This document shows positions 1 through 64,000 of a DNA stretch of 64,000 nucleotides, piece after piece (within the stretch, counting starts at the first letter, position 1; each line of letters opens with the position of its first letter). The notes below the pieces were generated by a model, which ran no database searches, was not told the origin of the DNA, and saw only the letters and a list, made by a program, of their open reading frames with translations. Position numbers and translations under genes: made by a program. The stretch is from Spirochaetaceae bacterium 4572_59 (GTDB taxonomy: Bacteria > Spirochaetota > Spirochaetia > DSM-2461), in assembly GCA_002084805.1 (NCBI GenBank), contig NBMC01000003.1:124001-188000 (forward strand), read 5' to 3'.

Positions 1-2
1 TA

Positions 3-242
3 GCCTTTGGTAGAGGGGGAGCTCTGGATACGGTTCTTCCCGGAAAAACAGGTATACTCTTCCAGGAACAGAATACAGAGATGCTGATACAGGCCATTGA
101 AGAGTTTGAAAAGGTTCAATGGGATTCCAAAATAATCAGAGAACATGCAGAGAGTTTCTCCAATGAGCGCTTTGACAGGGAAATTGCCGCTTATGTTTCA
201 GAGAAATGGGAGATAAGAAAGAAAGAAATAGGGCTCTCCTGA
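3..242 (+). CDS. Glycosyltransferase, C-terminal fragment (5' truncated by window edge)
   Basis: Open frame from position 3: AFGRGGALDTVLPGKTGILFQEQNTEMLIQAIEEFE..., a GT4-like C-terminal motif; TGA at 240-242. Confidence 0.75.
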   Translation, partial: AFGRGGALDTVLPGKTGILFQEQNTEMLIQAIEEFEKVQWDSKIIREHAESFSNERFDREIAAYVSEKWEIRKKEIGLS

Positions 243-267
243 GTCAAGTTTCTTCAAATAAGGGAAA

Positions 268-1344
268 TTGATGAAAATATTATTTGTCTGTTCGGCACGC
301 AGCTGGGGCGGAAATGAGAAATGGTCTTCCATGGCCATGGCAGAACTTCAAAAGCAGGGACACGTCGTTCATATAATGCTCCGGAATCCCGTCCTTTCTA
401 AACGATTCGGAAAAAGCATCCCCTGGCATTTTGCTCCTTTTATCACCCCCTTTGATCCGATCAGCTTTCTACTGGGCCTGATCCTGCTGCTCTGGTACAG
501 GCCGGATGCCATTATCAGCACAAAAAAAGCAGAATACTTCACCTTCGGAGTCTTAAGTAGAATTTTAAAAATCCGTCACATCCTGAGATTGGGAATTGTC
601 CGCGACCTGGACAGCGGATGGAAACGATTTATCTATACACGCCTGAATGAGGGGATCATTGTCAATGCCCGCCGGACAAAGGACAACTTTGAGAAATATG
701 ATTTTGTGGATCAGGAAAAGATCAAACTTATCTATAACGGCATTCCAGAAAGCGGAATAAGTGAAAAAATGACAACTCATAACAAAAGCAGTGATGACCT
801 GTTCAGAATTGTTTCTGTAGGCACCCTCACCCCGCGAAAGGGGTTTCATATTCTAATTGAGGCTCTTTCTCTTCTTTCCCAGGATCTGCAAGATAAGATC
901 CGCCTAAGCATAGTGGGCAGCGGTATCATGAGAAAAGAACTGGAAACACTGATAAAAGATAAGAATCTGAACGATTCTGTGATCTTGGAGGGATATCAGA
1001 AAGATCCTTCTCCCTTTCTCAGAGAGTCTGATCTCTTTGCCCTTATTTCAGAAAATGAAGGGATTTCCAATGCCCTGCTGGAGGCAATGATTATGGGCTT
1101 GCCCGTGATAACAACCGTCTCCGGCGGAACCGCAGAGTTTATGACAGATAAACAAAACGGCTGCTTGGTGGAACGGAATGCCCCGGAGATAGCCCTGCGA
1201 TTGAAAGAGATTCTGAGTGATGAAGGCTCCCTGAAAATAATGGGGCTGGCGGGACAGGACAGGGTTCGTGAGTTTTTTTCTCTCCAGAAAATGGGACAGG
1301 AAGTGGCCTCTTTTCTGAATCCTGCGGAACAGGAAAACTCCTGA
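268..1344 (+). CDS. Family 4 glycosyltransferase
   Basis: VSVGTLTPRKGFHILIEAL and SENEGISNALLEAMIMGLPVI GT4 motifs; ATG at 271 is an alternative start. Confidence 0.85.
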   Translation: MMKILFVCSARSWGGNEKWSSMAMAELQKQGHVVHIMLRNPVLSKRFGKSIPWHFAPFITPFDPISFLLGLILLLWYRPDAIISTKKAEYFTFGVLSRILKIRHILRLGIVRDLDSGWKRFIYTRLNEGIIVNARRTKDNFEKYDFVDQEKIKLIYNGIPESGISEKMTTHNKSSDDLFRIVSVGTLTPRKGFHILIEALSLLSQDLQDKIRLSIVGSGIMRKELETLIKDKNLNDSVILEGYQKDPSPFLRESDLFALISENEGISNALLEAMIMGLPVITTVSGGTAEFMTDKQNGCLVERNAPEIALRLKEILSDEGSLKIMGLAGQDRVREFFSLQKMGQEVASFLNPAEQENS

Positions 1345-2477
1345 TGTCCAGGCTGAAGGTCCTTCACATCTTCCCGGAGTTTAAACGGGGGGGAGCACAG
1401 ATAAATGTCTTGCGCTTTATAAAATCAAGTAAAGATGATTTTGAACACTATGTGGCGGCCGCCCCTTTCAACGGGGAGCTGGAAGAAGAATACCGCCGGG
1501 AAGTGAAGAAAATATTTCCCATAGACATGACTTCCGTCAGCCTTAAAAGCATCCGGATACTGACAAAAACAATAAAAGAGCTGAAACCCGATATTATTCA
1601 TGTTAATGGAAAAGGAGCAGCCTTCTACGGCTATATTAGCTCTTTTTTCACTGGAAAGCCCTACCGGATTTACCATACCATGAGGGGATTCCATATCAAG
1701 TACAGTGGTATTAAATTGAAACTGTATCTGACATTTGAAAAGCTGGCAGCCCGCAGGGGGGATGGAAATATCATGGTGTCTCCCTCCGAAAAAAAACTGC
1801 TTAATCTAAATATTCCGGATCTGAATCAGGAAAAACTCTTTCTAATCCCCAACGGAATAGGTATCCATAAGGATACGGTACTGCCTGAGGAGATCCACTC
1901 TATTCTGGAACAATACAGTATCAATATTGTGACCCTCTCCCGCCTGTCCCGGCAGAAAGACCTGATCACTATGATAGAGGCCTTTGAACGCCTAAAGGAT
2001 AAATATCCGAAAGCGGCTCTGCATATCATGGGAGGAGAAACGCCCCAGGACAGGGAGTACGCCGATAAGGTACGGGCCAGATTGACCAAATCTCCTTCAA
2101 AAGAGAACATCTACCTCTGGGGCTCCGTAAAAGATGCTGGAAGCCTTATCAGACACTATGACCTATACTGGACAACCGCCCTTTTTGAGGGTCTCCCTAC
2201 GGCCGTGGTGGAAGCTGCCCTCTGTCGGACATTGATAGTCGGAACAAAATGTGTTGGAAATGAAGATGTCATCTTCCCCGGAAAAACTGGAATACTGACA
2301 GAAGCGGGAAATACTACCGATAATACAAGAGGCCTGCTGAAAGGATTGTCCCTTCTGGGAACAGAAGAAGCGACTAAATTGATTGATAACGCAGAAATAC
2401 TGTGCAAAGATTTTTCCATAGAGAATAATGCCATAAAGCTTAAAGAGCTCTATAATACCGGCAAAATATCTAAATAG
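1344..2477 (+). CDS. Family 4 glycosyltransferase
   Basis: GGAQINVLRFI N-terminus, NIVTLSRLSRQKDLITMIEAF and FEGLPTAVVEAALC motifs. Confidence 0.85.
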   Translation: MSRLKVLHIFPEFKRGGAQINVLRFIKSSKDDFEHYVAAAPFNGELEEEYRREVKKIFPIDMTSVSLKSIRILTKTIKELKPDIIHVNGKGAAFYGYISSFFTGKPYRIYHTMRGFHIKYSGIKLKLYLTFEKLAARRGDGNIMVSPSEKKLLNLNIPDLNQEKLFLIPNGIGIHKDTVLPEEIHSILEQYSINIVTLSRLSRQKDLITMIEAFERLKDKYPKAALHIMGGETPQDREYADKVRARLTKSPSKENIYLWGSVKDAGSLIRHYDLYWTTALFEGLPTAVVEAALCRTLIVGTKCVGNEDVIFPGKTGILTEAGNTTDNTRGLLKGLSLLGTEEATKLIDNAEILCKDFSIENNAIKLKELYNTGKISK

Positions 2478-2488
2478 AGAGTAATAAC

Positions 2489-4342
2489 ATGAAAATTGCT
2501 ATGCTGACAGATACATATACTCCTCAAATCAATGGAGTAGTTACATCGATCCGTTCGTCCGTTGAAGAACTGACCCTATTAGGACATGAAGTTTTTATAT
2601 TTGCACCGGATTTCGGCGGAAAAGAACAATCTGAGGGAAATGTATTCCGTTTTCCCTCAACCGGTTTTCCCTTTAAAGCCATCAAAGAATTTCAGGTATC
2701 CAGAGGATACGGATCCATCATACAGAAATTAAAAGAATTGAAGATAGATCTGATCCACTCTCATGTCCCCGGGTCAATGGGGCTGAAAGCAATTCCCATC
2801 AGCCGTTACCTCAAGATTCCCCATGTACATACCTATCACACCTTCTGGCCCGATTATGTACACTATGTGCCTTTAGGCTCCCGTTATACAAAGCTGACCG
2901 CCGAGCATTATTCTGCTCTGTTCTGCAATCGCTGTGATGCCATTATTGCTCCCACTCAAAAAATACAGGATGCCCTTCGGCTGTACGGAACAAGAACCCC
3001 TATCTCTGTAGTACCCACCGGGATAAAGACAGCAGAGTTTTCCCAACAAACAAATAAGGACCTCCATGAGAGGTTTCATATACCCATGGACCGGAAGATT
3101 CTGGTTTATGCCGGCAGAATTGCCAAAGAGAAAAATGTTTTCTTTCTGCTTGATGTGATGGAAGAAATTATTCACAAAATGAATAATAAAAGATACCACC
3201 TTCTTCTCCTGGGAGACGGAGCGGCCAGGAAAAGTCTTGAAAAACGGGCGGCTGAAACTGGTCTGTCCTCATATATCAGCTATTCAGGCTTTTTAGCCCA
3301 TGAGGATGTGATGGAGATTTTTCATCAATCGGACCTGTTCGTTTTTGCTTCGAGAACAGAAACCCAGGGACTGGTTCTTCTGGAAGCTATGGCCTCAGGG
3401 ATTCCCGCTGTAGTTGTAGAGGCCCTGGGGATTGGAGATATAATGAAGGATGGCAAGGGTGGAATTTCTGTCCCGGAAGATTCTAAGATCTTCAGCCTTG
3501 CGGTTATTGAGATTATGGAAGATGAAAAGCTTTACAATAAAAAGAAAGGTGAAGTAGCAAGAAAAGCGAAGGAATACTCCATCAGCAACTGTACAAAACG
3601 CATGGAAGATTTATATGAGAGAACCCTGGAGAAATTCAAACCTCACTCGTCCGTCCACCTACTGTCCTCTACCATAAGAAGAAGAACCTACCGGAGTCAG
3701 AAACATGATCTGCCCATCTTTGAAGAGACCCTTCAGAACTATCTGGCAGAACCGAAGAACTTACAGAACCGTTACTTTGTCATGCGTCATGGAAAAAGCG
3801 AGGCCAATGAGAAGGGCATTATCATCAGTCATTACAGCAATGGTCTTAAATATTACGGACTAACTGAAGAGGGGAAAGAACAGATAAGAGAATCCTTCTC
3901 TAAGCAGTCTTTGCTGGATAGTTCAACCATTATCATATCGTCGGACTTTCTCAGAGCCCGGGAAAGCGCAACAATAGCGGCGGCTGAACTGAAAACAAAA
4001 CCTCCCCGAACGACCATGCTTCTGAGAGAGAGGTATTTTGGCCGTTATGAAGAGAGGGAAGACCTGTACTACAAAATGGTGTGGCAGCTGGATGAAAAGG
4101 ATGATAATAATAGCGAGTTCGGAGTAGAAAGTCCCGATGCCGTACAGGAACGTGTCCGTATGCTGATCCGTCAGCTAGAGGAAGAGTATCAGAATGAACA
4201 GATTCTTCTTGTATCTCATGGGGATACCCTGCAGATTACTCAAACCTGGACAGAGGGCGTCCCTGCGGGACTCCACCGCAGCCTGAAACATCTTGAAACC
4301 GGAGAAATTAGAGAACTGGTTCTAAAAAAACTGGAAGATTAA
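2489..4342 (+). CDS. GT4 glycosyltransferase (diacylglycerol glucosyltransferase-like) fused to a C-terminal histidine phosphatase domain
   Basis: N-term MKIAMLTDTYTPQINGVVTSI...ASRTETQGLVLLEAMASGIPAV; C-term FVMRHGKSEANEKG...SSDFLRARESA...LRERYFGRYEE...LVSHGDTLQI. Confidence 0.85.
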   Translation: MKIAMLTDTYTPQINGVVTSIRSSVEELTLLGHEVFIFAPDFGGKEQSEGNVFRFPSTGFPFKAIKEFQVSRGYGSIIQKLKELKIDLIHSHVPGSMGLKAIPISRYLKIPHVHTYHTFWPDYVHYVPLGSRYTKLTAEHYSALFCNRCDAIIAPTQKIQDALRLYGTRTPISVVPTGIKTAEFSQQTNKDLHERFHIPMDRKILVYAGRIAKEKNVFFLLDVMEEIIHKMNNKRYHLLLLGDGAARKSLEKRAAETGLSSYISYSGFLAHEDVMEIFHQSDLFVFASRTETQGLVLLEAMASGIPAVVVEALGIGDIMKDGKGGISVPEDSKIFSLAVIEIMEDEKLYNKKKGEVARKAKEYSISNCTKRMEDLYERTLEKFKPHSSVHLLSSTIRRRTYRSQKHDLPIFEETLQNYLAEPKNLQNRYFVMRHGKSEANEKGIIISHYSNGLKYYGLTEEGKEQIRESFSKQSLLDSSTIIISSDFLRARESATIAAAELKTKPPRTTMLLRERYFGRYEEREDLYYKMVWQLDEKDDNNSEFGVESPDAVQERVRMLIRQLEEEYQNEQILLVSHGDTLQITQTWTEGVPAGLHRSLKHLETGEIRELVLKKLED

Positions 4343-4376
4343 GAGCCGCCGCAGGGGATTCATCTGTCATGAGGAG

Positions 4377-5264
4377 TCAGTCCTGACAGGACTCTACCAG
4401 AGAAGTAAAAGCCCTGACCACAGGAGTTTGACTGTTGCGCCGGTTCACACAGAGCCCGACCTTATATGGTGCCAACTCCTCAACTTCTTCCAGAACCCGG
4501 ATGGAATCCCTCATGGGGCTGGTTTCCCGTACGAGAGAGGGAACGATTCCCACACCAAACCCCAAACTGACCAGTGCCATAATACCCTCATTTCCATCGG
4601 CTTCGGCATAAATTTCCGGCTGAATCTGGTGACTGCGGAAAAATCGGTCAATCCTCTTCCGGGCCAAACCTTTCTCCGGCAATATCAGGGGAAGTTCATA
4701 CCAGGATTTACCGCTGGTAGAAATTTTTGTATTGATATCACAATCCATGGAAGGAACAACAAGCTGAAGAGGTGTTTCGGTGACATTCAGGAAAATAAGG
4801 TTTTCCGATAGGATATCCGGTTCGGCAGCCACGGAGAGATCGGAAAGACCGTTTACCACAGCCGAAACGGCATCCGCAGCGGATCCGGTTTTCAATTTGA
4901 TATGAATCCCGGGAAACTGCTGCCGGCACAGACTCAGCAGATCAGGCAGAATGGTATAACAACCCGTAACGGAACTGTAAAGGGTAAGTTCGCCTCTGAG
5001 CTCATTCTCATCCTCAGACAGATCATTCTGAAGGCTTTGCCATTGATCCATAACATCCCGGGCATACTCCCGGAAGCGCTGCCCCGCAGGAGTCAGAATG
5101 ACCCCCCGATTATCCCTGAAAAAAAGTCTCTGTCCGACCTGATCCTCCATGCGCTGAATGGTCCGGCTTAAGGCAGAAGGACTGATAGCCATAAGATGAC
5201 TGGTTCTGGTATAGTGCAAAGTTTCGGCCAGTTTCAGAAAGAGCTGTAGCTCGCGTATATCCAT
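4377..5264 (-). CDS. ilvY: LysR-family regulator, IlvY type
   Basis: MDIRELQLFLKLAETLHYTRTSHLMAISPSALSRTIQRMEDQVGQRLFFRDNRGVILTPAG; similar to remembered E. coli IlvY across the effector domain. Confidence 0.8.
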   Translation of the reverse strand: MDIRELQLFLKLAETLHYTRTSHLMAISPSALSRTIQRMEDQVGQRLFFRDNRGVILTPAGQRFREYARDVMDQWQSLQNDLSEDENELRGELTLYSSVTGCYTILPDLLSLCRQQFPGIHIKLKTGSAADAVSAVVNGLSDLSVAAEPDILSENLIFLNVTETPLQLVVPSMDCDINTKISTSGKSWYELPLILPEKGLARKRIDRFFRSHQIQPEIYAEADGNEGIMALVSLGFGVGIVPSLVRETSPMRDSIRVLEEVEELAPYKVGLCVNRRNSQTPVVRAFTSLVESCQD

Positions 5265-5414
5265 GAATTGTCCTTAGCTGTATTATAAGCCCTATTATAC
5301 AATAGAACGTATCAAGAATAAAATAGGACTCATCTGTAACCAACCCTTTTCTTTAGACTCTGATTAGTATAATCTATCTGATCGAAACAGACTGACTGTT
5401 TTTTGGAGGTAAAA

Positions 5415-6140
5415 TTGAAATTTCCCCTGTTTTCCGCAGTGATATGCATGATGATACTAGCCTCCTGTTCCGTTGATCAGGATATTTTTCTGAATTCCGA
5501 CGGCTCAGGTACAGTTACGGGACGGATCCTTCTGGATGATTTCTATCTGAATACACTCACTGATCTGACAGACTTGAATGCCCCTTCCGAGGGAGAGAGA
5601 ACAGCTATGGATCCGGAAATGATTTCTGCTGAATTAAATAGGAACCCCTACCTTCAGAATATTCAAATAAGCTCTGCCGCTCCGGGAATCTATCAAGGGC
5701 AACTGAGCTTTCATGATGTGGAGGAACTTTTTTATACAGATGAAGGAGTTGAAAGTTCTGTACTATCATTTCATAAAAATAACGAAAACAGTACTTTAAT
5801 CATACGAATTAACAGTGATAACTTTCAGGAACTATTCCGCCTGTTTCCTGTTCTTCAGGATCCGGGATTTCAGTATTTTCTCCCGGAACCTTCTATTACA
5901 CGTAGTGAATATATTGAGATGCTTCTCTTTCTTTTCGAAGATCAGTTTGACCGCAGTGAAGATGAGCTGCTGTTGAAAATCGAGAAAGCCTCTCTTAATT
6001 TAACAATCCATACGGATGGGAATATTATCTCTTCGGAAGGAGGTTCTCTTGCAGATGATAATCAATGGCGTATTGAGATTCCTCTTCTTGAGCTCCTTCT
6101 TCACCGGAAAGAGCTTTTCTATTCGCTAACATTTAAGTAA
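5415..6140 (+). CDS. Putative lipoprotein, unknown function
   Basis: Signal peptide with lipobox LASC; TTG start at 5415 preceded by GGAGGT (5405-5410); the track start (5403) overlaps the SD. Confidence 0.65.
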   Translation: MKFPLFSAVICMMILASCSVDQDIFLNSDGSGTVTGRILLDDFYLNTLTDLTDLNAPSEGERTAMDPEMISAELNRNPYLQNIQISSAAPGIYQGQLSFHDVEELFYTDEGVESSVLSFHKNNENSTLIIRINSDNFQELFRLFPVLQDPGFQYFLPEPSITRSEYIEMLLFLFEDQFDRSEDELLLKIEKASLNLTIHTDGNIISSEGGSLADDNQWRIEIPLLELLLHRKELFYSLTFK

Positions 6141-6151
6141 AGGACAATAAA

Positions 6152-7198
6152 ATGACAAAGAAAACTGTTGGAATTATAGGTGCCGGAGCATTCGGTACAG
6201 CCCTGGCAAAGACCCTTGGACAGAAAGGTATTTCTGTAAGCCTTTGGAGCTTTACAGAAGAAGGTACAAGAAATATCAATGAATCAAGAGAGAATAAACA
6301 GTTTCTTCCCGGAGTTATTATTCCCCCATCTGTCAGGGCCACATGCGATATCCGCGAAGCCGCCGACGGAAAGGACTACCTGATAATGGCAACTCCGTCC
6401 CTCTTTCTGGTTGATACACTGAAACAGATTCTCTCCATCCCCTCTATCGTTGAGGGTGAAACCCTTATTGCCACAATTACCAAAGGATTTATTGCTGGAA
6501 AAAACGGCCCCCAGTTTATGCTGGAAACCATGGAAAATTATCTTCCCGGGTCTTATAAGGGGAATACGGTTTATATATCAGGGCCCAGTCATGCCGAAGA
6601 GATCGGTGCAGAGAAAATTACCGGCCTGATCAGCGCCTCCCTGAATCCCCGGAACTCCATTGAATTCCGTGAACTTCTCAGTTCATCCTATACCAGACTC
6701 TTCTCCTCTCTGGATATTATCGGAGTACAGGCCAGTGCGGCTCTCAAAAATGTCATTGCCATTGCCTTCGGAATCCTGGATGCCCTGAAAGAAACAACGG
6801 CCATGGTGGGAGACAATACAGAATCCTTCCTCTTTGCTGCCGGTTTGAATGAGCTGCAACTGCTGGGGAAAAACCTCGGATCCACCCACCCTGAAACGTT
6901 CACATCCATCGCCGGGGTAGGAGACCTGGATGTAACCTGCCGCTCCCAATTCGGACGGAACAGACGCTTTGGAAGAGATATTATACTAAAAAGGATACAC
7001 GAACAGTTTTCCGGAATTGATGACCTTATCGATAATATCGGATCCATCGGATATCTGCCAGAAGGTGCCATCGCCGCCCGATATGCTGTGGAGTTCGGAG
7101 AAAAATTCAATCTGAAACTGCCGATTACCCAGCTGGTTTACGATATACTGAACAGGGATCTGAAACCAGAAAATGCTATGGACGCTTTTCTGGCCTGA
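6152..7198 (+). CDS. gpsA: Glycerol-3-phosphate dehydrogenase [NAD(P)+]
   Basis: GAGAFGTALAKTL, YISGPSHAEEI, ALKNVIAIAFGILDAL, TSIAGVGDLDVTCRSQFGRNRRFG. Confidence 0.95.
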   Translation: MTKKTVGIIGAGAFGTALAKTLGQKGISVSLWSFTEEGTRNINESRENKQFLPGVIIPPSVRATCDIREAADGKDYLIMATPSLFLVDTLKQILSIPSIVEGETLIATITKGFIAGKNGPQFMLETMENYLPGSYKGNTVYISGPSHAEEIGAEKITGLISASLNPRNSIEFRELLSSSYTRLFSSLDIIGVQASAALKNVIAIAFGILDALKETTAMVGDNTESFLFAAGLNELQLLGKNLGSTHPETFTSIAGVGDLDVTCRSQFGRNRRFGRDIILKRIHEQFSGIDDLIDNIGSIGYLPEGAIAARYAVEFGEKFNLKLPITQLVYDILNRDLKPENAMDAFLA

Positions 7199-8540
7199 AA
7201 TAGAGCTCTCTGGTCAGTTTTTTAAGACGCTCCAGGTCCTCCCGGCGAAAGCCCTCCCACTCCATGGAGAAAAAAGTACTGTTGTGATACAGCGGCTCTT
7301 CCTCCAGGGGGAAGGAACTTGTCCGGACACTCTCATCCCAGAGAGCTGTTCCCGGAACCGGAGAAAACTGAGCCAGCCGGCAGCGGAGACCGAAACCGGA
7401 AGCATAACGAATGGATCTTTCCACCTCTTCCCAACGCTGCCCCGGCAGTCCTGCCAGAATGTAAACGGCAACCTTGTGGAGTGGAAATCCGGAAGATTTC
7501 AGAGCATCCACAGCGCGGGCAAACACATCCATGGTAACTTTACCGTCTTTTTTCTCATGAAAATCATCATCAGAACTCTCAAATCCCATCCGGATCTCAC
7601 GAAAACCGGCCCGGATCATCAGCTTCAGAACATTCTCATCCAGATAACGGATATGCAGGGCATTGGGGTTATAGAAACGGAGTGGCAGGTTCAAACGGAT
7701 GATCTCTTTAAGAAAAGGAATAAAAATTTTCTCTTTATCTACCAGTAGAGCATCATCATAGAAGGCAAAATCCCGGGTTCCCCAACGTTCATAGAGAGCT
7801 TTGATAGTCTTAATCGCTTGTCCCGGATCTCCCGCTTGAAACTTAGGGCTAAGACAGCTGGAGGCGCAGTAATCACAGTTGAAAGGGCAACCCTCGTTAA
7901 GACGGATGACAGCACTATCCCGCCAAACGGGATCATCATTCATATAATCCACCCCCGGGGCTCCTGAAGGCAGAGGAAAACCTCTCTTCTCCAGTTCCTC
8001 TTTCATTCCCGGCCAGACAGGTCCTTTTGTCACAAAATCAGCTGCACAAACCTTCAGACAGTGTTCTTTCATCAGCGTGGCATAGACACCCCCTACCCCG
8101 ACAGGACAGCCGGGCCAGGCGATACGGCAAAGTTCTACAGCTTCCTGTACGCCCCTGTACCAGTAGGTCATTCCGGAAGTAATCAGGATAAGATCCGGTT
8201 TTCTGTCCAGAGAACGGATTTTACGCAGCAGCTCTTCCTTCACTATCCCGTAACGGGCAAACTTCCGGGGAATTCTGGCCAGGTTTTCCGGATAATCCAG
8301 CTCCTGTCTGAAAAATTTTCCAGTACCATCCCGTCTGCGTTGAGGCTTTCCAAGCGTTTCCAGGCTTACGGGGTCACTATAATCGAGAGCATTTATATGG
8401 GTGACTTCATAGGAGTTCTGTTCAAGCCACTTTCCGATTCTGAGTAGTCCGAAGGGCTTCAGAAAGAGATCATACAGGGCAAAATCATAGATGGGAGGAT
8501 TGATCAGAACAACATGAGGACCATGGGAAGAGGATTTCAT
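7176..8540 (-). CDS. B12-binding domain radical SAM protein, substrate unknown
   Basis: N-terminal VVLINPPIYDFALYDLFLKPFGLLRIGKWLE; NEGCPFNCDYCASSC radical SAM motif; start corrected to ATG at 8540. Confidence 0.8.
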   Translation of the reverse strand: MKSSSHGPHVVLINPPIYDFALYDLFLKPFGLLRIGKWLEQNSYEVTHINALDYSDPVSLETLGKPQRRRDGTGKFFRQELDYPENLARIPRKFARYGIVKEELLRKIRSLDRKPDLILITSGMTYWYRGVQEAVELCRIAWPGCPVGVGGVYATLMKEHCLKVCAADFVTKGPVWPGMKEELEKRGFPLPSGAPGVDYMNDDPVWRDSAVIRLNEGCPFNCDYCASSCLSPKFQAGDPGQAIKTIKALYERWGTRDFAFYDDALLVDKEKIFIPFLKEIIRLNLPLRFYNPNALHIRYLDENVLKLMIRAGFREIRMGFESSDDDFHEKKDGKVTMDVFARAVDALKSSGFPLHKVAVYILAGLPGQRWEEVERSIRYASGFGLRCRLAQFSPVPGTALWDESVRTSSFPLEEEPLYHNSTFFSMEWEGFRREDLERLKKLTRELYFRPEKRP

Positions 8541-8601
8541 AAGATTTTCTATCACAAAGATGACTTGCAAGCAAGGGATTGAAAGGGTACAATTCCTTAC
8601 A

Positions 8602-9819
8602 ATGATCAAAGGAATGCTATTCACATCACTATGCTTACTCCTGCCCCCCCTTCTGCCGGCAGTGGATGTTTATCTTAACGGGGAACTATGGGAACACTAT
8701 TCTGATGAAAAACTCAGCGCCATTACCATTCCTGCAGAAAGCGGGAATGAGGGGATCAGCGCGATCATCCCCCTGAGAGAGATTTTACCCCTTATGAAAG
8801 AGTTTCAATCCCTGAAGATCAGTATTCCTGCAGGAGAAGTCCTCCTGGAAGGAGATCAGCTTGAACAGAGGCTTTCATCCTCCTACTTAAAGCAGACTCC
8901 TCTTAAAGAGTGGCGGATTTACTCAGGATACGATATTTACAGTAGTCCTCAGCAGATTGATCTATACGGAACAGAAAATTTAAAAAAAGAACTGACTGTC
9001 TGGGCAGATCCCGGACTACCCGGATACAAAATGCTTCTGGAAGTTTGGGCGGCCCTTCATAAGCTTGAACTGAAATACAGGGAGATGCCCCATCTCAGGG
9101 ATGAGATAATCCATAGACGGATGATAGGAGATTATCTTCCCGATTTTACTCTGACCATGCTCCATCCATCAGAAGAATATCAAGCTGAAAAGACCATATC
9201 CTTTCAGCTGCAAACGGTAATCAGCAGGGGATCTAACCTTCCGCTACAGCTTATACTACCCCACGGAGAAAAGGCCAACCCGGAACTTTTCTTCAGTATT
9301 ATGGCATCCCGCTTCGGCTACTCCTACTCTGAGGAGACCTTAAGTTCAACAGCAACCTACTACAACAAACTCCTCTACACAGGAATTATCAGAGAAACAT
9401 CGGAAGAAATAATCCGGAACCGGAACGATTCAAAGGGTTATTTTTTTTACCCGGCATCAGCCCATACTGGTCAATCGGGAAAACTCAGTTCTCTGCCTCT
9501 TTTACCGGAAATGGAATATCCCCCGGCAAGCAGAATATTCCCGGTAATACTGAATGGAACGGCTGCGGATTGCAGAGAAACAGCTCTGCGGGAATATCTA
9601 CTTCAGAAGGGAATCCAATACAGCCTCTTTAATCCTGAACTCCGTCATCTGCCGGCAGTCCCCATGGGGGACATGCTTCCCGGATCCTATGAGGAACTGT
9701 TGACTGAATATAAAAGAGGATTCATCCTGTATGCGGATAATTATGAACTATGGAAAATACTGAGGCAGACCCTTCCCGTTCTGCTTACCAACAGTACTTC
9801 TGGAGAGAGCCATGAGTGA
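8602..9819 (+). CDS. Secreted protein of unknown function
   Basis: MIKGMLFTSLCLLLPPLLPAVDV signal peptide; start at 8602 rather than 8560. Confidence 0.55.
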   Translation: MIKGMLFTSLCLLLPPLLPAVDVYLNGELWEHYSDEKLSAITIPAESGNEGISAIIPLREILPLMKEFQSLKISIPAGEVLLEGDQLEQRLSSSYLKQTPLKEWRIYSGYDIYSSPQQIDLYGTENLKKELTVWADPGLPGYKMLLEVWAALHKLELKYREMPHLRDEIIHRRMIGDYLPDFTLTMLHPSEEYQAEKTISFQLQTVISRGSNLPLQLILPHGEKANPELFFSIMASRFGYSYSEETLSSTATYYNKLLYTGIIRETSEEIIRNRNDSKGYFFYPASAHTGQSGKLSSLPLLPEMEYPPASRIFPVILNGTAADCRETALREYLLQKGIQYSLFNPELRHLPAVPMGDMLPGSYEELLTEYKRGFILYADNYELWKILRQTLPVLLTNSTSGESHE

Positions 9820-10216
9820 TTTTCCTTTTCTGCCCCTCGAGCCGGAACCAAGAGTCGGGATATTCTGGTGTTATCAGGGAGGTCTCTTCTACAATGAGTC
9901 TTCGGCAATTACCCAGGGAATGATAACCTCTATCTCTGTGGATTATAAAGTTGGCCACTATGCGGCATGGTTTATGATGGAAAAAAAGGGGGTGTTAATG
10001 AAACTGCCTCTTTCCTTCCGTTCAGAGTATGATCTGATCCCCCGGGGACGGGTTGTCTATCTCTTCAAAAAGAGAAAATTTCTGATCTATCACGGTGATG
10101 ATTTCAGCAGGAAAGAGCATCAGCAGGTAATGGATGCCTTCTGCCTCCCTCCCGAATGGACCAGCGATGATATCGATATGCACTACAATCCTCTTCCTGA
10201 AGATTTCGAGTTCTGA
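9812..10216 (+). CDS. Hypothetical protein, coupled to the upstream ORF
   Basis: ORF overlapping the preceding stop by 8 nt, same strand. Confidence 0.5.
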   Translation: MSDFPFLPLEPEPRVGIFWCYQGGLFYNESSAITQGMITSISVDYKVGHYAAWFMMEKKGVLMKLPLSFRSEYDLIPRGRVVYLFKKRKFLIYHGDDFSRKEHQQVMDAFCLPPEWTSDDIDMHYNPLPEDFEF

Positions 10217-10280
10217 AGAATAAAAGTGGCTCTGTGCCCTGAGACTACTGGGTTTGCGCCCTCATCCTATGCCTGGTGCG

Positions 10281-10850
10281 TCAATCCTTAACACTCCCGT
10301 TCTGTGGTATCAGAGGAGTCTCATCAAAAGGACAGATTTCGTAGTTCCTGTTATAGAAGAGTGCCCCGCAGAAGGGACAGCGGCTGTATGTTCCCTGATG
10401 AAGAAACTCAATAGATTTTACTCCATTGTACTGCAGATATATTCTGACAAAGCTTCCAAAGTCCTCATCCATACCTGCCAGATACCCGCTGGTATCCAGA
10501 AATCCTTCAAAGGAGTTTCCTGATGTCAACTCCACTTCACAGGGAGTATAACCATCCGGTGGTATCTCATAATCCCCTGTTAGAGTCAGCCTGCGGATCT
10601 TGTACAAATCCAGAGGATATTCAGCCAGCCCCTGATCCGTTCCCCTTCGGAACCAGACAAAGTATTTAAGCTCTCCTTCAGAATTCTGATAGAATCCGTT
10701 GGAAATGGTATAAACTGATCCCTCACTGTCCGTGATGAGCATGCCATAGAAAGGATCATACTCCAGACCATCCGAAAAAGAGACGATATCCTGTCCGGCA
10801 AGAGTAAAATGGAGAATCAGACAGATGGTAAGGAATATTATCCGCTTCAT
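10281..10850 (-). CDS. Predicted exported protein with C-terminal zinc-ribbon-like motif
   Basis: MKRIIFLTICLILHFTLAGQ signal peptide; CPFCGALFYNRNYEICPFDETPL; start corrected to 10850. Confidence 0.55.
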   Translation of the reverse strand: MKRIIFLTICLILHFTLAGQDIVSFSDGLEYDPFYGMLITDSEGSVYTISNGFYQNSEGELKYFVWFRRGTDQGLAEYPLDLYKIRRLTLTGDYEIPPDGYTPCEVELTSGNSFEGFLDTSGYLAGMDEDFGSFVRIYLQYNGVKSIEFLHQGTYSRCPFCGALFYNRNYEICPFDETPLIPQNGSVKD

Positions 10851-10885
10851 ATCAGTAAACATAGTACCTTCTGCTGAGGGCCAGA

Positions 10886-12706
10886 TCAAGCAATTGTTTT
10901 AAAAATAACCTGCTGATCAGGAATATTCACCGTATCTACAGCTATTGAGATCACCGTATTGAGCGGCGGTTTCTCTTTCAGAGGGATTCTTGTTTCAAGA
11001 GCCAGAGAAGGTATCATCACAATAATCTGTTTCTCCGCCTTTCCAACCACAACAGCCCTGCCCTGCCAGTCGGGGTGTTCCGCCAGATAGACAAGCTTCC
11101 AATGAAGATTGGATGAACGTTCCGAACTATTAACTCTTCCGCTTACAGATTCACAGGAGGCTGTTCCCTCCAGGATATCATCTTCAGAGAGAAGCTCTCT
11201 TCCCGACAGATAAAGCCGGAACTGCTGCTGCACCATAAGATCGGAATAACGGCGGAGGGGACTTGTCGCCCTAGTATAGACAGGAAGCCCCATACCACTA
11301 TGAGGTCCCGGAATCGTTGAAACCTGACTTCTTTTCATAAAACGTCGCAGCTGAAACATAGAGGCAAGATTCCCCTCTTCCGTTTCAGGCAGATCACCCT
11401 CGGGTGCCGGCTGTGTTACATAGGGGATGGGAATATTATTATCCCGGGCATAGCGGGCCGTATAGCTTCCGGTCATCATCATGGACTCGGCTACCATATC
11501 ACGGCTTTTATACTCGTCCATGGGTGTAATTTCTATATCATTATCCTCTTTCACCCGGATTTTCACTTCGGGCAGAACAAGAAAAATAGCTCCATTCCGG
11601 ATCCGTTCTTCATGAAAACGGTCGGTAATTTTCTTTATGGTACAGAAAGGTTCTTCTGCCAGACGCTCTTCTGCATCTCCATAGCTTATGCGGGAGACCT
11701 TCACAAGGGAGAAAGTAATCCTGAAATCCTGAACATCGTAATTCTCATCAATTTTAAAACCAAAAGAGAGGGCTGGAGAGATCTCCTGAAGCCCCAGACC
11801 AAGCCTCTCGGTTGCTTCGGAGGGGAGCATGGGAATAACGGTCTCAGGAAGATAGAGATTAGCCGCACGCTCCCGGGCTTCCCTGTCGGCATCCCCTCCG
11901 GCGGGGATCAGAGAGCTGCTGTCGGCAATATGCACCCACATCCAGCCGTCAGCAAAGCTAACAGCATCATCAGGGTCTTTGTTTCCCACATCATCAATGG
12001 CAAATGCTTCCATGTCGGTTAGATCTTCTCTTTCGACCTCCGCTGCTTCCTCCAGAGGGAACTCGGGAGCACCCTTAGGCATCTGATAGCGCTCAGGCCA
12101 GGGATTTCTGCGGCAATCCCATATATTCAACTTCAAGAGAAGACGATGGGCGTTTTCCGGAGACTGCTGCTTTCCCCAGTCCTTCAGAATCCTGGATTTT
12201 TTACTCTGCTGCAGGGCATACTGTTCCAGATCAGTCAGAAATCCTCTGTCCTCTTCCCGAATTTCACCCTTCTTAAGGGAATCCATAAAGGATGTCCAGC
12301 GTTCTTCCGCTTCTGCTTTTTCTTTTTCGACTTTCTGGATCTGCTCCACCTCTTCGGCGCTACGAACCAGAATCTCTGTGACTGTCCCCCGGAACCAGGG
12401 AGTACGGTTCAACAGCAGAAAAGCGCCCCAGGCCGTGACGGGTGTAAACTCCCCGAAAACCAGCTCTGCCAGATCTTCCAGAGAGGGAGATTCCCCCTGC
12501 AGGAGTTCCCAGGCTTCCCGGGGATCAGCCTCGGGAGGATTAAGCATCCTTGTATCTCCCACCGGACCGGGATGAATCTCGAGAATATCCTTGGGACGGA
12601 CTTTTTTCTGCTTTCCGTCAGGAAGATGTATGGTAATTTTATCGGCACTTATCTCACCCACACGGGCTGGTACCTGTTTGTACAAAACGAGGGAATCTGA
12701 TTTCAT
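10886..12706 (-). CDS. RNase II/R-family (RNB) exoribonuclease
   Basis: AIDDVGNKDPDDAVSFADGWMWVHIAD RNB motif; YTRATSPLRRYSDLMVQQQ. Confidence 0.9.
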   Translation of the reverse strand: MKSDSLVLYKQVPARVGEISADKITIHLPDGKQKKVRPKDILEIHPGPVGDTRMLNPPEADPREAWELLQGESPSLEDLAELVFGEFTPVTAWGAFLLLNRTPWFRGTVTEILVRSAEEVEQIQKVEKEKAEAEERWTSFMDSLKKGEIREEDRGFLTDLEQYALQQSKKSRILKDWGKQQSPENAHRLLLKLNIWDCRRNPWPERYQMPKGAPEFPLEEAAEVEREDLTDMEAFAIDDVGNKDPDDAVSFADGWMWVHIADSSSLIPAGGDADREARERAANLYLPETVIPMLPSEATERLGLGLQEISPALSFGFKIDENYDVQDFRITFSLVKVSRISYGDAEERLAEEPFCTIKKITDRFHEERIRNGAIFLVLPEVKIRVKEDNDIEITPMDEYKSRDMVAESMMMTGSYTARYARDNNIPIPYVTQPAPEGDLPETEEGNLASMFQLRRFMKRSQVSTIPGPHSGMGLPVYTRATSPLRRYSDLMVQQQFRLYLSGRELLSEDDILEGTASCESVSGRVNSSERSSNLHWKLVYLAEHPDWQGRAVVVGKAEKQIIVMIPSLALETRIPLKEKPPLNTVISIAVDTVNIPDQQVIFKTIA

Positions 12707-12747
12707 ACTCTCATCTTAACGGATGAGGCCGGTGTGAGCAATCCCGG

Positions 12748-14772
12748 CTATAGAGTACTTGGAATGGATGCTTTACAGAACTGTCTGACCCTGGACACAC
12801 AATCCTTTAGATTACGGAAAAGCAGGGGCATAACAGCCTCATAGTGATCAGATGCAGCCCTTTCCATGGCCAGAGCCCATTCCTCTAGATCAACAATACC
12901 GATATTCAAGGCTCCGCCTTTGATAGAATGGACCTCCCGGTGCAGAACTTCCCAGTCCCGGCCGTCCATTGCAGCCTGGATTATTTCCAACTGAGAATCC
13001 AACTGATCCAGAAATCCCCAGATAATTTCGCTTGCTATATCCTGATCACCGTCCATCTCATCAAGGAATTGAAGATAATCAAAAATCGGAGAGGGTCGAA
13101 GGTTCCCCTCGCAGACGGATTCCTTTTGGGCAGACTCCCGTGTACTCCCCGGGCCATGGGTATACCAGTATTCCAGGGCATCCAGAAGATCTTTTTTCCG
13201 GAGGGGCTTGGGGATAAAATCATTCATACCCGCTTTTTTACACTCGTCCCGGTTGGCAGAGAGAACATTGGCGGTCATCCCGATAATAGGAGTTTCCCTG
13301 TATTTGTCCAGCTTCCGTATATTTTCTGTCGCTTCCAATCCATTTATATCCGGCATATGCACGTCCATCAGAATCAGGTCGTACTGCTTCTTCTTAACCT
13401 GTTCAAGGGCAATACAGCCATTGTATGCCAGGTCTACAGAACATCCTACAGATTCCAGGTGATGCTGGGCAATCTCTCTATTTGTCGGATAATCCTCAAC
13501 AATCAGAATAGATGCACCTTTCAACAGTCTGGAGGAATCGCTTTTTTTTCTGTTTTCCATAGAATGGTCGGGGTCAAAAGGTTCAACTTCCTGACAGGGA
13601 ACCGTAAAAAAGAAGGTGCTGCCGGTATCTTCACGGCTCTTATACCAGATATCCCCCCCCATGATCTTTACCAGTTCTTTTGAAATGGAGATCCCCAGCC
13701 CCGTACCGCCATACTGCCGGGAGATGGAACTGTCGGCCTGAACAAAACTTTCATAAATGGCATCATGCATAGAATCAGGAATACCTATTCCCGTATCCTG
13801 AACTTCAAAACGGAGAATCAGATCCTTTCCCCTGCGTTCCTGTTGAAATACTTTTAATGTAATACTACCCTGATCTGTAAATTTTACAGCATTAGAAAGC
13901 AGGTTAAGAAGAATCTGCCTTATCCGGTAAGAGTCTCCCAGGAGACAGGGAGGAATCCTTTCATCATAATCAACTGTAAGCTTCAGGCCCTTGTTTCTGG
14001 CACGCAGTCTAATAAAACTTATGGTTTCTGCCAGCAGATTCCTCAGATAATAGGGAGAATTATTCAATTGAATTTGTTTAGCTTCAATTTTAGAAATATC
14101 CAACAGCTGATTGATAAGAGTCATCAGGTTTTCAGATTCATCCAGAATCTTTCCCGCATAAAGATGTCCTTCAGGGGAGTCGATAGAGGCCATAATGATC
14201 TCGGTAAAACCAATAATTCCATTCAGGGGAGTCCGGATTTCATGGGAAATATTCGCCAGAAAATCACTTTTCGCTTTATTCGCACCTTCCGCTTCCCTCT
14301 GGGCATTTTCCGCTGAGATGATAGCTTTACGCAGCTCTATATCCATACGAACCTGCTCGGAGATATCCGTTATGATACCCTCAAGATAGTCCATATCATT
14401 CAATCGCTGCAGGATGACACGGACCCAGAAAGATTCGCCCTCTTTCTTAAGGGTGTGCACAGAAAAGGAGACGGCATCTCCACTTTCCAGATTATGGATC
14501 TGTTGGGAATCAAGAAAACGGGGTTCTCCACTATTGGAAGGAGTAAGATGAGACTGTAGTTCTCCAAAGTTCCGACAGTTAAACATTTGGACTGTCTCAC
14601 AATTGGCTTCAATTACTTCACCGCTACTGCGTGAGATACGGAAGATTCCGACCTGTGCCTGTTCAATCAGAAACTTGTAACGGGCTTCCGCGGCCTCTTT
14701 TTCATCTTCTAGAGCAAATAACTGACGCTGTATTTTTCTACGTTCGAGTTCGGTCATAAACTCTTTTTTCAT
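12748..14772 (-). CDS. PAS-containing hybrid histidine kinase with REC and HPt domains
   Basis: FLANISHEIRTPLNGIIGFTEI H-box; GTGLGISISKELVKIMGG; ILIVEDYPTNREIAQHHLES REC; VLHREVHSIKGGALNIG HPt. Confidence 0.92.
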   Translation of the reverse strand: MKKEFMTELERRKIQRQLFALEDEKEAAEARYKFLIEQAQVGIFRISRSSGEVIEANCETVQMFNCRNFGELQSHLTPSNSGEPRFLDSQQIHNLESGDAVSFSVHTLKKEGESFWVRVILQRLNDMDYLEGIITDISEQVRMDIELRKAIISAENAQREAEGANKAKSDFLANISHEIRTPLNGIIGFTEIIMASIDSPEGHLYAGKILDESENLMTLINQLLDISKIEAKQIQLNNSPYYLRNLLAETISFIRLRARNKGLKLTVDYDERIPPCLLGDSYRIRQILLNLLSNAVKFTDQGSITLKVFQQERRGKDLILRFEVQDTGIGIPDSMHDAIYESFVQADSSISRQYGGTGLGISISKELVKIMGGDIWYKSREDTGSTFFFTVPCQEVEPFDPDHSMENRKKSDSSRLLKGASILIVEDYPTNREIAQHHLESVGCSVDLAYNGCIALEQVKKKQYDLILMDVHMPDINGLEATENIRKLDKYRETPIIGMTANVLSANRDECKKAGMNDFIPKPLRKKDLLDALEYWYTHGPGSTRESAQKESVCEGNLRPSPIFDYLQFLDEMDGDQDIASEIIWGFLDQLDSQLEIIQAAMDGRDWEVLHREVHSIKGGALNIGIVDLEEWALAMERAASDHYEAVMPLLFRNLKDCVSRVRQFCKASIPSTL

Positions 14773-14826
14773 TACTCCATGTCCTTGGTGATGAGACGTT
14801 TATCAATGATTTGTATATTTATTATA

Positions 14827-15249
14827 TCACAGAGTAATTGGATTTAGCTGTCTTCTTATGGTTTCCAGAATAATCGCGAAAGTAACAGGTTTTGTTAAAA
14901 AATCATTGGCGCCAACCCTGTATCCGTATTCAATATCTTCATCGCCGGAAAAGGCGCTTAAGAGGATAATGGGAATATCACTGGTTGAATTATCCGATTT
15001 AATCTGTTTTGTGGTTTCATAGCCATCAATCCCTGGCATTTTTACATCCATCAGAATCAGATCAGGGCTACTGCAGAGCAGATCCAGTACCTGCTTCCCC
15101 GTCTCCGCTTCGAACACAGTCAGCCCCAGGGATGAGAGTTTTTTGGTGATATGCTGTCTGATGAACTGCTCATCATCAGCAATAATAATTTTCTTTCCTG
15201 CAAGAAGAGACTGTTCGTTCAAAAGATTCTCCCGGATTTGATCATTCAT
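14827..15249 (-). CDS. Single-domain response regulator
   Basis: KIIIADDEQFIRQHITKKLSSLG...LILMDVKMPGIDGYETTKQIK...DFLTKPV; start corrected to ATG at 15249. Confidence 0.85.
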   Translation of the reverse strand: MNDQIRENLLNEQSLLAGKKIIIADDEQFIRQHITKKLSSLGLTVFEAETGKQVLDLLCSSPDLILMDVKMPGIDGYETTKQIKSDNSTSDIPIILLSAFSGDEDIEYGYRVGANDFLTKPVTFAIILETIRRQLNPITL

Positions 15250-15308
15250 ACTTACATAACAAAGTATCGTTTTTTTCAGATCAAGATTCCAGAGAATAAA
15301 TGCAGTAT

Positions 15309-16553
15309 TTACCATGGGGCCGTACCACAGATGCTTGCATCGAGGAACGATCTCGAATGCAGCCGGGGCTCAACCCGGACAATTTTATAATAGCGTTGGT
15401 TTTCCCCTGATAGGATTTCTCTCAGATACTCTTCCACACGAAAGCGAAAATGATAAAAACAGTAAAATGTTGTTCCGTCAACGGTCAGACAAACCGGTGC
15501 CAGAGGGGATAGACCCTTCCCGCATTTCAACAGGGTTCCCGCCATAGCGGAAGCAGCCAGTCTGGCCGCCCGTTCCAGAAGGGAATCAATAAGCAGAAAT
15601 AGAGTCTCACGGTCTTCTTCAGACTGATCAGCCATTATTTTAACAAGACGATTGGATCTGTTATGAGGGTTATGACAGTAATCATCCACATCTTTTGTGC
15701 TTAAACGGCCAAGGTCCTTCAACAGTTCTCCTGTTTTATCACTAAACAACCCATCTGCAGTGGCCTGTTCCAGGGTTTTTGTCACCACAAGGCCGAAATA
15801 ACCACCGGAGGTCATTTTCTCCAACTGATAGGAACCTGGATCACTGGTCCCCTTGTCAAGAGATTCATCAATCATACCCCTGGGTGACCGGCTGAAAGAA
15901 CCACATTCCGTATTAATAATCTGATTATGACGGGGATTCATATCATCCAGTTTAAGAATATTCTTATTGGATTCCACATAGCAGCTATTGATTCCAGTGC
16001 CGATAACCACTTCACGGTCATCGCTAAAACCTTTCTTCCTCAGATAAGCCAGCAGGTTTTCCCCGATCATCTGCCCATGAACTTCAGGACACTGTACTTC
16101 CTTGCTGAATTTAATCAGACGGCCGTCTTTATTGGGATATATTTCGGTAGGATAAGAGAAACAAAAACCAATTTTATCCCCCTTGGGAACCAGGTCAATA
16201 ATATAGTCGCCCAGAATCCGGAAAAACGCATCTTTGCTGATAGCCCCGCCTGTCCCGGGCATGGGATTTTTCTGGAAGTTTTCAATAATGGGTTTATAGT
16301 TCTCATCAAATGAGATCAGTGCGGTTCTCAGATTCGTTCCTCCCGCATCCAGAACAACAACTTTTTTACCGATGGGAATAGGATTTCCTGTTTCAATATA
16401 GGTAGGAATCATGGCAATAGAGCTGCCTTCCGCTGTAAGACCTTTTTCCATGTCATCCATAAAAGCTGCGACACAATCATTCATATCTATATTTTCATAA
16501 TGCATTCCATATTTCTTCAGAAATGCACTTACTTTCTCCTGAACAGCTGCCAC
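15309..16553 (-). CDS. Hexokinase of the eukaryote-like hexokinase family
   Basis: KKVVVLDAGGTNLRTALISFDENYKPII, IGFCFSYPTEI, VIGTGINSCYVES, NTECGSFS. Confidence 0.85.
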   Translation of the reverse strand: MAAVQEKVSAFLKKYGMHYENIDMNDCVAAFMDDMEKGLTAEGSSIAMIPTYIETGNPIPIGKKVVVLDAGGTNLRTALISFDENYKPIIENFQKNPMPGTGGAISKDAFFRILGDYIIDLVPKGDKIGFCFSYPTEIYPNKDGRLIKFSKEVQCPEVHGQMIGENLLAYLRKKGFSDDREVVIGTGINSCYVESNKNILKLDDMNPRHNQIINTECGSFSRSPRGMIDESLDKGTSDPGSYQLEKMTSGGYFGLVVTKTLEQATADGLFSDKTGELLKDLGRLSTKDVDDYCHNPHNRSNRLVKIMADQSEEDRETLFLLIDSLLERAARLAASAMAGTLLKCGKGLSPLAPVCLTVDGTTFYCFYHFRFRVEEYLREILSGENQRYYKIVRVEPRLHSRSFLDASICGTAPW

Positions 16554-16732
16554 TTTTCCCCCCTGAACAATACCGTTTTCTATTATAATTCACAGACATG
16601 CCCTCTCTGTCCAGCGGTCAGAAATTCCAGACATAAGAACTTTCATTTTTAATTTGGATGTCAAACCAACCCTTTGCAGTGGAAACTGATGAAATGATAC
16701 AATTGAAATAAATTAATTCCACAGGAGCCTGT

Positions 16733-17215
16733 ATGCTTAAGATAACTATTATATCCGTAGGAAAACTGAAAGAGAAGTACTGGAAATCTGCTATGGAAGA
16801 GTATGCCAAAAGGCTTGGCCGCTACTGTAGCCTGAACCTGGTGGAAGTGGCTGATGAAAAATGCCCGGAAAATATCAGCCCTGCGGAACAGGACATCGTA
16901 AAGGAAAAAGAAGGAGAAAAGATTTCACGAAAAATCCCTGAGGGAAGTCTTTTATGTACCCTGGAAATCGCAGGAAAAGCCCTCAGTTCGGAACAACTGG
17001 CATCATGGATAGAAAAGGTACCCCTCAGTGCTAAGGACCATATATGTTTTGTCATCGGCGGCTCCCTGGGGCTCAGCCCCTCTATCTGCCGGAAAAGTTC
17101 ACTATCCCTCTCCTTTTCAGCCATGACCTTCCCCCATCAGATGATGAGAGTGATACTTCTGGAACAGATTTACAGGGCTCATAGGATTAGCCGAAACGAA
17201 CCCTATCACAAATAA
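16733..17215 (+). CDS. rlmH: 23S rRNA (pseudouridine1915-N3)-methyltransferase
   Basis: MLKITIISVGKLKEKYW...HICFVIGGSLGLS...LSFSAMTFPHQMMRVILLEQIYRAHRISRNEPYHK. Confidence 0.96.
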   Translation: MLKITIISVGKLKEKYWKSAMEEYAKRLGRYCSLNLVEVADEKCPENISPAEQDIVKEKEGEKISRKIPEGSLLCTLEIAGKALSSEQLASWIEKVPLSAKDHICFVIGGSLGLSPSICRKSSLSLSFSAMTFPHQMMRVILLEQIYRAHRISRNEPYHK

Positions 17216-17287
17216 ACCCTGCAGCAATAAGATAAGTATTTCTGCTATAGAAAAGACTAGCCGGCCCACGTTCAATTAATTTTCAAC

Positions 17288-18364
17288 TCAAAAAAGGGAT
17301 CTCATGGACGGATTGCCCTTAATGACAGCTTCCTGCCGGGGAGAAAGCCCTGCGGCATCCTTCTGCTCTGGATCAGCCCCTCTCTGCAACAGCAGCTTCA
17401 CCGTTTGGATGGAGCCCCCGGCAACCGCATAATGCAGTGGCGTTCTGCCTCTGTCATCAGAGGGATTGGGATCGGCTCCGGCTTCCAGCAAAAGATGTGA
17501 AATATCCCAGAGACCTCTTCGTGAGGCCAGCAGTAAAGCTGTATACCCCCGGGAATCCTTCTCTTCCGTATCCGCCCCATCCTGCAGGTACATCCGACTC
17601 ACATAGAACTGCCCATTCAGGACAGCCTCCACAAGATCGCTTCCTTTTCTGATAACAGGAGAAAAACCGAACGATAGATGGGCTCCGAAAACTCTGTATT
17701 TCCACTGGGTCAGAGAACTTGCCGGACCTGACTTTTCAAGGGCGATAACGGCAATACGCTTCTCTGAGGGGTTTTTGATATATCCTTTCAAAATCATATC
17801 ATCCACAACTTCCTGAGCAGGATCTGGTTTGTAGTCGTAGATGGCCTTTGCACTATTGTGGTTTCTGTAAAATTGAATGCTAATCTCCCTGCAGAGGCCC
17901 TGGGGAGCTTCGGGAGTCTCCGAACGGTCCATAAAGACCTCAAGACTGTAGGAAACCTCATCTATACGAAACGTCTTCTCTCCTCTCAGAATAGTAGCAT
18001 CCGCTGCAATTCCAAAGCGGAGCAGTTGGGAATGCCACTCAGGATGACGGTCCCACAGTTCTGCCGGGCTCTGATCAGTCATAAGGGTCCATTCCGGACT
18101 GGAATAAAGAATTTTATCTTCAATCAAGTCCTGAATGAACCACTGCCAGGACTGCCAGCCTCCTTCTCCGGGAAAGGTAATACCATAGGCCACCCGTCCC
18201 TGTCTGGACCATCCGATGGAATAGAAATTCAGGACATCAAATGAGAACTCTTTTATCTGTACGGGTCCCGCCCAGGCATTTTCCTCTCCTGTCAGCTCCA
18301 GCACTCCGGAGAAAAACAGAAAGAAGAGAGGAAGTAGAAGGGTCTGTATTGCCTTTTTAACCAT
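17288..18364 (-). CDS. Exported ankyrin-repeat protein
   Basis: Signal peptide; DSRGYTALLLASRRGLWDISHLLLEAGADPNPSDDRGRTPLHYAVAGGSIQTVKLLLQRGADPEQKDAAG. Confidence 0.8.
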   Translation of the reverse strand: MVKKAIQTLLLPLFFLFFSGVLELTGEENAWAGPVQIKEFSFDVLNFYSIGWSRQGRVAYGITFPGEGGWQSWQWFIQDLIEDKILYSSPEWTLMTDQSPAELWDRHPEWHSQLLRFGIAADATILRGEKTFRIDEVSYSLEVFMDRSETPEAPQGLCREISIQFYRNHNSAKAIYDYKPDPAQEVVDDMILKGYIKNPSEKRIAVIALEKSGPASSLTQWKYRVFGAHLSFGFSPVIRKGSDLVEAVLNGQFYVSRMYLQDGADTEEKDSRGYTALLLASRRGLWDISHLLLEAGADPNPSDDRGRTPLHYAVAGGSIQTVKLLLQRGADPEQKDAAGLSPRQEAVIKGNPSMRSLF

Positions 18365-18423
18365 GACTCCTTTAATATATCGGAAACATATAATAATTTA
18401 AAAGGAAAGAGAGTTTATAAGAG

Positions 18424-19140
18424 ATGAATATGAGCAGTTTTACAACATTAATAACGCTGTTGCTTGTCGCAGCAGGATATATCAGCCCCTGGTTTCAGGA
18501 GCAGATTCGGACAATGGGATTTTTTGCCCTGTCAGGAGCCGTCACAAACTGGCTGGCCATTCACATGCTTTTTGAAAAAGTCCCGGGTCTCTACGGTTCC
18601 GGAGTTATTCCCCTGCATTTTGAAGATTTCAAAAAAGGGATTCGCCAGATGATTATGGATCAGTTCTTCACAGTGGAAAATGTTTCACGAATTATGAATG
18701 ATGAAGCGGGAGTTCTGACTGCAAAAGTCGATTTTTCTGCTGCAGCTGATGCGGTTAACTACGACAGGATATTCGACGGACTCACAGAAACTATCTTGAC
18801 ATCCTCTCTTGGGAGCATGCTGGGAATGTTTGGCGGAGCCTCTGTAATTGAAGGATTCAGAGCCCCTTTCAAGGAAAAAACCAGACAAATCATTGTGGAA
18901 GAAACTGGCAACCCCGAATTCCACAAAACCCTGACCGGTTCTCTGGACACAGAAAAAACAGCGAAAGATATCATTAAAAAAGTGGAAAGCATTGTATTTA
19001 CCCGTCTGGAAGAACTGACACCACAGATGGTAAAAGAAATAATACAGGAAATGATACGGAAGCACCTTGGTTGGCTCGTTGTATGGGGTGGTGTTTTCGG
19101 TGGAATCATCGGCTTATTCATGAGTCTGATTCCCTCCTGA
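18424..19140 (+). CDS. DUF445 family membrane protein
   Basis: GFFALSGAVTNWLAIHMLFEKVPGLYGSGVIPLHFEDFKKGIRQMI. Confidence 0.8.
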   Translation: MNMSSFTTLITLLLVAAGYISPWFQEQIRTMGFFALSGAVTNWLAIHMLFEKVPGLYGSGVIPLHFEDFKKGIRQMIMDQFFTVENVSRIMNDEAGVLTAKVDFSAAADAVNYDRIFDGLTETILTSSLGSMLGMFGGASVIEGFRAPFKEKTRQIIVEETGNPEFHKTLTGSLDTEKTAKDIIKKVESIVFTRLEELTPQMVKEIIQEMIRKHLGWLVVWGGVFGGIIGLFMSLIPS

Positions 19141-19210
19141 AATACCTTACAGGAATATTTTATATTTTTGGATTTTTTATAAAGAAACTGATTTGAAAAT
19201 ATTTTTGGGC

Positions 19211-19250
19211 AAAAAAAAGCCCCTACAGAAAAGGAGGAAACTGCAGGGGC
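19211..19250 (-). terminator. Rho-independent terminator of candidate sRNA
   Basis: Minus strand GCCCCTGCAG-TTTCCTCCTTTT-CTGTAGGGGC-TTTTTTTT. Confidence 0.8.
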
Positions 19251-19383
19251 ACAAAATCAAAAGGAAAAAAAGTTAATCAATCTTTTTCTCCGACAAAACA
19301 AGTTAACAACTTATTTCGTCTTATAAAAACTGATGATTAAGAAAAGGAGGGAAAACTTAAACATCAGCAAGGTCCTAAATATT
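19211..19383 (-). ncRNA. Candidate small RNA with two CCUCC-loop hairpins and intrinsic terminator
   Basis: Promoter directly upstream; hairpin 19330-19367 with loop UUUUCCCUCCUUUU; hairpin 19263-19291; hairpin 19219-19250 with loop UUUCCUCCUUUU followed by U8. The A-C mismatches of the plus strand become G-U pairs on the minus strand. Confidence 0.72.
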
Positions 19384-19389
19384 ATTTAA

Positions 19390-19418
19390 AATATAATAAT
19401 CTCACAGTTAAAAGTCAA
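19390..19418 (-). promoter_or_regulatory. Sigma70-type promoter for candidate sRNA
   Basis: Minus strand TTGACT (19418-19413), 17-nt spacer, TATATT (19395-19390). Confidence 0.7.
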
Positions 19419-19531
19419 TAATATCAGTAATTCTTTAGCTATTTAACTACTGTTTCATTCCCTCATCCGATAAGATATTTGAAATATAGTCCTCTTATGT
19501 TAAGAAATCATGAAGCTTATGTGAGTGTATA

Positions 19532-20935
19532 TTAGCATATTGGTAGAGTAATTCTGAATAGAGCGCCATGGTCCTGTCCTTCTTCAACTTCAAGGTATCC
19601 ATTATGAAGATCAATAATAGCCTTGCTGATTGCCAATCCTAATCCGGAGCCCCCCTCCTGACGATTACGGGACTTATCCAATCTGTAAAAACGGTCAAAT
19701 ACTTTTAATCTCTGATCCGCCGGTATTCCCGGTCCTGTATCCTCAACTTCAATGATAAGTTTCTCTTCCATACGGAAAGTTCTGAGTGTAATAGAGCCTT
19801 CTGAAGGTGTATATTTCACAGCATTGGCAAGCAGATTTTTCAAAACCTGCTGCAGTTTCCGCCGATCACCCGCCCAGGAGTCATGGAAATGGGCCTCCAC
19901 ATGAATCTGTAATTTTTTATCAACCCTGACAGCCCGAAAACTTTCGGCCATGAGGGAAATCAGCTCATCCGGATCAAAGACCTCCTTTTCCAGATCAGTC
20001 TGAGAAGATTCCGCACTGGAAAGCTCATGTAGATCCCGTATCAGATCTGCAAGAAGAGTACTTTCATTATAGAGGGAACGAAGTCGTTCCTCATCCGCCT
20101 CATATATCCCGTCCAGCATCATTTCCAAGTTCCCCATTATCAGACTGACCGGAGTCCGCAGTTCATGAGCCGTATCGGAAATGATTTGCTTCTTCCACTG
20201 CTCAGAAGCTTGAAGGGAGGCAGCCATTTCATTAAACCCTTCCGCCAGTCTGCTCAATTCATCCCCGGATCCGGGATGGTCCACACGAAAAGAGTAATCT
20301 CCCCGACCGAGAAGCCGTACCCCCTGATTGAGAGAATTCAAAGGTTTCAAAATCTTCTTAAGAAACAGAACGCCTATAAAGGAGGCAAGTACAGCGGACA
20401 GCATAGCAGAAAAGAGAACTCCCAGAAGGAGAGATCTCAGGTATTTATACTCCGTCTCGGGCAGGGATCCTTCCAGCATTACCCCGGCAAATACATAACC
20501 CGTAATAGCCCTGTTTTTATTGAAGAAAGGGACAGCATCCAAGAGTTTCGTATCTGAAACAGAGTTGTGAAAGTGCTCCCGCATTCCCGCATTTCCTCTA
20601 AGAACAACACCATTTTTATCTGTGACAAGGAATCCCACAGGCTCGATATCTCCAGAAGCCCTTATCATGGGCATCGTTTTCATTCGCGGCTGCATGTGTC
20701 TGGGCCGCTGAGCTGCCAGAGAAAGAGAAGAAATGGCCTCATCCAGACGGTTATTCTCTGCTGAGGTGGTCAGATAACCCGCTATGGTATGAGCAAGGTT
20801 ACGGTCCTTCTCAAGAGCATAAGCTCTGAATCTGCTGGAAGAGAGAGAGAAAACCAGCAGTATCGTTATCACACTGCTTACAAGAATAGTCCCAGCTATC
20901 AGGATCACCAGGCGGATAGACAGAGATGTTTTCAT
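19532..20935 (-). CDS. Sensor histidine kinase (TM-HAMP-HisKA-HATPase)
   Basis: ISDTAHELRTPVSLIMGNLEMM; GSGLGLAISKAIIDLHNG; start 20935 overlaps the regulator stop (ATGA). Confidence 0.9.
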   Translation of the reverse strand: MKTSLSIRLVILIAGTILVSSVITILLVFSLSSSRFRAYALEKDRNLAHTIAGYLTTSAENNRLDEAISSLSLAAQRPRHMQPRMKTMPMIRASGDIEPVGFLVTDKNGVVLRGNAGMREHFHNSVSDTKLLDAVPFFNKNRAITGYVFAGVMLEGSLPETEYKYLRSLLLGVLFSAMLSAVLASFIGVLFLKKILKPLNSLNQGVRLLGRGDYSFRVDHPGSGDELSRLAEGFNEMAASLQASEQWKKQIISDTAHELRTPVSLIMGNLEMMLDGIYEADEERLRSLYNESTLLADLIRDLHELSSAESSQTDLEKEVFDPDELISLMAESFRAVRVDKKLQIHVEAHFHDSWAGDRRKLQQVLKNLLANAVKYTPSEGSITLRTFRMEEKLIIEVEDTGPGIPADQRLKVFDRFYRLDKSRNRQEGGSGLGLAISKAIIDLHNGYLEVEEGQDHGALFRITLPIC

Positions 20936-21636
20936 AAATCTTCCCTCATGCGGTAGCCGACGCCCCATACTGTCTGTAAATATTCGGGATGAGAGGGATT
21001 CTCCTCAATGAGTTTCCTGATATTTTTTATATGAACATCGATGGAGCGTTCGTATCCCTCATAAGGGTCTTCCTGAAAAGACTTGAGCAGATCCATCCGG
21101 GTGTAAACCCGTCCGGGAGAACTGATCATTTTATAAAGGATACTGAACTGAGCAGCTGTAACATCCACGGAGGCCTCTCTGATTTTTACTGACCGCTTAA
21201 TAGGATCGAGGGTCAGCTCTCTTAAACTAACAGGATCCTGGTCCCTGTCTGAGGAAAGGGCTGTGGCCGGCTCTGATCGTCTTAATACTGCACGGACCCG
21301 GGCAGCCATCTCTTTCATGCTGAATGGTTTACAGATATAGTCGTCTGCTCCAAGTTCCAGTCCCAGGACTTTATCCCCTTCTCCGGCTTTGGCCGTGACC
21401 ATAATAACAGGAACCCGGCTCTCCTTTCTTATTTCCCGGAGAACATCGATTCCATCCAGAACGGGCATCATAACATCCATAAGGATAAGATCCGCTGGAT
21501 CCTTCCGGAACAGTTTTAAGGCTTCCCGGCCATCCAGAGCGGGGGTCACTGCAAAACCAAGAGCATCCAGGTAGTCACAAATCATATCATTGATTTTCGT
21601 TTCATCTTCGGCAACCAGTATTCTTATCATACTCAA
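20932..21636 (-). CDS. OmpR-family response regulator
   Basis: ILVAEDETKINDMICDYLDALG...LILMDVMMPVLDGIDVLREIR; winged-helix RSIDVHIKNIRKLIEENPSHPEYLQTVWGVGYRM. Confidence 0.93.
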   Translation of the reverse strand: MSMIRILVAEDETKINDMICDYLDALGFAVTPALDGREALKLFRKDPADLILMDVMMPVLDGIDVLREIRKESRVPVIMVTAKAGEGDKVLGLELGADDYICKPFSMKEMAARVRAVLRRSEPATALSSDRDQDPVSLRELTLDPIKRSVKIREASVDVTAAQFSILYKMISSPGRVYTRMDLLKSFQEDPYEGYERSIDVHIKNIRKLIEENPSHPEYLQTVWGVGYRMREDL

Positions 21637-21793
21637 TACTATACAACGAAATATGAACAGAGTATAAACAGAGGCTGAATTCTTTATAAAAAATATTCGA
21701 TAAAAGTCATTTATCAGGAGGCCTGGTCGTACTATAATTATATATCCGTTTCAGTACATAAAAACTGAACAGCATAAAAGGATATAAAAGCCC

Positions 21794-22639
21794 ATGAGAA
21801 CGCTAAAATCACAGGAAGTTTACATCCCTCTGAAAGATGCCATTATGCAGTCCGGAGTGGTTCTGCCCGATGACATTCTGTTGGGAATCGAAAAAGCCAA
21901 ACGAGAAGAAGAGGATGGTCCCGCTCTAAGTGTTCTCAAACACATTACAGATAATCTTTCCATAGCCGGGAAAAAGCATATACCTCTCTGTCAGGATACG
22001 GGTATGGTGATTCTCTTTGTTTCTATTGGCCAGGAGCTTATTATTGAGGGTGACCCCCTGGAAAAAGTACTTTATCGGGCGGTGGAAGATGCCTATGAGA
22101 AGGGACTTTTCAGAAAATCCGTGGTGGAGGATCCTCTAAAAGACCGGAAGAACAGCGGGAATAATCTACCCCCCGTCATTTATTATGACTTTCTGCCGGG
22201 AGACCGGCTGATTATAAAGGGCCTTCTGAAAGGTTTTGGGAGTGAAAATTGCAGCCGCGTTTTTATGCTGAAACCTACGGACGGGCGTGAAAAGGTAATA
22301 GAATCCGTTGTCAGTGCCGTAAGAGATGCAGGGGGAGCACCCTGCCCGCCGGTGGTTCTGGGAATCGGCATTGGCGGAACCATGGATTATGCCGCCAAGC
22401 TCTCAAAGAAAGCGCTCCTACGGAAGCTGGATCAACATCATCCTGACCCCTATTATTCCGATCTGGAAAAGGAAATACTGGATCAGGTCAATGCAACGGG
22501 TATAGGCTCGGGCGGGGTGGGTGGAAAAACAAGCGCTCTGGGTGTAAAAATTGAAAAGTTCCCCACACATATAGCAGGTCTCCCCGTAGCTGTCAGCGTC
22601 AACTGCTGGGCCGATAGAAGACTGGAGATAAGCTTATGA
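21794..22639 (+). CDS. Class I fumarate hydratase/L(+)-tartrate dehydratase-type alpha subunit
   Basis: PLCQDTGMVILFVSIGQ, GSENCSRVFMLKP, CPPVVLGIGIGGTMDYA. Confidence 0.92.
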   Translation: MRTLKSQEVYIPLKDAIMQSGVVLPDDILLGIEKAKREEEDGPALSVLKHITDNLSIAGKKHIPLCQDTGMVILFVSIGQELIIEGDPLEKVLYRAVEDAYEKGLFRKSVVEDPLKDRKNSGNNLPPVIYYDFLPGDRLIIKGLLKGFGSENCSRVFMLKPTDGREKVIESVVSAVRDAGGAPCPPVVLGIGIGGTMDYAAKLSKKALLRKLDQHHPDPYYSDLEKEILDQVNATGIGSGGVGGKTSALGVKIEKFPTHIAGLPVAVSVNCWADRRLEISL

Positions 22640-23157
22640 GAGAGATTCAGCTTCCCCTTGAAAAGAGCCTTGTGAAAGAACTGACTGTTGGCGAAGAGCT
22701 TCGTTTGAACGGAACCATATATGTGGGGAGAGATCAGGCTCATCAGAGATTGACCCGGCTAATAGAAAATAGTGAAGCCCTACCCTTCGAACTGAAAGGG
22801 AATATTATCTACTACATGGGTCCCAGCCCCACCCCGGAAGGCCGCGTTATCGGTTCTGCGGGCCCTACAACGGCCGGAAGAATGGATCCATTTACCCCTG
22901 CCCTTCTGGACAGAGGACTGACGGCCATGATCGGAAAGGGAAACAGGAATCAGAGTGTTTACGATGCAATTATCCGGAACGGGGCGGTTTTTCTTTACGC
23001 CTTCGGCGGATGCGGAGCCCTCTATTCTGATAAGATTACATCCAGCGAAGTGCTGGCCTTTGACGATCTCGGTCCCGAAGCTATCTATAAACTGAAAGTA
23101 AAAGATTTCCCCGTATTGGTGGCCATCGACTGCCGGGGCAACAACATTTTTAAATAA
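22636..23157 (+). CDS. Class I fumarate hydratase-type beta subunit
   Basis: [43 protein letters not shown] overlap with the alpha subunit. Confidence 0.92.
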
Positions 23158-23167
23158 AGGAAAAATA

Positions 23168-25321
23168 ATGAAATTACAAACCAGGAGTATATTATTTTTT
23201 ATCCCCCTTTTTGCCATCAATATTATCGCTGTAATATTTTTTGTAAATATCAACTTCCAAAATACTCTGGAAGAGAATACTCTCAATGAATCCCGACTGT
23301 TAAGTAATGAAGTAAAGATAATGGAAGATCAACTAAAGACCAAAGCCCTCTCCATTGCTACTATGGTTGCGACCAATCCGGATGTGATGGACGCTTATAC
23401 AAAAGGCAGTAATGATGAAATTCGCAAATTCCTGAGACCTGCTGCCGATTTACTTGTTACGAATCTTAAAAACTCCATGGATATAGAAGATCTAAGATTC
23501 CACTTTCATATTGCACCCGTCCAAAGCCTGTACCGAACCTGGACCGACAAAAAGGATGATGATTTAAGCTCCTTCCGCCACTCCGTAAAACAGGTGATAC
23601 AGACAGGAAAACCCATAATGGGAATAGAACTAGGTAAGGGTGGAATGGTGATAAGAGGTATTCACCCTATCAAGATCGGAACGAAAACAGTTGGGTCTGT
23701 TGAAATGTACTTTCAGCCGCAGCAACTTCTTGGAATGATGAATATTGATAAAAATAAAATAGGTCTTGTACTTCTGGCAGACGAAGAGAGTCTCCTCGAT
23801 ATCATCTTTGAAGATGACTTAAAAAATTACTATAATAAGGGAGAAATCGGCTCCCAGATGATATCCTATATCTCATCGGACTGGATCAAACCAGATGAGG
23901 ACATATCCGCCGATCTTATAGAAAAATCAAAGAAAAACAGTCAAACAATAAACGTCGTTAAAGGAAACCACTCTCTCAGCTATATTCCTATCAATGATTT
24001 TCAAAATAATACTGTAGGTTTTTATATTTTCATACAGAATATGAAAGATCAGATACAGCATAACAAGCAGATTCAAACAAAACTGACAATACTGTTAATC
24101 TTTGCAAATATAATTATCCTTCTTATTCTCATATTCTGGATATTCAAATTCATTATACGACCCATAAAAAGACTGGACAAAGCTGTTGAAATTATCTCCA
24201 GAGGAAGCGGTGATCTGACACATAGAATTACAGTTAAAAGGCAGGATGAACTGGGAACTATCGGAGAAAACTTTAATAGCTTCTTGAAGAAACTGACGGA
24301 GATTGTAAGGAACACAAAGAATGCTTCCGAGGGGACTGAACACAGTAGCCGGGAACTAACAATAGTATCCGATATGACAATGAAGGCAAGTCATGCCATT
24401 TCAGAATCGATTATAAGGTCAAAAGAACAACTTTCTATAACTAGCAAAGAGATGGATAATTCCAGGGAGTATTCTGGAATTATAAGGAATAATCTGAATG
24501 ATTTCCAAGAGAGCATCGAGCAACTCTCTGCTATTGTAGAAGAGTCATCAGCCGGACTGACAGAAATGATGGCATCCCTGGAGAATGTAAATAAGCTTGT
24601 ACAGAATAGACAGAGCCTGACAGAAGAGCTTGTTGTTCTCTCTAATGAGGGTGAGCAATCAATTGGGGAGACCACAAATCAGATAGATACAATTAAGGAT
24701 TCGGTCAGTCAGATTGAAGCATTTACATCAATGATTGATGATATTGCGTCCCAGACAAACCTCCTATCCATGAATGCAGCGATTGAAGCCGCACATGCAG
24801 GAGACGCAGGAAAGGGTTTTGCGGTTGTAGCTGAAGAGATCCGGGGTCTTGCCGAAACGTCAGCAGAAGAGTCCAAACAGATAAGCGGATCCATAAAGAA
24901 GATTACTGAAATTATTCTTAATACTGAAAAGTCAGGTAAGGCATCAAAAGAAGCATTCATGAAAATTTCAAAGGCCGTCAAGAATGTGGCAGAAGGCCTG
25001 TCCGGAATTGCCCTCAGTACCAACGAAATTACAAGTGGAAGCCGAGAAGTCATGAATGCCATACTGGAAGTCCGGGATGTAACAATCAATGTAAAAGACA
25101 GTTCCGCCGCAATCAATCAGCAGCAGATCAATCTCAACAATGTGGTTGGAGAGAGTATCAAAGCTATGGGGAAGATGCAGAAAATGGAAGAGGATATGGG
25201 AGAGAAAAGTAGTGAGATTGAGTCTTCCATGAAGAATTTGGTAGATGTGGTTGAACAGCTCAATACGGACTCTGCTGATATGAAAGAAGAAATAAAAAGA
25301 TTTGAATTAAATGATAAATAA
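23168..25321 (+). CDS. Methyl-accepting chemotaxis protein
   Basis: HAMP region; [50 protein letters not shown]. Confidence 0.95.
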
Positions 25322-26030
25322 TACCTGGGAATGATTTCTCTCACACAGCGAGGAGCCTGTCCCCCCAGACTCCGGATAATTTCCTGCTGTTGAAGGGGAG
25401 ATATTCTTCTCAACTGATTCACCAAGGGGAGGATGGTTTTAAGGCTCATTTGCATGGTGTAAGCATCTTTTTTGCATCCAACTTCCTTAAACATGACTTC
25501 AAACTGTGCTGTAACATGCTTTAAAAGATCCGCCTCCAGCATCGCCAATTTTCTTTATCCGGTTCTGAATCGCATTGGGGCTCTTTTTTACTCCAATTTC
25601 AGTAATATGTTTCCCGGGAATTTCCCTGTTGGATACTCCCATTATAGTACAAGCCGTTTTATCCCAGCCGAAAATAAATCCCTTTTCATCCATCATCCAG
25701 TAACAATCATGAACAAAACTTTCACCCGCAATCTGTTTACCAATCCCAGGACTCCCTGGATATCGCCATCCCCCTTATAGAGGGGAACTTTTGTTGTATG
25801 GACCCAATATTCACGGCCGCCGGCCAGATAGCTCTCCTGACAGTCTATGAAATTTCCTTTTTCTAACACACCCATGTCATCAAAACGGTATTTTTCTGTC
25901 AGATCATAGAGATACAGCAAAAAATCATTTTTACCAAGTATCTCCCGGGGCTGCAAATCGATATCTCCTGCAAAAGCATCATTACAGTATATGTATTTAT
26001 GATTGATCCACTTATTTATCTGACTTTATT
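25322..26030 (-). pseudogene. Degraded PAS-domain regulator
   Basis: Fragments in different frames: WINHKYIYCNDAFAGDIDLQPREILGKNDFLL...VHTTKVPLYKGDGDIQGVLGLV; HDCYWMMDEKGFIFGWDKTACTIMGVSNREIPGKHITEIGVKKSPNAIQNRI; MLEADLLKHVTAQFEVMFKEVGCKKDAYTMQMSLKTILPLVNQLRRISPLQQQEIIRSLGG. Confidence 0.7.
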
Positions 26031-26072
26031 TAGATGTATTACTAAAAACTTAAAGCCTTAATTATTGTTGAT

Positions 26073-26450
26073 TCAAGAAATTTGACCGAGAAAACGCAGC
26101 ATACCGTCCAGAATGGTCAGAGGGTGAGGCGGACAGCCCGGTATAAAACAATCAATGGGAATAAAGTTTTCTCTGTCTTTTATACACTGGTCGGAATCGG
26201 CATAAAGCCCCCCTGAAACGGCACATGTACCCACCGCAATAACAAACTTTGGCTCTGGAATAGCATCATAGGCCTGTTTTACCGCATAAGACATATTGTT
26301 TGTTATGGGGCCGGTAATAAGAAGACCATCCGCATGCCTTGGGGAGGCAACATAGTGGATTCCGAAACGGCTTAGATCCCAGGCAAGGGTATTTAAAACA
26401 TTGGTATCGGCCTCACAGGCACCGCAGCCTCCCGCACTGACAACCCGGAG
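26073..26450 (-). CDS. HycG/HyfI-like (NuoB-type) Fe-S subunit, N-terminus apparently truncated
   Basis: Frame continues upstream of the track ORF: SFHLRVVSAGGCGACEADTNVLNTLAWDLSRFGIHYVASPRHADGLLITGPITNNMSYAVKQ...VGTCAVSGG...CFIPGCPPHP. Confidence 0.75.
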   Translation of the reverse strand, partial: LRVVSAGGCGACEADTNVLNTLAWDLSRFGIHYVASPRHADGLLITGPITNNMSYAVKQAYDAIPEPKFVIAVGTCAVSGGLYADSDQCIKDRENFIPIDCFIPGCPPHPLTILDGMLRFLGQIS

Positions 26451-26697
26451 ATGAAAGGAGACAGTCAGTACAGAAAAGACACATCCCCATATCGAGCCGC
26501 AAGCCCTGATCTGTTTTTGTTAAAGCCTTTGTAGGGCAGCTCTCCATACAGGAAGGAACAGAACAATCCCGGCATTTTTTCTGATCGATAGCAGGCATCC
26601 CCGCAAAACGTTCCGGCAGAACGGGAGCCGGACACTTGGGGTAGTTCATGGTCTGATGACCCTGTTTAAAACGGCTAATTAATACATCCAGCAGCAT
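26413..26697 (-). pseudogene. HyfH/HycF-like ferredoxin subunit, 3' truncated
   Basis: ATG at 26697 with SD TTAGGAG; MLLDVLISRFKQGHQTMNYPKCPAPVLPERFAGMPAIDQKKCRDCSVPSCMESCPTKALT...MGMCLFCTDC, then out of frame. Confidence 0.65.
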
Positions 26698-26707
26698 TGC
26701 AATTCTC

Positions 26708-27945
26708 CTAAAGATCGACAGCACAATAGGAGAGGTTAAAACTCTTATTGCATACCGGGAAATCTGATATCTGTTCATTCCAGCCCTTGCCATAACATCA
26801 CCACCCGATGCAGAAACGGTCGGTATATGCTGATATTTATAGATTCCCGCGGGAAAATACGTCCTTACATCCTGATCAATCCCTGCTGCACGGGCTGCAG
26901 GACCAACCATTCCGATTTTAACAGCATCCTCGGGGGGGACAGCACCCGTATGTTCAAAGCGTGCTAATACAGAAGGAGTATTAAACATCAGCTCTATGGC
27001 ATTGGCAGCATCTTTGCGAACCGACTTAAGCTCTTTTAACAAATGGTCAATCTGATCGGCATCCAGGTCAAATCTGACACCACCCGGCCGGATCAGATTA
27101 CGAGAAAAACGGTTGCCGCAGAGAACTGCGGTCATATTAAGAACATTCCCACGGATCCTGCCGCAGTAGGCACTGGCGGGCATAAATCCCACGTCTCCCG
27201 AAAGGGCTCCGAGATCACCAATATGGCAGGCAATTCTCTCCAGTTCCAAAGCAATACCCCGGAGAGCCTGAGAACGGGCCGTAATGGATGTTTCGCAGAG
27301 GGATTCCATCACATTACTGTAGGCGATGGTATGTGCGGCAGTACTGTCACCGCTGGCTGTTTCAATATAATGGATTTGACGCGAAGCTGGACTCTCTGTA
27401 AATACCTTTTCAATCCCCCGGTGCTGATAGCCAAGAGATATTTCAAGATTATAGACAACTTCCCCATGACACTGAAAGCGGAAGTGTCCCGGCTCTATAA
27501 CCCCCGCATGGATGGGACCGACGGCTACCTCATGGATCTCGTCTCCCTGAACTTTGAAATAGTCCATATCTCCGATGCTGTTATGGGAAAAACTGTTATG
27601 TGGAAACCGTACAGGCTTGAGCCAGGGATGTCCCTCCGGCAGGATTCCATAGTTTTCATAGATTTCCCGCTCAAACAGATGGGCCTGCATACAATCGGGA
27701 GTGAGAGCCGGATATTTCTTCCCCACATGACAGGACCCGACACGCAGTTTCCCCTTCTCCGCATCAGCCAGGACGGCAAAAAGAGTATTTTTATTTTCAG
27801 AAGGAAAACAAAGCAGTGCGCTGAGACGCATACCTTTATTTACCATTGCACAGACGCTCTCTCGAAATTGGAGAACCGGCAGTATTGGAATATTCATCCG
27901 ATCCATAGACTGGCCATTATAGGCGCTGTAAAACTCATTATTCAT
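26708..27945 (-). pseudogene. HyfG/HycE-like (NuoC-NuoD fusion) catalytic-subunit homologue with internal deletion and frameshift
   Basis: NuoC-like then NuoD-like sequence (GPIHAGVIEPGHFRFQCHGEVVYNLEISLGYQHRGIEKVF...VSASGGDVMARAGMN), then the expected C-terminus ISDFPVCNKSFNLSYCAVDL* appears in another frame (26708-26770). Confidence 0.7.
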
Positions 27946-27946
27946 T

Positions 27947-29404
27947 TCAGTACCCCCTCAGAATCATGGTAGCTTGATCGAGGAGCCCCTTAAGTGGGGC
28001 GGGAATCCAGAGCCCCAAGATGAGAATCATCACAAAGAGAGAGAGGGGTGGCAGGATTGTCCAATAATCTATTCTCTGACCGCCTTTTTCCTCATCACTG
28101 AGGGGACTCTCTCCATAGACCATAAAGATCACAATGCGGGACATGCCCACAAAAATAACGCCCAGAGATGCTAACATCAGCGACAGGATCAGCCATTGAT
28201 GCTGCCTGCCGAGTCCTGTCAGAATGGTAATTTCGCTGACAAAGGTCCCGAAGGGTGGGACTCCGCAGATAGACAGAAATCCGGCTATCCACAAAAATCC
28301 AGTGAGGGGAGCCCTGCGGATAAGACCACGAACATCAGAACTGGATTTTGTTTTATAGATATTCAGGATATTCCCTGCAACCATAAAAAGCATGCCCTTG
28401 GTAAGGGAGTGATTCACCGCATGAAGCATTCCGCCGAAATAGGTATTCACACCCGCTCCTGCAGCCACTGCCAAAATCCCCATATGTTCAATACTGGAAT
28501 AGGCAAGAAGACGTTTGAAATCCTTCTGCTGCACAATAAACCAGGACGCCATAAGAAGCGAGGCTGCTCCGAAAAAGATGAGAAGCTTAGCGCTGAAATC
28601 TCCCAGACCCGCTTTGTTCAGTATGATATTCGTCCGCAGGATTCCCAGAAATGCACAGTTCAGCAAGGCCCCTGACAAGAGGGCAGAAACGGATGAGGGA
28701 GATTCACTATGCGCATCGGGCAGCCAAGTATGCATGGGAGCCAATCCCATTTTTGTTCCGTAGCCTATAAGCATAAATACAAAAGCAATTTTCAACCAAT
28801 CCTTCTGCAGAAGATCCGCATGCCGTGCCAGCTCATTAAAAGTCATGGGAAAAGTTTTCAGGGCTTCACCAAAAGAGCAGGTCACGGCCATAGCAATATT
28901 TCCAATCAGAGCAATGGCAATGCCCACAGAACAGATCAGCAGATACTTCCAGGAAGCTTCCAGAGACCGTGCAGAACTCTGAAAACAGATCAGAGGAGCA
29001 CTTAGCAAGGTGGTTGCTTCAATGGCCACCCAGAAGAGACTGATGTGCTGGCTGATAATAGCCAGGGTCATCATGGAGAGAAAGAGTATCAGACAGCCTG
29101 TAAAACCTGCTTCCCGGGAGAAGCGTTTATCCTGTGACTCGCTCTGGCTATGGGATGACAGATAGCCAATGGTATAGATGGATGACGCCAGAAAAAGAAG
29201 GCTGGTGATAAACAGGAAGAGCTGACTTAAGGCATCTGCCCCGATCCAGCCACTCACAGTCTGAGGACCAGAAGAAACAAGAGAAACCAGAAGCAGATGG
29301 GCCAGAGCCGTAAAAGCAAGAAGGGCCCGTCTAACTTTGTCCCTCTTAATAACAAAACTGAGTAATCCGCTGACAAAGGGAGCTGAAAACAATGTGAAAA
29401 TCAA
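27947..29404 (-). CDS. HyfF-like proton-translocating membrane subunit
   Basis: NuoL/M/N-type: MGLAPMHTWLPDAHSESPSSVSALLSGALLNCAF, LLAYSSIEHMGILAVAAG. Confidence 0.88.
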   Translation of the reverse strand: MIFTLFSAPFVSGLLSFVIKRDKVRRALLAFTALAHLLLVSLVSSGPQTVSGWIGADALSQLFLFITSLLFLASSIYTIGYLSSHSQSESQDKRFSREAGFTGCLILFLSMMTLAIISQHISLFWVAIEATTLLSAPLICFQSSARSLEASWKYLLICSVGIAIALIGNIAMAVTCSFGEALKTFPMTFNELARHADLLQKDWLKIAFVFMLIGYGTKMGLAPMHTWLPDAHSESPSSVSALLSGALLNCAFLGILRTNIILNKAGLGDFSAKLLIFFGAASLLMASWFIVQQKDFKRLLAYSSIEHMGILAVAAGAGVNTYFGGMLHAVNHSLTKGMLFMVAGNILNIYKTKSSSDVRGLIRRAPLTGFLWIAGFLSICGVPPFGTFVSEITILTGLGRQHQWLILSLMLASLGVIFVGMSRIVIFMVYGESPLSDEEKGGQRIDYWTILPPLSLFVMILILGLWIPAPLKGLLDQATMILRGY

Positions 29405-29408
29405 TTGA

Positions 29409-30047
29409 TTAATCCTTTAATGCAGTAAAATGCCGCGTATTGATATGATCAAATTCACGATTGATGTTAAAGATCATGATTCCCATAACTAAAACACCAA
29501 CAAAAACGTCCAGAAGGATCCCCATTTCGATAACCACAGGACTTCCGACCGCAAGGGTCAGCCCCAGAACATAAATACCGTTTTCCATGGTCAGATACCC
29601 TATGGTCTGGGTAATCGCCTTGGTTCGGGCAACGATCAGCAGCAAGCCGACCATAAGGGTAAACAGTGCGATTGCTACCGCCATGGGGTTGCCAATTTCT
29701 GGAGGAAGCGGCAGTTTCCAGACAGTCCAGATAGAACCGACTAATAGTAATAGCCCGATAAACAGAGAAAGAGAGTATCCCAGCTGGGGTTCAACTTCTC
29801 TTTGAACAAGGGTTTCCCGTAGGGCTCTTTTCAACAATAAGGGAAGGATAAGGGCTTTTACAACGATTGCCAGGAGAATTAAAACCCATTCATGCCAGGG
29901 CATATTTGTTTTTTGAACAGAGGCTGCTAACAGGCAGAGAAACAGTCCCTGCCATGCTACGGCATTAACCAGACCGCCAAGACGGGAACTGCCGAGCATA
30001 TAGATACTGATCAGCAATACGATTGCTATTAATACTTGATCCATCAT
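29409..30047 (-). CDS. HyfE-like membrane subunit
   Basis: Small NuoK-like hydrophobic protein in hyf gene order; TQTIGYLTMENGIYVLGLTLAVG. Confidence 0.85.
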   Translation of the reverse strand: MMDQVLIAIVLLISIYMLGSSRLGGLVNAVAWQGLFLCLLAASVQKTNMPWHEWVLILLAIVVKALILPLLLKRALRETLVQREVEPQLGYSLSLFIGLLLLVGSIWTVWKLPLPPEIGNPMAVAIALFTLMVGLLLIVARTKAITQTIGYLTMENGIYVLGLTLAVGSPVVIEMGILLDVFVGVLVMGIMIFNINREFDHINTRHFTALKD

Positions 30048-30048
30048 T

Positions 30049-30969
30049 TTATCCTGCTACCCAGATAACCCAAAAGGCCGCAAAGATAAAAGCAACCGCC
30101 ATAAGTCTCGGTATTCTAATTAATTTCAATCTTGCCATTATCGATTCAATAATCCCGATCAGCATCGCCATTAAAAACAGCGAGACGATGGAAAGAGCCA
30201 GGCTGCCCCGGAGGGAGGTCGTAAAAACAGGCACAATCAGACCTGTTATCAACAGACCCATAAGCCAGATTTTCAAGGCCCCGGCATATTCAATCATAGC
30301 CAGATCCACTCCACAGTGATCCAGGATCATGACCTCATGTATCATAGTCAATTCAAGGTGGGTGGTCGGATCATCCACGGGGATTCTGGAATTCTCGGCC
30401 AGAAGAATGATAAAAAAGGCCACAAGAATAAACAGAAATGCCGGCAGGAGTCCCCGGGATAGAACAAAATCCACATTGATTCCCCCATACATCGCACTCA
30501 AGGAGATGGAACGGGTGATCAGTCCCAAGCCCCCCAGCCCCAGAAGCAGTCCCGGTTCGGCTAAGGCAGAATACAGAGCTTCCCGACTGGCTCCCATTCC
30601 TTCAAAACTGGAACCCGTATCCATAGCCGCTGCAATGGTAAAAAAACGGCCCAGCCCCAGGATATAGGCAAAAAGCAGCAGGTCTCCCTGAAATTGAAAC
30701 AAGCTGCTGATACGAGCTGTAGGCATAAGAATCAGAGCCGTCACAGATGTTCCAAGAGCGACTACCGGCCCTGCCCGGAAAACCCAGCTTGTCACGCTGC
30801 TGTACACAGCTCCCTTGCGGGACAGTTTGTAGAGGTCATAGTAGGGCTGCAAAAGAGGAGGCCCCTGTTTTCCTGCAAAAAACGCTTTTACCTTATTGAT
30901 AATGGATCTTAAAAAAGGGGCAAGAATCAAAGCCGTCAGCAATGAAATAAGGGGCATTATGTTATTCAA
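30049..30969 (-). CDS. HyfC/HycD-like (NuoH-type) membrane subunit
   Basis: GKQGPPLLQPYYDLYKLSRKGAVYS; ENSRIPVDDPTTHLELTMIHEVMILDHCG. Confidence 0.9.
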   Translation of the reverse strand: MNNIMPLISLLTALILAPFLRSIINKVKAFFAGKQGPPLLQPYYDLYKLSRKGAVYSSVTSWVFRAGPVVALGTSVTALILMPTARISSLFQFQGDLLLFAYILGLGRFFTIAAAMDTGSSFEGMGASREALYSALAEPGLLLGLGGLGLITRSISLSAMYGGINVDFVLSRGLLPAFLFILVAFFIILLAENSRIPVDDPTTHLELTMIHEVMILDHCGVDLAMIEYAGALKIWLMGLLITGLIVPVFTTSLRGSLALSIVSLFLMAMLIGIIESIMARLKLIRIPRLMAVAFIFAAFWVIWVAG

Positions 30970-32948
30970 AGTGTACCCCAGATCAGAATTCCACCCAGAG
31001 TCAGAATAATATAGAAGATATACAGATTCAGCCGTCCGTTTTGTATGATTCTCAGCTTAGCAAAAAAGGATGCCAGAAACGAAAACAGAGGCGTATAGAA
31101 AAATTTCATAAACAGATCCGGGGTATGGCTTGAAAAATATGATTCTTCGGGCAGAATATCCCGCCCCCCGGGAGCCTTATATTTACTGTGAAACAAAGTG
31201 CGAAACGCATAAAGCAGAGGTTCCACATAAGAGCTGCCCGTGTACTGCATCCGTCCTGTGCCGTGCTGATATCCGCATCCCCAGGTAGGGCCTTGGCTGA
31301 TAGTTCGATTCTTCTGCAGATAAGCTCGTAGAGCCCATAAGAGCAGACAGAAAAGAATAAAAGCGGCCATTAGGATAGAGATCTGTCCCATAAGTTTTGA
31401 AACGGCGGTCAGCTCACCCCCGTAATAAGCAGCGGAGGAACAGACACTCTGTGCAACGGGAATTACCATCTGAACAGCCCCGGCTCCGCCGAAACCAAGC
31501 AGGGCACAGCAGAATACCAAGATAATCATGGGCCATAGCATGCTCGGGGGGGGGTCTTCACTCCCCTGACAACAGTCTGTTCGGCTTTCACCGAGAAAGA
31601 CAACTCCAAAGACCTTTGTAAAACACATAACAGCCAAACCACCAATCAGAGCCAGGACAGAAATGACCGCAAGAGCTGCCAGCATCAGATCCGTATTCAT
31701 AGAGCTGTTGAAAATGGCACTTTTATAGGAACTGAGATAGATCATCACTTCGCTGACAAATCCGTTAAAGGGGGGCAAACCACAGATAGACAGGGAAGCG
31801 ATAACAAAGATCCCTGAAGTAACAGGCATTTTTCTAGCCAGACCACCCATGGAATCTATATTCCTTGTTCCAGTGGCATGGGCGACCGAACCGGCACTCA
31901 GAAAAAGGACCGTTTTAAATACGGAATGATTTAAGACATGCAGCAGTGCTCCGGCAATACCGATTATACCAGCAGGATTCCCGTAAGATAATCCCAGTAT
32001 TCCAATACCGAAGCCCATACAGATAATCCCGATATTTTCGACACTGGAATACGCCAGCAACTGTTTCAGATCATGCTGAACCACCGCATATAACACGCCG
32101 CCCAGACCGGAACAGATACCGATGGCAATAAGCGTCCAGCCCCACCAGGGAGACCAGACATCCATAAACATTACCATCCTGATAAGGCCGTAAATACCAG
32201 CCTTGATCATAACGCCACTCATAAGACCGGACACATGAGAAGGAGCCGCAGGGTGTGCTTCAGGCAGCCAGACATGCAGGCCGAAAAGTCCCGCCTTTGA
32301 ACCAAAACCAATAAGAGCCAGTATAAAAAGAATATTGACAGAAGCACTGAGCCCTGCCATATGGTTAAAATCAAAAGAGCCGCTTTCATTGCTGGCGATA
32401 ATAAACATGGCAAACAAAAAGGCAGTACCCAGATGCGTCGCCGCCAGGTAAACCCACCCGGCCCTGCGAACCTCTTTCTTTTTATGATCAAACATAACAA
32501 GGAACCAGGCTGCAAAAGACATAATTTCCCATGCCATCAGGAAGAGAATTCCATCCCAGGCCAGAAGTACAAAATACATCCCCCCCGAGAGCAACTGCAG
32601 GAAAAACCAGTTATATTTTACAGAGTACTGCGTCTTATAATGGCTCATGTAGCCTATGCCGTAACAGACAGCCAATACAGAAATAAACAGAACGGGGATA
32701 CAGAACCAGGCGGATAACAGGTCCATGTGCAGATGAAAAGAGCCTAAAGGAAGATTCCAGACAGACATAAAATCGAGGCTTCCCTGCCCGCCTAGGACAT
32801 GAACAACAGGAAAAATCCCGCAAAGAGCGGCAATAAGAGAACCGGCTAAGGCAATCAGGCCACTTGAAGAGGATTTTTTTTTACTTATAAGCAGCAGAAA
32901 AGCTGAAACCAGATAGGAAAGAAGAGGAAGAAGAATCAGTATTGTCAT
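30966..32948 (-). CDS. HyfB-like proton-translocating membrane subunit
   Basis: GLFGLHVWLPEAHPAAPSHVSGLMSGVMIKAGIYGLIRM; LLAYSSVENIGIICMGFG. Confidence 0.9.
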   Translation of the reverse strand: MTILILLPLLSYLVSAFLLLISKKKSSSSGLIALAGSLIAALCGIFPVVHVLGGQGSLDFMSVWNLPLGSFHLHMDLLSAWFCIPVLFISVLAVCYGIGYMSHYKTQYSVKYNWFFLQLLSGGMYFVLLAWDGILFLMAWEIMSFAAWFLVMFDHKKKEVRRAGWVYLAATHLGTAFLFAMFIIASNESGSFDFNHMAGLSASVNILFILALIGFGSKAGLFGLHVWLPEAHPAAPSHVSGLMSGVMIKAGIYGLIRMVMFMDVWSPWWGWTLIAIGICSGLGGVLYAVVQHDLKQLLAYSSVENIGIICMGFGIGILGLSYGNPAGIIGIAGALLHVLNHSVFKTVLFLSAGSVAHATGTRNIDSMGGLARKMPVTSGIFVIASLSICGLPPFNGFVSEVMIYLSSYKSAIFNSSMNTDLMLAALAVISVLALIGGLAVMCFTKVFGVVFLGESRTDCCQGSEDPPPSMLWPMIILVFCCALLGFGGAGAVQMVIPVAQSVCSSAAYYGGELTAVSKLMGQISILMAAFILFCLLLWALRAYLQKNRTISQGPTWGCGYQHGTGRMQYTGSSYVEPLLYAFRTLFHSKYKAPGGRDILPEESYFSSHTPDLFMKFFYTPLFSFLASFFAKLRIIQNGRLNLYIFYIILTLGGILIWGTL

Positions 32949-33003
32949 TTGTTTATCTCTTTGTTATCTATTAACGGCAGCAGCTTCCGGAATAAGCCTC
33001 CGG

Positions 33004-33094
33004 CTCGCCTGATTTTAAAACACATTTATAAGGAGGGGGGCTGTGAAAGTTCCGTCTTATTGAACTTAACTCGCTCATTAAATCTACAGGCGAG
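33004..33094 (-). promoter_or_regulatory. Structured 5' leader upstream of the hyf-like operon (candidate cis-element)
   Basis: 8-bp perfect inverted repeat CTCGCCTG (33004-33011)/CAGGCGAG (33087-33094) enclosing an inner AAGTTC (33047-33052)/GAACTT (33062-33067) hairpin; CCGGA-N7-TCCGG hairpin follows toward hyfB. Confidence 0.4.
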
Positions 33095-33182
33095 GTTGCC
33101 TCCCTCTTTAACCCAAATATCTTAATATTTTATAATATCTCTCAAAAAGAAACTAGTCATAAAGAAAAAATGAGAGGGGAAA

Positions 33183-34640
33183 TTATGCCTTATGAGATAA
33201 AACCTGGGCCTGAAGGGTCTGCTCATATTCTGCCAATGCTCTGACAACCAGCTTCTGCTGGGGAGTAACATCGGTAGAATACTTGAGCTGTTCCAGAATC
33301 TTCAGAAACTCCCCATGATCCACCACATTTCGGGCTTTTGGAAAGAGAATCCGAGCGGCACAGGAGCTCTTCCAGATGCGCATTTCCTCCTCATCCAGGG
33401 TCTGAGGAAAGTTCCTGCCGATAAAACGACGGAGCATTTCAGAAATCCGGGGATCGTGGAAGTTCAGGGTCAGAGTCTTCAGCTCTTCGGGAGGAGTCTT
33501 ATGAATTATCTTGAGACGGACCTTATCATCATCCCGAAAAAAACCTCCCGAATAGATCTGCAGATCAGGATCTTCCTCTGAGGGAAAAGCAGGCTTTTCC
33601 TTTTCGAAGACCTTACGAACCTTCTGCAGGAGTGAGGGATCAGAGAGGAGCAGATCCCAGTGACGCATACAGGCATCACGGTCAATCTCAAGCCTTTCGG
33701 CTGCCACGTCATCCAGAGTACTGAGAGGAGCAACCACGGGACATTTCCCCAGATGAATACTTTTAAGAGGAATCCGGTCCAGCCCCTCTTCGGCCAGCTG
33801 TTTTGAAGGAGTAAAGACACGGCGGCGGATCTCCTCCACAGGCAATTCCAGTAGAGGAGCCGGATCATAACGGAGATCAAAACAGTGAACCATATTTCGG
33901 ATCAGCGGATCGGTCACCAGAGGAGCCATAAGGGTCGTACAGCCTTTTTGACTGGTAAGCATGCCAGAAGTATGAACAACAGGTTCTCTTGTATCCAGAT
34001 TGATAATCCGTCTAAGATCATCCTTCTTTCTATTATGAAAAACCCAGCGAAAGAGCTTGGGCTGTTTATCAGAAATAAGTTTAGCCAGCCCTATGGTGGC
34101 ATACACATCGGAAAGAGCATCGTGGGCATGTTCGTGAGTAATACCGTTTGCTTCAGAAAGTTTCTCAAGTTTAAAGAGAGGACGACCATCTTCATGCTGC
34201 GGCCAGTTGATTCCCTCGGGACGCAGATCGTGGGTAGCCCGGACGAGATCCAGAATATCCCAGCGGGAATTTCCGTCAGCCCATTCTCTTTTATAGGGAT
34301 CAAAAAAATTCCTGTAATAGAGGTTCCGTATAAACTCATCGTCAAAACGGATGCTGTTATACCCGACCACACAAGTTCCCGGCCGGGAGAACTCTTTGTC
34401 TATTGCTTTTATAAAATCATACTCCCGGAGTCCCTTTTCCAGGGTTTCCTGGGGAGTAATACCTGTAATAAGACAGGCATAAGGATCGGGTACATAATCC
34501 GGGCTAATCCGGCAGTAAAGGACAATAGGGTCCTCCACCACTTCAAATTTATCGTTTGTGCGGACAGCGGCAAACTGAGCAACTCTATCCCAGCGGGGGT
34601 TCATTCCAAATGTTTCTAGGTCATACCAGAGAAGTGTCAT
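33183..34640 (-). CDS. sbcB: Exodeoxyribonuclease I
   Basis: MTLLWYDLETFGMNPRWDRVAQFAAVRT...VVGYNSIRFDDEFIRNLYYRNFFDPYKREW...THEHAHDALSDVYATIGLAKLI. Confidence 0.95.
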   Translation of the reverse strand: MTLLWYDLETFGMNPRWDRVAQFAAVRTNDKFEVVEDPIVLYCRISPDYVPDPYACLITGITPQETLEKGLREYDFIKAIDKEFSRPGTCVVGYNSIRFDDEFIRNLYYRNFFDPYKREWADGNSRWDILDLVRATHDLRPEGINWPQHEDGRPLFKLEKLSEANGITHEHAHDALSDVYATIGLAKLISDKQPKLFRWVFHNRKKDDLRRIINLDTREPVVHTSGMLTSQKGCTTLMAPLVTDPLIRNMVHCFDLRYDPAPLLELPVEEIRRRVFTPSKQLAEEGLDRIPLKSIHLGKCPVVAPLSTLDDVAAERLEIDRDACMRHWDLLLSDPSLLQKVRKVFEKEKPAFPSEEDPDLQIYSGGFFRDDDKVRLKIIHKTPPEELKTLTLNFHDPRISEMLRRFIGRNFPQTLDEEEMRIWKSSCAARILFPKARNVVDHGEFLKILEQLKYSTDVTPQQKLVVRALAEYEQTLQAQVLSHKA

Positions 34641-34718
34641 GACTCTATCAAATCACGCTTGGGCAAAACAGGCAAGGTCCCGGGTATGACAAATGTGTTG
34701 TAAACGGCTCTTCTCTAT

Positions 34719-34747
34719 TTGATGAAATCTCCCGGATATTGTATATT
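34719..34747 (+). promoter_or_regulatory. Sigma70-type promoter upstream of MCP
   Basis: TTGATG (34719-34724)-17-TATATT (34742-34747); places the translation start at 34773, not 34719. Confidence 0.55.
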
Positions 34748-34772
34748 TTCAAACACTTATGAGGAGCGATTA

Positions 34773-36935
34773 ATGAAATTACGCAGCAAATTTTTATTTA
34801 TTCTAATATTGATTCCAATCATTCTTTTACTTGGCTTCTCGTTTCTGAGCTATAATAATCGACGTAATTTAATGATAGAAGAAGAGTTGAGAGTTCAAGA
34901 GGCGATTGCAAAAAGCACCGCAAATCTTATATCGGGAGAACTGAACAAATACAGCCAGATACTGATAAATATGTCCCGTTTACACAGTGTCAGAACAATA
35001 GTGAAGACAGCTGTAGATTCTCTTGATCGGAAGGATTATACCGATTTGGAATCTTTTGACAGTTTAACACAGGATCTCCAGTCTTTTATGATTGAAGGGC
35101 TTGTAGATCGCATATCCATGGGATCCGCTCTTGCTCCGGCTGTTCTGGCAGATAAATGGAGAAAAATGCCCTCTGATTTTGATGTACGGACAAAAAACTG
35201 GTACTCAGAAGCTGTAGCCCGTCGTGATTTCGTTCTGATAGAACCACTGATAAGCAATACGGATGGAACTGTTATAACACAGGCTTCTTATCCTATTATT
35301 GAGGATGGAAAAATACTCGGTGCGGTGGCTCTTCATATCGACACAGAAAATTTCCGCTCCCGCATCCGATCATTTGAAAAGGAAACAGGATTTGGTATAA
35401 CTGTGTTTACCCGGCAGGGAACAATTATTTACCACACGAAAAAGTCCGAAGAGAAAATGTCTACATCGATTTTCACCATAGAAGATTACTATAACAACAC
35501 CGTGGAAAATCCTGAAAATTTCCTGAATAAAATAAAAAATATTGAAGAGAATCCCACAGGAAATGTTGATATGAATGTAAAAGGGGGGAGAGGAAACAAC
35601 AGATTGTTAAGTTACAGACAAATAGCGGGGACTCCCTGGATTATTGCAATTTCGTCTTCCAAAAATGCACTTGCCAAAAGTGCTGCTGCTAAAACTTTAC
35701 CTTCGGTAATTCTCAGTTTTGTCGCAATGATGGTTCTTCTCGGTTCTATATATATTTTACTGAATTATTCAGTTCTCCGGCATATTAAAAAAACGTCCTC
35801 CGCTATCAGTGATATTTCTGAGGGAGAAGGTGATTTAACAGTCAAACTGGATATAAAGACAAAGGATGAAATCGGAGAACTCGCTTTATATTTCAATTCG
35901 TTTGTTGCAAAGCTCAGAAAGCTTATTCTGGATATTCAGTCTTCTGCCAATAACAGCGATAGAATCAAGGATGAACTTTCAGCTTCAGCAGAGGAGACCT
36001 CGGCAGCAATCAAAAATATAAAGAGAAATACCTCCTCTCTATTACAGGAAACAGAACGGATGAATCTGAATATAACGGAGAATGTTGCATCCACTGAACA
36101 GATTACGGCCAATATTAACAGTATTGACAATCAGATTTCAGAACAGGCCACTATGATGGAGAGGTCCATATCCTCCATTACAGAAATGATTGGTTCTCTC
36201 GAAAATGTCTACAATATCACTGTAAAAAAAGAAGAGTCTGTTCACCAGCTGGTTTCTATTACAAGTGAAGGGTTTAAAACGCTGACGGCAATGGCTGATG
36301 GATTTAAAACAGATGTTGTTGATAAAATAACAGGTATCTCCGAAATGGCCAGTACCATACAAAAAATAGCGTCCCAGACGAATCTGTTGTCCATGAATGC
36401 AGCAATAGAAGCTGCCCATGCCGGTGATTCTGGAAAGGGTTTTGCAGTTGTTGCAGATGAAATCAGAAAACTGGCAGATACTTCTTCAAAAAGTTCTGCC
36501 AATATAACAAAGATAATCAAAGAAATCTCTGCAGGGGTGTCTGAAACTGATTTAAAAACAAAGAAATCCGCAGAGGCTTTCAATGCGATAAATACAGAAA
36601 TTGAGCAGACAAGGCAGGCATTTGATGAAATTTCGTCCAGTACCCGTGAACTATCTGTCAATGGTAAACAGATTCTGGAAGCAATGAACATTCTGAAAAA
36701 TGCAACAACAAGTATTGAAGGAGCATCTAAAGAGGTTAGTTCCGGAGCAGAACTGGTTGTTCGCTCACAACTGAATCTGAAAGACAGCTCAGACCATGTC
36801 ACCAGGGGAATGACGGAGATCAGTAATGGTGCGGAAGAAATTGTTTTGACTTCGAATGAGATTGTTAAAATATCTACTGAGTTAAAGGAAATTGTTGCAC
36901 TGTTAATAGAGAGTACAGAAAAATTTAAAACCTGA
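34773..36935 (+). CDS. Methyl-accepting chemotaxis protein
   Basis: MKLRSKFLFILILIPIILLLGF TM1; [44 protein letters not shown]. Confidence 0.95.
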   Translation: MKLRSKFLFILILIPIILLLGFSFLSYNNRRNLMIEEELRVQEAIAKSTANLISGELNKYSQILINMSRLHSVRTIVKTAVDSLDRKDYTDLESFDSLTQDLQSFMIEGLVDRISMGSALAPAVLADKWRKMPSDFDVRTKNWYSEAVARRDFVLIEPLISNTDGTVITQASYPIIEDGKILGAVALHIDTENFRSRIRSFEKETGFGITVFTRQGTIIYHTKKSEEKMSTSIFTIEDYYNNTVENPENFLNKIKNIEENPTGNVDMNVKGGRGNNRLLSYRQIAGTPWIIAISSSKNALAKSAAAKTLPSVILSFVAMMVLLGSIYILLNYSVLRHIKKTSSAISDISEGEGDLTVKLDIKTKDEIGELALYFNSFVAKLRKLILDIQSSANNSDRIKDELSASAEETSAAIKNIKRNTSSLLQETERMNLNITENVASTEQITANINSIDNQISEQATMMERSISSITEMIGSLENVYNITVKKEESVHQLVSITSEGFKTLTAMADGFKTDVVDKITGISEMASTIQKIASQTNLLSMNAAIEAAHAGDSGKGFAVVADEIRKLADTSSKSSANITKIIKEISAGVSETDLKTKKSAEAFNAINTEIEQTRQAFDEISSSTRELSVNGKQILEAMNILKNATTSIEGASKEVSSGAELVVRSQLNLKDSSDHVTRGMTEISNGAEEIVLTSNEIVKISTELKEIVALLIESTEKFKT

Positions 36936-36955
36936 CATCAGAATAGGATGGACCC

Positions 36956-37732
36956 ATGACATTTGAACCAACCCTTATTAAACTGCTTTTCCTGACAGTC
37001 TGTGCCATGGTTGCAGGGTTTATTGACTCTATCGCGGGGGGAGGTGGACTGATTACCGTACCGGCCCTACTGGCAGTGGGCATACCGCCCCACATGGCTT
37101 TAGGGACCAACAAACTACAGTCCACTTTCGGTTCCGGAACAGCGGCTCTCCGTTACAGCGGATCAGGCCTGCTTAAAAAGGATAAACTGGGGATCGGAGT
37201 CCTATTCACCCTTATAGGAGCGGCCCTGGGAACCTGGCTGATTCAGCTAGTACCGGCGGACTTTCTCAATAAACTGATCCCCTTAATCATGCTTGTCATG
37301 TTTTTTTACACCCTATTTTATCCGGACCTTGGAAAAAAGGAGCAGCACTCTCGGATTTCCAAGGGACTCTTCTATGTATTGGCGGGGCTGGCACTCGGTT
37401 TTTACGATGGGTTCTTCGGTCCCGGAACCGGTTCGTTCTGGACAATAACTCTTGTCACAATGGTTGGACTTGATTTGAAATCGGCCACAGCCAATACAAA
37501 GGTAGTCAATTTCACCAGTAATATTGTCTCTCTCACTGTTTTTCTGCTGGGGGGAAAGGTCATATTTATAGCTGGTATTATGATGGCATTAGGTCAGATT
37601 TGCGGGGCATGGATTGGCTCTCATCTTGTTATCAGAAAGGGAACAAAATTCGTTAGAGTCTTCTTTTTACTGGTGGTAGCCCTTACTATAATACGAATGT
37701 TATGGATTGAATTTCTTTCAGGACTGTTCTAA
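36956..37732 (+). CDS. TSUP (TauE/SafE) family membrane transporter
   Basis: AGFIDSIAGGGGLITVPALLAVGIPPHMALGTNKLQSTFGSGTAAL; GFYDGFFGPGTGSFW. Confidence 0.9.
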   Translation: MTFEPTLIKLLFLTVCAMVAGFIDSIAGGGGLITVPALLAVGIPPHMALGTNKLQSTFGSGTAALRYSGSGLLKKDKLGIGVLFTLIGAALGTWLIQLVPADFLNKLIPLIMLVMFFYTLFYPDLGKKEQHSRISKGLFYVLAGLALGFYDGFFGPGTGSFWTITLVTMVGLDLKSATANTKVVNFTSNIVSLTVFLLGGKVIFIAGIMMALGQICGAWIGSHLVIRKGTKFVRVFFLLVVALTIIRMLWIEFLSGLF

Positions 37733-37869
37733 ACAGCCTGTTTAACAGGAAATCCTTCTTTCAGAAACTCTCTGGATTTTTCCAGTTTACACATATTCAA
37801 ACGGGGCATACAATTTTTTTAACAGGGACCGGATCCTCCGGTTCTACAATAAAATAAAAGAGGTGCATT

Positions 37870-39273
37870 ATGACAGAAATTGTTATTATCGGAGCGGGTA
37901 GTCTGGTTTTTTCAAGCCGCCTTACGGCAGATATTCTCAGCTATTCTGAACTGGCTGATTCCCATTTCCGCCTGGTCGATACAGATCCACTCAGACTGGA
38001 ATTTGCTGAAAAAATTGTTAACAGGATTTTCAAAGAAGGAAAATATCCGAATGCTTCTGTCAGCACTTATACAGACAGAAGGGAAGCCCTGAAGGGGGCC
38101 GATTATGTTATCATAAGCATCCTGATCGGCGGTTTTGAAGCCATACAAAAGGAGATTGATATCCCCCTGAAATACGGTATCAATCAGTGCATAGGCGATA
38201 CCCTCACACCCGGTGGTATTATGAGGTGCCTCCGGACCCTTCCGGTACTGCAGGAAATAGTTGATCACATTCTGGAATACTGCCCTGAAGCTATGGTTAT
38301 CAACTACACAAATCCCATGGGAATGCTCAGCAAGGGTATTATAGAACACGCACCCGGTCTGAAATATGTGGGACTCTGCCACTCTGTTCAGCATACGGCT
38401 GAAGAGTGGGCTGGAAGACTGGAAATTCCCCTCGAAGAGATCAATTTTGTCTGTTCCGGCATCAACCACGAAGCCTGGTATACAAAATTTGAACATAAGG
38501 GTAAGGATCTTCTTCCCCGAATCCGGAAACTGGCTGAAAAACCGGAAATCTGGTACGGCGATAGCGCCAGAATGGAGTATGTCAAACACCTGGGTTTCCC
38601 CGTAACCGAGTCGAGCGGACATGTTTCAGAATACAATCCCTGGTTCCGTAAGAATGAAGAGATGGTTAAACGTTACTGCCATGAAGAGTTTTCAGAATGG
38701 AACGGTGGCTTTGGATTTATCAAAGAACTTTATGACAGGCCGGACTGGCAGGATCAGATGAAAAAAATGGCAGTCTGGGAGGATCCCATTGATCTTGAAC
38801 GAAGTGTCGAGTACGGCTCACAGATCATTCATGCCATGGAAACCGGGGAAACAAGCATTATCTATGGAAATGTGATAAACCACGGATGCATCGAAAATCT
38901 CCCTCAGGATGCGGTGGTGGAAGTCCCCTGTGTGGTAGATAAAAACGGACTGAAACCGGTTTATACGGGAAAGTTGCCTCCCCATCTGGCTGCCCTGAAT
39001 ACCACTCAGCTTCTGGTACAGGATCTGGCTGTCAAAGCAACTCAGCAGGCTGATCCTGAAATGGTTTTCCAGGCCATGGCCATGGATCCCCTGACCGCCA
39101 TGAGCTGTACCCTGGATCAGATCCGTGCCATGACCCGGGAACTGATGGAAGCTCATAAGGAATGGATCCCTGTAATGAAGGGAAAGATCCCTGCAGATAA
39201 ACCATTAATTTATAGGGAAAAACCCGTTGGCCCGGTAGAAAAACATCTGGATCCAGCCAAAGCCAATCAGTAA
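37870..39273 (+). CDS. Glycoside hydrolase family 4 (alpha-galactosidase MelA-like)
   Basis: IVIIGAGSLVFSSRLTADIL; VINYTNPMGML; GLCHSVQHTAEEWA; CSGINHEAWYTKFEHKGKDLLP. Confidence 0.85.
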   Translation: MTEIVIIGAGSLVFSSRLTADILSYSELADSHFRLVDTDPLRLEFAEKIVNRIFKEGKYPNASVSTYTDRREALKGADYVIISILIGGFEAIQKEIDIPLKYGINQCIGDTLTPGGIMRCLRTLPVLQEIVDHILEYCPEAMVINYTNPMGMLSKGIIEHAPGLKYVGLCHSVQHTAEEWAGRLEIPLEEINFVCSGINHEAWYTKFEHKGKDLLPRIRKLAEKPEIWYGDSARMEYVKHLGFPVTESSGHVSEYNPWFRKNEEMVKRYCHEEFSEWNGGFGFIKELYDRPDWQDQMKKMAVWEDPIDLERSVEYGSQIIHAMETGETSIIYGNVINHGCIENLPQDAVVEVPCVVDKNGLKPVYTGKLPPHLAALNTTQLLVQDLAVKATQQADPEMVFQAMAMDPLTAMSCTLDQIRAMTRELMEAHKEWIPVMKGKIPADKPLIYREKPVGPVEKHLDPAKANQ

Positions 39274-39293
39274 ATCCGCCGGGGTTCTTGGAA

Positions 39294-39321
39294 TTGACAG
39301 AGAGGAATTATTGGCTATAGT
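39294..39321 (+). promoter_or_regulatory. Sigma70-type promoter of tcdA
   Basis: TTGACA (39294-39299)-16-TATAGT (39316-39321), 8 nt before the ATG. Confidence 0.65.
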
Positions 39322-39329
39322 AAAAAACA

Positions 39330-40094
39330 ATGGAAAGATTTTTACGGATTGACCGACTCATCGGCAAAGACAAGAGAGAAACACTCAGTGATAAAAAGGT
39401 CTGCATTGTGGGAATGGGTGCTGTTGGTGGTTATGCCCTGGAATCCCTGGCACGCAGTGGCGTGGGAAATTTTCTTCTGGTAGACTTTGACAGGATAAAC
39501 CTGACCAATATCAACCGCCAGATTCTGGCTCTGGAATCCACCCTGGGAGTGCTGAAAATAGAGGCCGCCAGACAGAGGATTCTGGATATAAACCCCCACT
39601 GTCATGTGGAACTGTTCCCGGGATTTGCCCATAACGAAACAATGGATGAGATTCTAGGCTATGAGCCCCATGTCCTCATCGATGCCATAGACTCCATGGC
39701 CCCTAAACTGACCCTTCTGGAACAGTGCTGGAAACGGGATATTCCCGTGGTATCCTCCATGGGGGCCGCCCTCAGAACCGATCCTTTCGCCATCCACAAG
39801 GCAGACCTGATGAAAACCCACAGCTGCCCTCTGGCCAAGCAGGTCAGGCGAAAACTGCGTCGCCGGGGAGTGGGAAAAGGGATTACAACCATCTACTCTT
39901 CTGAAGATGTGGTATACGACTACCGGGATCCCTCGGATGAGGATAATCCCCATGGAAATGAGCAGGAACTGGACCGCGGACGGAAACGCCGGGTTCTGGG
40001 CAGCCTGCCTACGGTAACAGCCATGTTTGGTCTGCACATAGGTCATGCGGCCCTGGAAAAACTCCTGGGAGAGGTTGCTGAAAAGCCGGGGTGA
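39330..40094 (+). CDS. tcdA: tRNA threonylcarbamoyladenosine dehydratase (ThiF/HesA family)
   Basis: GMGAVGGYALESLARSGVGNFLLVDFDRINLTNINRQILALESTLG. Confidence 0.9.
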   Translation: MERFLRIDRLIGKDKRETLSDKKVCIVGMGAVGGYALESLARSGVGNFLLVDFDRINLTNINRQILALESTLGVLKIEAARQRILDINPHCHVELFPGFAHNETMDEILGYEPHVLIDAIDSMAPKLTLLEQCWKRDIPVVSSMGAALRTDPFAIHKADLMKTHSCPLAKQVRRKLRRRGVGKGITTIYSSEDVVYDYRDPSDEDNPHGNEQELDRGRKRRVLGSLPTVTAMFGLHIGHAALEKLLGEVAEKPG

Positions 40095-40195
40095 ATGAGG
40101 AGGAGCCCTTTTCCCACAAGCTGAGACTGAATCAGTTGCCCTGATCCACAAACCGAAGCTGGTTCACCCGGGCCGCAACCCGGATTCCCAATCAA

Positions 40196-41638
40196 TTATT
40201 TAAATGAGGCCAGCAGAGCCACCAGAAAATCTCTGAAAGGTTCCAGTGACGGAAGGTAGAGTCTCTCTTCAGGCGTATGGGGATGCTTAATGGTCGGCCC
40301 GATGGAGATCATATCCATTCCGGGATACGTATCACCAATCAAACCACATTCCAACCCTGCATGTATAGCTTCTACAATAGGCTCTTTTTTCATCAACTCC
40401 GTATAGATCTCTTTACAGCGCTGCAGCAGAGGAGAGCTCATATCGGGCTGCCAGGAGGGATACTTGTTAACAGTTTCGCACTCCCCCCCTGCCATTGCAG
40501 CCAGATCGGCCATTCTGAGGTTCATATCCTGCAGTTCCGACATAACAGAACTACGCTGACTGGTCAGAAAGTGGGCGGAATCTTTTCGTACTTCCATCCA
40601 GGCCAGATTGCTGGAAGTTTCCACCAGATCTTCAATATCCGATGAGACCTTTTCAACCCCATGAGGAATGAGACGCAGGGTCCGGAGCAGAATGTTACGG
40701 GAAGGATCCGTCAGACAGCTACCCTCCCCCTCTTTTTCATCCTCCAGAACAACTGTAAGACCGGGGTCGGAGCTCTTTAGTTCACTCAACAAAACTTCCC
40801 GCCATTCGGCGACAAGAGTGTGGCAGACAGCAACTTCTGTGGATGCTAAGGCAAACACAGCCTCGGCATCACGACAGATAGCGTTGGAGGCCCCGCTTCC
40901 TCCGGATAAAGAGATAAGTTTCAGTTCTGTTTTTTCACAAAGGGAAGCAAGGATCCGGCCAGCCATTTTCAGGGCATTACCGTGGTTCAGACTTATATCC
41001 ATTCCGGAATGGCCACCCAGAAGGCCTCCGATTGTCAGTTTAAAATAAGCCATTCCGGAAGGAAGTCTCTCTTTCTTCAGGGGAATGGAGAAAATACTGT
41101 CTGCCCCACCGGCACAGCCGATGGTAAAGATTCCTTCATCCTCGGAATCCAGGTTCAGCAGGATCTTTCCCTCGATAAATCCCTCTTCCAGATTATTAGC
41201 TCCAATAAGACCGATCTCTTCATCGGAAGTAAGCAGAATCTCAAGGGGGGGATGTGCCAGGAAGGAATCTGTGGCTATATCCATGGCCAGAGCCAGAGCA
41301 ATACCGTTGTCCGCACCGAGGGTGGTATTATCCCCCCGCATCCAATCGCCTTCCACAAGGCATTTTACGGCATCCTTTGTAAAATCATGATCAGAATCGG
41401 GTGTCTTTTCACAGACCATATCAGAATGCCCCTGCAGGACGACGATGGGAGCCTTTTCATATCCCGCTGATCCGGGAACTTTTATGACAAGATTATCTGT
41501 TCCGTCCCGATGCAGAGAAAATCCCTGATTATGAGCCCAGTCGGTCAGGTAGCGGCAGATGGGTTCTCTATTACCTGATTTCCGTGGAATCCTATTGATT
41601 CCTTCAAAAAATCTTAAAATATTATCTGTTCTACTCAT
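40196..41638 (-). CDS. pepD: Aminoacyl-histidine dipeptidase
   Basis: VVLQGHSDMVCEK; GDNTTLGADNGIALALAM; LTSDEEIGLIGANNLE; GGLLGGHSGMDI. Confidence 0.92.
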   Translation of the reverse strand: MSRTDNILRFFEGINRIPRKSGNREPICRYLTDWAHNQGFSLHRDGTDNLVIKVPGSAGYEKAPIVVLQGHSDMVCEKTPDSDHDFTKDAVKCLVEGDWMRGDNTTLGADNGIALALAMDIATDSFLAHPPLEILLTSDEEIGLIGANNLEEGFIEGKILLNLDSEDEGIFTIGCAGGADSIFSIPLKKERLPSGMAYFKLTIGGLLGGHSGMDISLNHGNALKMAGRILASLCEKTELKLISLSGGSGASNAICRDAEAVFALASTEVAVCHTLVAEWREVLLSELKSSDPGLTVVLEDEKEGEGSCLTDPSRNILLRTLRLIPHGVEKVSSDIEDLVETSSNLAWMEVRKDSAHFLTSQRSSVMSELQDMNLRMADLAAMAGGECETVNKYPSWQPDMSSPLLQRCKEIYTELMKKEPIVEAIHAGLECGLIGDTYPGMDMISIGPTIKHPHTPEERLYLPSLEPFRDFLVALLASFK

Positions 41639-43242
41639 TATTTGCTCCTTTTGGCAAGTATTGTTTTCACAAGAAGGACAAGTCCCATAAGGACTGAAAG
41701 TATCATCACAAAACGGTCAAAGATTAAGGTTGTTCTGGTATAAAAGGTCTCTTTTTCATCATAAACAGGAACATCCACAGTCAGATGGTCCGATGTAAAA
41801 GGTTCCAGCCAATGGGTGATTTTCCCGTTGGGATCAATCAGACAGGTAAATCCTCCATTGGTAGCACGAATCATGGAGCGACGGTTCTCGACACTCCGGA
41901 ATACTGCCATCCCCGCATGTAGTATGGAACAGGCTGGAGCGGGAGACCAGGAGTCATTTGTCACATTTACAAAGACCTGGGCACCTTCCCTTACAAAATT
42001 GCGTGAAAGGTATCCAAAGGTATCTTCAAAACAGATAAGAGGAGCGGCCTTGACCTTTCCCATATCAAACACAGTATATTCATCCCCGTGGAGATAGAAG
42101 GTGGCACCGTTATTCAGAATATACTTGTAAAATCTCGGAAAGATTTTCTCAAAAGGGAAGTGTTCGCTAAAGGGTACCAAGTGGATTTTATGGTAGGTAT
42201 CCACAATATTTTCACCATCAAAGACAAGAACGGCATTATAGGTCTTCCTTTCTCCCGCAACCGCAATAGTCTCATTGTTACCTAAAATATAGGGAACATC
42301 CTGACTTTCAAGGAAGGACTTTAAGTCCTGCACCAGATTAAACTTTTCACGATTGTCTCTGTGGCGGTCATGCCATGTAATACTGGGAACAAAGGCAGTT
42401 TCCGACCAGACCACAACATCGGGGTTCTCCAGAGCGGCATCTTCCGAAATATTTACCAGTTTTTCAAGAGCTTCTTCATACACTTTCAGACCACTGCGCC
42501 AGGCATTGATATTATGCTGGATCAGAGAGCTACGCCATTTTGGGGTATTGCTATAGTCCACTTCAGACATAGCGCTATAGGCAAAACTGCTCAATAATAT
42601 TAGCAGATAAATACATCCCGGAACTGTCAAGAAGGCTGCCTTTTTAAGTTGCGCCAGACCTCCCCCCTCCTCTTTTCTGAAGCTCAGGTAGCGTGCAATC
42701 CAAACTGACGGGAATATCACCAATAGGGATACTCCCAGAACACCGGTCAGATCAGCCACTCCGATCAAACTTGTCAATTTGTACTGGGAGTAACCCAGGA
42801 TTCCGTAGGAGTATCCCAAGAAACCCTGGACTCTGAAAATCTCATAGGCCAGCCAGAAAAGAACCTGTACAAGGTATCCCCAACGGGAAAACACCTTGTC
42901 CGCCCATTTAAATACGGGAAACCAGAACATAAAATACACCCCGTAAATCATGGGAACAACCACAAAGGAGACTGGATTAAACTTGGCCAGCCAGAAATTG
43001 AAAAGAGTATAGGATATATACCCGTATAACAGTCCGTAGACCACACTTTTACCGTATCCTATACGGCGGATCAGCAGGAATACAGGGATAAGACAGAAAT
43101 AGGCGAGGAAACCGAAACCCCAACGGTAGGCAAAGTTTGGAAAGGCCAATGCAAAAAGCAGGGCTCCCGAAAGAAGCAGAGCCAGTTCACTCAACCATGG
43201 AAAACGCTTAAAAAATTGCTGCATAAATGAAAAACTCCTCAT
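41638..43242 (-). CDS. lnt: Apolipoprotein N-acyltransferase
   Basis: Polytopic N-terminus; nitrilase-like domain VVWSETAFVP, LVPFSEHFPF, APLICFEDTFG. Confidence 0.9.
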   Translation of the reverse strand: MRSFSFMQQFFKRFPWLSELALLLSGALLFALAFPNFAYRWGFGFLAYFCLIPVFLLIRRIGYGKSVVYGLLYGYISYTLFNFWLAKFNPVSFVVVPMIYGVYFMFWFPVFKWADKVFSRWGYLVQVLFWLAYEIFRVQGFLGYSYGILGYSQYKLTSLIGVADLTGVLGVSLLVIFPSVWIARYLSFRKEEGGGLAQLKKAAFLTVPGCIYLLILLSSFAYSAMSEVDYSNTPKWRSSLIQHNINAWRSGLKVYEEALEKLVNISEDAALENPDVVVWSETAFVPSITWHDRHRDNREKFNLVQDLKSFLESQDVPYILGNNETIAVAGERKTYNAVLVFDGENIVDTYHKIHLVPFSEHFPFEKIFPRFYKYILNNGATFYLHGDEYTVFDMGKVKAAPLICFEDTFGYLSRNFVREGAQVFVNVTNDSWSPAPACSILHAGMAVFRSVENRRSMIRATNGGFTCLIDPNGKITHWLEPFTSDHLTVDVPVYDEKETFYTRTTLIFDRFVMILSVLMGLVLLVKTILAKRSK

Positions 43243-43331
43243 GGAAATAGATCCAGATACAGTGTGGATACAAGGAATGATTGTACCTGAATTCCAACTA
43301 TGAGGATAGCCTTTCCTTCCTGAATGCTATT

Positions 43332-43360
43332 TTGCTATATTGTACGAAATTACTTATAAT
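43332..43360 (+). promoter_or_regulatory. Sigma70-type promoter of polB
   Basis: TTGCTA (43332-43337)-17-TATAAT (43355-43360). Confidence 0.6.
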
Positions 43361-43379
43361 TGGGAAGACAGGAGCTTTA

Positions 43380-45695
43380 ATGTTACAGCAGGGATATGTA
43401 CTGACGTGTGAAAGCCTAGACAAGGGTGGGAAACACGAGATCCACCTTTCCGGTTGCGCCCCGGAAGGTCCCTTCTTTATCATTATTACGGATAATTATC
43501 CTGTTTTTTTTATTCCTTCCGGACAGGAGCTGTCTGATCTCGAGTTCCTGATGAGACGCCCCCTGAGACTGCGTTCTTTTCAGGGAGCCTCAATTGATGC
43601 CCTCTACTTTAAAAATCTCCACCAGTTTTATCGGGCAAAAGATACTCTTCGAAACAGGCAGATAAGGATTTATGAATCGGATGTCTACCCGGCAGAGCGT
43701 TTCCTTATGGAAAGGTTTATCAACAGCGGTATCGAATGGGACGGGACGGGCAAAGACAGCCCCGACGGAAAAATCTACTACGATCCCCCCATAAAGGCTA
43801 AAAGTCAGAGGGGAGCCTTCCGGACTCTCTCCATAGATATTGAGACAGGACAAAACGGTCAGGTCTACTCCATTGCCATGCATGGAACCGGCACTAAGCT
43901 GGTCATTGAGGAGTTCTCAAAGGTTCTGATCCATTCGGATCATAGCGGCGGAGCCGGAGTATACCAGTACTGTCGTGGCGAAAAAGAGACAATTCAGGCC
44001 TTTCTGACATGGATACGCAAATGGGATCCTGATCTGATCATAGGCTGGTATGTGATAGGCTTCGATCTGAAATTTCTGGCAGACCGTTGCCTGCACCATG
44101 AAATTCCCTTCAACCTTGGCCGGCAGGATCAGCCCGTACGGATAAAGGAAAACAGAGCCGGTTTCTATTCTGCTGAGACTAGAGGCCGGCAGATTATTGA
44201 CGGCCTGCAGACTATGAAACAAAATTTTTTCAAATTCAAAAACTTCAAACTGGAAACGGTAGCCCAGGAGATACTGGGCAGGGGTAAGGACATCTCCAGC
44301 GAAGAAGACAAGGTAGAAGAGATAGAGAGACGCTACAGAGAAGATCCGGAAGCCCTGGCACGGTATAACCTGGAAGACTGCCGGCTTGTTAGTGAAATTT
44401 TTCAAAAGACCAAACTACTGCCACTGATTGCTGCCCGCAGAGAGCTGACAGGGATGCCCCTGGACCAGGTAAACCGGACTGTCGCTTCCTTTGACCATTT
44501 TTACCTCCCCCGGCTACACAGACACGGTTACGTAGCTCCGGATACTGTTGATATTACAGATAGGGCGGCCGGTTCCGGTGGCTATGTTTTTTCTGAAGAT
44601 CCCGGACGTTATGAAAATGTTGCAGTTCTGGACTTTAAGAGCCTCTATCCGACAATTATCCGGACCTTCCATATAGACCCCCTGGCCCTACTTGAAAGAA
44701 ATGAGGATTCCATAACAACTCCCTCGGGACACAGCTTTTCCAGGAGAGAAACAATCCTGCCGGAATTCCTGGAAGAATTGATGAAAACCAGAAAAGAGGC
44801 AAAAGAAGATAACAATAAGAACCTGGCTCAGGCAGTTAAGATTCTAATGAACAGCTTTTATGGGGCCATGGGAACAAGCGGCTGCCGTTTTTATCATCCC
44901 GATCTTCCCGGTGCTGTTACCGGAACAGGCCAGTGGGTTTTAAAGGAAACTGTCCGCTGGCTGAGGCAAGAGGGCTACAACGTCATATACGGAGACACCG
45001 ATTCGGTATTTATTTGTTTCAAGGAGGAGGAACTGCGGGATCCCGATCAATCAGGACAGCATCTGACAGATAAGATCAATCATTTTATGGAGATGAAGAT
45101 TATGGAGGAGTCGGGAGTCTTCTCTCATCTGGAAATAGAGTATGAGAAACATTACAGCCACTTTTTCCTCCCTCCTTTGAGAGGCAGCGAGACAGGAGCG
45201 CGCAAACGCTATGCCGGAATGCTTATAAGGGGAGGTCTTGAAACCCTCGAGTTTACCGGAATGGAGTATGTGCGTTCTGACTGGACCGAACTGGCCCGGA
45301 ACTTCCAGTATGAACTGTTCCGCCATCTCTTTCAGAATGAAGATTCTGCGCCATGGATCCGCTCCTACGTGGAAGATCTGAAGGAGGGAAAGATGGACGA
45401 TGAACTAATTTACAAGAAGGGTTTGAGTAAATCTCCCGAGGAGTATACCAGCCATGTCCCCCCCCATGTACGGGCGGCTCTGCTGCTTCCTCCCGAAAAG
45501 AGAAAAGGCCTCAGGACAATTCAATATATCATGACAACAGAAGGTCCCCGGCCTCTACCACTGAGAGATGAAAAACCCGACTATGAGCACTATATTGAAA
45601 AACAGCTACGTCCACTTGCCGAATCGGTTCTACCCTTTATGGGACTCCACTTTGATGAAATATTTTACGGGAAACAGCTCGATTTATTCAAATAA
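43380..45695 (+). CDS. polB: DNA polymerase II (family B)
   Basis: Exonuclease motif LSIDIETG; polymerase motifs DFKSLYPTIIRTF and YGDTDSVF; ATG at 43380 with AGGAG SD. Confidence 0.92.
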   Translation: MLQQGYVLTCESLDKGGKHEIHLSGCAPEGPFFIIITDNYPVFFIPSGQELSDLEFLMRRPLRLRSFQGASIDALYFKNLHQFYRAKDTLRNRQIRIYESDVYPAERFLMERFINSGIEWDGTGKDSPDGKIYYDPPIKAKSQRGAFRTLSIDIETGQNGQVYSIAMHGTGTKLVIEEFSKVLIHSDHSGGAGVYQYCRGEKETIQAFLTWIRKWDPDLIIGWYVIGFDLKFLADRCLHHEIPFNLGRQDQPVRIKENRAGFYSAETRGRQIIDGLQTMKQNFFKFKNFKLETVAQEILGRGKDISSEEDKVEEIERRYREDPEALARYNLEDCRLVSEIFQKTKLLPLIAARRELTGMPLDQVNRTVASFDHFYLPRLHRHGYVAPDTVDITDRAAGSGGYVFSEDPGRYENVAVLDFKSLYPTIIRTFHIDPLALLERNEDSITTPSGHSFSRRETILPEFLEELMKTRKEAKEDNNKNLAQAVKILMNSFYGAMGTSGCRFYHPDLPGAVTGTGQWVLKETVRWLRQEGYNVIYGDTDSVFICFKEEELRDPDQSGQHLTDKINHFMEMKIMEESGVFSHLEIEYEKHYSHFFLPPLRGSETGARKRYAGMLIRGGLETLEFTGMEYVRSDWTELARNFQYELFRHLFQNEDSAPWIRSYVEDLKEGKMDDELIYKKGLSKSPEEYTSHVPPHVRAALLLPPEKRKGLRTIQYIMTTEGPRPLPLRDEKPDYEHYIEKQLRPLAESVLPFMGLHFDEIFYGKQLDLFK

Positions 45696-45771
45696 TCAAA
45701 CTAAGACCTATTCATGAGCTTTCAAAAACAGACGTTTATCATATATAATGGAATTATCTGGAGAAAATCGA

Positions 45772-46170
45772 ATGGATATACCGATAGATTTGCAACAGCA
45801 CATTATAGAAGAGCTTCAATCGGATAACGTTATTGTGTTCGTTATGAGCTGTGGAGGGGAGTACCTTTCTCTACTGGGAGGATCCAATAGAGCCCTCTAT
45901 TCAGACGGAAGTTTTCTGATCGGAAAACACTATAGTGAAGTCCTGAAAGAAAAGAAGGCAAAGTATTTCCAGTCATTGATTGACAAGGTCGTCAGTACCG
46001 GTTCTGCACTGGAAGTCGAATATGAACTGGCCACTTCAGATTTTTTCAGCACCCTGCCGGGCGGTCCGGAAGCTCTCCAGAATTTTCATGTGACGATTCT
46101 TCCATACAGACGTGTCAAATCAGATCCTCTTGATAAGATTTTATGGATTGTAAGAAATATCACGAAATAA
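45772..46170 (+). CDS. PAS-domain-like small protein
   Basis: NVIVFVMSCGGEYLSLLGGSNRALYSDGSFLIGKHYSEVL; a TATAAT box at 45744-45749 overlaps the track start, GGAG precedes ATG at 45772. Confidence 0.55.
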   Translation: MDIPIDLQQHIIEELQSDNVIVFVMSCGGEYLSLLGGSNRALYSDGSFLIGKHYSEVLKEKKAKYFQSLIDKVVSTGSALEVEYELATSDFFSTLPGGPEALQNFHVTILPYRRVKSDPLDKILWIVRNITK

Positions 46171-46217
46171 CTTCCTAACGAATTATGAGGAATTTACTAT
46201 TTTTCCAAGATCCATAG

Positions 46218-46245
46218 TTGACCTGACGTCTCATTCTCCCATAAT
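46218..46245 (+). promoter_or_regulatory. Sigma70-type promoter of U32 peptidase gene
   Basis: TTGACC (46218-46223)-16-CATAAT (46240-46245), 8 nt before ATG. Confidence 0.55.
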
Positions 46246-46253
46246 GGGAAACC

Positions 46254-47480
46254 ATGGAATTACTATCACCCGCAGGAAATGTGGAAAAACTGAAATACGC
46301 GTATCAATACGGTGCAGACGCCGCCTATATAGGCCTGCACAGTTTCTCTCTCCGGGCCAAAGCGGATAACTTCGGCCAGGATGAAGCCAGTGAAATTGCC
46401 AGAATCAAAGGAGATAAAAAACTTTTTTGTGCCCTGAACATATACTTTCATAATCAGGATCTGAAAAGACTGGAAGAGTCTCTGGAATCCTTTGAGGCCT
46501 ACCCCTTTGATGCTTTTATTATAAGCGACATGGGAATCGTCAGAACTCTGCAAAAACATTTTCCCGGAAGAGACCTCCACCTGAGTACTCAGGCTAATGC
46601 TCTTAACAGCGAATCGGCCAAACTCTACCGGGATTTGGGTTTCAAGAGAATCATCCTGGGAAGAGAGTGTTCCCTCAAAGAGATTGAAGAGATCCGCCAG
46701 GCCGTTCCCGACGTGGAACTTGAAACTTTTGTACACGGTGCTATGTGTCTGGCTTATTCAGGCCGTTGCTTCCTAAGTAAATGGATGATTGACCGCAGTG
46801 CCAATGAAGGCAGCTGTGCCCACTCCTGCCGTTGGGATTTCCGCCCCATGGAAGGACCTGCCAACACCGAGATGGTTCTAGAAGAGAAGCAGCGTCCCGG
46901 AGAATATTACCCGATCTATGAAGGTGACGGTTTTACCTCCATATTATCCAGCAAGGACATCTGTATGATCGATCATTTGAAAGATCTCAAAGATGCCGGA
47001 ATCGATTCCCTGAAAATAGAGGGAAGAATGAAATCCATCTACTATACGGCTATTGTGACAAGGGCCTACAGAAAAATGATAGAGTCCCTCGAAGGAAAGG
47101 ATATCCCGGACCTTGATGGATACAGGGATGAGATATTCAAGGTAAGCCACCGGAAATTTTCCACCGGTTTTTACTATGGAAGAGATGAGATTGAACAAGC
47201 TGCTGAAAAACCGGAAAAGGCTCAGTATAAGTTTCTTGGTTCTATCGGCAGAGCTGCGGGAAATGGTCTTTATGAACTGGATGTAAAGAATCAGATTTTC
47301 CCCGGAGAGGAGCTGGAATATATAGGACCAGATCTGCTTTATACGGCAGATAGCAGTTTCTCACTGGAAACTCCGGAAGGAGAACCCATGACCAAGGCGG
47401 ACCATGGAAAACCCTGCCTGATAAAGCCGGGAGTTCCCGTGGAGGAAGGATTTATTCTCAGGAAGAAATGGCAGCACTAA
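46254..47480 (+). CDS. Peptidase U32 family protein (TrhP/YegQ-like)
   Basis: MELLSPAGNVEKLKYAYQYGADAAYIG; ELETFVHGAMCLAYSGRCFLS; GSCAHSCRW. Confidence 0.92.
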   Translation: MELLSPAGNVEKLKYAYQYGADAAYIGLHSFSLRAKADNFGQDEASEIARIKGDKKLFCALNIYFHNQDLKRLEESLESFEAYPFDAFIISDMGIVRTLQKHFPGRDLHLSTQANALNSESAKLYRDLGFKRIILGRECSLKEIEEIRQAVPDVELETFVHGAMCLAYSGRCFLSKWMIDRSANEGSCAHSCRWDFRPMEGPANTEMVLEEKQRPGEYYPIYEGDGFTSILSSKDICMIDHLKDLKDAGIDSLKIEGRMKSIYYTAIVTRAYRKMIESLEGKDIPDLDGYRDEIFKVSHRKFSTGFYYGRDEIEQAAEKPEKAQYKFLGSIGRAAGNGLYELDVKNQIFPGEELEYIGPDLLYTADSSFSLETPEGEPMTKADHGKPCLIKPGVPVEEGFILRKKWQH

Positions 47481-47518
47481 TTTGATTACTTTTCTTGAAT
47501 TACCCTCTTTAGAAACCT

Positions 47519-49348
47519 ATGCTTCTAAAGAGTGGTGATTTCCCGATGAATAAATACTACAAACAGATGAAAATACATAAATTAGTTTCTTTCAGCAGAA
47601 ATTATATGATCAGCCCGAAAGATCGGGGTAGCAGAGATTCTCTACTTTATTGGCGTCAGACTATTTTTGTGTCTCTACTGTTGACGATTCTGACACTGGG
47701 GTTATTTGCCTCTTTAAGCGGGGCCTTTCAGTTTTTAAAAGAAGAGAATCTTCCGATGGCCATAGTTGTTATTCTCTACTATCTCATTTTTTTCATCATT
47801 GCTTTTGTCAGGACAATCAGCTACCAGATCCGAATAATGTTTTTAGACATAAGTCTTTATATTATCGGGATCTCTTTACTGATAAGCACGGGTCCTTTTG
47901 GAGCCGGACTACTCTATCTATGCGCTTCATACATCTATCTCTCAATCAATATTTCAAGAAAACACTTTTTTTTATTTTCTATTCTCAATATCTTCAGTCT
48001 CCTTCTCCTCAGTTTTTTTTATCAAACAGGATACCTGGATGAATACAGGATATCAGAATACGGCTCTACCTGGTGGATCATTCTGATTAACCTGATTTTC
48101 ATCAATATATTTATTACAAGAATGGTTGGGATCTTTCTCTATGGAATGGAAAGACGATTTATCAAGGAAAGAAGAGCCAATAAAACACTGAGACGTATGC
48201 GGGATAGAAACAACAAACAGATCCGCCTTCTGAAATCACTCAGACAGATAGGAAATTGCCTATCTGATAAGCGCCTTGAAATGTCCGAAAGACTGAATAT
48301 TCTGCTGAAAAATCTTCATACAGAACTTTCGATCGATGCCTGTGCATTAACCTTTGTCAACAGAAATACCGGAGATTCCAGCTATCTTTCGTCCTCCCCT
48401 GATACTCCTATAAACGGTCCCTTCCCTATCCCGAGTTTTTCCGGTCCTTATCTGATGAGAGACCACCAGAACAGACGGGACCTGAAGGACAGTACCGCCA
48501 TGATGCGTCAGTTAAAGCAGGGGCAGATATACTTTGGTAGTCACTTTTATTCAGCAGAACAGAAAGGTTTTCTGGAACTTCTTCTGAAGGAGCAACCTGA
48601 TCCTTCGGAGTTGGAATACATTCAAATGAATCTCTTCCAACTGTCAGGAGCCATCACCAATGAACAGCTTTTCCATCAGCTGGAAGAGAGCCGGGATACC
48701 CTTGAGCTATCCTATGATGAAATCCTGAAGGCGTGGGCAAAGATTCTGGAACTCCGTGATATCGAAACCAAGGGCCACAGCCACAGGGTTGTGGATCTCT
48801 CTGTAAATCTGGCAAAGCTGCTAGAGCTCTCCGAAAAGGAGATAATCCACCTACAAAGAGGAGCGTTTCTGCATGATATCGGCAAGCTTGGTATCCCGGA
48901 CAGTATTCTTCATAAAGAAGGTCCTTTAAACACAGAAGAATGGGATATTATGCGAAAACATCCACAAATTGGAAAAGAATCTGTTCAGAATATCCCTTTT
49001 TTAAAACCTGCTCTCGATGTGATTTACCATCATCACGAACACTGGGATGGATCAGGATATCCCGCGGGTCTGGAAGCTGAGGCAATACCTCTGACGGCCA
49101 GAATATTTACTCATGCCGATGTCTTTGATGCTCTTATATCTGACAGGCCTTACAGGAGAGCCTTAACAAAGAAAGATGCCATTGCCAGTATGATCAGTGA
49201 GAAGGGGCAGATTTTTGATCCGGAGATTCTGGATATATTTATTAAAAATATTGAAATCATTAAGACGAAATTGGTTTGTTTGGATAATGTGGGAAACGAG
49301 CTTAGGCTCTATTTGAGTTTTGATGGAAGACCGTTGGCTATCTGTTGA
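47519..49348 (+). CDS. Membrane HD-GYP domain protein (putative c-di-GMP phosphodiesterase)
   Basis: GHSHRVVDLSVNLAKLL; FLHDIGKLGIPDSILHKEGPL; HHHEHWDGSGYPAGL; ADVFDALISDRPYR; real start may be ATG at 47546. Confidence 0.9.
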   Translation: MLLKSGDFPMNKYYKQMKIHKLVSFSRNYMISPKDRGSRDSLLYWRQTIFVSLLLTILTLGLFASLSGAFQFLKEENLPMAIVVILYYLIFFIIAFVRTISYQIRIMFLDISLYIIGISLLISTGPFGAGLLYLCASYIYLSINISRKHFFLFSILNIFSLLLLSFFYQTGYLDEYRISEYGSTWWIILINLIFINIFITRMVGIFLYGMERRFIKERRANKTLRRMRDRNNKQIRLLKSLRQIGNCLSDKRLEMSERLNILLKNLHTELSIDACALTFVNRNTGDSSYLSSSPDTPINGPFPIPSFSGPYLMRDHQNRRDLKDSTAMMRQLKQGQIYFGSHFYSAEQKGFLELLLKEQPDPSELEYIQMNLFQLSGAITNEQLFHQLEESRDTLELSYDEILKAWAKILELRDIETKGHSHRVVDLSVNLAKLLELSEKEIIHLQRGAFLHDIGKLGIPDSILHKEGPLNTEEWDIMRKHPQIGKESVQNIPFLKPALDVIYHHHEHWDGSGYPAGLEAEAIPLTARIFTHADVFDALISDRPYRRALTKKDAIASMISEKGQIFDPEILDIFIKNIEIIKTKLVCLDNVGNELRLYLSFDGRPLAIC

Positions 49349-49496
49349 TGAGATTGCTGAGTATCTTGGTGTTAAGAGAGACACAATCTATAAATGGATC
49401 GCCGATAGAGGCATGCCAGCTCATAATGGTGCTGTGGATCAATACAGAGTGAATAAAGCGTCGTGCGTCTGTAATAAACGCTGGCCGCTGCAATAG
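49323..49496 (+). pseudogene. Truncated excisionase-type helix-turn-helix protein
   Basis: MEDRWLSVDEIAEYLGVKRDTIYKWIADRGMPAH then divergent tail NGAVDQYRVNKASCVCNKRWPLQ*. Confidence 0.65.
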
Positions 49497-49906
49497 TTTC
49501 CTCATACAGCATCTCAGCTGATTTCTGGAAATGTATCACCGCGGCTGACACGGCCGGTTTACAGAGGGGCTTCCCCGGAATTAGCGCTTTCCGGCAGCTC
49601 TGCTGATTCGGAAGGACTCTCCGGATGGATAAGCTCCTCATCTATAAGCTTGCGAAGCTCTCTGCGCCGCCGGCGGTCATACAGCTGTCACTCCCACCCG
49701 AGGGCATATCCTTGAACAGGACAGAACTCAAAATAAGGAGTCCCCAGGTCTCAGCATAGACATCGTGGATCAAATCCTCCGTCTCAGGATTAGGTATAGT
49801 ACTTTGGTTCAGGATACAAGAGCATTATTCCCCAGTTAAAAGGACTTGCTTGTAGTTTTATTGCCACAGATCTGGAAGCGAAGCTGATTCACTCAAACCG
49901 GGGGAT

Positions 49907-50146
49907 TTGGATAAATTGCAGATACTTGTTGCAGATGACGAGGATATGATCATGCCTCTTATGAATGGTCGCGAGACCTTCCGTTTGCTGAAAGAGATAA
50001 ATCCTGATATTAAGGCAGTACTATCCTCAGGGTACAGCCTCAATGAGCAAGCCCAATCTGTCATTGCTGATGGTATTGCCGGAATCATACAAAAACCATT
50101 CACTCAGGTACAATTCGTTTCACTCATTGACGATGTTTTTTTATAG
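49907..50146 (+). pseudogene. Response-regulator receiver domain with internal deletion
   Basis: LQILVADDED|MIMPLMNGRETFRLLKEINPDIKAVLSSGYSLNEQAQSVIADGIAGIIQKPFT: the start and second half of a REC domain are joined without the middle. Confidence 0.7.
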
Positions 50147-50254
50147 AAGATCAATTGCTGTTCTCTATTTTATATTCCTTACTGCAAACCATACCCCATG
50201 CTTATACTGAAGCGTTAAAAATGTACATTTGCGGAGGAATATTATCAGATTCTA

Positions 50255-51004
50255 TTAATTACTTTGATTTAATTCGCTCCATCCTGCCCCGGCATAACTG
50301 GTCAGGATTTCATCCAGTTTTCCTTCGGCCTTCAGTTCGGAGACAGCTTTCTGGAATTTTGCAATCAAATCCAAATGGGCTGATTTGTTGGAAAACTGCA
50401 ACCATTGGGTTTTGGTACCAAGAGAAATTACATCCTTTTCCAGCTTCGAGACATATCCATACTTATTGATCAGATAGGATAATACGATAGCGTTGCCAAC
50501 GCCTGAGTCAATTCTTCCGGCAGAAAGCAACTTAAGCATGGTTTCGTAGTTGGGAACAGAATATTTAATAATGCCAGCATCATTGTCAAAGGCATCACTG
50601 ATACTTGTTTTAGCAAGAACACCAACTCTATCACTGTTCTGCAAATCAGAAAAACTATTCAGAGGAAGGCCCTTTTTATTCATTGCAATAATATTGATCT
50701 TTCTAATCTCAGAACAATACTCTACAAACTTATCCCATTTCGATGCCCTGAAGAATATTGCCATATCAATTTCACCGGATTTGATAGCAGCAAACAGTTT
50801 TGTTTTAGGAACGATTTCGACATCGAGATCAACCCCTGCCCTTTCGGCAATGGCAAGCAGATAATCATAATGCTCTCCGCTTGGGTTCCCGGCATCAATA
50901 AATCCAAGAGGTTCAGATTCGAGAACATATGCTTTCAGAGTCTGGGCACTCAGACCGAATGCGGAAAGAGTAATAATCAGTAACAGAAAAACAGTTTATT
51001 TCAT
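50255..51004 (-). pseudogene. Family 3 extracellular solute-binding protein with in-frame TAA at codon 3
   Basis: ATG AAA TAA then TVFLLLIITLSAFGLSAQTLKAYVLESEPLGFIDAGNPSGEHYDYLLAIAERAGVDLDVEIVPKTKLFAAIKSGEIDMAIFF... continuous to 50255. Confidence 0.75.
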
Positions 51005-51030
51005 CTCATTTTCCTTAGATTCAATTTATA

Positions 51031-51056
51031 AAAACCTTCGTTTACGAAGGGTTTTA
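51031..51056 (-). terminator. Intrinsic terminator (probably bidirectional) downstream of MCP
   Basis: Plus strand AAAACCTTCG-TTTA-CGAAGGGTTTT. Confidence 0.65.
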
Positions 51057-52826
51057 TGATATTTTAAATTTATTCACTTCTTTCTCTAACTTATCAGCAC
51101 TTTCACCGAGAATAATATTGATCCCGGAAACATTTTCCATAGCATTGTTAATTTCCGTGATTCCGATAACTATTTCACTGATAGCATTAGATACGACAGA
51201 AGCGACATTCTCAACTTCAGACATTGTTTTTTGTAAATTCTTTGAGGATAACTGCATTGCAGCGGAATTTGTAGTAACTGTTTGCGAAACATCAGTCAGA
51301 ATAACCATGGATTTCTGTATTTGTTCAGATCCGCTGGCCAGTTCAGACATAGTTCCGGAAATTTCTTCAAATGATTCAGCCACATCCCTGACTTCGACAT
51401 CGATTAGATTAAACGCCTGCTGTGTTTCTCCACTCAGGGTTGATGCTTTTTCTATCTTAGCCACAATATCACCAAGAACTATTGAAATATCACGGGAGTT
51501 TGAACTCGCGGTATCAGCCAGTTTTCTTATTTCATCAGAAACAACAGCAAAACCCTTACCCGCATCCCCCGCATGCGCGGCTTCTATAGCAGCATTCATG
51601 GAAAGCAGATTTGTCTGTGATGCAATATTGTTAATAATGACCACCATATCATTGATCTGATCGATATTCGTAGCAATTTCAGCAATGACGCTACTGGTTT
51701 CATTCAGCTTCATTCCCCCGGCTTGCGCTGTATCCACCAGAGTGGTGGTGGAATTCTTCTTCTTAACTGTAATACTGCTTATATTGGAAATAGAAGCAAT
51801 CATCTGAGTGACGGATGCTGTCGTTTCTTCAACCATCGCCGCCTGATTTTCAATCCCATCCAGAGAACTCTGGGTATTGCTATTGATGTCTGTCACAGCC
51901 TTCATAGAGTTATCCACTGATTCATTGAGACTCTGGATCTGCTCCCTGGTCGAATTGATATTTGCAGTCATCTGATTTACAGAGGCAACTGTCTCCTCAG
52001 TATTTGAACCCATATCATTCTTCACTTCAATCGTTTGCTCAAGAGATACCTTAATATTGGATATTGATTCCTTGAGAGCATCAATGAAGCTATTAAAGTG
52101 GGCAGCCATCTCACCGATTTCATCATTAGATTTTTTTGTTAGATGCTTTGTAAGATCCCCTTCTCCCTGAGCGATATCTTTCAACATTAGACTGACATTG
52201 CGAATAGGAGTTATCACAATTTTTCCAATCAGAAATGCATTAAGCAAGATAATAATTAAAGCAATGAGATAGTTGATCAGTAAATTGGAAATAAAACTAC
52301 TTTTGACCCGCTTGATAATTTCCCTTGCACTGAAATAGAGAGTAATTTCGCCCAGCTCAACAGCGTTATTGATACCATCATCGAAAATAATAGTTTTAGA
52401 ACGGATTAAGAATTCTTCCGTTCCATATCCGTCAAAATCCTCAGTTTGTAAGTCATGGCTAATTTCTCCATTTTCAGTAAGAACTACTTTTATAATCAAT
52501 TCCTGATTCAGAAGATCCTCCAATTGAAATTCGACCTGTTCCACCTCAAAATTAAAGAGAGGATAAACCAGAGAACTTGGAGCTATATCGATTACGGCAT
52601 CAGACATTTCATTAAGGCTTTGATAGAGCTGAAGCTTACTACTATTGGATTGGTAAAACACAATTACTGAAAAAGACAAGATAGCAACTATAAATATTGC
52701 CAGCATGATCTTTAAGTTCAATTTTAAATTCTTCACTTGTTGATATCCTTTAAATGATTGAGGTTTTTCACTTGTTAAAAACATTACTATCTTTCTATTT
52801 GACTTAATCATAATCTGCTTTGACAA
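51054..52826 (-). CDS. Methyl-accepting chemotaxis protein
   Basis: TM and HAMP region; [47 protein letters not shown]; exact start uncertain. Confidence 0.93.
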
Positions 52827-53118
52827 TTTCTGCTAGATTTTTTTTCATACAAAAACCCACTTGCAAAAAACCAAAGGATTGTAGGATGATATTATATTTC
52901 TGAATTCTGGATGATCAGGATTATATTATTGAAATTTTGAGTGATATGCTGATAACCAAGTTATGGTAGCACCTCAGGATTACAATTTTATAGAAGAACT
53001 GGCATATGGGTATTCCTGGTAATACTCTGTATGCCTACTGTAAGAAATTACCCCAGGAGGATGAATTATTTTCTAATAATTCTTCCCCCTGTAGGGAATC
53101 CCGGAGTTTATAGTCTGG

Positions 53119-53812
53119 TTATCCTTTAACCGAACCGGCAAGGAGGCCCTTAATAAAGTATTTCCCCAGAAAGACATACAGAAGGAGCGTTGGCATCGCA
53201 GCGATGAGGGCTCCCGCCATCTGTACATTCCACTCAACAATCTGGCTCCCCGCAAGATTTACCAGAGCCACTGTAATAGGCTGAATGGAAGGATTCTGAG
53301 TAATGGTGACAGCAAACAGAAAATCATTCCATATACTGGTAAACTGCCAGATGATAACGACAACCATCGCCGGGGCGGACAGAGGAATAATGACTTTCAG
53401 ATACGTTCCGATTAATCCCAGACCATCCATCAGAGAGGCTTCCAGCAGCTCATCAGGAACTTCTGCATAAAAGTTTCTGAACATCAGGGTGGCTATGGGT
53501 ATCCCGTAAATCACATGGGTCACAATCAGATCCTATTATAATGGTGCAAATAGTAGCGGATATGACCAGAATAAAGCTGTTAATCAGATTAGGCAGCAGT
53601 TTTTCAAAGGCTTCAGAAAATGATTCAATGTGAAATGTTTTGGGGAATAACCACATTTCGGAGATACTGACATTGGCAAAACTCTTCAGGCTTGTCGCCA
53701 GGAGAACATAGACCGGTATTAAAAAAAATAAACAGAAAATTATCAGGGTCATGTACAAAAGAGTTCTGTTCACGTTCCTTTTCATTATTGGATTATTGTT
53801 AAGAAATGCCAT
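53119..53812 (-). pseudogene. MalG-type carbohydrate ABC permease with internal deletion/frameshift
   Basis: N-terminal frame ...[25 protein letters not shown]-terminal frame [54 protein letters not shown]... Confidence 0.8.
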
Positions 53813-53813
53813 A

Positions 53814-54707
53814 TCAGTCTTCCTTCTTGAATGTTGAATAGAGGTAGGGCACTATCACAAATGCTACCATGATCAGCATGATGATTGAAATTGCGGCTCC
53901 CTCAGCATAGTGATTACCACGGAAGGTTGTTTCGAACATGAATAGTCCGGGGAAATCGGTTACAAAAGCCGGACCGGACCCGGTCATCGCATAAACAAGG
54001 TCAAAAATCTTTAAAGAGATATGTCCCAGAACAATCATGGCCGATAGAATAATAGGTTTGATAGAAGGAATGATAATAGCTTTTATTATAGTAAACTCTC
54101 CAGCACCTTCAATCTGAGCAGACTCGATCAGCTGCACAGGAATACCTCTCAGCCCTGCCAGGAACATCGCCATTGTATAACCCATATACTGCCAGGTAGC
54201 TGCCAGGATGATGGACAAAAGGGCAAAATTGAATCCTCCCATACTGTCTGTATTGGTATACCAACCAAAGCTGACGTTTTCAAAGCCCATCATCTGAAAC
54301 AGAGAATTGATACCTACCGTCGGATTTAGCATCCATCGCCAAAGAACACCTGTTACGACAAAAGAAAGTGCAAGGGGAAACATATAGACGGTACGAAAGA
54401 ACCCTTCACCCTTGATATTTTTATTAATCAGATATGCCAGAAAAAACCCGAAAAAGACACAACTGACAATGAAAAAAATAGTGAAAAAGAATGTGTTTAA
54501 CAGATCAATCTGGAAACGGGTATTTTTAAACAGTTCAATATAGTTATCCAACCACACCAGGGTAAAATCAGATTTTATTCCATCCCAGGCAGAAAGAGAA
54601 ACCCGAAAAGACCAGGCAATAAATCCATAGATAAAGACGACAACAACCAGGATGGATGGTGTCACCATCAAAAGCGCCTTTTTCCTATCTTTTTTTGTAA
54701 AAATCAT
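53814..54707 (-). CDS. MalF-type carbohydrate ABC transporter permease
   Basis: VQLIESAQIEGAGEFTIIKAIIIPSIKPI EAA motif; ATG 54707 preceded by AGGGAGGT. Confidence 0.92.
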   Translation of the reverse strand: MIFTKKDRKKALLMVTPSILVVVVFIYGFIAWSFRVSLSAWDGIKSDFTLVWLDNYIELFKNTRFQIDLLNTFFFTIFFIVSCVFFGFFLAYLINKNIKGEGFFRTVYMFPLALSFVVTGVLWRWMLNPTVGINSLFQMMGFENVSFGWYTNTDSMGGFNFALLSIILAATWQYMGYTMAMFLAGLRGIPVQLIESAQIEGAGEFTIIKAIIIPSIKPIILSAMIVLGHISLKIFDLVYAMTGSGPAFVTDFPGLFMFETTFRGNHYAEGAAISIIMLIMVAFVIVPYLYSTFKKED

Positions 54708-54768
54708 TAGACCTCCCTGAAAAAAAGCGGGCAGCAATATGCAACCCGCTTTCAGTCAGTAAATTACT

Positions 54769-55947
54769 TTATTTCTGAGCATACTTTTCAGCAGCGCTTG
54801 TTAAATCCTCTACCGCTTTATCTACATCCAATTTGGTAACAAGAATGGTGACAATATCATTGATTCTTGTGAGCCATGCCTCGGAAGCAGCAGCGCCATG
54901 GGCGAGACTGGGAACAATAACATTTGTATTGAAATCATCCATAGCTTCATTCTGGTATTCATTATAGAGAGAACGATCCCCGTCGATACGGGCAGGAATG
55001 GAACCTTTAACAGGATTAAATGCATCCTGACCTTCCTTGGAAGCCAGAACAGTCAGCCATTTCTCGGCATTCTCTACATTCTTGATATCTTTAGGCAGAC
55101 CGAAGGAATCAGAAAGCATAATAAAATTACCTTCTGTTCCAGGAGAGGGAACCCAATCCCAGACGACTTTCTGATCATAGCCCTTAGACATGAAGTATCC
55201 GGCAGCCCAGTCACCCATGACGTTCATGGCAGCCTTTCCCTCAGCAACATACTGAGCCGCATCCATATTGGAGATGGCGGAATGGTCAGCATTTACATAT
55301 TTCATCATTTTGGCAAAGTTATTCAGAGCCTCTCTGACCTCAGGAGAATCCCAAGAGGTAGAACCATCCCACAAACCGTTATATTTTTCGGGTCCTGTGC
55401 TGGCCAGAATGACATTTTCCAGAAGATGAGTCGATGCCCAGATTCCTGTGTCGCCCAAAGACAGAGGAGTCACGCCATTACTGGCAAATACCTCGGCAAC
55501 ATTAAAAAACTCTTCCATTGTGCGGGGAGCTTCAAGAATAACATCTTTAGGAAATTTATCCATCCATCCGTTATCTTTAAGGATATAGGAAATAGGTTCC
55601 ATAAAATCAGAGACAACCCATGTATCGATCAACTCATGACCGGCATGTACCTGAAAACTGTCAGGTGGATCGCCACCCTGCATTCTGGTAGCAAGAACAG
55701 CCTTGGCGTTGGTTCCAGCTCCTCCGGCAACAGTTGCATTGATAAGATCTACATCAGGATTCTGAGCCTGATAAATATCAATAATAGCATTAAGTCCTTC
55801 GGCTTCGCCTCCAGCCGTCCACCAGCTGAAAATTTCCATCTCGTTCTTTGCTTCCGATTCCTGTGCACCATTTGCAGATATCTGAAAAGATATCATCAGA
55901 GCAAATAAAATCGGTAAAACAACTAATTTTTTCATAGTCTTCTCCAT
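54769..55947 (-). CDS. Carbohydrate ABC transporter solute-binding protein
   Basis: Signal peptide; EIFSWWTAGGEAEGLNAIIDIYQAQNPDVDLINATVAGGAGTNAKAVLATRMQGGDPPDSFQVHAGHEL. Confidence 0.93.
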   Translation of the reverse strand: MEKTMKKLVVLPILFALMISFQISANGAQESEAKNEMEIFSWWTAGGEAEGLNAIIDIYQAQNPDVDLINATVAGGAGTNAKAVLATRMQGGDPPDSFQVHAGHELIDTWVVSDFMEPISYILKDNGWMDKFPKDVILEAPRTMEEFFNVAEVFASNGVTPLSLGDTGIWASTHLLENVILASTGPEKYNGLWDGSTSWDSPEVREALNNFAKMMKYVNADHSAISNMDAAQYVAEGKAAMNVMGDWAAGYFMSKGYDQKVVWDWVPSPGTEGNFIMLSDSFGLPKDIKNVENAEKWLTVLASKEGQDAFNPVKGSIPARIDGDRSLYNEYQNEAMDDFNTNVIVPSLAHGAAASEAWLTRINDIVTILVTKLDVDKAVEDLTSAAEKYAQK

Positions 55948-55957
55948 TTATTTATTT

Positions 55958-55976
55958 AAAAAGCACCTTGCTTTTT
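55958..55976 (-). terminator. Intercistronic hairpin between epimerase and solute-binding protein genes
   Basis: AAAAAGCA-CCT-TGCTTTTT perfect 8-bp stem; attenuator or processing stem. Confidence 0.5.
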
Positions 55977-56010
55977 ATTACCATAGAAACAGATCCTCTC
56001 TCATTCCTGA

Positions 56011-57282
56011 TTAAGCCGAGATTCTCTCAAGCCTCTCAATCGTCAGTATAACAGCACGTATGGAGTGATAATTAACCTTCCAGGAGTGACTCATATGTTC
56101 CCAGATGGGATTGCCTTCACGGCTTAACAGAGGCCACCACTCTCCTACTTCATGCTTAATCATGTGGTTCATCACAAAAGTATGAACGTTCTGATAGTTT
56201 TCCAGGTATTTTTCATCCCCATAGAGCAGGTAGGCATCCAGCATCCCTGTCAGGAACTCAGCCTGCTGCCAGAACTCCTTTGCCTGGTCGTAGACCTTCC
56301 TGCCGTCATGAGAACCCTCCACATAGACCCCGCCGTATTCCCGGTCAATACCGATTTCTGCATGAGCCAGGATTTTCCCGAACAGCTCATCGTAGTTATG
56401 CGGATCCTGCCCCAGGATCTTCAACGAATCGGTCAGCAGCCAGAAAAACTCGACATTATGCCCGTAGGAAGAATTATCAAGATTGTTAACTTTTTCCTGA
56501 GAATCTCCCACAAAGCGATCCCATCCCCAGATAATATCAAATTTAATTTGCGGCGCGATAGTCCAATCCTTATAAAACTGAGGGATACCGGTCCCGTACA
56601 GCGGATGCATAATCCGCTGTGTCAGCAGATCAATGATTTCCTGCAGCTTTCTTTTATGAACGTCCTTTCCGCTGCAGGCATACAGAGCCGTAAAGGCCTC
56701 CATAAGATGCATATGGACATCCAGAGTTTTCCTGTCTCCTCCCGCACTGCCGGGTCCACAGAGAATCCAGTCCTTCTCAAACATCTCCCAATAACCGCCA
56801 CAGGAAGTTTCTGCAGCATAGATCTGCAGTAGATCAAAACATTTTTCAGCATATTCCAGCCCGCGGGGATCTCCTGAAGCACTTGTATAGGTCGCGAGGG
56901 CATAAATAGCAAAACTATGCCCATATAATATTTTTTTATCTATCAGGACTTCATTTTTCCTGTTGAAAAGCCAGTAGAATCCACCATTTTCAGAATCCCA
57001 GTAATTGTCGATGGCAAATTGAACACCCTTTTCAGCCAGGCCCAACAGGACGTTATCCGGATCAAATCCTTTGATATGAGCCAGGGAAAAAGAATAGATG
57101 CTACGCATATGTGCCAACAGCGATTTTTCATCACAGCCGGAATCATCACCATTTGTATCAAACTGGGTAATAAAACCGCCATAAGACTCATCCCATATAC
57201 GGTTTTGCCAGAAGGGCAGCAATTCCTGGCTTAGATGACTACTCATCTCTTTCTTCCACAATTTGACCATTTCCAGATCCAT
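56011..57282 (-). CDS. N-acylglucosamine 2-epimerase/cellobiose 2-epimerase (AGE) family protein
   Basis: WDESYGGFITQFDTNGD...KSLLAHMRSIYSFSLAH...LDVHMHLMEAFTALY...WWPLLSREGNPIWEHMSHSWKVNYHSIRAV. Confidence 0.88.
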   Translation of the reverse strand: MDLEMVKLWKKEMSSHLSQELLPFWQNRIWDESYGGFITQFDTNGDDSGCDEKSLLAHMRSIYSFSLAHIKGFDPDNVLLGLAEKGVQFAIDNYWDSENGGFYWLFNRKNEVLIDKKILYGHSFAIYALATYTSASGDPRGLEYAEKCFDLLQIYAAETSCGGYWEMFEKDWILCGPGSAGGDRKTLDVHMHLMEAFTALYACSGKDVHKRKLQEIIDLLTQRIMHPLYGTGIPQFYKDWTIAPQIKFDIIWGWDRFVGDSQEKVNNLDNSSYGHNVEFFWLLTDSLKILGQDPHNYDELFGKILAHAEIGIDREYGGVYVEGSHDGRKVYDQAKEFWQQAEFLTGMLDAYLLYGDEKYLENYQNVHTFVMNHMIKHEVGEWWPLLSREGNPIWEHMSHSWKVNYHSIRAVILTIERLERISA

Positions 57283-57339
57283 ATCATTTTCCTCTTTTCT
57301 TCTATTTCATAAATTATATTTATCTCAGTTTTTCCTTAT

Positions 57340-57357
57340 TATGGAATCGGTTTCATA
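57340..57357. promoter_or_regulatory. LacI-family operator-like palindrome
   Basis: TATGGAATCGGTTTCATA, imperfect palindrome with central CG, overlapping the -10/+1 of the minus promoter. Confidence 0.65.
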
Positions 57358-57383
57358 ATAAATCTGTTTATTCTATTTGTCAA
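57355..57383 (-). promoter_or_regulatory. Consensus sigma70 promoter for epimerase/ABC transporter operon
   Basis: Minus strand TTGACA (57383-57378)-17-TATTAT (57360-57355). Confidence 0.75.
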
Positions 57384-57480
57384 CTTCAATAATAAAAACT
57401 ATTACCAAATATTTTATTTACATACAACATAATAATTTATAAATTCATTGCTTTAATAAATAAACAAGACAAAACAAAGA

Positions 57481-57509
57481 TTGACAGAATAGCTACTGAG
57501 GGATAATAT
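57481..57509 (+). promoter_or_regulatory. Consensus sigma70 promoter for the kinase operon
   Basis: TTGACA (57481-57486)-17-TAATAT (57504-57509). Confidence 0.8.
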
Positions 57510-57516
57510 CATTATA

Positions 57517-57534
57517 AATGTATCCGGTTACATT
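57517..57534. promoter_or_regulatory. LacI/GntR-type operator-like palindrome at +1
   Basis: AATGTATCCGGTTACATT, near-perfect palindrome with CCGG core. Confidence 0.7.
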
Positions 57535-57624
57535 TTCAAAGCCCAGAGACTGCCATCGGCAGTATATGCCTGATGTACGCAGATACAAACAAAGACCTTA
57601 TAAAATGCAAAATAGGAAAAACTA

Positions 57625-59523
57625 ATGAAAGATCTCAATAAAATCATCGACAAATTTTCAAATACATCAATTGCTGTAATTGGAGATATTTGTCTGGACA
57701 TGTATTATTTTCTTACTAACGAAAAAAGTGAAATATCTGTGGAAACAGGTATCGAGACACGCACAGTTTCTGCTTTCAAAAATGAAGCCGGTGGCGCTGG
57801 CAATGTGGCGATCAACCTGAAAACACTGGGTAAATGCAGTGTCGATATTTATGGTATGATCGGAGAGGATTCCTTTGGGGTTACCCTCAGATCGATACTG
57901 GAGAAAGCCGGTATAAACTGCCGTTTTATTCAAACCCAGAAGTCTGACTGGCACACCCATGTCTATCATAAGGTATACAAAGACGGCCGAGAGGAACCCC
58001 GCTATGATATAGGGAATTTTAACAAAGCCGACAGTCAGGCTGTTAAAACGATTCTAACGGACCTCGAATCCAATATTGATAAATATCAGGCAGTCATCAT
58101 CAATGAGCAGATCATCCACGGCTACCACAATGAAGTTTTTCAATCCGGTCTGTCACGGCTGATTGAAAAATATGAAGACCGCTGTCTCTGGATCACCGAC
58201 TGTCGCCACCTGAATAATATCTACAACAAAAGCATACGAAAACTGAATAACCACGAAGCCCGGGCACTCTTCCGGGAGCTGCATCCTGAGAGCACGGACC
58301 TACCGGAAGACAGGGCCCTGGCTCTTTGGCTTCATAGCTATTGGGGAAAACCGCTTATAGTCACCCTGGGAGAAGAGGGAGCCATTGCGGTCGATCAAAA
58401 CGGCCAGATCCTGGAGACGGCAGGAATAAACCTGATCGGAGCAAAAGATACGGTGGGAGCGGGAGACGCCTTCCTTTCGGGCCTGACCCTGACTCTGGCC
58501 TCCGGTGGCACACTGGAGGAAGCCCTGCATATCGGGAATTCTTCTGCCAGTGTTTCGGTTAGCAAATTGTTTGAAACCGGTCACCCCGCAGTGGAGGAAG
58601 TTTTGGAAATGGGAAGCTCCCCCGATTACAGATACAATCCCGACCTGGCAAAGGATGACAGAAAAGCCCGCTTCCTGGAAAACAGCCCTGTTGAGCTGAT
58701 CAATATCAGCCAGACAAACCGGCCTAAAGTGGTGATTTTTGATCATGATGGTACGATTTCAACCCTGAGACAGGGTTGGGAGCCTATTATGAAAGAGGTC
58801 CTGATACAGGCTGTTCTCGGTCAGTCCTTCGAGACAATCGATCCTGACAAGCTGAAAGATATCCAGAAAGAAGCGGATGAGCTGATTGAAAAAACGACAG
58901 GAGTGCAGACCATCATTCAGATGCACGCTCTCCGGGATATGGTCAGATCCTTCGGATACGTAGCCGAAGAAGAAATACTGTCTCCACTGGAATATAAAAA
59001 GATCTACAATGATAAACTGATGAAAATGGTATCCTCCCGGGTCGACCTGTTCCAGCGGGGACTGCTAAACCTGGATGATGTAACCATAAAAGGGGCCGTC
59101 CCGTTTCTTGAAAAGCTCAGGAAGGCAGGGGTAACTATCTATATGGCCAGCGGCACCGATCAGGAGGATGTACGACGGGAGGCGACCCTTCTCGGCTATG
59201 CAGATTACTTCAACGGTGGAATTTTCGGATCCGTGGGCGATGTGAACTGTGATCCCAAACGGATGGTGATTGAAACAATCATCAAAAACATCCCTGCAGG
59301 GATAAAACCGGAAGATTGCTATATTTTTGGCGACGGCCCCGTAGAGATGAGGGAAGCCTCCAAACGGGGGTTTACACGGATCGGACTTGTCAGTGATGAA
59401 AAACAGCGTTTTGGCACCAACCGAGACAAAAGGCCCCGTCTGATTCTAGGGGGAGCCCAGGCCCTGATACCGGACTTCTCCTGGATTAGCATATTAAGCA
59501 GATTCTTGAGTTGGGAGGTATAA
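57625..59523 (+). CDS. HldE-like PfkB kinase fused to HAD-family phosphatase
   Basis: IAVIGDICLDMYYF...EAGGAGNVAINLKTLG...GAKDTVGAGDAFLSGL (PfkB); VVIFDHDGTISTLRQGWEPIM...YIFGDGPVEMREASKRG (HAD). Confidence 0.88.
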   Translation: MKDLNKIIDKFSNTSIAVIGDICLDMYYFLTNEKSEISVETGIETRTVSAFKNEAGGAGNVAINLKTLGKCSVDIYGMIGEDSFGVTLRSILEKAGINCRFIQTQKSDWHTHVYHKVYKDGREEPRYDIGNFNKADSQAVKTILTDLESNIDKYQAVIINEQIIHGYHNEVFQSGLSRLIEKYEDRCLWITDCRHLNNIYNKSIRKLNNHEARALFRELHPESTDLPEDRALALWLHSYWGKPLIVTLGEEGAIAVDQNGQILETAGINLIGAKDTVGAGDAFLSGLTLTLASGGTLEEALHIGNSSASVSVSKLFETGHPAVEEVLEMGSSPDYRYNPDLAKDDRKARFLENSPVELINISQTNRPKVVIFDHDGTISTLRQGWEPIMKEVLIQAVLGQSFETIDPDKLKDIQKEADELIEKTTGVQTIIQMHALRDMVRSFGYVAEEEILSPLEYKKIYNDKLMKMVSSRVDLFQRGLLNLDDVTIKGAVPFLEKLRKAGVTIYMASGTDQEDVRREATLLGYADYFNGGIFGSVGDVNCDPKRMVIETIIKNIPAGIKPEDCYIFGDGPVEMREASKRGFTRIGLVSDEKQRFGTNRDKRPRLILGGAQALIPDFSWISILSRFLSWEV

Positions 59524-59526
59524 ACA

Positions 59527-60621
59527 ATGGAATATTTTAATCGCTATAAGATGAATTTCTATCCCCTGGAATCCCGAATAAGTAAGGTTGAGATAAATAA
59601 AGCCAGCATTTCGCCAAAGGAAACTGCAGCCCCACTTGAAGAGACCATAAGCCTCCGCCTGAAAACCATATCCGAAGAAATCCGGGAGGCCAGAAAAAAT
59701 AACAAACCAGTTATCCTCGCATTTGGTGCTCATACCATCAAAAATGGTCTGGGAAGAATCCTGGCGGCCCTTATAGAAGAGGGCTGGGTGACCCATCTGG
59801 CGACAAACGGAGCCGGTGTTATCCATGACTGGGAGTTCGCCTACCTGGGCCGGAGTTCCGAAGACGTAAAAGCCAATGTGGAAGAAGGTAAATTCGGAAC
59901 ATGGGAAGAATCAGGATTGTATATCAACCTGGCTCTGGTAGCTGGCGCCTATGAGGGAATGGGATACGGAGAAGCAGTCGGAGCCATGATTTGCTCTGAG
60001 GGAATAGATATTCCATCAGAAGAGCTTCTTATGGAAATTATTCAAAGCCCGAGTGAAGAGCTTTGGAAGCGGGCGGCAGCTGCGGATTACCTTGAACTGA
60101 TCCGGGCGGAAAAACTCCCGGCCGGACGACTGTCCATCAAACATCCTTTTTCAGACTACAGCATTCAGGCCCGGGCGTTCAGAAACAACACCCCCTTTAC
60201 CAGTCATCCCATGTTCGGACATGACATCATCTATACCCACAGGGCCAACAGAGGAGCCGCCATAGGACGCTGTGCGGAAAGAGACTTTTTATCCTTTGTC
60301 CACTCTGTATCCGGACTGGAAGGAGGAGTTTATCTCTCCGTTGGCTCGGCTGTGATGTCTCCCATGATCTTCGAAAAATCCCTCTCCATGGCCAGAAATG
60401 TGGCTCAGGCGGAGGGTAAGGATATCCGGAACTGTGCTATCCATGTGGTGGATCTTCAGGAGGAGACCTGGGACTGGACAAAAGGGGAACCTCCTATGGA
60501 CAATCCGGCCTACTATCTCCGCTTTATGAAGACCTTCAACCGAATGGGTTGCCCCATAGATTACACTTCAATGGACAACCGCGACTTTCTGTTACAGCTC
60601 TATAAGCGACTAAAGGATTAA
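59527..60621 (+). CDS. Uncharacterised protein with deoxyhypusine-synthase-like motif
   Basis: FGAHTIKNGLGRILAALIEEGWVTHLATNGAGVIHDWEFAYLGRSSEDVKANVEEGKFG; later GSAVMSPMIFEKSLSMARN. Confidence 0.6.
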   Translation: MEYFNRYKMNFYPLESRISKVEINKASISPKETAAPLEETISLRLKTISEEIREARKNNKPVILAFGAHTIKNGLGRILAALIEEGWVTHLATNGAGVIHDWEFAYLGRSSEDVKANVEEGKFGTWEESGLYINLALVAGAYEGMGYGEAVGAMICSEGIDIPSEELLMEIIQSPSEELWKRAAAADYLELIRAEKLPAGRLSIKHPFSDYSIQARAFRNNTPFTSHPMFGHDIIYTHRANRGAAIGRCAERDFLSFVHSVSGLEGGVYLSVGSAVMSPMIFEKSLSMARNVAQAEGKDIRNCAIHVVDLQEETWDWTKGEPPMDNPAYYLRFMKTFNRMGCPIDYTSMDNRDFLLQLYKRLKD

Positions 60622-60623
60622 CA

Positions 60624-61568
60624 ATGAAAGAGAACTATTTAATCGGTGTTGATATCGGGGGAACAAAAATTGCTGTCGCCCTGGGAACAGTGGATGGCCG
60701 GATATTGAAAAAGGTCAAATCTCCCACTGATAAATCATACGAAACAGCCCTTGATATGGTCTGTCGTGATATTGAAGAACTGCTTGCAAACCTGGATAGA
60801 TCTGCCGTCAAAGCCATCGGTATCAGCTGCGGTGGCCCCCTTAACAGCCAGCGGGGAATCATCTGTTCCCCCCCCAACCTTCCCGGCTGGGACGATGTAC
60901 CGGTATGTCAGATTCTAGGAGACCGGACAGGGATATCCTGCTTCCTGGAAAATGATGCCAATGCCTGTGCCCTGGCGGAATGGATCTGGGGTGCCGGAAA
61001 GGGAACCCGGAATATGGTATTCCTCACCTTCGGAACAGGACTGGGCGCCGGGCTTATCCTTAATGGGAAACTCTATGAGGGGACAAGCGGCATGGCCGGA
61101 GAGGTCGGACACTTCCGTCTGGCAGAAAAAGGCCCCAGGGGATTTGGAAAAGAGGGATCCTGGGAAGGATTCTGCAGCGGCGGCGGACTGAGCCGTCACT
61201 ACCAGATGCTCTACACAGAGAAAAAGAATGCCAAGGATATCTGCCGTCTGGCACGGGAGGGAGATAAAAAGGCTCAGGACGTCATCAACATTACGTCGCA
61301 CTACCTGGGACGGGGAATTGCTCTGTTGCTGGACATACTGAATCCCCAGAGGGTTGTTATCGGCAGCATTTTTACCCGTGATGAGGCGCTTTTCAGAGAA
61401 AAAATGGAACAGGTTATCAGCCGGGAAGCCCTTGCCCAGACAGCGGCAGACTGCCAGATCGTTCCCGCCGCCCTGGGCGAATCGCTGGGAGATATGGCAG
61501 CCCTTGGAGTCGCCATGAACGGATTAAAAAAACAAGTCAGCAAGGACAATAGAAATGAAATTATCTGA
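60624..61568 (+). CDS. ROK-family sugar kinase
   Basis: LIGVDIGGTKIAVALGTVDG; ENDANACALAEWIWGAGKGTRNMVFLTFGTGLGAGLILNGKLYEGTSGMAGEVGH. Confidence 0.9.
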   Translation: MKENYLIGVDIGGTKIAVALGTVDGRILKKVKSPTDKSYETALDMVCRDIEELLANLDRSAVKAIGISCGGPLNSQRGIICSPPNLPGWDDVPVCQILGDRTGISCFLENDANACALAEWIWGAGKGTRNMVFLTFGTGLGAGLILNGKLYEGTSGMAGEVGHFRLAEKGPRGFGKEGSWEGFCSGGGLSRHYQMLYTEKKNAKDICRLAREGDKKAQDVINITSHYLGRGIALLLDILNPQRVVIGSIFTRDEALFREKMEQVISREALAQTAADCQIVPAALGESLGDMAALGVAMNGLKKQVSKDNRNEII

Positions 61569-62217
61569 AACAGAAATATTGATGATAGAAGATTTAGTAG
61601 CACGTTACCCGAAACTGGTATCTGCCCGGGAACAGATTGAAGAGGCAGCAAAGCTTCTTATTGAATCGGTAGAAAGCGGAGGGAAAATACTGATCTGCGG
61701 GAATGGTGGCAGCTCTGCTGACGCAGATCATATTGTAGGAGAGCTAATGAAGGGATTTATTCTCCCCCGTCCTCTCTCGCAAAACCAGAAAGAGGCCCTT
61801 AGCGCAGCAGGAGGAGAGACAGGACGACAGATGGGAGACCGCTTGCAACAGGGGATCCCTGCCCTCTCACTGAGTGCGCCGACAGCCCTGAATACCGCGT
61901 TTCTCAATGATGTGGATCCTTCACTGCTTTTTGCCCAGCAGGTCATGGGAATGGGGAATAAGGGTGATATCCTATGGGGAATCTCTACTTCCGGAAACTC
62001 ATCAAATATCGTCGCGGCATCTATAGCAGCCAAAGCACGGGGACTGAAAACCCTGGCCATGACTGGAGAAAAGAAAAGCAGTCTGTCACAGATGTGCGAT
62101 GTATGCATCAGGGTCAATGTACATGAAACCTATAAAGTTCAGGAACTGCACCTACCGGTATACCATACCCTTTGTTTGGTTCTGGAAAATCACTTTTTCA
62201 AGGACGGCCCCCGCTAA
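61555..62217 (+). CDS. SIS-domain sugar-phosphate isomerase (GmhA-like)
   Basis: GGKILICGNGGSSADADHIVGELMKGFILPRPL; GDILWGISTSGNSSNIVAAS; VQELHLPVYHTLCLVLEN. Confidence 0.85.
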   Translation: MKLSETEILMIEDLVARYPKLVSAREQIEEAAKLLIESVESGGKILICGNGGSSADADHIVGELMKGFILPRPLSQNQKEALSAAGGETGRQMGDRLQQGIPALSLSAPTALNTAFLNDVDPSLLFAQQVMGMGNKGDILWGISTSGNSSNIVAASIAAKARGLKTLAMTGEKKSSLSQMCDVCIRVNVHETYKVQELHLPVYHTLCLVLENHFFKDGPR

Positions 62218-62257
62218 GTATTCTAGCCATGAAAGATAGAAATAATATCAAATAAGG

Positions 62258-63268
62258 ATGATGATGAAGAAGAAAAATGTAACCATATCAGACATAGCAG
62301 CGGAAGCCGGGGTATCAAAGGCAACCGTTTCAAGAGTCATATCCGATTCCCCCAAGGTCAAAGCGGAGTTAAAGGCCAGAATTCAGCAGATAATGAAAGA
62401 TCACTCCTACATTCCCAACCACCTGGCGCAAAGCCTGGCGGGGTCTCCCCGTAAAACAGTAGGAATCGTGATCGATGAGCTGACCAACTTCTTTTTTATC
62501 GAAGTGGCCGATGGTTTTGACCAGATAATCAGTCAAGCCGATTATTGCATGCAGATATCCAGTTCCAAATGGAATGCAGAAAAAGAGGTAAAACTAGTCC
62601 AGCATCTGATCAGCAACCGGGTGGATGGCATTGTTTTAGCACCGGTCTCGGAGGAATCTGAATCCCTTGAGATGCTGAAGTCTTCCGGGATTCCCTTCAT
62701 CCTTATCAATGTCATCCCCACGCAGAAAGAGATAGCCTATGTCTCCTGTGATAATTATCAGGGAGGAAAGCTAGCAGCGGATTTCTTCAACAAGCTAAAC
62801 CGTCCGTCCAACATCCTGATTACAGGGTTTTCTCATCAAAGCCTGTCTCTGCGGATCAACGGTTTCAAGGACAACTTCAACAGATGTGACAAACTGATCC
62901 ATTATGAAAATATTAGCACCTATGAACAAGGATATGAAATGGCTTCTGTCCTTGTAGTACGTAACGGCCTTTCGGACACAAAAACGGCCCTGTTTGTTAC
63001 CAATGACAATGTAGCTATCGGTATCATTACACGATTGCTGGAACTGGGAATCTCCATACCCGAGCAGGTTTCGGTTATCGGTTATGATGATATCAAGATT
63101 TCCTCTTTCTGCCGGGTCCCTCTAACTACCGTATCCCAGGGGATTAAAGATATAGGGAAAATCGCGGCCATGGAACTGCTGGAAATGATACAGGCTCCGG
63201 AGAGACCCAAGCCTAAACATAAAATTGAACCACAGTTAATTGTCAGGCAGTCTGCCATCCTTGACTGA
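62258..63268 (+). CDS. LacI-family transcriptional regulator
   Basis: VTISDIAAEAGVSKATVSRVISDSPKVKAELKARIQQIMKDHSYIPNHLAQSLAG; SVIGYDDIKISSFCRVPLTTVSQ. Confidence 0.95.
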   Translation: MMMKKKNVTISDIAAEAGVSKATVSRVISDSPKVKAELKARIQQIMKDHSYIPNHLAQSLAGSPRKTVGIVIDELTNFFFIEVADGFDQIISQADYCMQISSSKWNAEKEVKLVQHLISNRVDGIVLAPVSEESESLEMLKSSGIPFILINVIPTQKEIAYVSCDNYQGGKLAADFFNKLNRPSNILITGFSHQSLSLRINGFKDNFNRCDKLIHYENISTYEQGYEMASVLVVRNGLSDTKTALFVTNDNVAIGIITRLLELGISIPEQVSVIGYDDIKISSFCRVPLTTVSQGIKDIGKIAAMELLEMIQAPERPKPKHKIEPQLIVRQSAILD

Positions 63269-63292
63269 GAAGGTTTGTGAAAAGATTGTTTT

Positions 63293-64000
63293 CTAGTTGT
63301 ACTTGAGAACCTTATTAAAGAAACGGTTAACCCTTTCATCCCGCTGTTTCTCAAAAAGATCGATGGGCGTTCCCTGAGCAATCAAGCCACCGTCTCCCAC
63401 AAAAAGGATATAATCCGACGCCTGCCTGGCAAATCCCATTTCATGGGTTACCAGAATGAGACGCATTCCCTCATCACGCAATTCTCCGATCAAGTCCAGG
63501 ACTTCCGATGTATATTCGGGGTCCAGAGCGGAAGTCGGTTCATCAAGCAGAAGAAACTCTGGACGTATGGCCACAGCCCGGCAGATAGCAATACGCTGTT
63601 TCTGTCCGCCCGAAAGCATAGCCGGTTTTTTATGAGCCTGATCAGCCAGATGAAAACGTTCCAGCAGAATCAGTGCCTCCTCCAGAGCCTTTGATTCATT
63701 ATAACCATGAACCTTAACCAGGGGGAGAGTAATATTCTGAAGAGCTGTGAGATGAGGGAACAGGTTGTAGGCCTGAAAAACCATACCAATCCTTTTCCGA
63801 TATTCCCGCAGACTCTCTTCACTGAAAAACTCAATAGGGTGATCGTTGATAATAAGGCCACCCCCATCCGGTTTTTCCAAACCCGCAATCAGACGGAGAA
63901 GAGTTGTCTTTCCTCCCCCGGAAGGGCCAATAAGAACAAGAGCATGAACATCTTCCAGAGTGAGGGAGACCCGGTCCAGAACCTTCAGCTCTCCAAAGTG
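63293..64000 (-). CDS. Polar amino-acid ABC transporter ATPase (GlnQ-like), truncated by window edge
   Basis: Walker A GPSGGGKTTLLRLIAGLEKPDGG just upstream of the track ORF; LSGGQKQRIAICRAVAIRPEFLLLDEPTSALDPEYTSEVLDLI. Confidence 0.93.
   Translation of the reverse strand, partial: HFGELKVLDRVSLTLEDVHALVLIGPSGGGKTTLLRLIAGLEKPDGGGLIINDHPIEFFSEESLREYRKRIGMVFQAYNLFPHLTALQNITLPLVKVHGYNESKALEEALILLERFHLADQAHKKPAMLSGGQKQRIAICRAVAIRPEFLLLDEPTSALDPEYTSEVLDLIGELRDEGMRLILVTHEMGFARQASDYILFVGDGGLIAQGTPIDLFEKQRDERVNRFFNKVLKYN

Follow-up and report, generated by a model that had tools for sequence, protein, structure and literature searches.

Is the short interval between a two-component sensor kinase gene and a convergent DUF445 gene in Spirochaetaceae bacterium 4572_59 the site of a genuine small RNA gene, and, if so, what might be the role of its hairpin loops, which resemble the 3' tail of 16S rRNA? 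The window considered here is the whole 64,000-nucleotide stretch of this genome (G000) that was analysed; with the five congeneric genomes in our collection, six genus genomes were available in all. A sequence-only reading had proposed a minus-strand RNA at 19383-19211, with a promoter, hairpins A and B, an AU-rich hairpin and a U8 tract. All of these elements held, and a fourth conserved hairpin at 19320-19292, overlooked in that reading, is added here (Table 1).

A conserved, structured RNA gene

From 5' to 3' the locus is ordered as P2 promoter, hairpin A, hairpin 2, hairpin 3, hairpin B and U8. A pattern scan recovers both the P2 promoter (10/12 positions) and the terminator, and the predicted fold of the RNA reaches -54.6 kcal/mol, compared to -28.6 +/- 3.4 for shuffled sequences (z = -7.6; 0/200 shuffles as good). 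A comparison of ORFs across the orthologs recovered no conserved ORF in the RNA locus, and a protein-coding reading was rejected, the ORFs being short and unconserved. Rfam returned no family match at threshold anywhere in the whole window; a relaxed search of the RNA stretch (E <= 10) yielded 18 sub-threshold matches, the best of them far under the gathering scores.

Table 1. Features of the RNA locus and its surroundings, in coordinates of the window
Feature	Position	Strand	Details
Predicted small RNA, ~173 nt	19211..19383	-	TSS inferred 7 nt after the -10; ortholog in 5/5 congeners
Proximal promoter P2, TTGACT-17-TATATT	19390..19418	-	TTGACT 19418-19413, 17 nt spacer, TATATT 19395-19390; TTGACTT, GAGATTA and TATATTT blocks conserved in 6/6 genomes
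Hairpin A	19330..19367	-	14-nt loop UUUUCCCUCCUUUU at 19355-19342
Hairpin 2	19292..19320	-	GACGAAAUAAGUUGUUAACUUGUUUUGUC; invariant UUGUUAA apex
Hairpin 3, AU-rich	19263..19291	-	Loop AUUGAUUAA
Hairpin B, terminator stem	19219..19250	-	12-nt loop UUUCCUCCUUUU at 19240-19229
U8 tract, intrinsic terminator	19211..19218	-	From sequence and pattern scan
Candidate distal promoter P1	19483..19529	-	11-bp direct repeats 19529-19497; -10-like TATATT 19488-19483, 8-9 nt on
HAMP-HisKA-HATPase sensor kinase	19532..20968	-	Same strand, upstream of the RNA; synteny 6/6
OmpR-family response regulator	20932..21636	-
Direct-repeat box before response-regulator gene, TTTATACTCTGTTCATATTTCGTTGTATAGT	21638..21668	-	Same architecture 6/6
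DUF445 gene, convergent	18424..19140	+

All five congeners possess an ortholog (BLAST E 4e-15 to 4e-23; covariance-model bit scores all >150, with the model built from those same orthologs), and in 6/6 genomes the RNA is flanked by the sensor kinase gene on its upstream side and by the convergent DUF445 gene on the other. In a structure-aware alignment (A4), 95.7% of the stem cells are paired and 15/43 base pairs show compensatory change, with 0/500 shuffles matching it on any of five measures. This alignment was fitted to the model structure and is biased in its own favour; an independent MAFFT alignment (A1) already displays two-sided change at 11 pairs. The compensatory changes include 6/12 pairs in hairpin A and 7/10 pairs in hairpin 2; hairpin 3 shows strong sequence conservation and no two-sided changes. 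The clearest example is hairpin A, whose stem reads CUGAUG.UUAAG/CUUAA.CAUCAG in the window and, for example, CUUCAG.UGGAG/CUUCA.CUGAAG in relatives; despite such changes its loop is the same across the genus, except that the window RNA has a single C inserted. The invariant columns number 13/14 in loop A and 12/12 in loop B (identical in 6/6), as against 14/56 in the linkers. The presence of five orthologs together with the covariation excludes chance, and the check proposed beforehand, namely compensatory stem changes around constant loops, was passed in the alignment of the six orthologs. This comparative evidence shows the window RNA to be a real, conserved, structured and non-coding sRNA; its expression is inferred, there being no transcript data.

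Two other conserved apical segments lack an anti-SD character: the UUGUUAA of hairpin 2 (19310-19304), found in 6/6 genomes, and the loop of hairpin 3 (19281-19273), nearly invariant in the six. It is conceivable that they constitute a protein-binding site.

The assignment to the minus strand, previously argued from G-U pairs where the opposite strand would have A-C mismatches, also held. All orthologs have their promoter and U-tract on the minus strand, and 45 distinct stems from the wider set of loci described below include 14 G-U pairs and 0 A-C mismatches, a pattern expected only if the minus strand is transcribed. The same observations all but exclude the alternative in which the plus strand is read as a CsrA/RsmE-type sponge with GGA in its hairpin loops (GAAAAGGAGGAAAC), for which it can be said that CsrA is encoded in 5/6 genus genomes and that the complements of the loops contain GGA motifs.

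Anti-SD terminator hairpins across the spirochaetes

Outside the genus, the exact sequence TTTCCTCCTTTTC does not occur in terminator hairpins; the search was therefore extended with covariance models and a less strict pattern. Searching with the covariance model R1, built on the six orthologs, turned up numerous weak matches throughout the class; on inspection, the great majority proved to be intrinsic terminators whose long loop reads GG[UUU-N0-5-(A)CCUCCUUU(U)]CC. One weak R1 match within the window itself (5741-5899, plus strand) was taken as chance, as its sequence lacks an anti-SD motif. We then consider a pattern scan of GTDB, with one genome per species (85,488 species), that asked for the loop and a downstream T-run without requiring a full stem and recovered at least 120 stretches. 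Among these, a stem of >=8 pairs is present in 79/79 spirochaete-labelled matches versus 8/41 of the others (Fisher p = 3e-22). Four of the eight non-spirochaete full-stem matches represent one Syntrophales-type hairpin, and another is in a Leucobacter MAG that is possibly mis-binned. The named hosts include Alkalispirochaeta alkalica, Breznakiella homolactica, Sphaerochaeta spp., many Treponema MAGs and Spirochaeta sp. UBA5339, the last being G001 of the window's own genus (1 kb identical).

A hairpin-only model (R2) finds matches at E <= 0.01 in 80/395 sampled genomes of the phylum, spanning several classes, and most of the weakest matches inspected keep CCTCC in the loop; the E-values of both R1 and R2 are rough owing to a short calibration. 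A directional loop pattern is likewise seen in 33/395 genomes; its reversed version, used as a control, occurs in 4. Several subfamilies have a second anti-SD hairpin (L127, L134, L144, L146), and in the Sphaerochaeta type the second anti-SD element is a linear CUAACCUCCUUUUG just before the terminator, indicating that the two-copy design of the window RNA is recurrent. The claim that the terminator loop serves as one of two seeds is therefore supported and, if anything, was understated, since the terminator loop is the very element that recurs across the phylum, though its binding as a seed is inferred. Hairpins of this design also extend well beyond the single lineage considered in the sequence-only reading.

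Could these be ordinary intrinsic terminators with a C/U-rich loop arising by chance and no regulatory role? Hairpin B is indeed a canonical terminator. However, conservation is highest in the loops despite variation in the stems; elsewhere in these loci, terminator-like hairpins have loops mostly <=9 nt; CCTCC is found in 67/72 loops of >=11 nt (in loci chosen for the CCTCC motif); and hairpin A bears the same loop without a U-tract. This alternative can be set aside with near certainty. We found no earlier description of such hairpins in spirochaetes in the open-licence literature searched, and within the sources searched the family, its phylum-scale spread and the repeated copying of the 16S tail by terminator loops are new here.

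The scans also brought up further loci. The window's genome has a second one (G000:C8:21534-21850; L031, L048) with two tandem single-hairpin anti-SD terminators, cccccgg[TTTTCCTCCTTTT]ccggggg and ctcccggg[TTTCCTCCTTTT]cccggggg, the second of which is preceded by an ECF-like promoter, TGTAACC-N15-GGTT. Congeners have one or two further single-hairpin anti-SD loci (L032-L035, L037, L115-L117, L125), most of which share this ECF-like promoter; a conserved 5' segment GTAGAACAACA..TTCTCCT is seen in one of their two types. Terminators of the form cccgacaggt[TTTTCTCCTCCTTTT]gcctgtcggg characterize L346 and L360 (family f26), from genomes of ~2.8-2.9 Mb whose hosts we take to be probably Treponema. 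A separate terminator hairpin, aggyggatgg[TTTARGTCCCTCCTTTT]ccatccrcct, is found in Syntrophus/Syntrophobacterales (L164, L185, L264, L268; one labelled Pseudomonadota) and might represent an independent anti-SD sRNA.

Promoters and control of expression

In the 69 wider-set loci with enough flank, a sigma70-like TTGA(C/T)N-16..18-TANNNT element lies 30-185 nt upstream in 45, the corresponding control counts being 1 (reverse strand) and 7 (downstream). Twelve of the remaining loci have an ECF-like TGTAAC...KGTT (0 in controls), bringing the loci with a sigma70- or ECF-like promoter close upstream to 57/69 in all. The promoter distances cluster by subfamily (73-83, 111-114 and 119-141 nt), and the neighbouring genes differ. 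These fixed distances amid variable neighbours support the hairpin RNAs of the wider set being genes of their own, with the caveat that the promoters are predicted.

The genus RNA stands 102-202 nt past the kinase gene on the same strand in 6/6 genomes, and no terminator was found between the two in the six; accordingly, read-through from the kinase mRNA is possible. On these grounds the RNA might be seen as mainly the 3' UTR and terminator of the mRNA that encodes the two-component system, with the sRNA released by processing. Against this, a near-consensus promoter with conserved elements immediately precedes hairpin A, and hairpins of the other families stand behind promoters of their own irrespective of the adjoining genes, making this a very unlikely account. 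We favour transcription from P2 as an independent gene.

The intervening region has a further feature. In each of the five congeners, the stretch between the kinase gene and the RNA holds three 11-bp direct repeats (AATCTTSACA type) that lie ~105 to 72 nt upstream of the -35 and are followed after 9 nt by TANNNT. Their repeat score is reached in 0/300 shuffles, though the repeat unit was derived from those same sequences; the repeats are weaker in G000 (20/30 units; 2/300 shuffles). Boxes of 11-bp repeats precede both the regulator gene and the RNA, the strict form being seen in 6/6 genomes at the former and 3/6 at the latter. The response-regulator gene is preceded in the window and its orthologs by TTCAYA-N5-TTCAYA, then N8-9-TANNNT, raising the possibility that the two-component system is autoregulated. 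PhoB/OmpR boxes usually have such an arrangement of direct repeats and a -10 element; by this resemblance, the adjacent two-component system may give rise to an additional, longer transcript. That it feeds the additional upstream promoter P1 is a tentative suggestion, unproven and more speculative than the rest.

Loops that copy the 16S tail and a proposed mode of action

The 3' end of 16S rRNA is GAUCACCUCCUUUCUA in the genus (GGAUCACCUCCUUUCUA in two congeners), and the loops mimic this tail; the commonest loops among the spirochaete matches contain UCACCUCCUUUU or AACCUCCUUUU. The loop of the window RNA is complementary to an extended Shine-Dalgarno sequence, AAAAGGAGGAAA. Its pairing with the SDs of the 49 genes predicted in the window is moderate (median -6.4 vs -4.2 kcal/mol shuffled), and 0/49 reach -12. 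A specific set of 12-nt targets was rejected, as the only sites with the full 12-mer in the genome of the window lie opposite the loops of the sRNAs. With moderate pairing and no separate 12-mer targets in that genome, any specificity beyond the SD core remains unexplained. The arrangement AAAGGAGG-N4-9-ATG is modestly above its backward control (20 vs 13 in the own genome, 30 vs 16 in G003), and among the genes so preceded in the two genomes are those for a DctP binding protein and for several BPD_transp transporter permeases. In the subset examined by blastp, no orthologous targets common to G000 and G003 were found; in the absence of a shared orthologous pair, the transporter theme is anecdotal and is given no weight.

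The computation establishes structure, strand, conservation, covariation, promoters, distribution and the similarity of the loops to 16S rRNA. The explanation that best accommodates these, and one we regard as likely, is a family of trans-acting translational repressors that would occlude Shine-Dalgarno sequences. The trans-acting translational regulator of the sequence-only reading is thus supported as an interpretation, while expression, binding to SDs, target mRNAs and the direction of regulation remain inferred. Under this proposal, each RNA of the spirochaete-wide set would display one or two copies of CCUCCUUU in mimicry of the 16S 3' tail, with one copy placed in the loop of the intrinsic terminator; transcription of the genus RNA would start from a consensus promoter located immediately after the two-component system. 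The loops would base-pair with Shine-Dalgarno sequences, long ones (AAAGGAGG) being the best partners, keeping the 30S subunit off and lowering the translation of a set of mRNAs. The two equivalent loops would offer redundancy, and the pairing would proceed without need for Hfq, which was detected in 0/6 genus genomes by a search that was positive in the controls (E. coli, B. subtilis and others). Should SD occlusion be correct, the RNA would be expected to act on the smaller share of mRNAs whose SDs are long, or else in a rather global manner.

An alternative retains the mimicry and directs it towards a partner other than mRNA leaders, with the loops being a decoy for a factor that binds the 16S 3' end or pairing with regulatory RNAs that display GGAGG. 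In its favour, the loops resemble the 16S tail (as UCACCUCCUUUU does in many Treponema MAGs) more than any specific target, the own genome has no 12-mer targets, and sRNA-sRNA pairing via UUUCCUCCCU is documented (PMC12559287), as with CrfA and SisA in Caulobacter. Against it, mRNA leaders are the targets of those known anti-SD sRNAs that have been tested (PMC10746234), and only CCUCCUUU is constant while loop length and flanks vary between families, which fits SD pairing equally well. We consider this alternative unlikely and retain SD occlusion as the preferred reading. A bolder form of it, which we offer only as a possibility, is a translation-control layer across the Spirochaetota, in which sRNA terminators copying the 16S 3' tail would, free of Hfq, tune all strong-SD mRNAs rather than a few targets, with some of these RNAs being ECF-controlled and some situated near two-component systems.

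Comparison with known anti-SD RNAs

The closest parallel is with the ar14/cuckoo RNAs, in which multiple hairpins with unrelated stems present an identical unpaired anti-SD motif as redundant seeds (PMC10746234), an architecture that hairpins A and B share. NfeR1 of Sinorhizobium meliloti has three hairpins, each with CCUCCUCCC on differing stems, and SD occlusion is its supported mechanism (PMC10746234); its independence of Hfq and its sigma70-type promoter are further likenesses (PMC10746234). The ar14/cuckoo motif CCUCCUCCC nevertheless differs from the CCUCCUUU(U) of the window RNA, whose loops read CCCUCCUUUU and CCUCCUUUU and lack the 9-mer. The window RNA further differs in its phylum, in mimicking the 16S tail itself and in placing one copy in the terminator loop. 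No ar14-type alphaproteobacterial family of Rfam was recovered at threshold or among the 18 sub-threshold matches. As motif, phylum and model all differ, the window RNA is not a member of this family: the comparison with cuckoo RNAs drawn earlier held for architecture and failed for family membership. By analogy, it probably works as the cuckoo-type anti-SD RNAs do, its function being inferred.

Other systems share individual features. The aR8 sRNAs of Caulobacter crescentus (SisA-D) have an anti-SD core, UUUCCUCC, an intrinsic terminator and mRNA repression by base pairing (PMC12559287), with SisA pairing through UUUCCUCCCU (PMC12559287). However, the aR8 core is a linear single-stranded 10-mer in Hfq-dependent alphaproteobacterial RNAs, whereas that of the window RNA is held in closed loops and reads UUUCCUCCUUUU in hairpin B. 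The streptococcal csRNAs of the CiaRH regulon are sibling sRNAs with an unpaired anti-SD under two-component control (PMC3091779), and the window RNA adjoins such a system. This control is established for the csRNAs and only suggested for the neighbouring regulator here; moreover, the csRNAs pair with the SD and start codon via a region between two stem-loops with a conserved nonamer, unlike the genus RNA, whose anti-SD copies sit in hairpin loops. FoxJ/FoxI of Fusobacterium nucleatum have a C-rich seed, which FoxJ presents in a hairpin loop, together with ECF sigma dependence, and act without Hfq (PMC11005410), paralleling the part of the spirochaete set with ECF-like promoters. Their seed is poly-C rather than a mimic of the 16S tail, and conservation of the terminator loop is not mentioned in the relevant sections (PMC11005410). 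LhrC of Listeria has CU-rich loops with several seeds, and its terminator loop is involved; the window RNA falls far short of its Rfam model (RF00616; score 24.9 vs gathering score 110).

To our knowledge, small-RNA regulation in spirochaetes has hardly been described outside Borrelia and Leptospira. No Rfam family covers the window RNA, and the present set provides Treponema, Sphaerochaeta, Alkalispirochaeta and their uncultured relatives with ready candidate regulators that have testable seeds. Beside the alphaproteobacterial cuckoo RNAs, these spirochaete hairpins furnish an independent case of evolution reaching loops that copy the recognition sequence of the ribosome.
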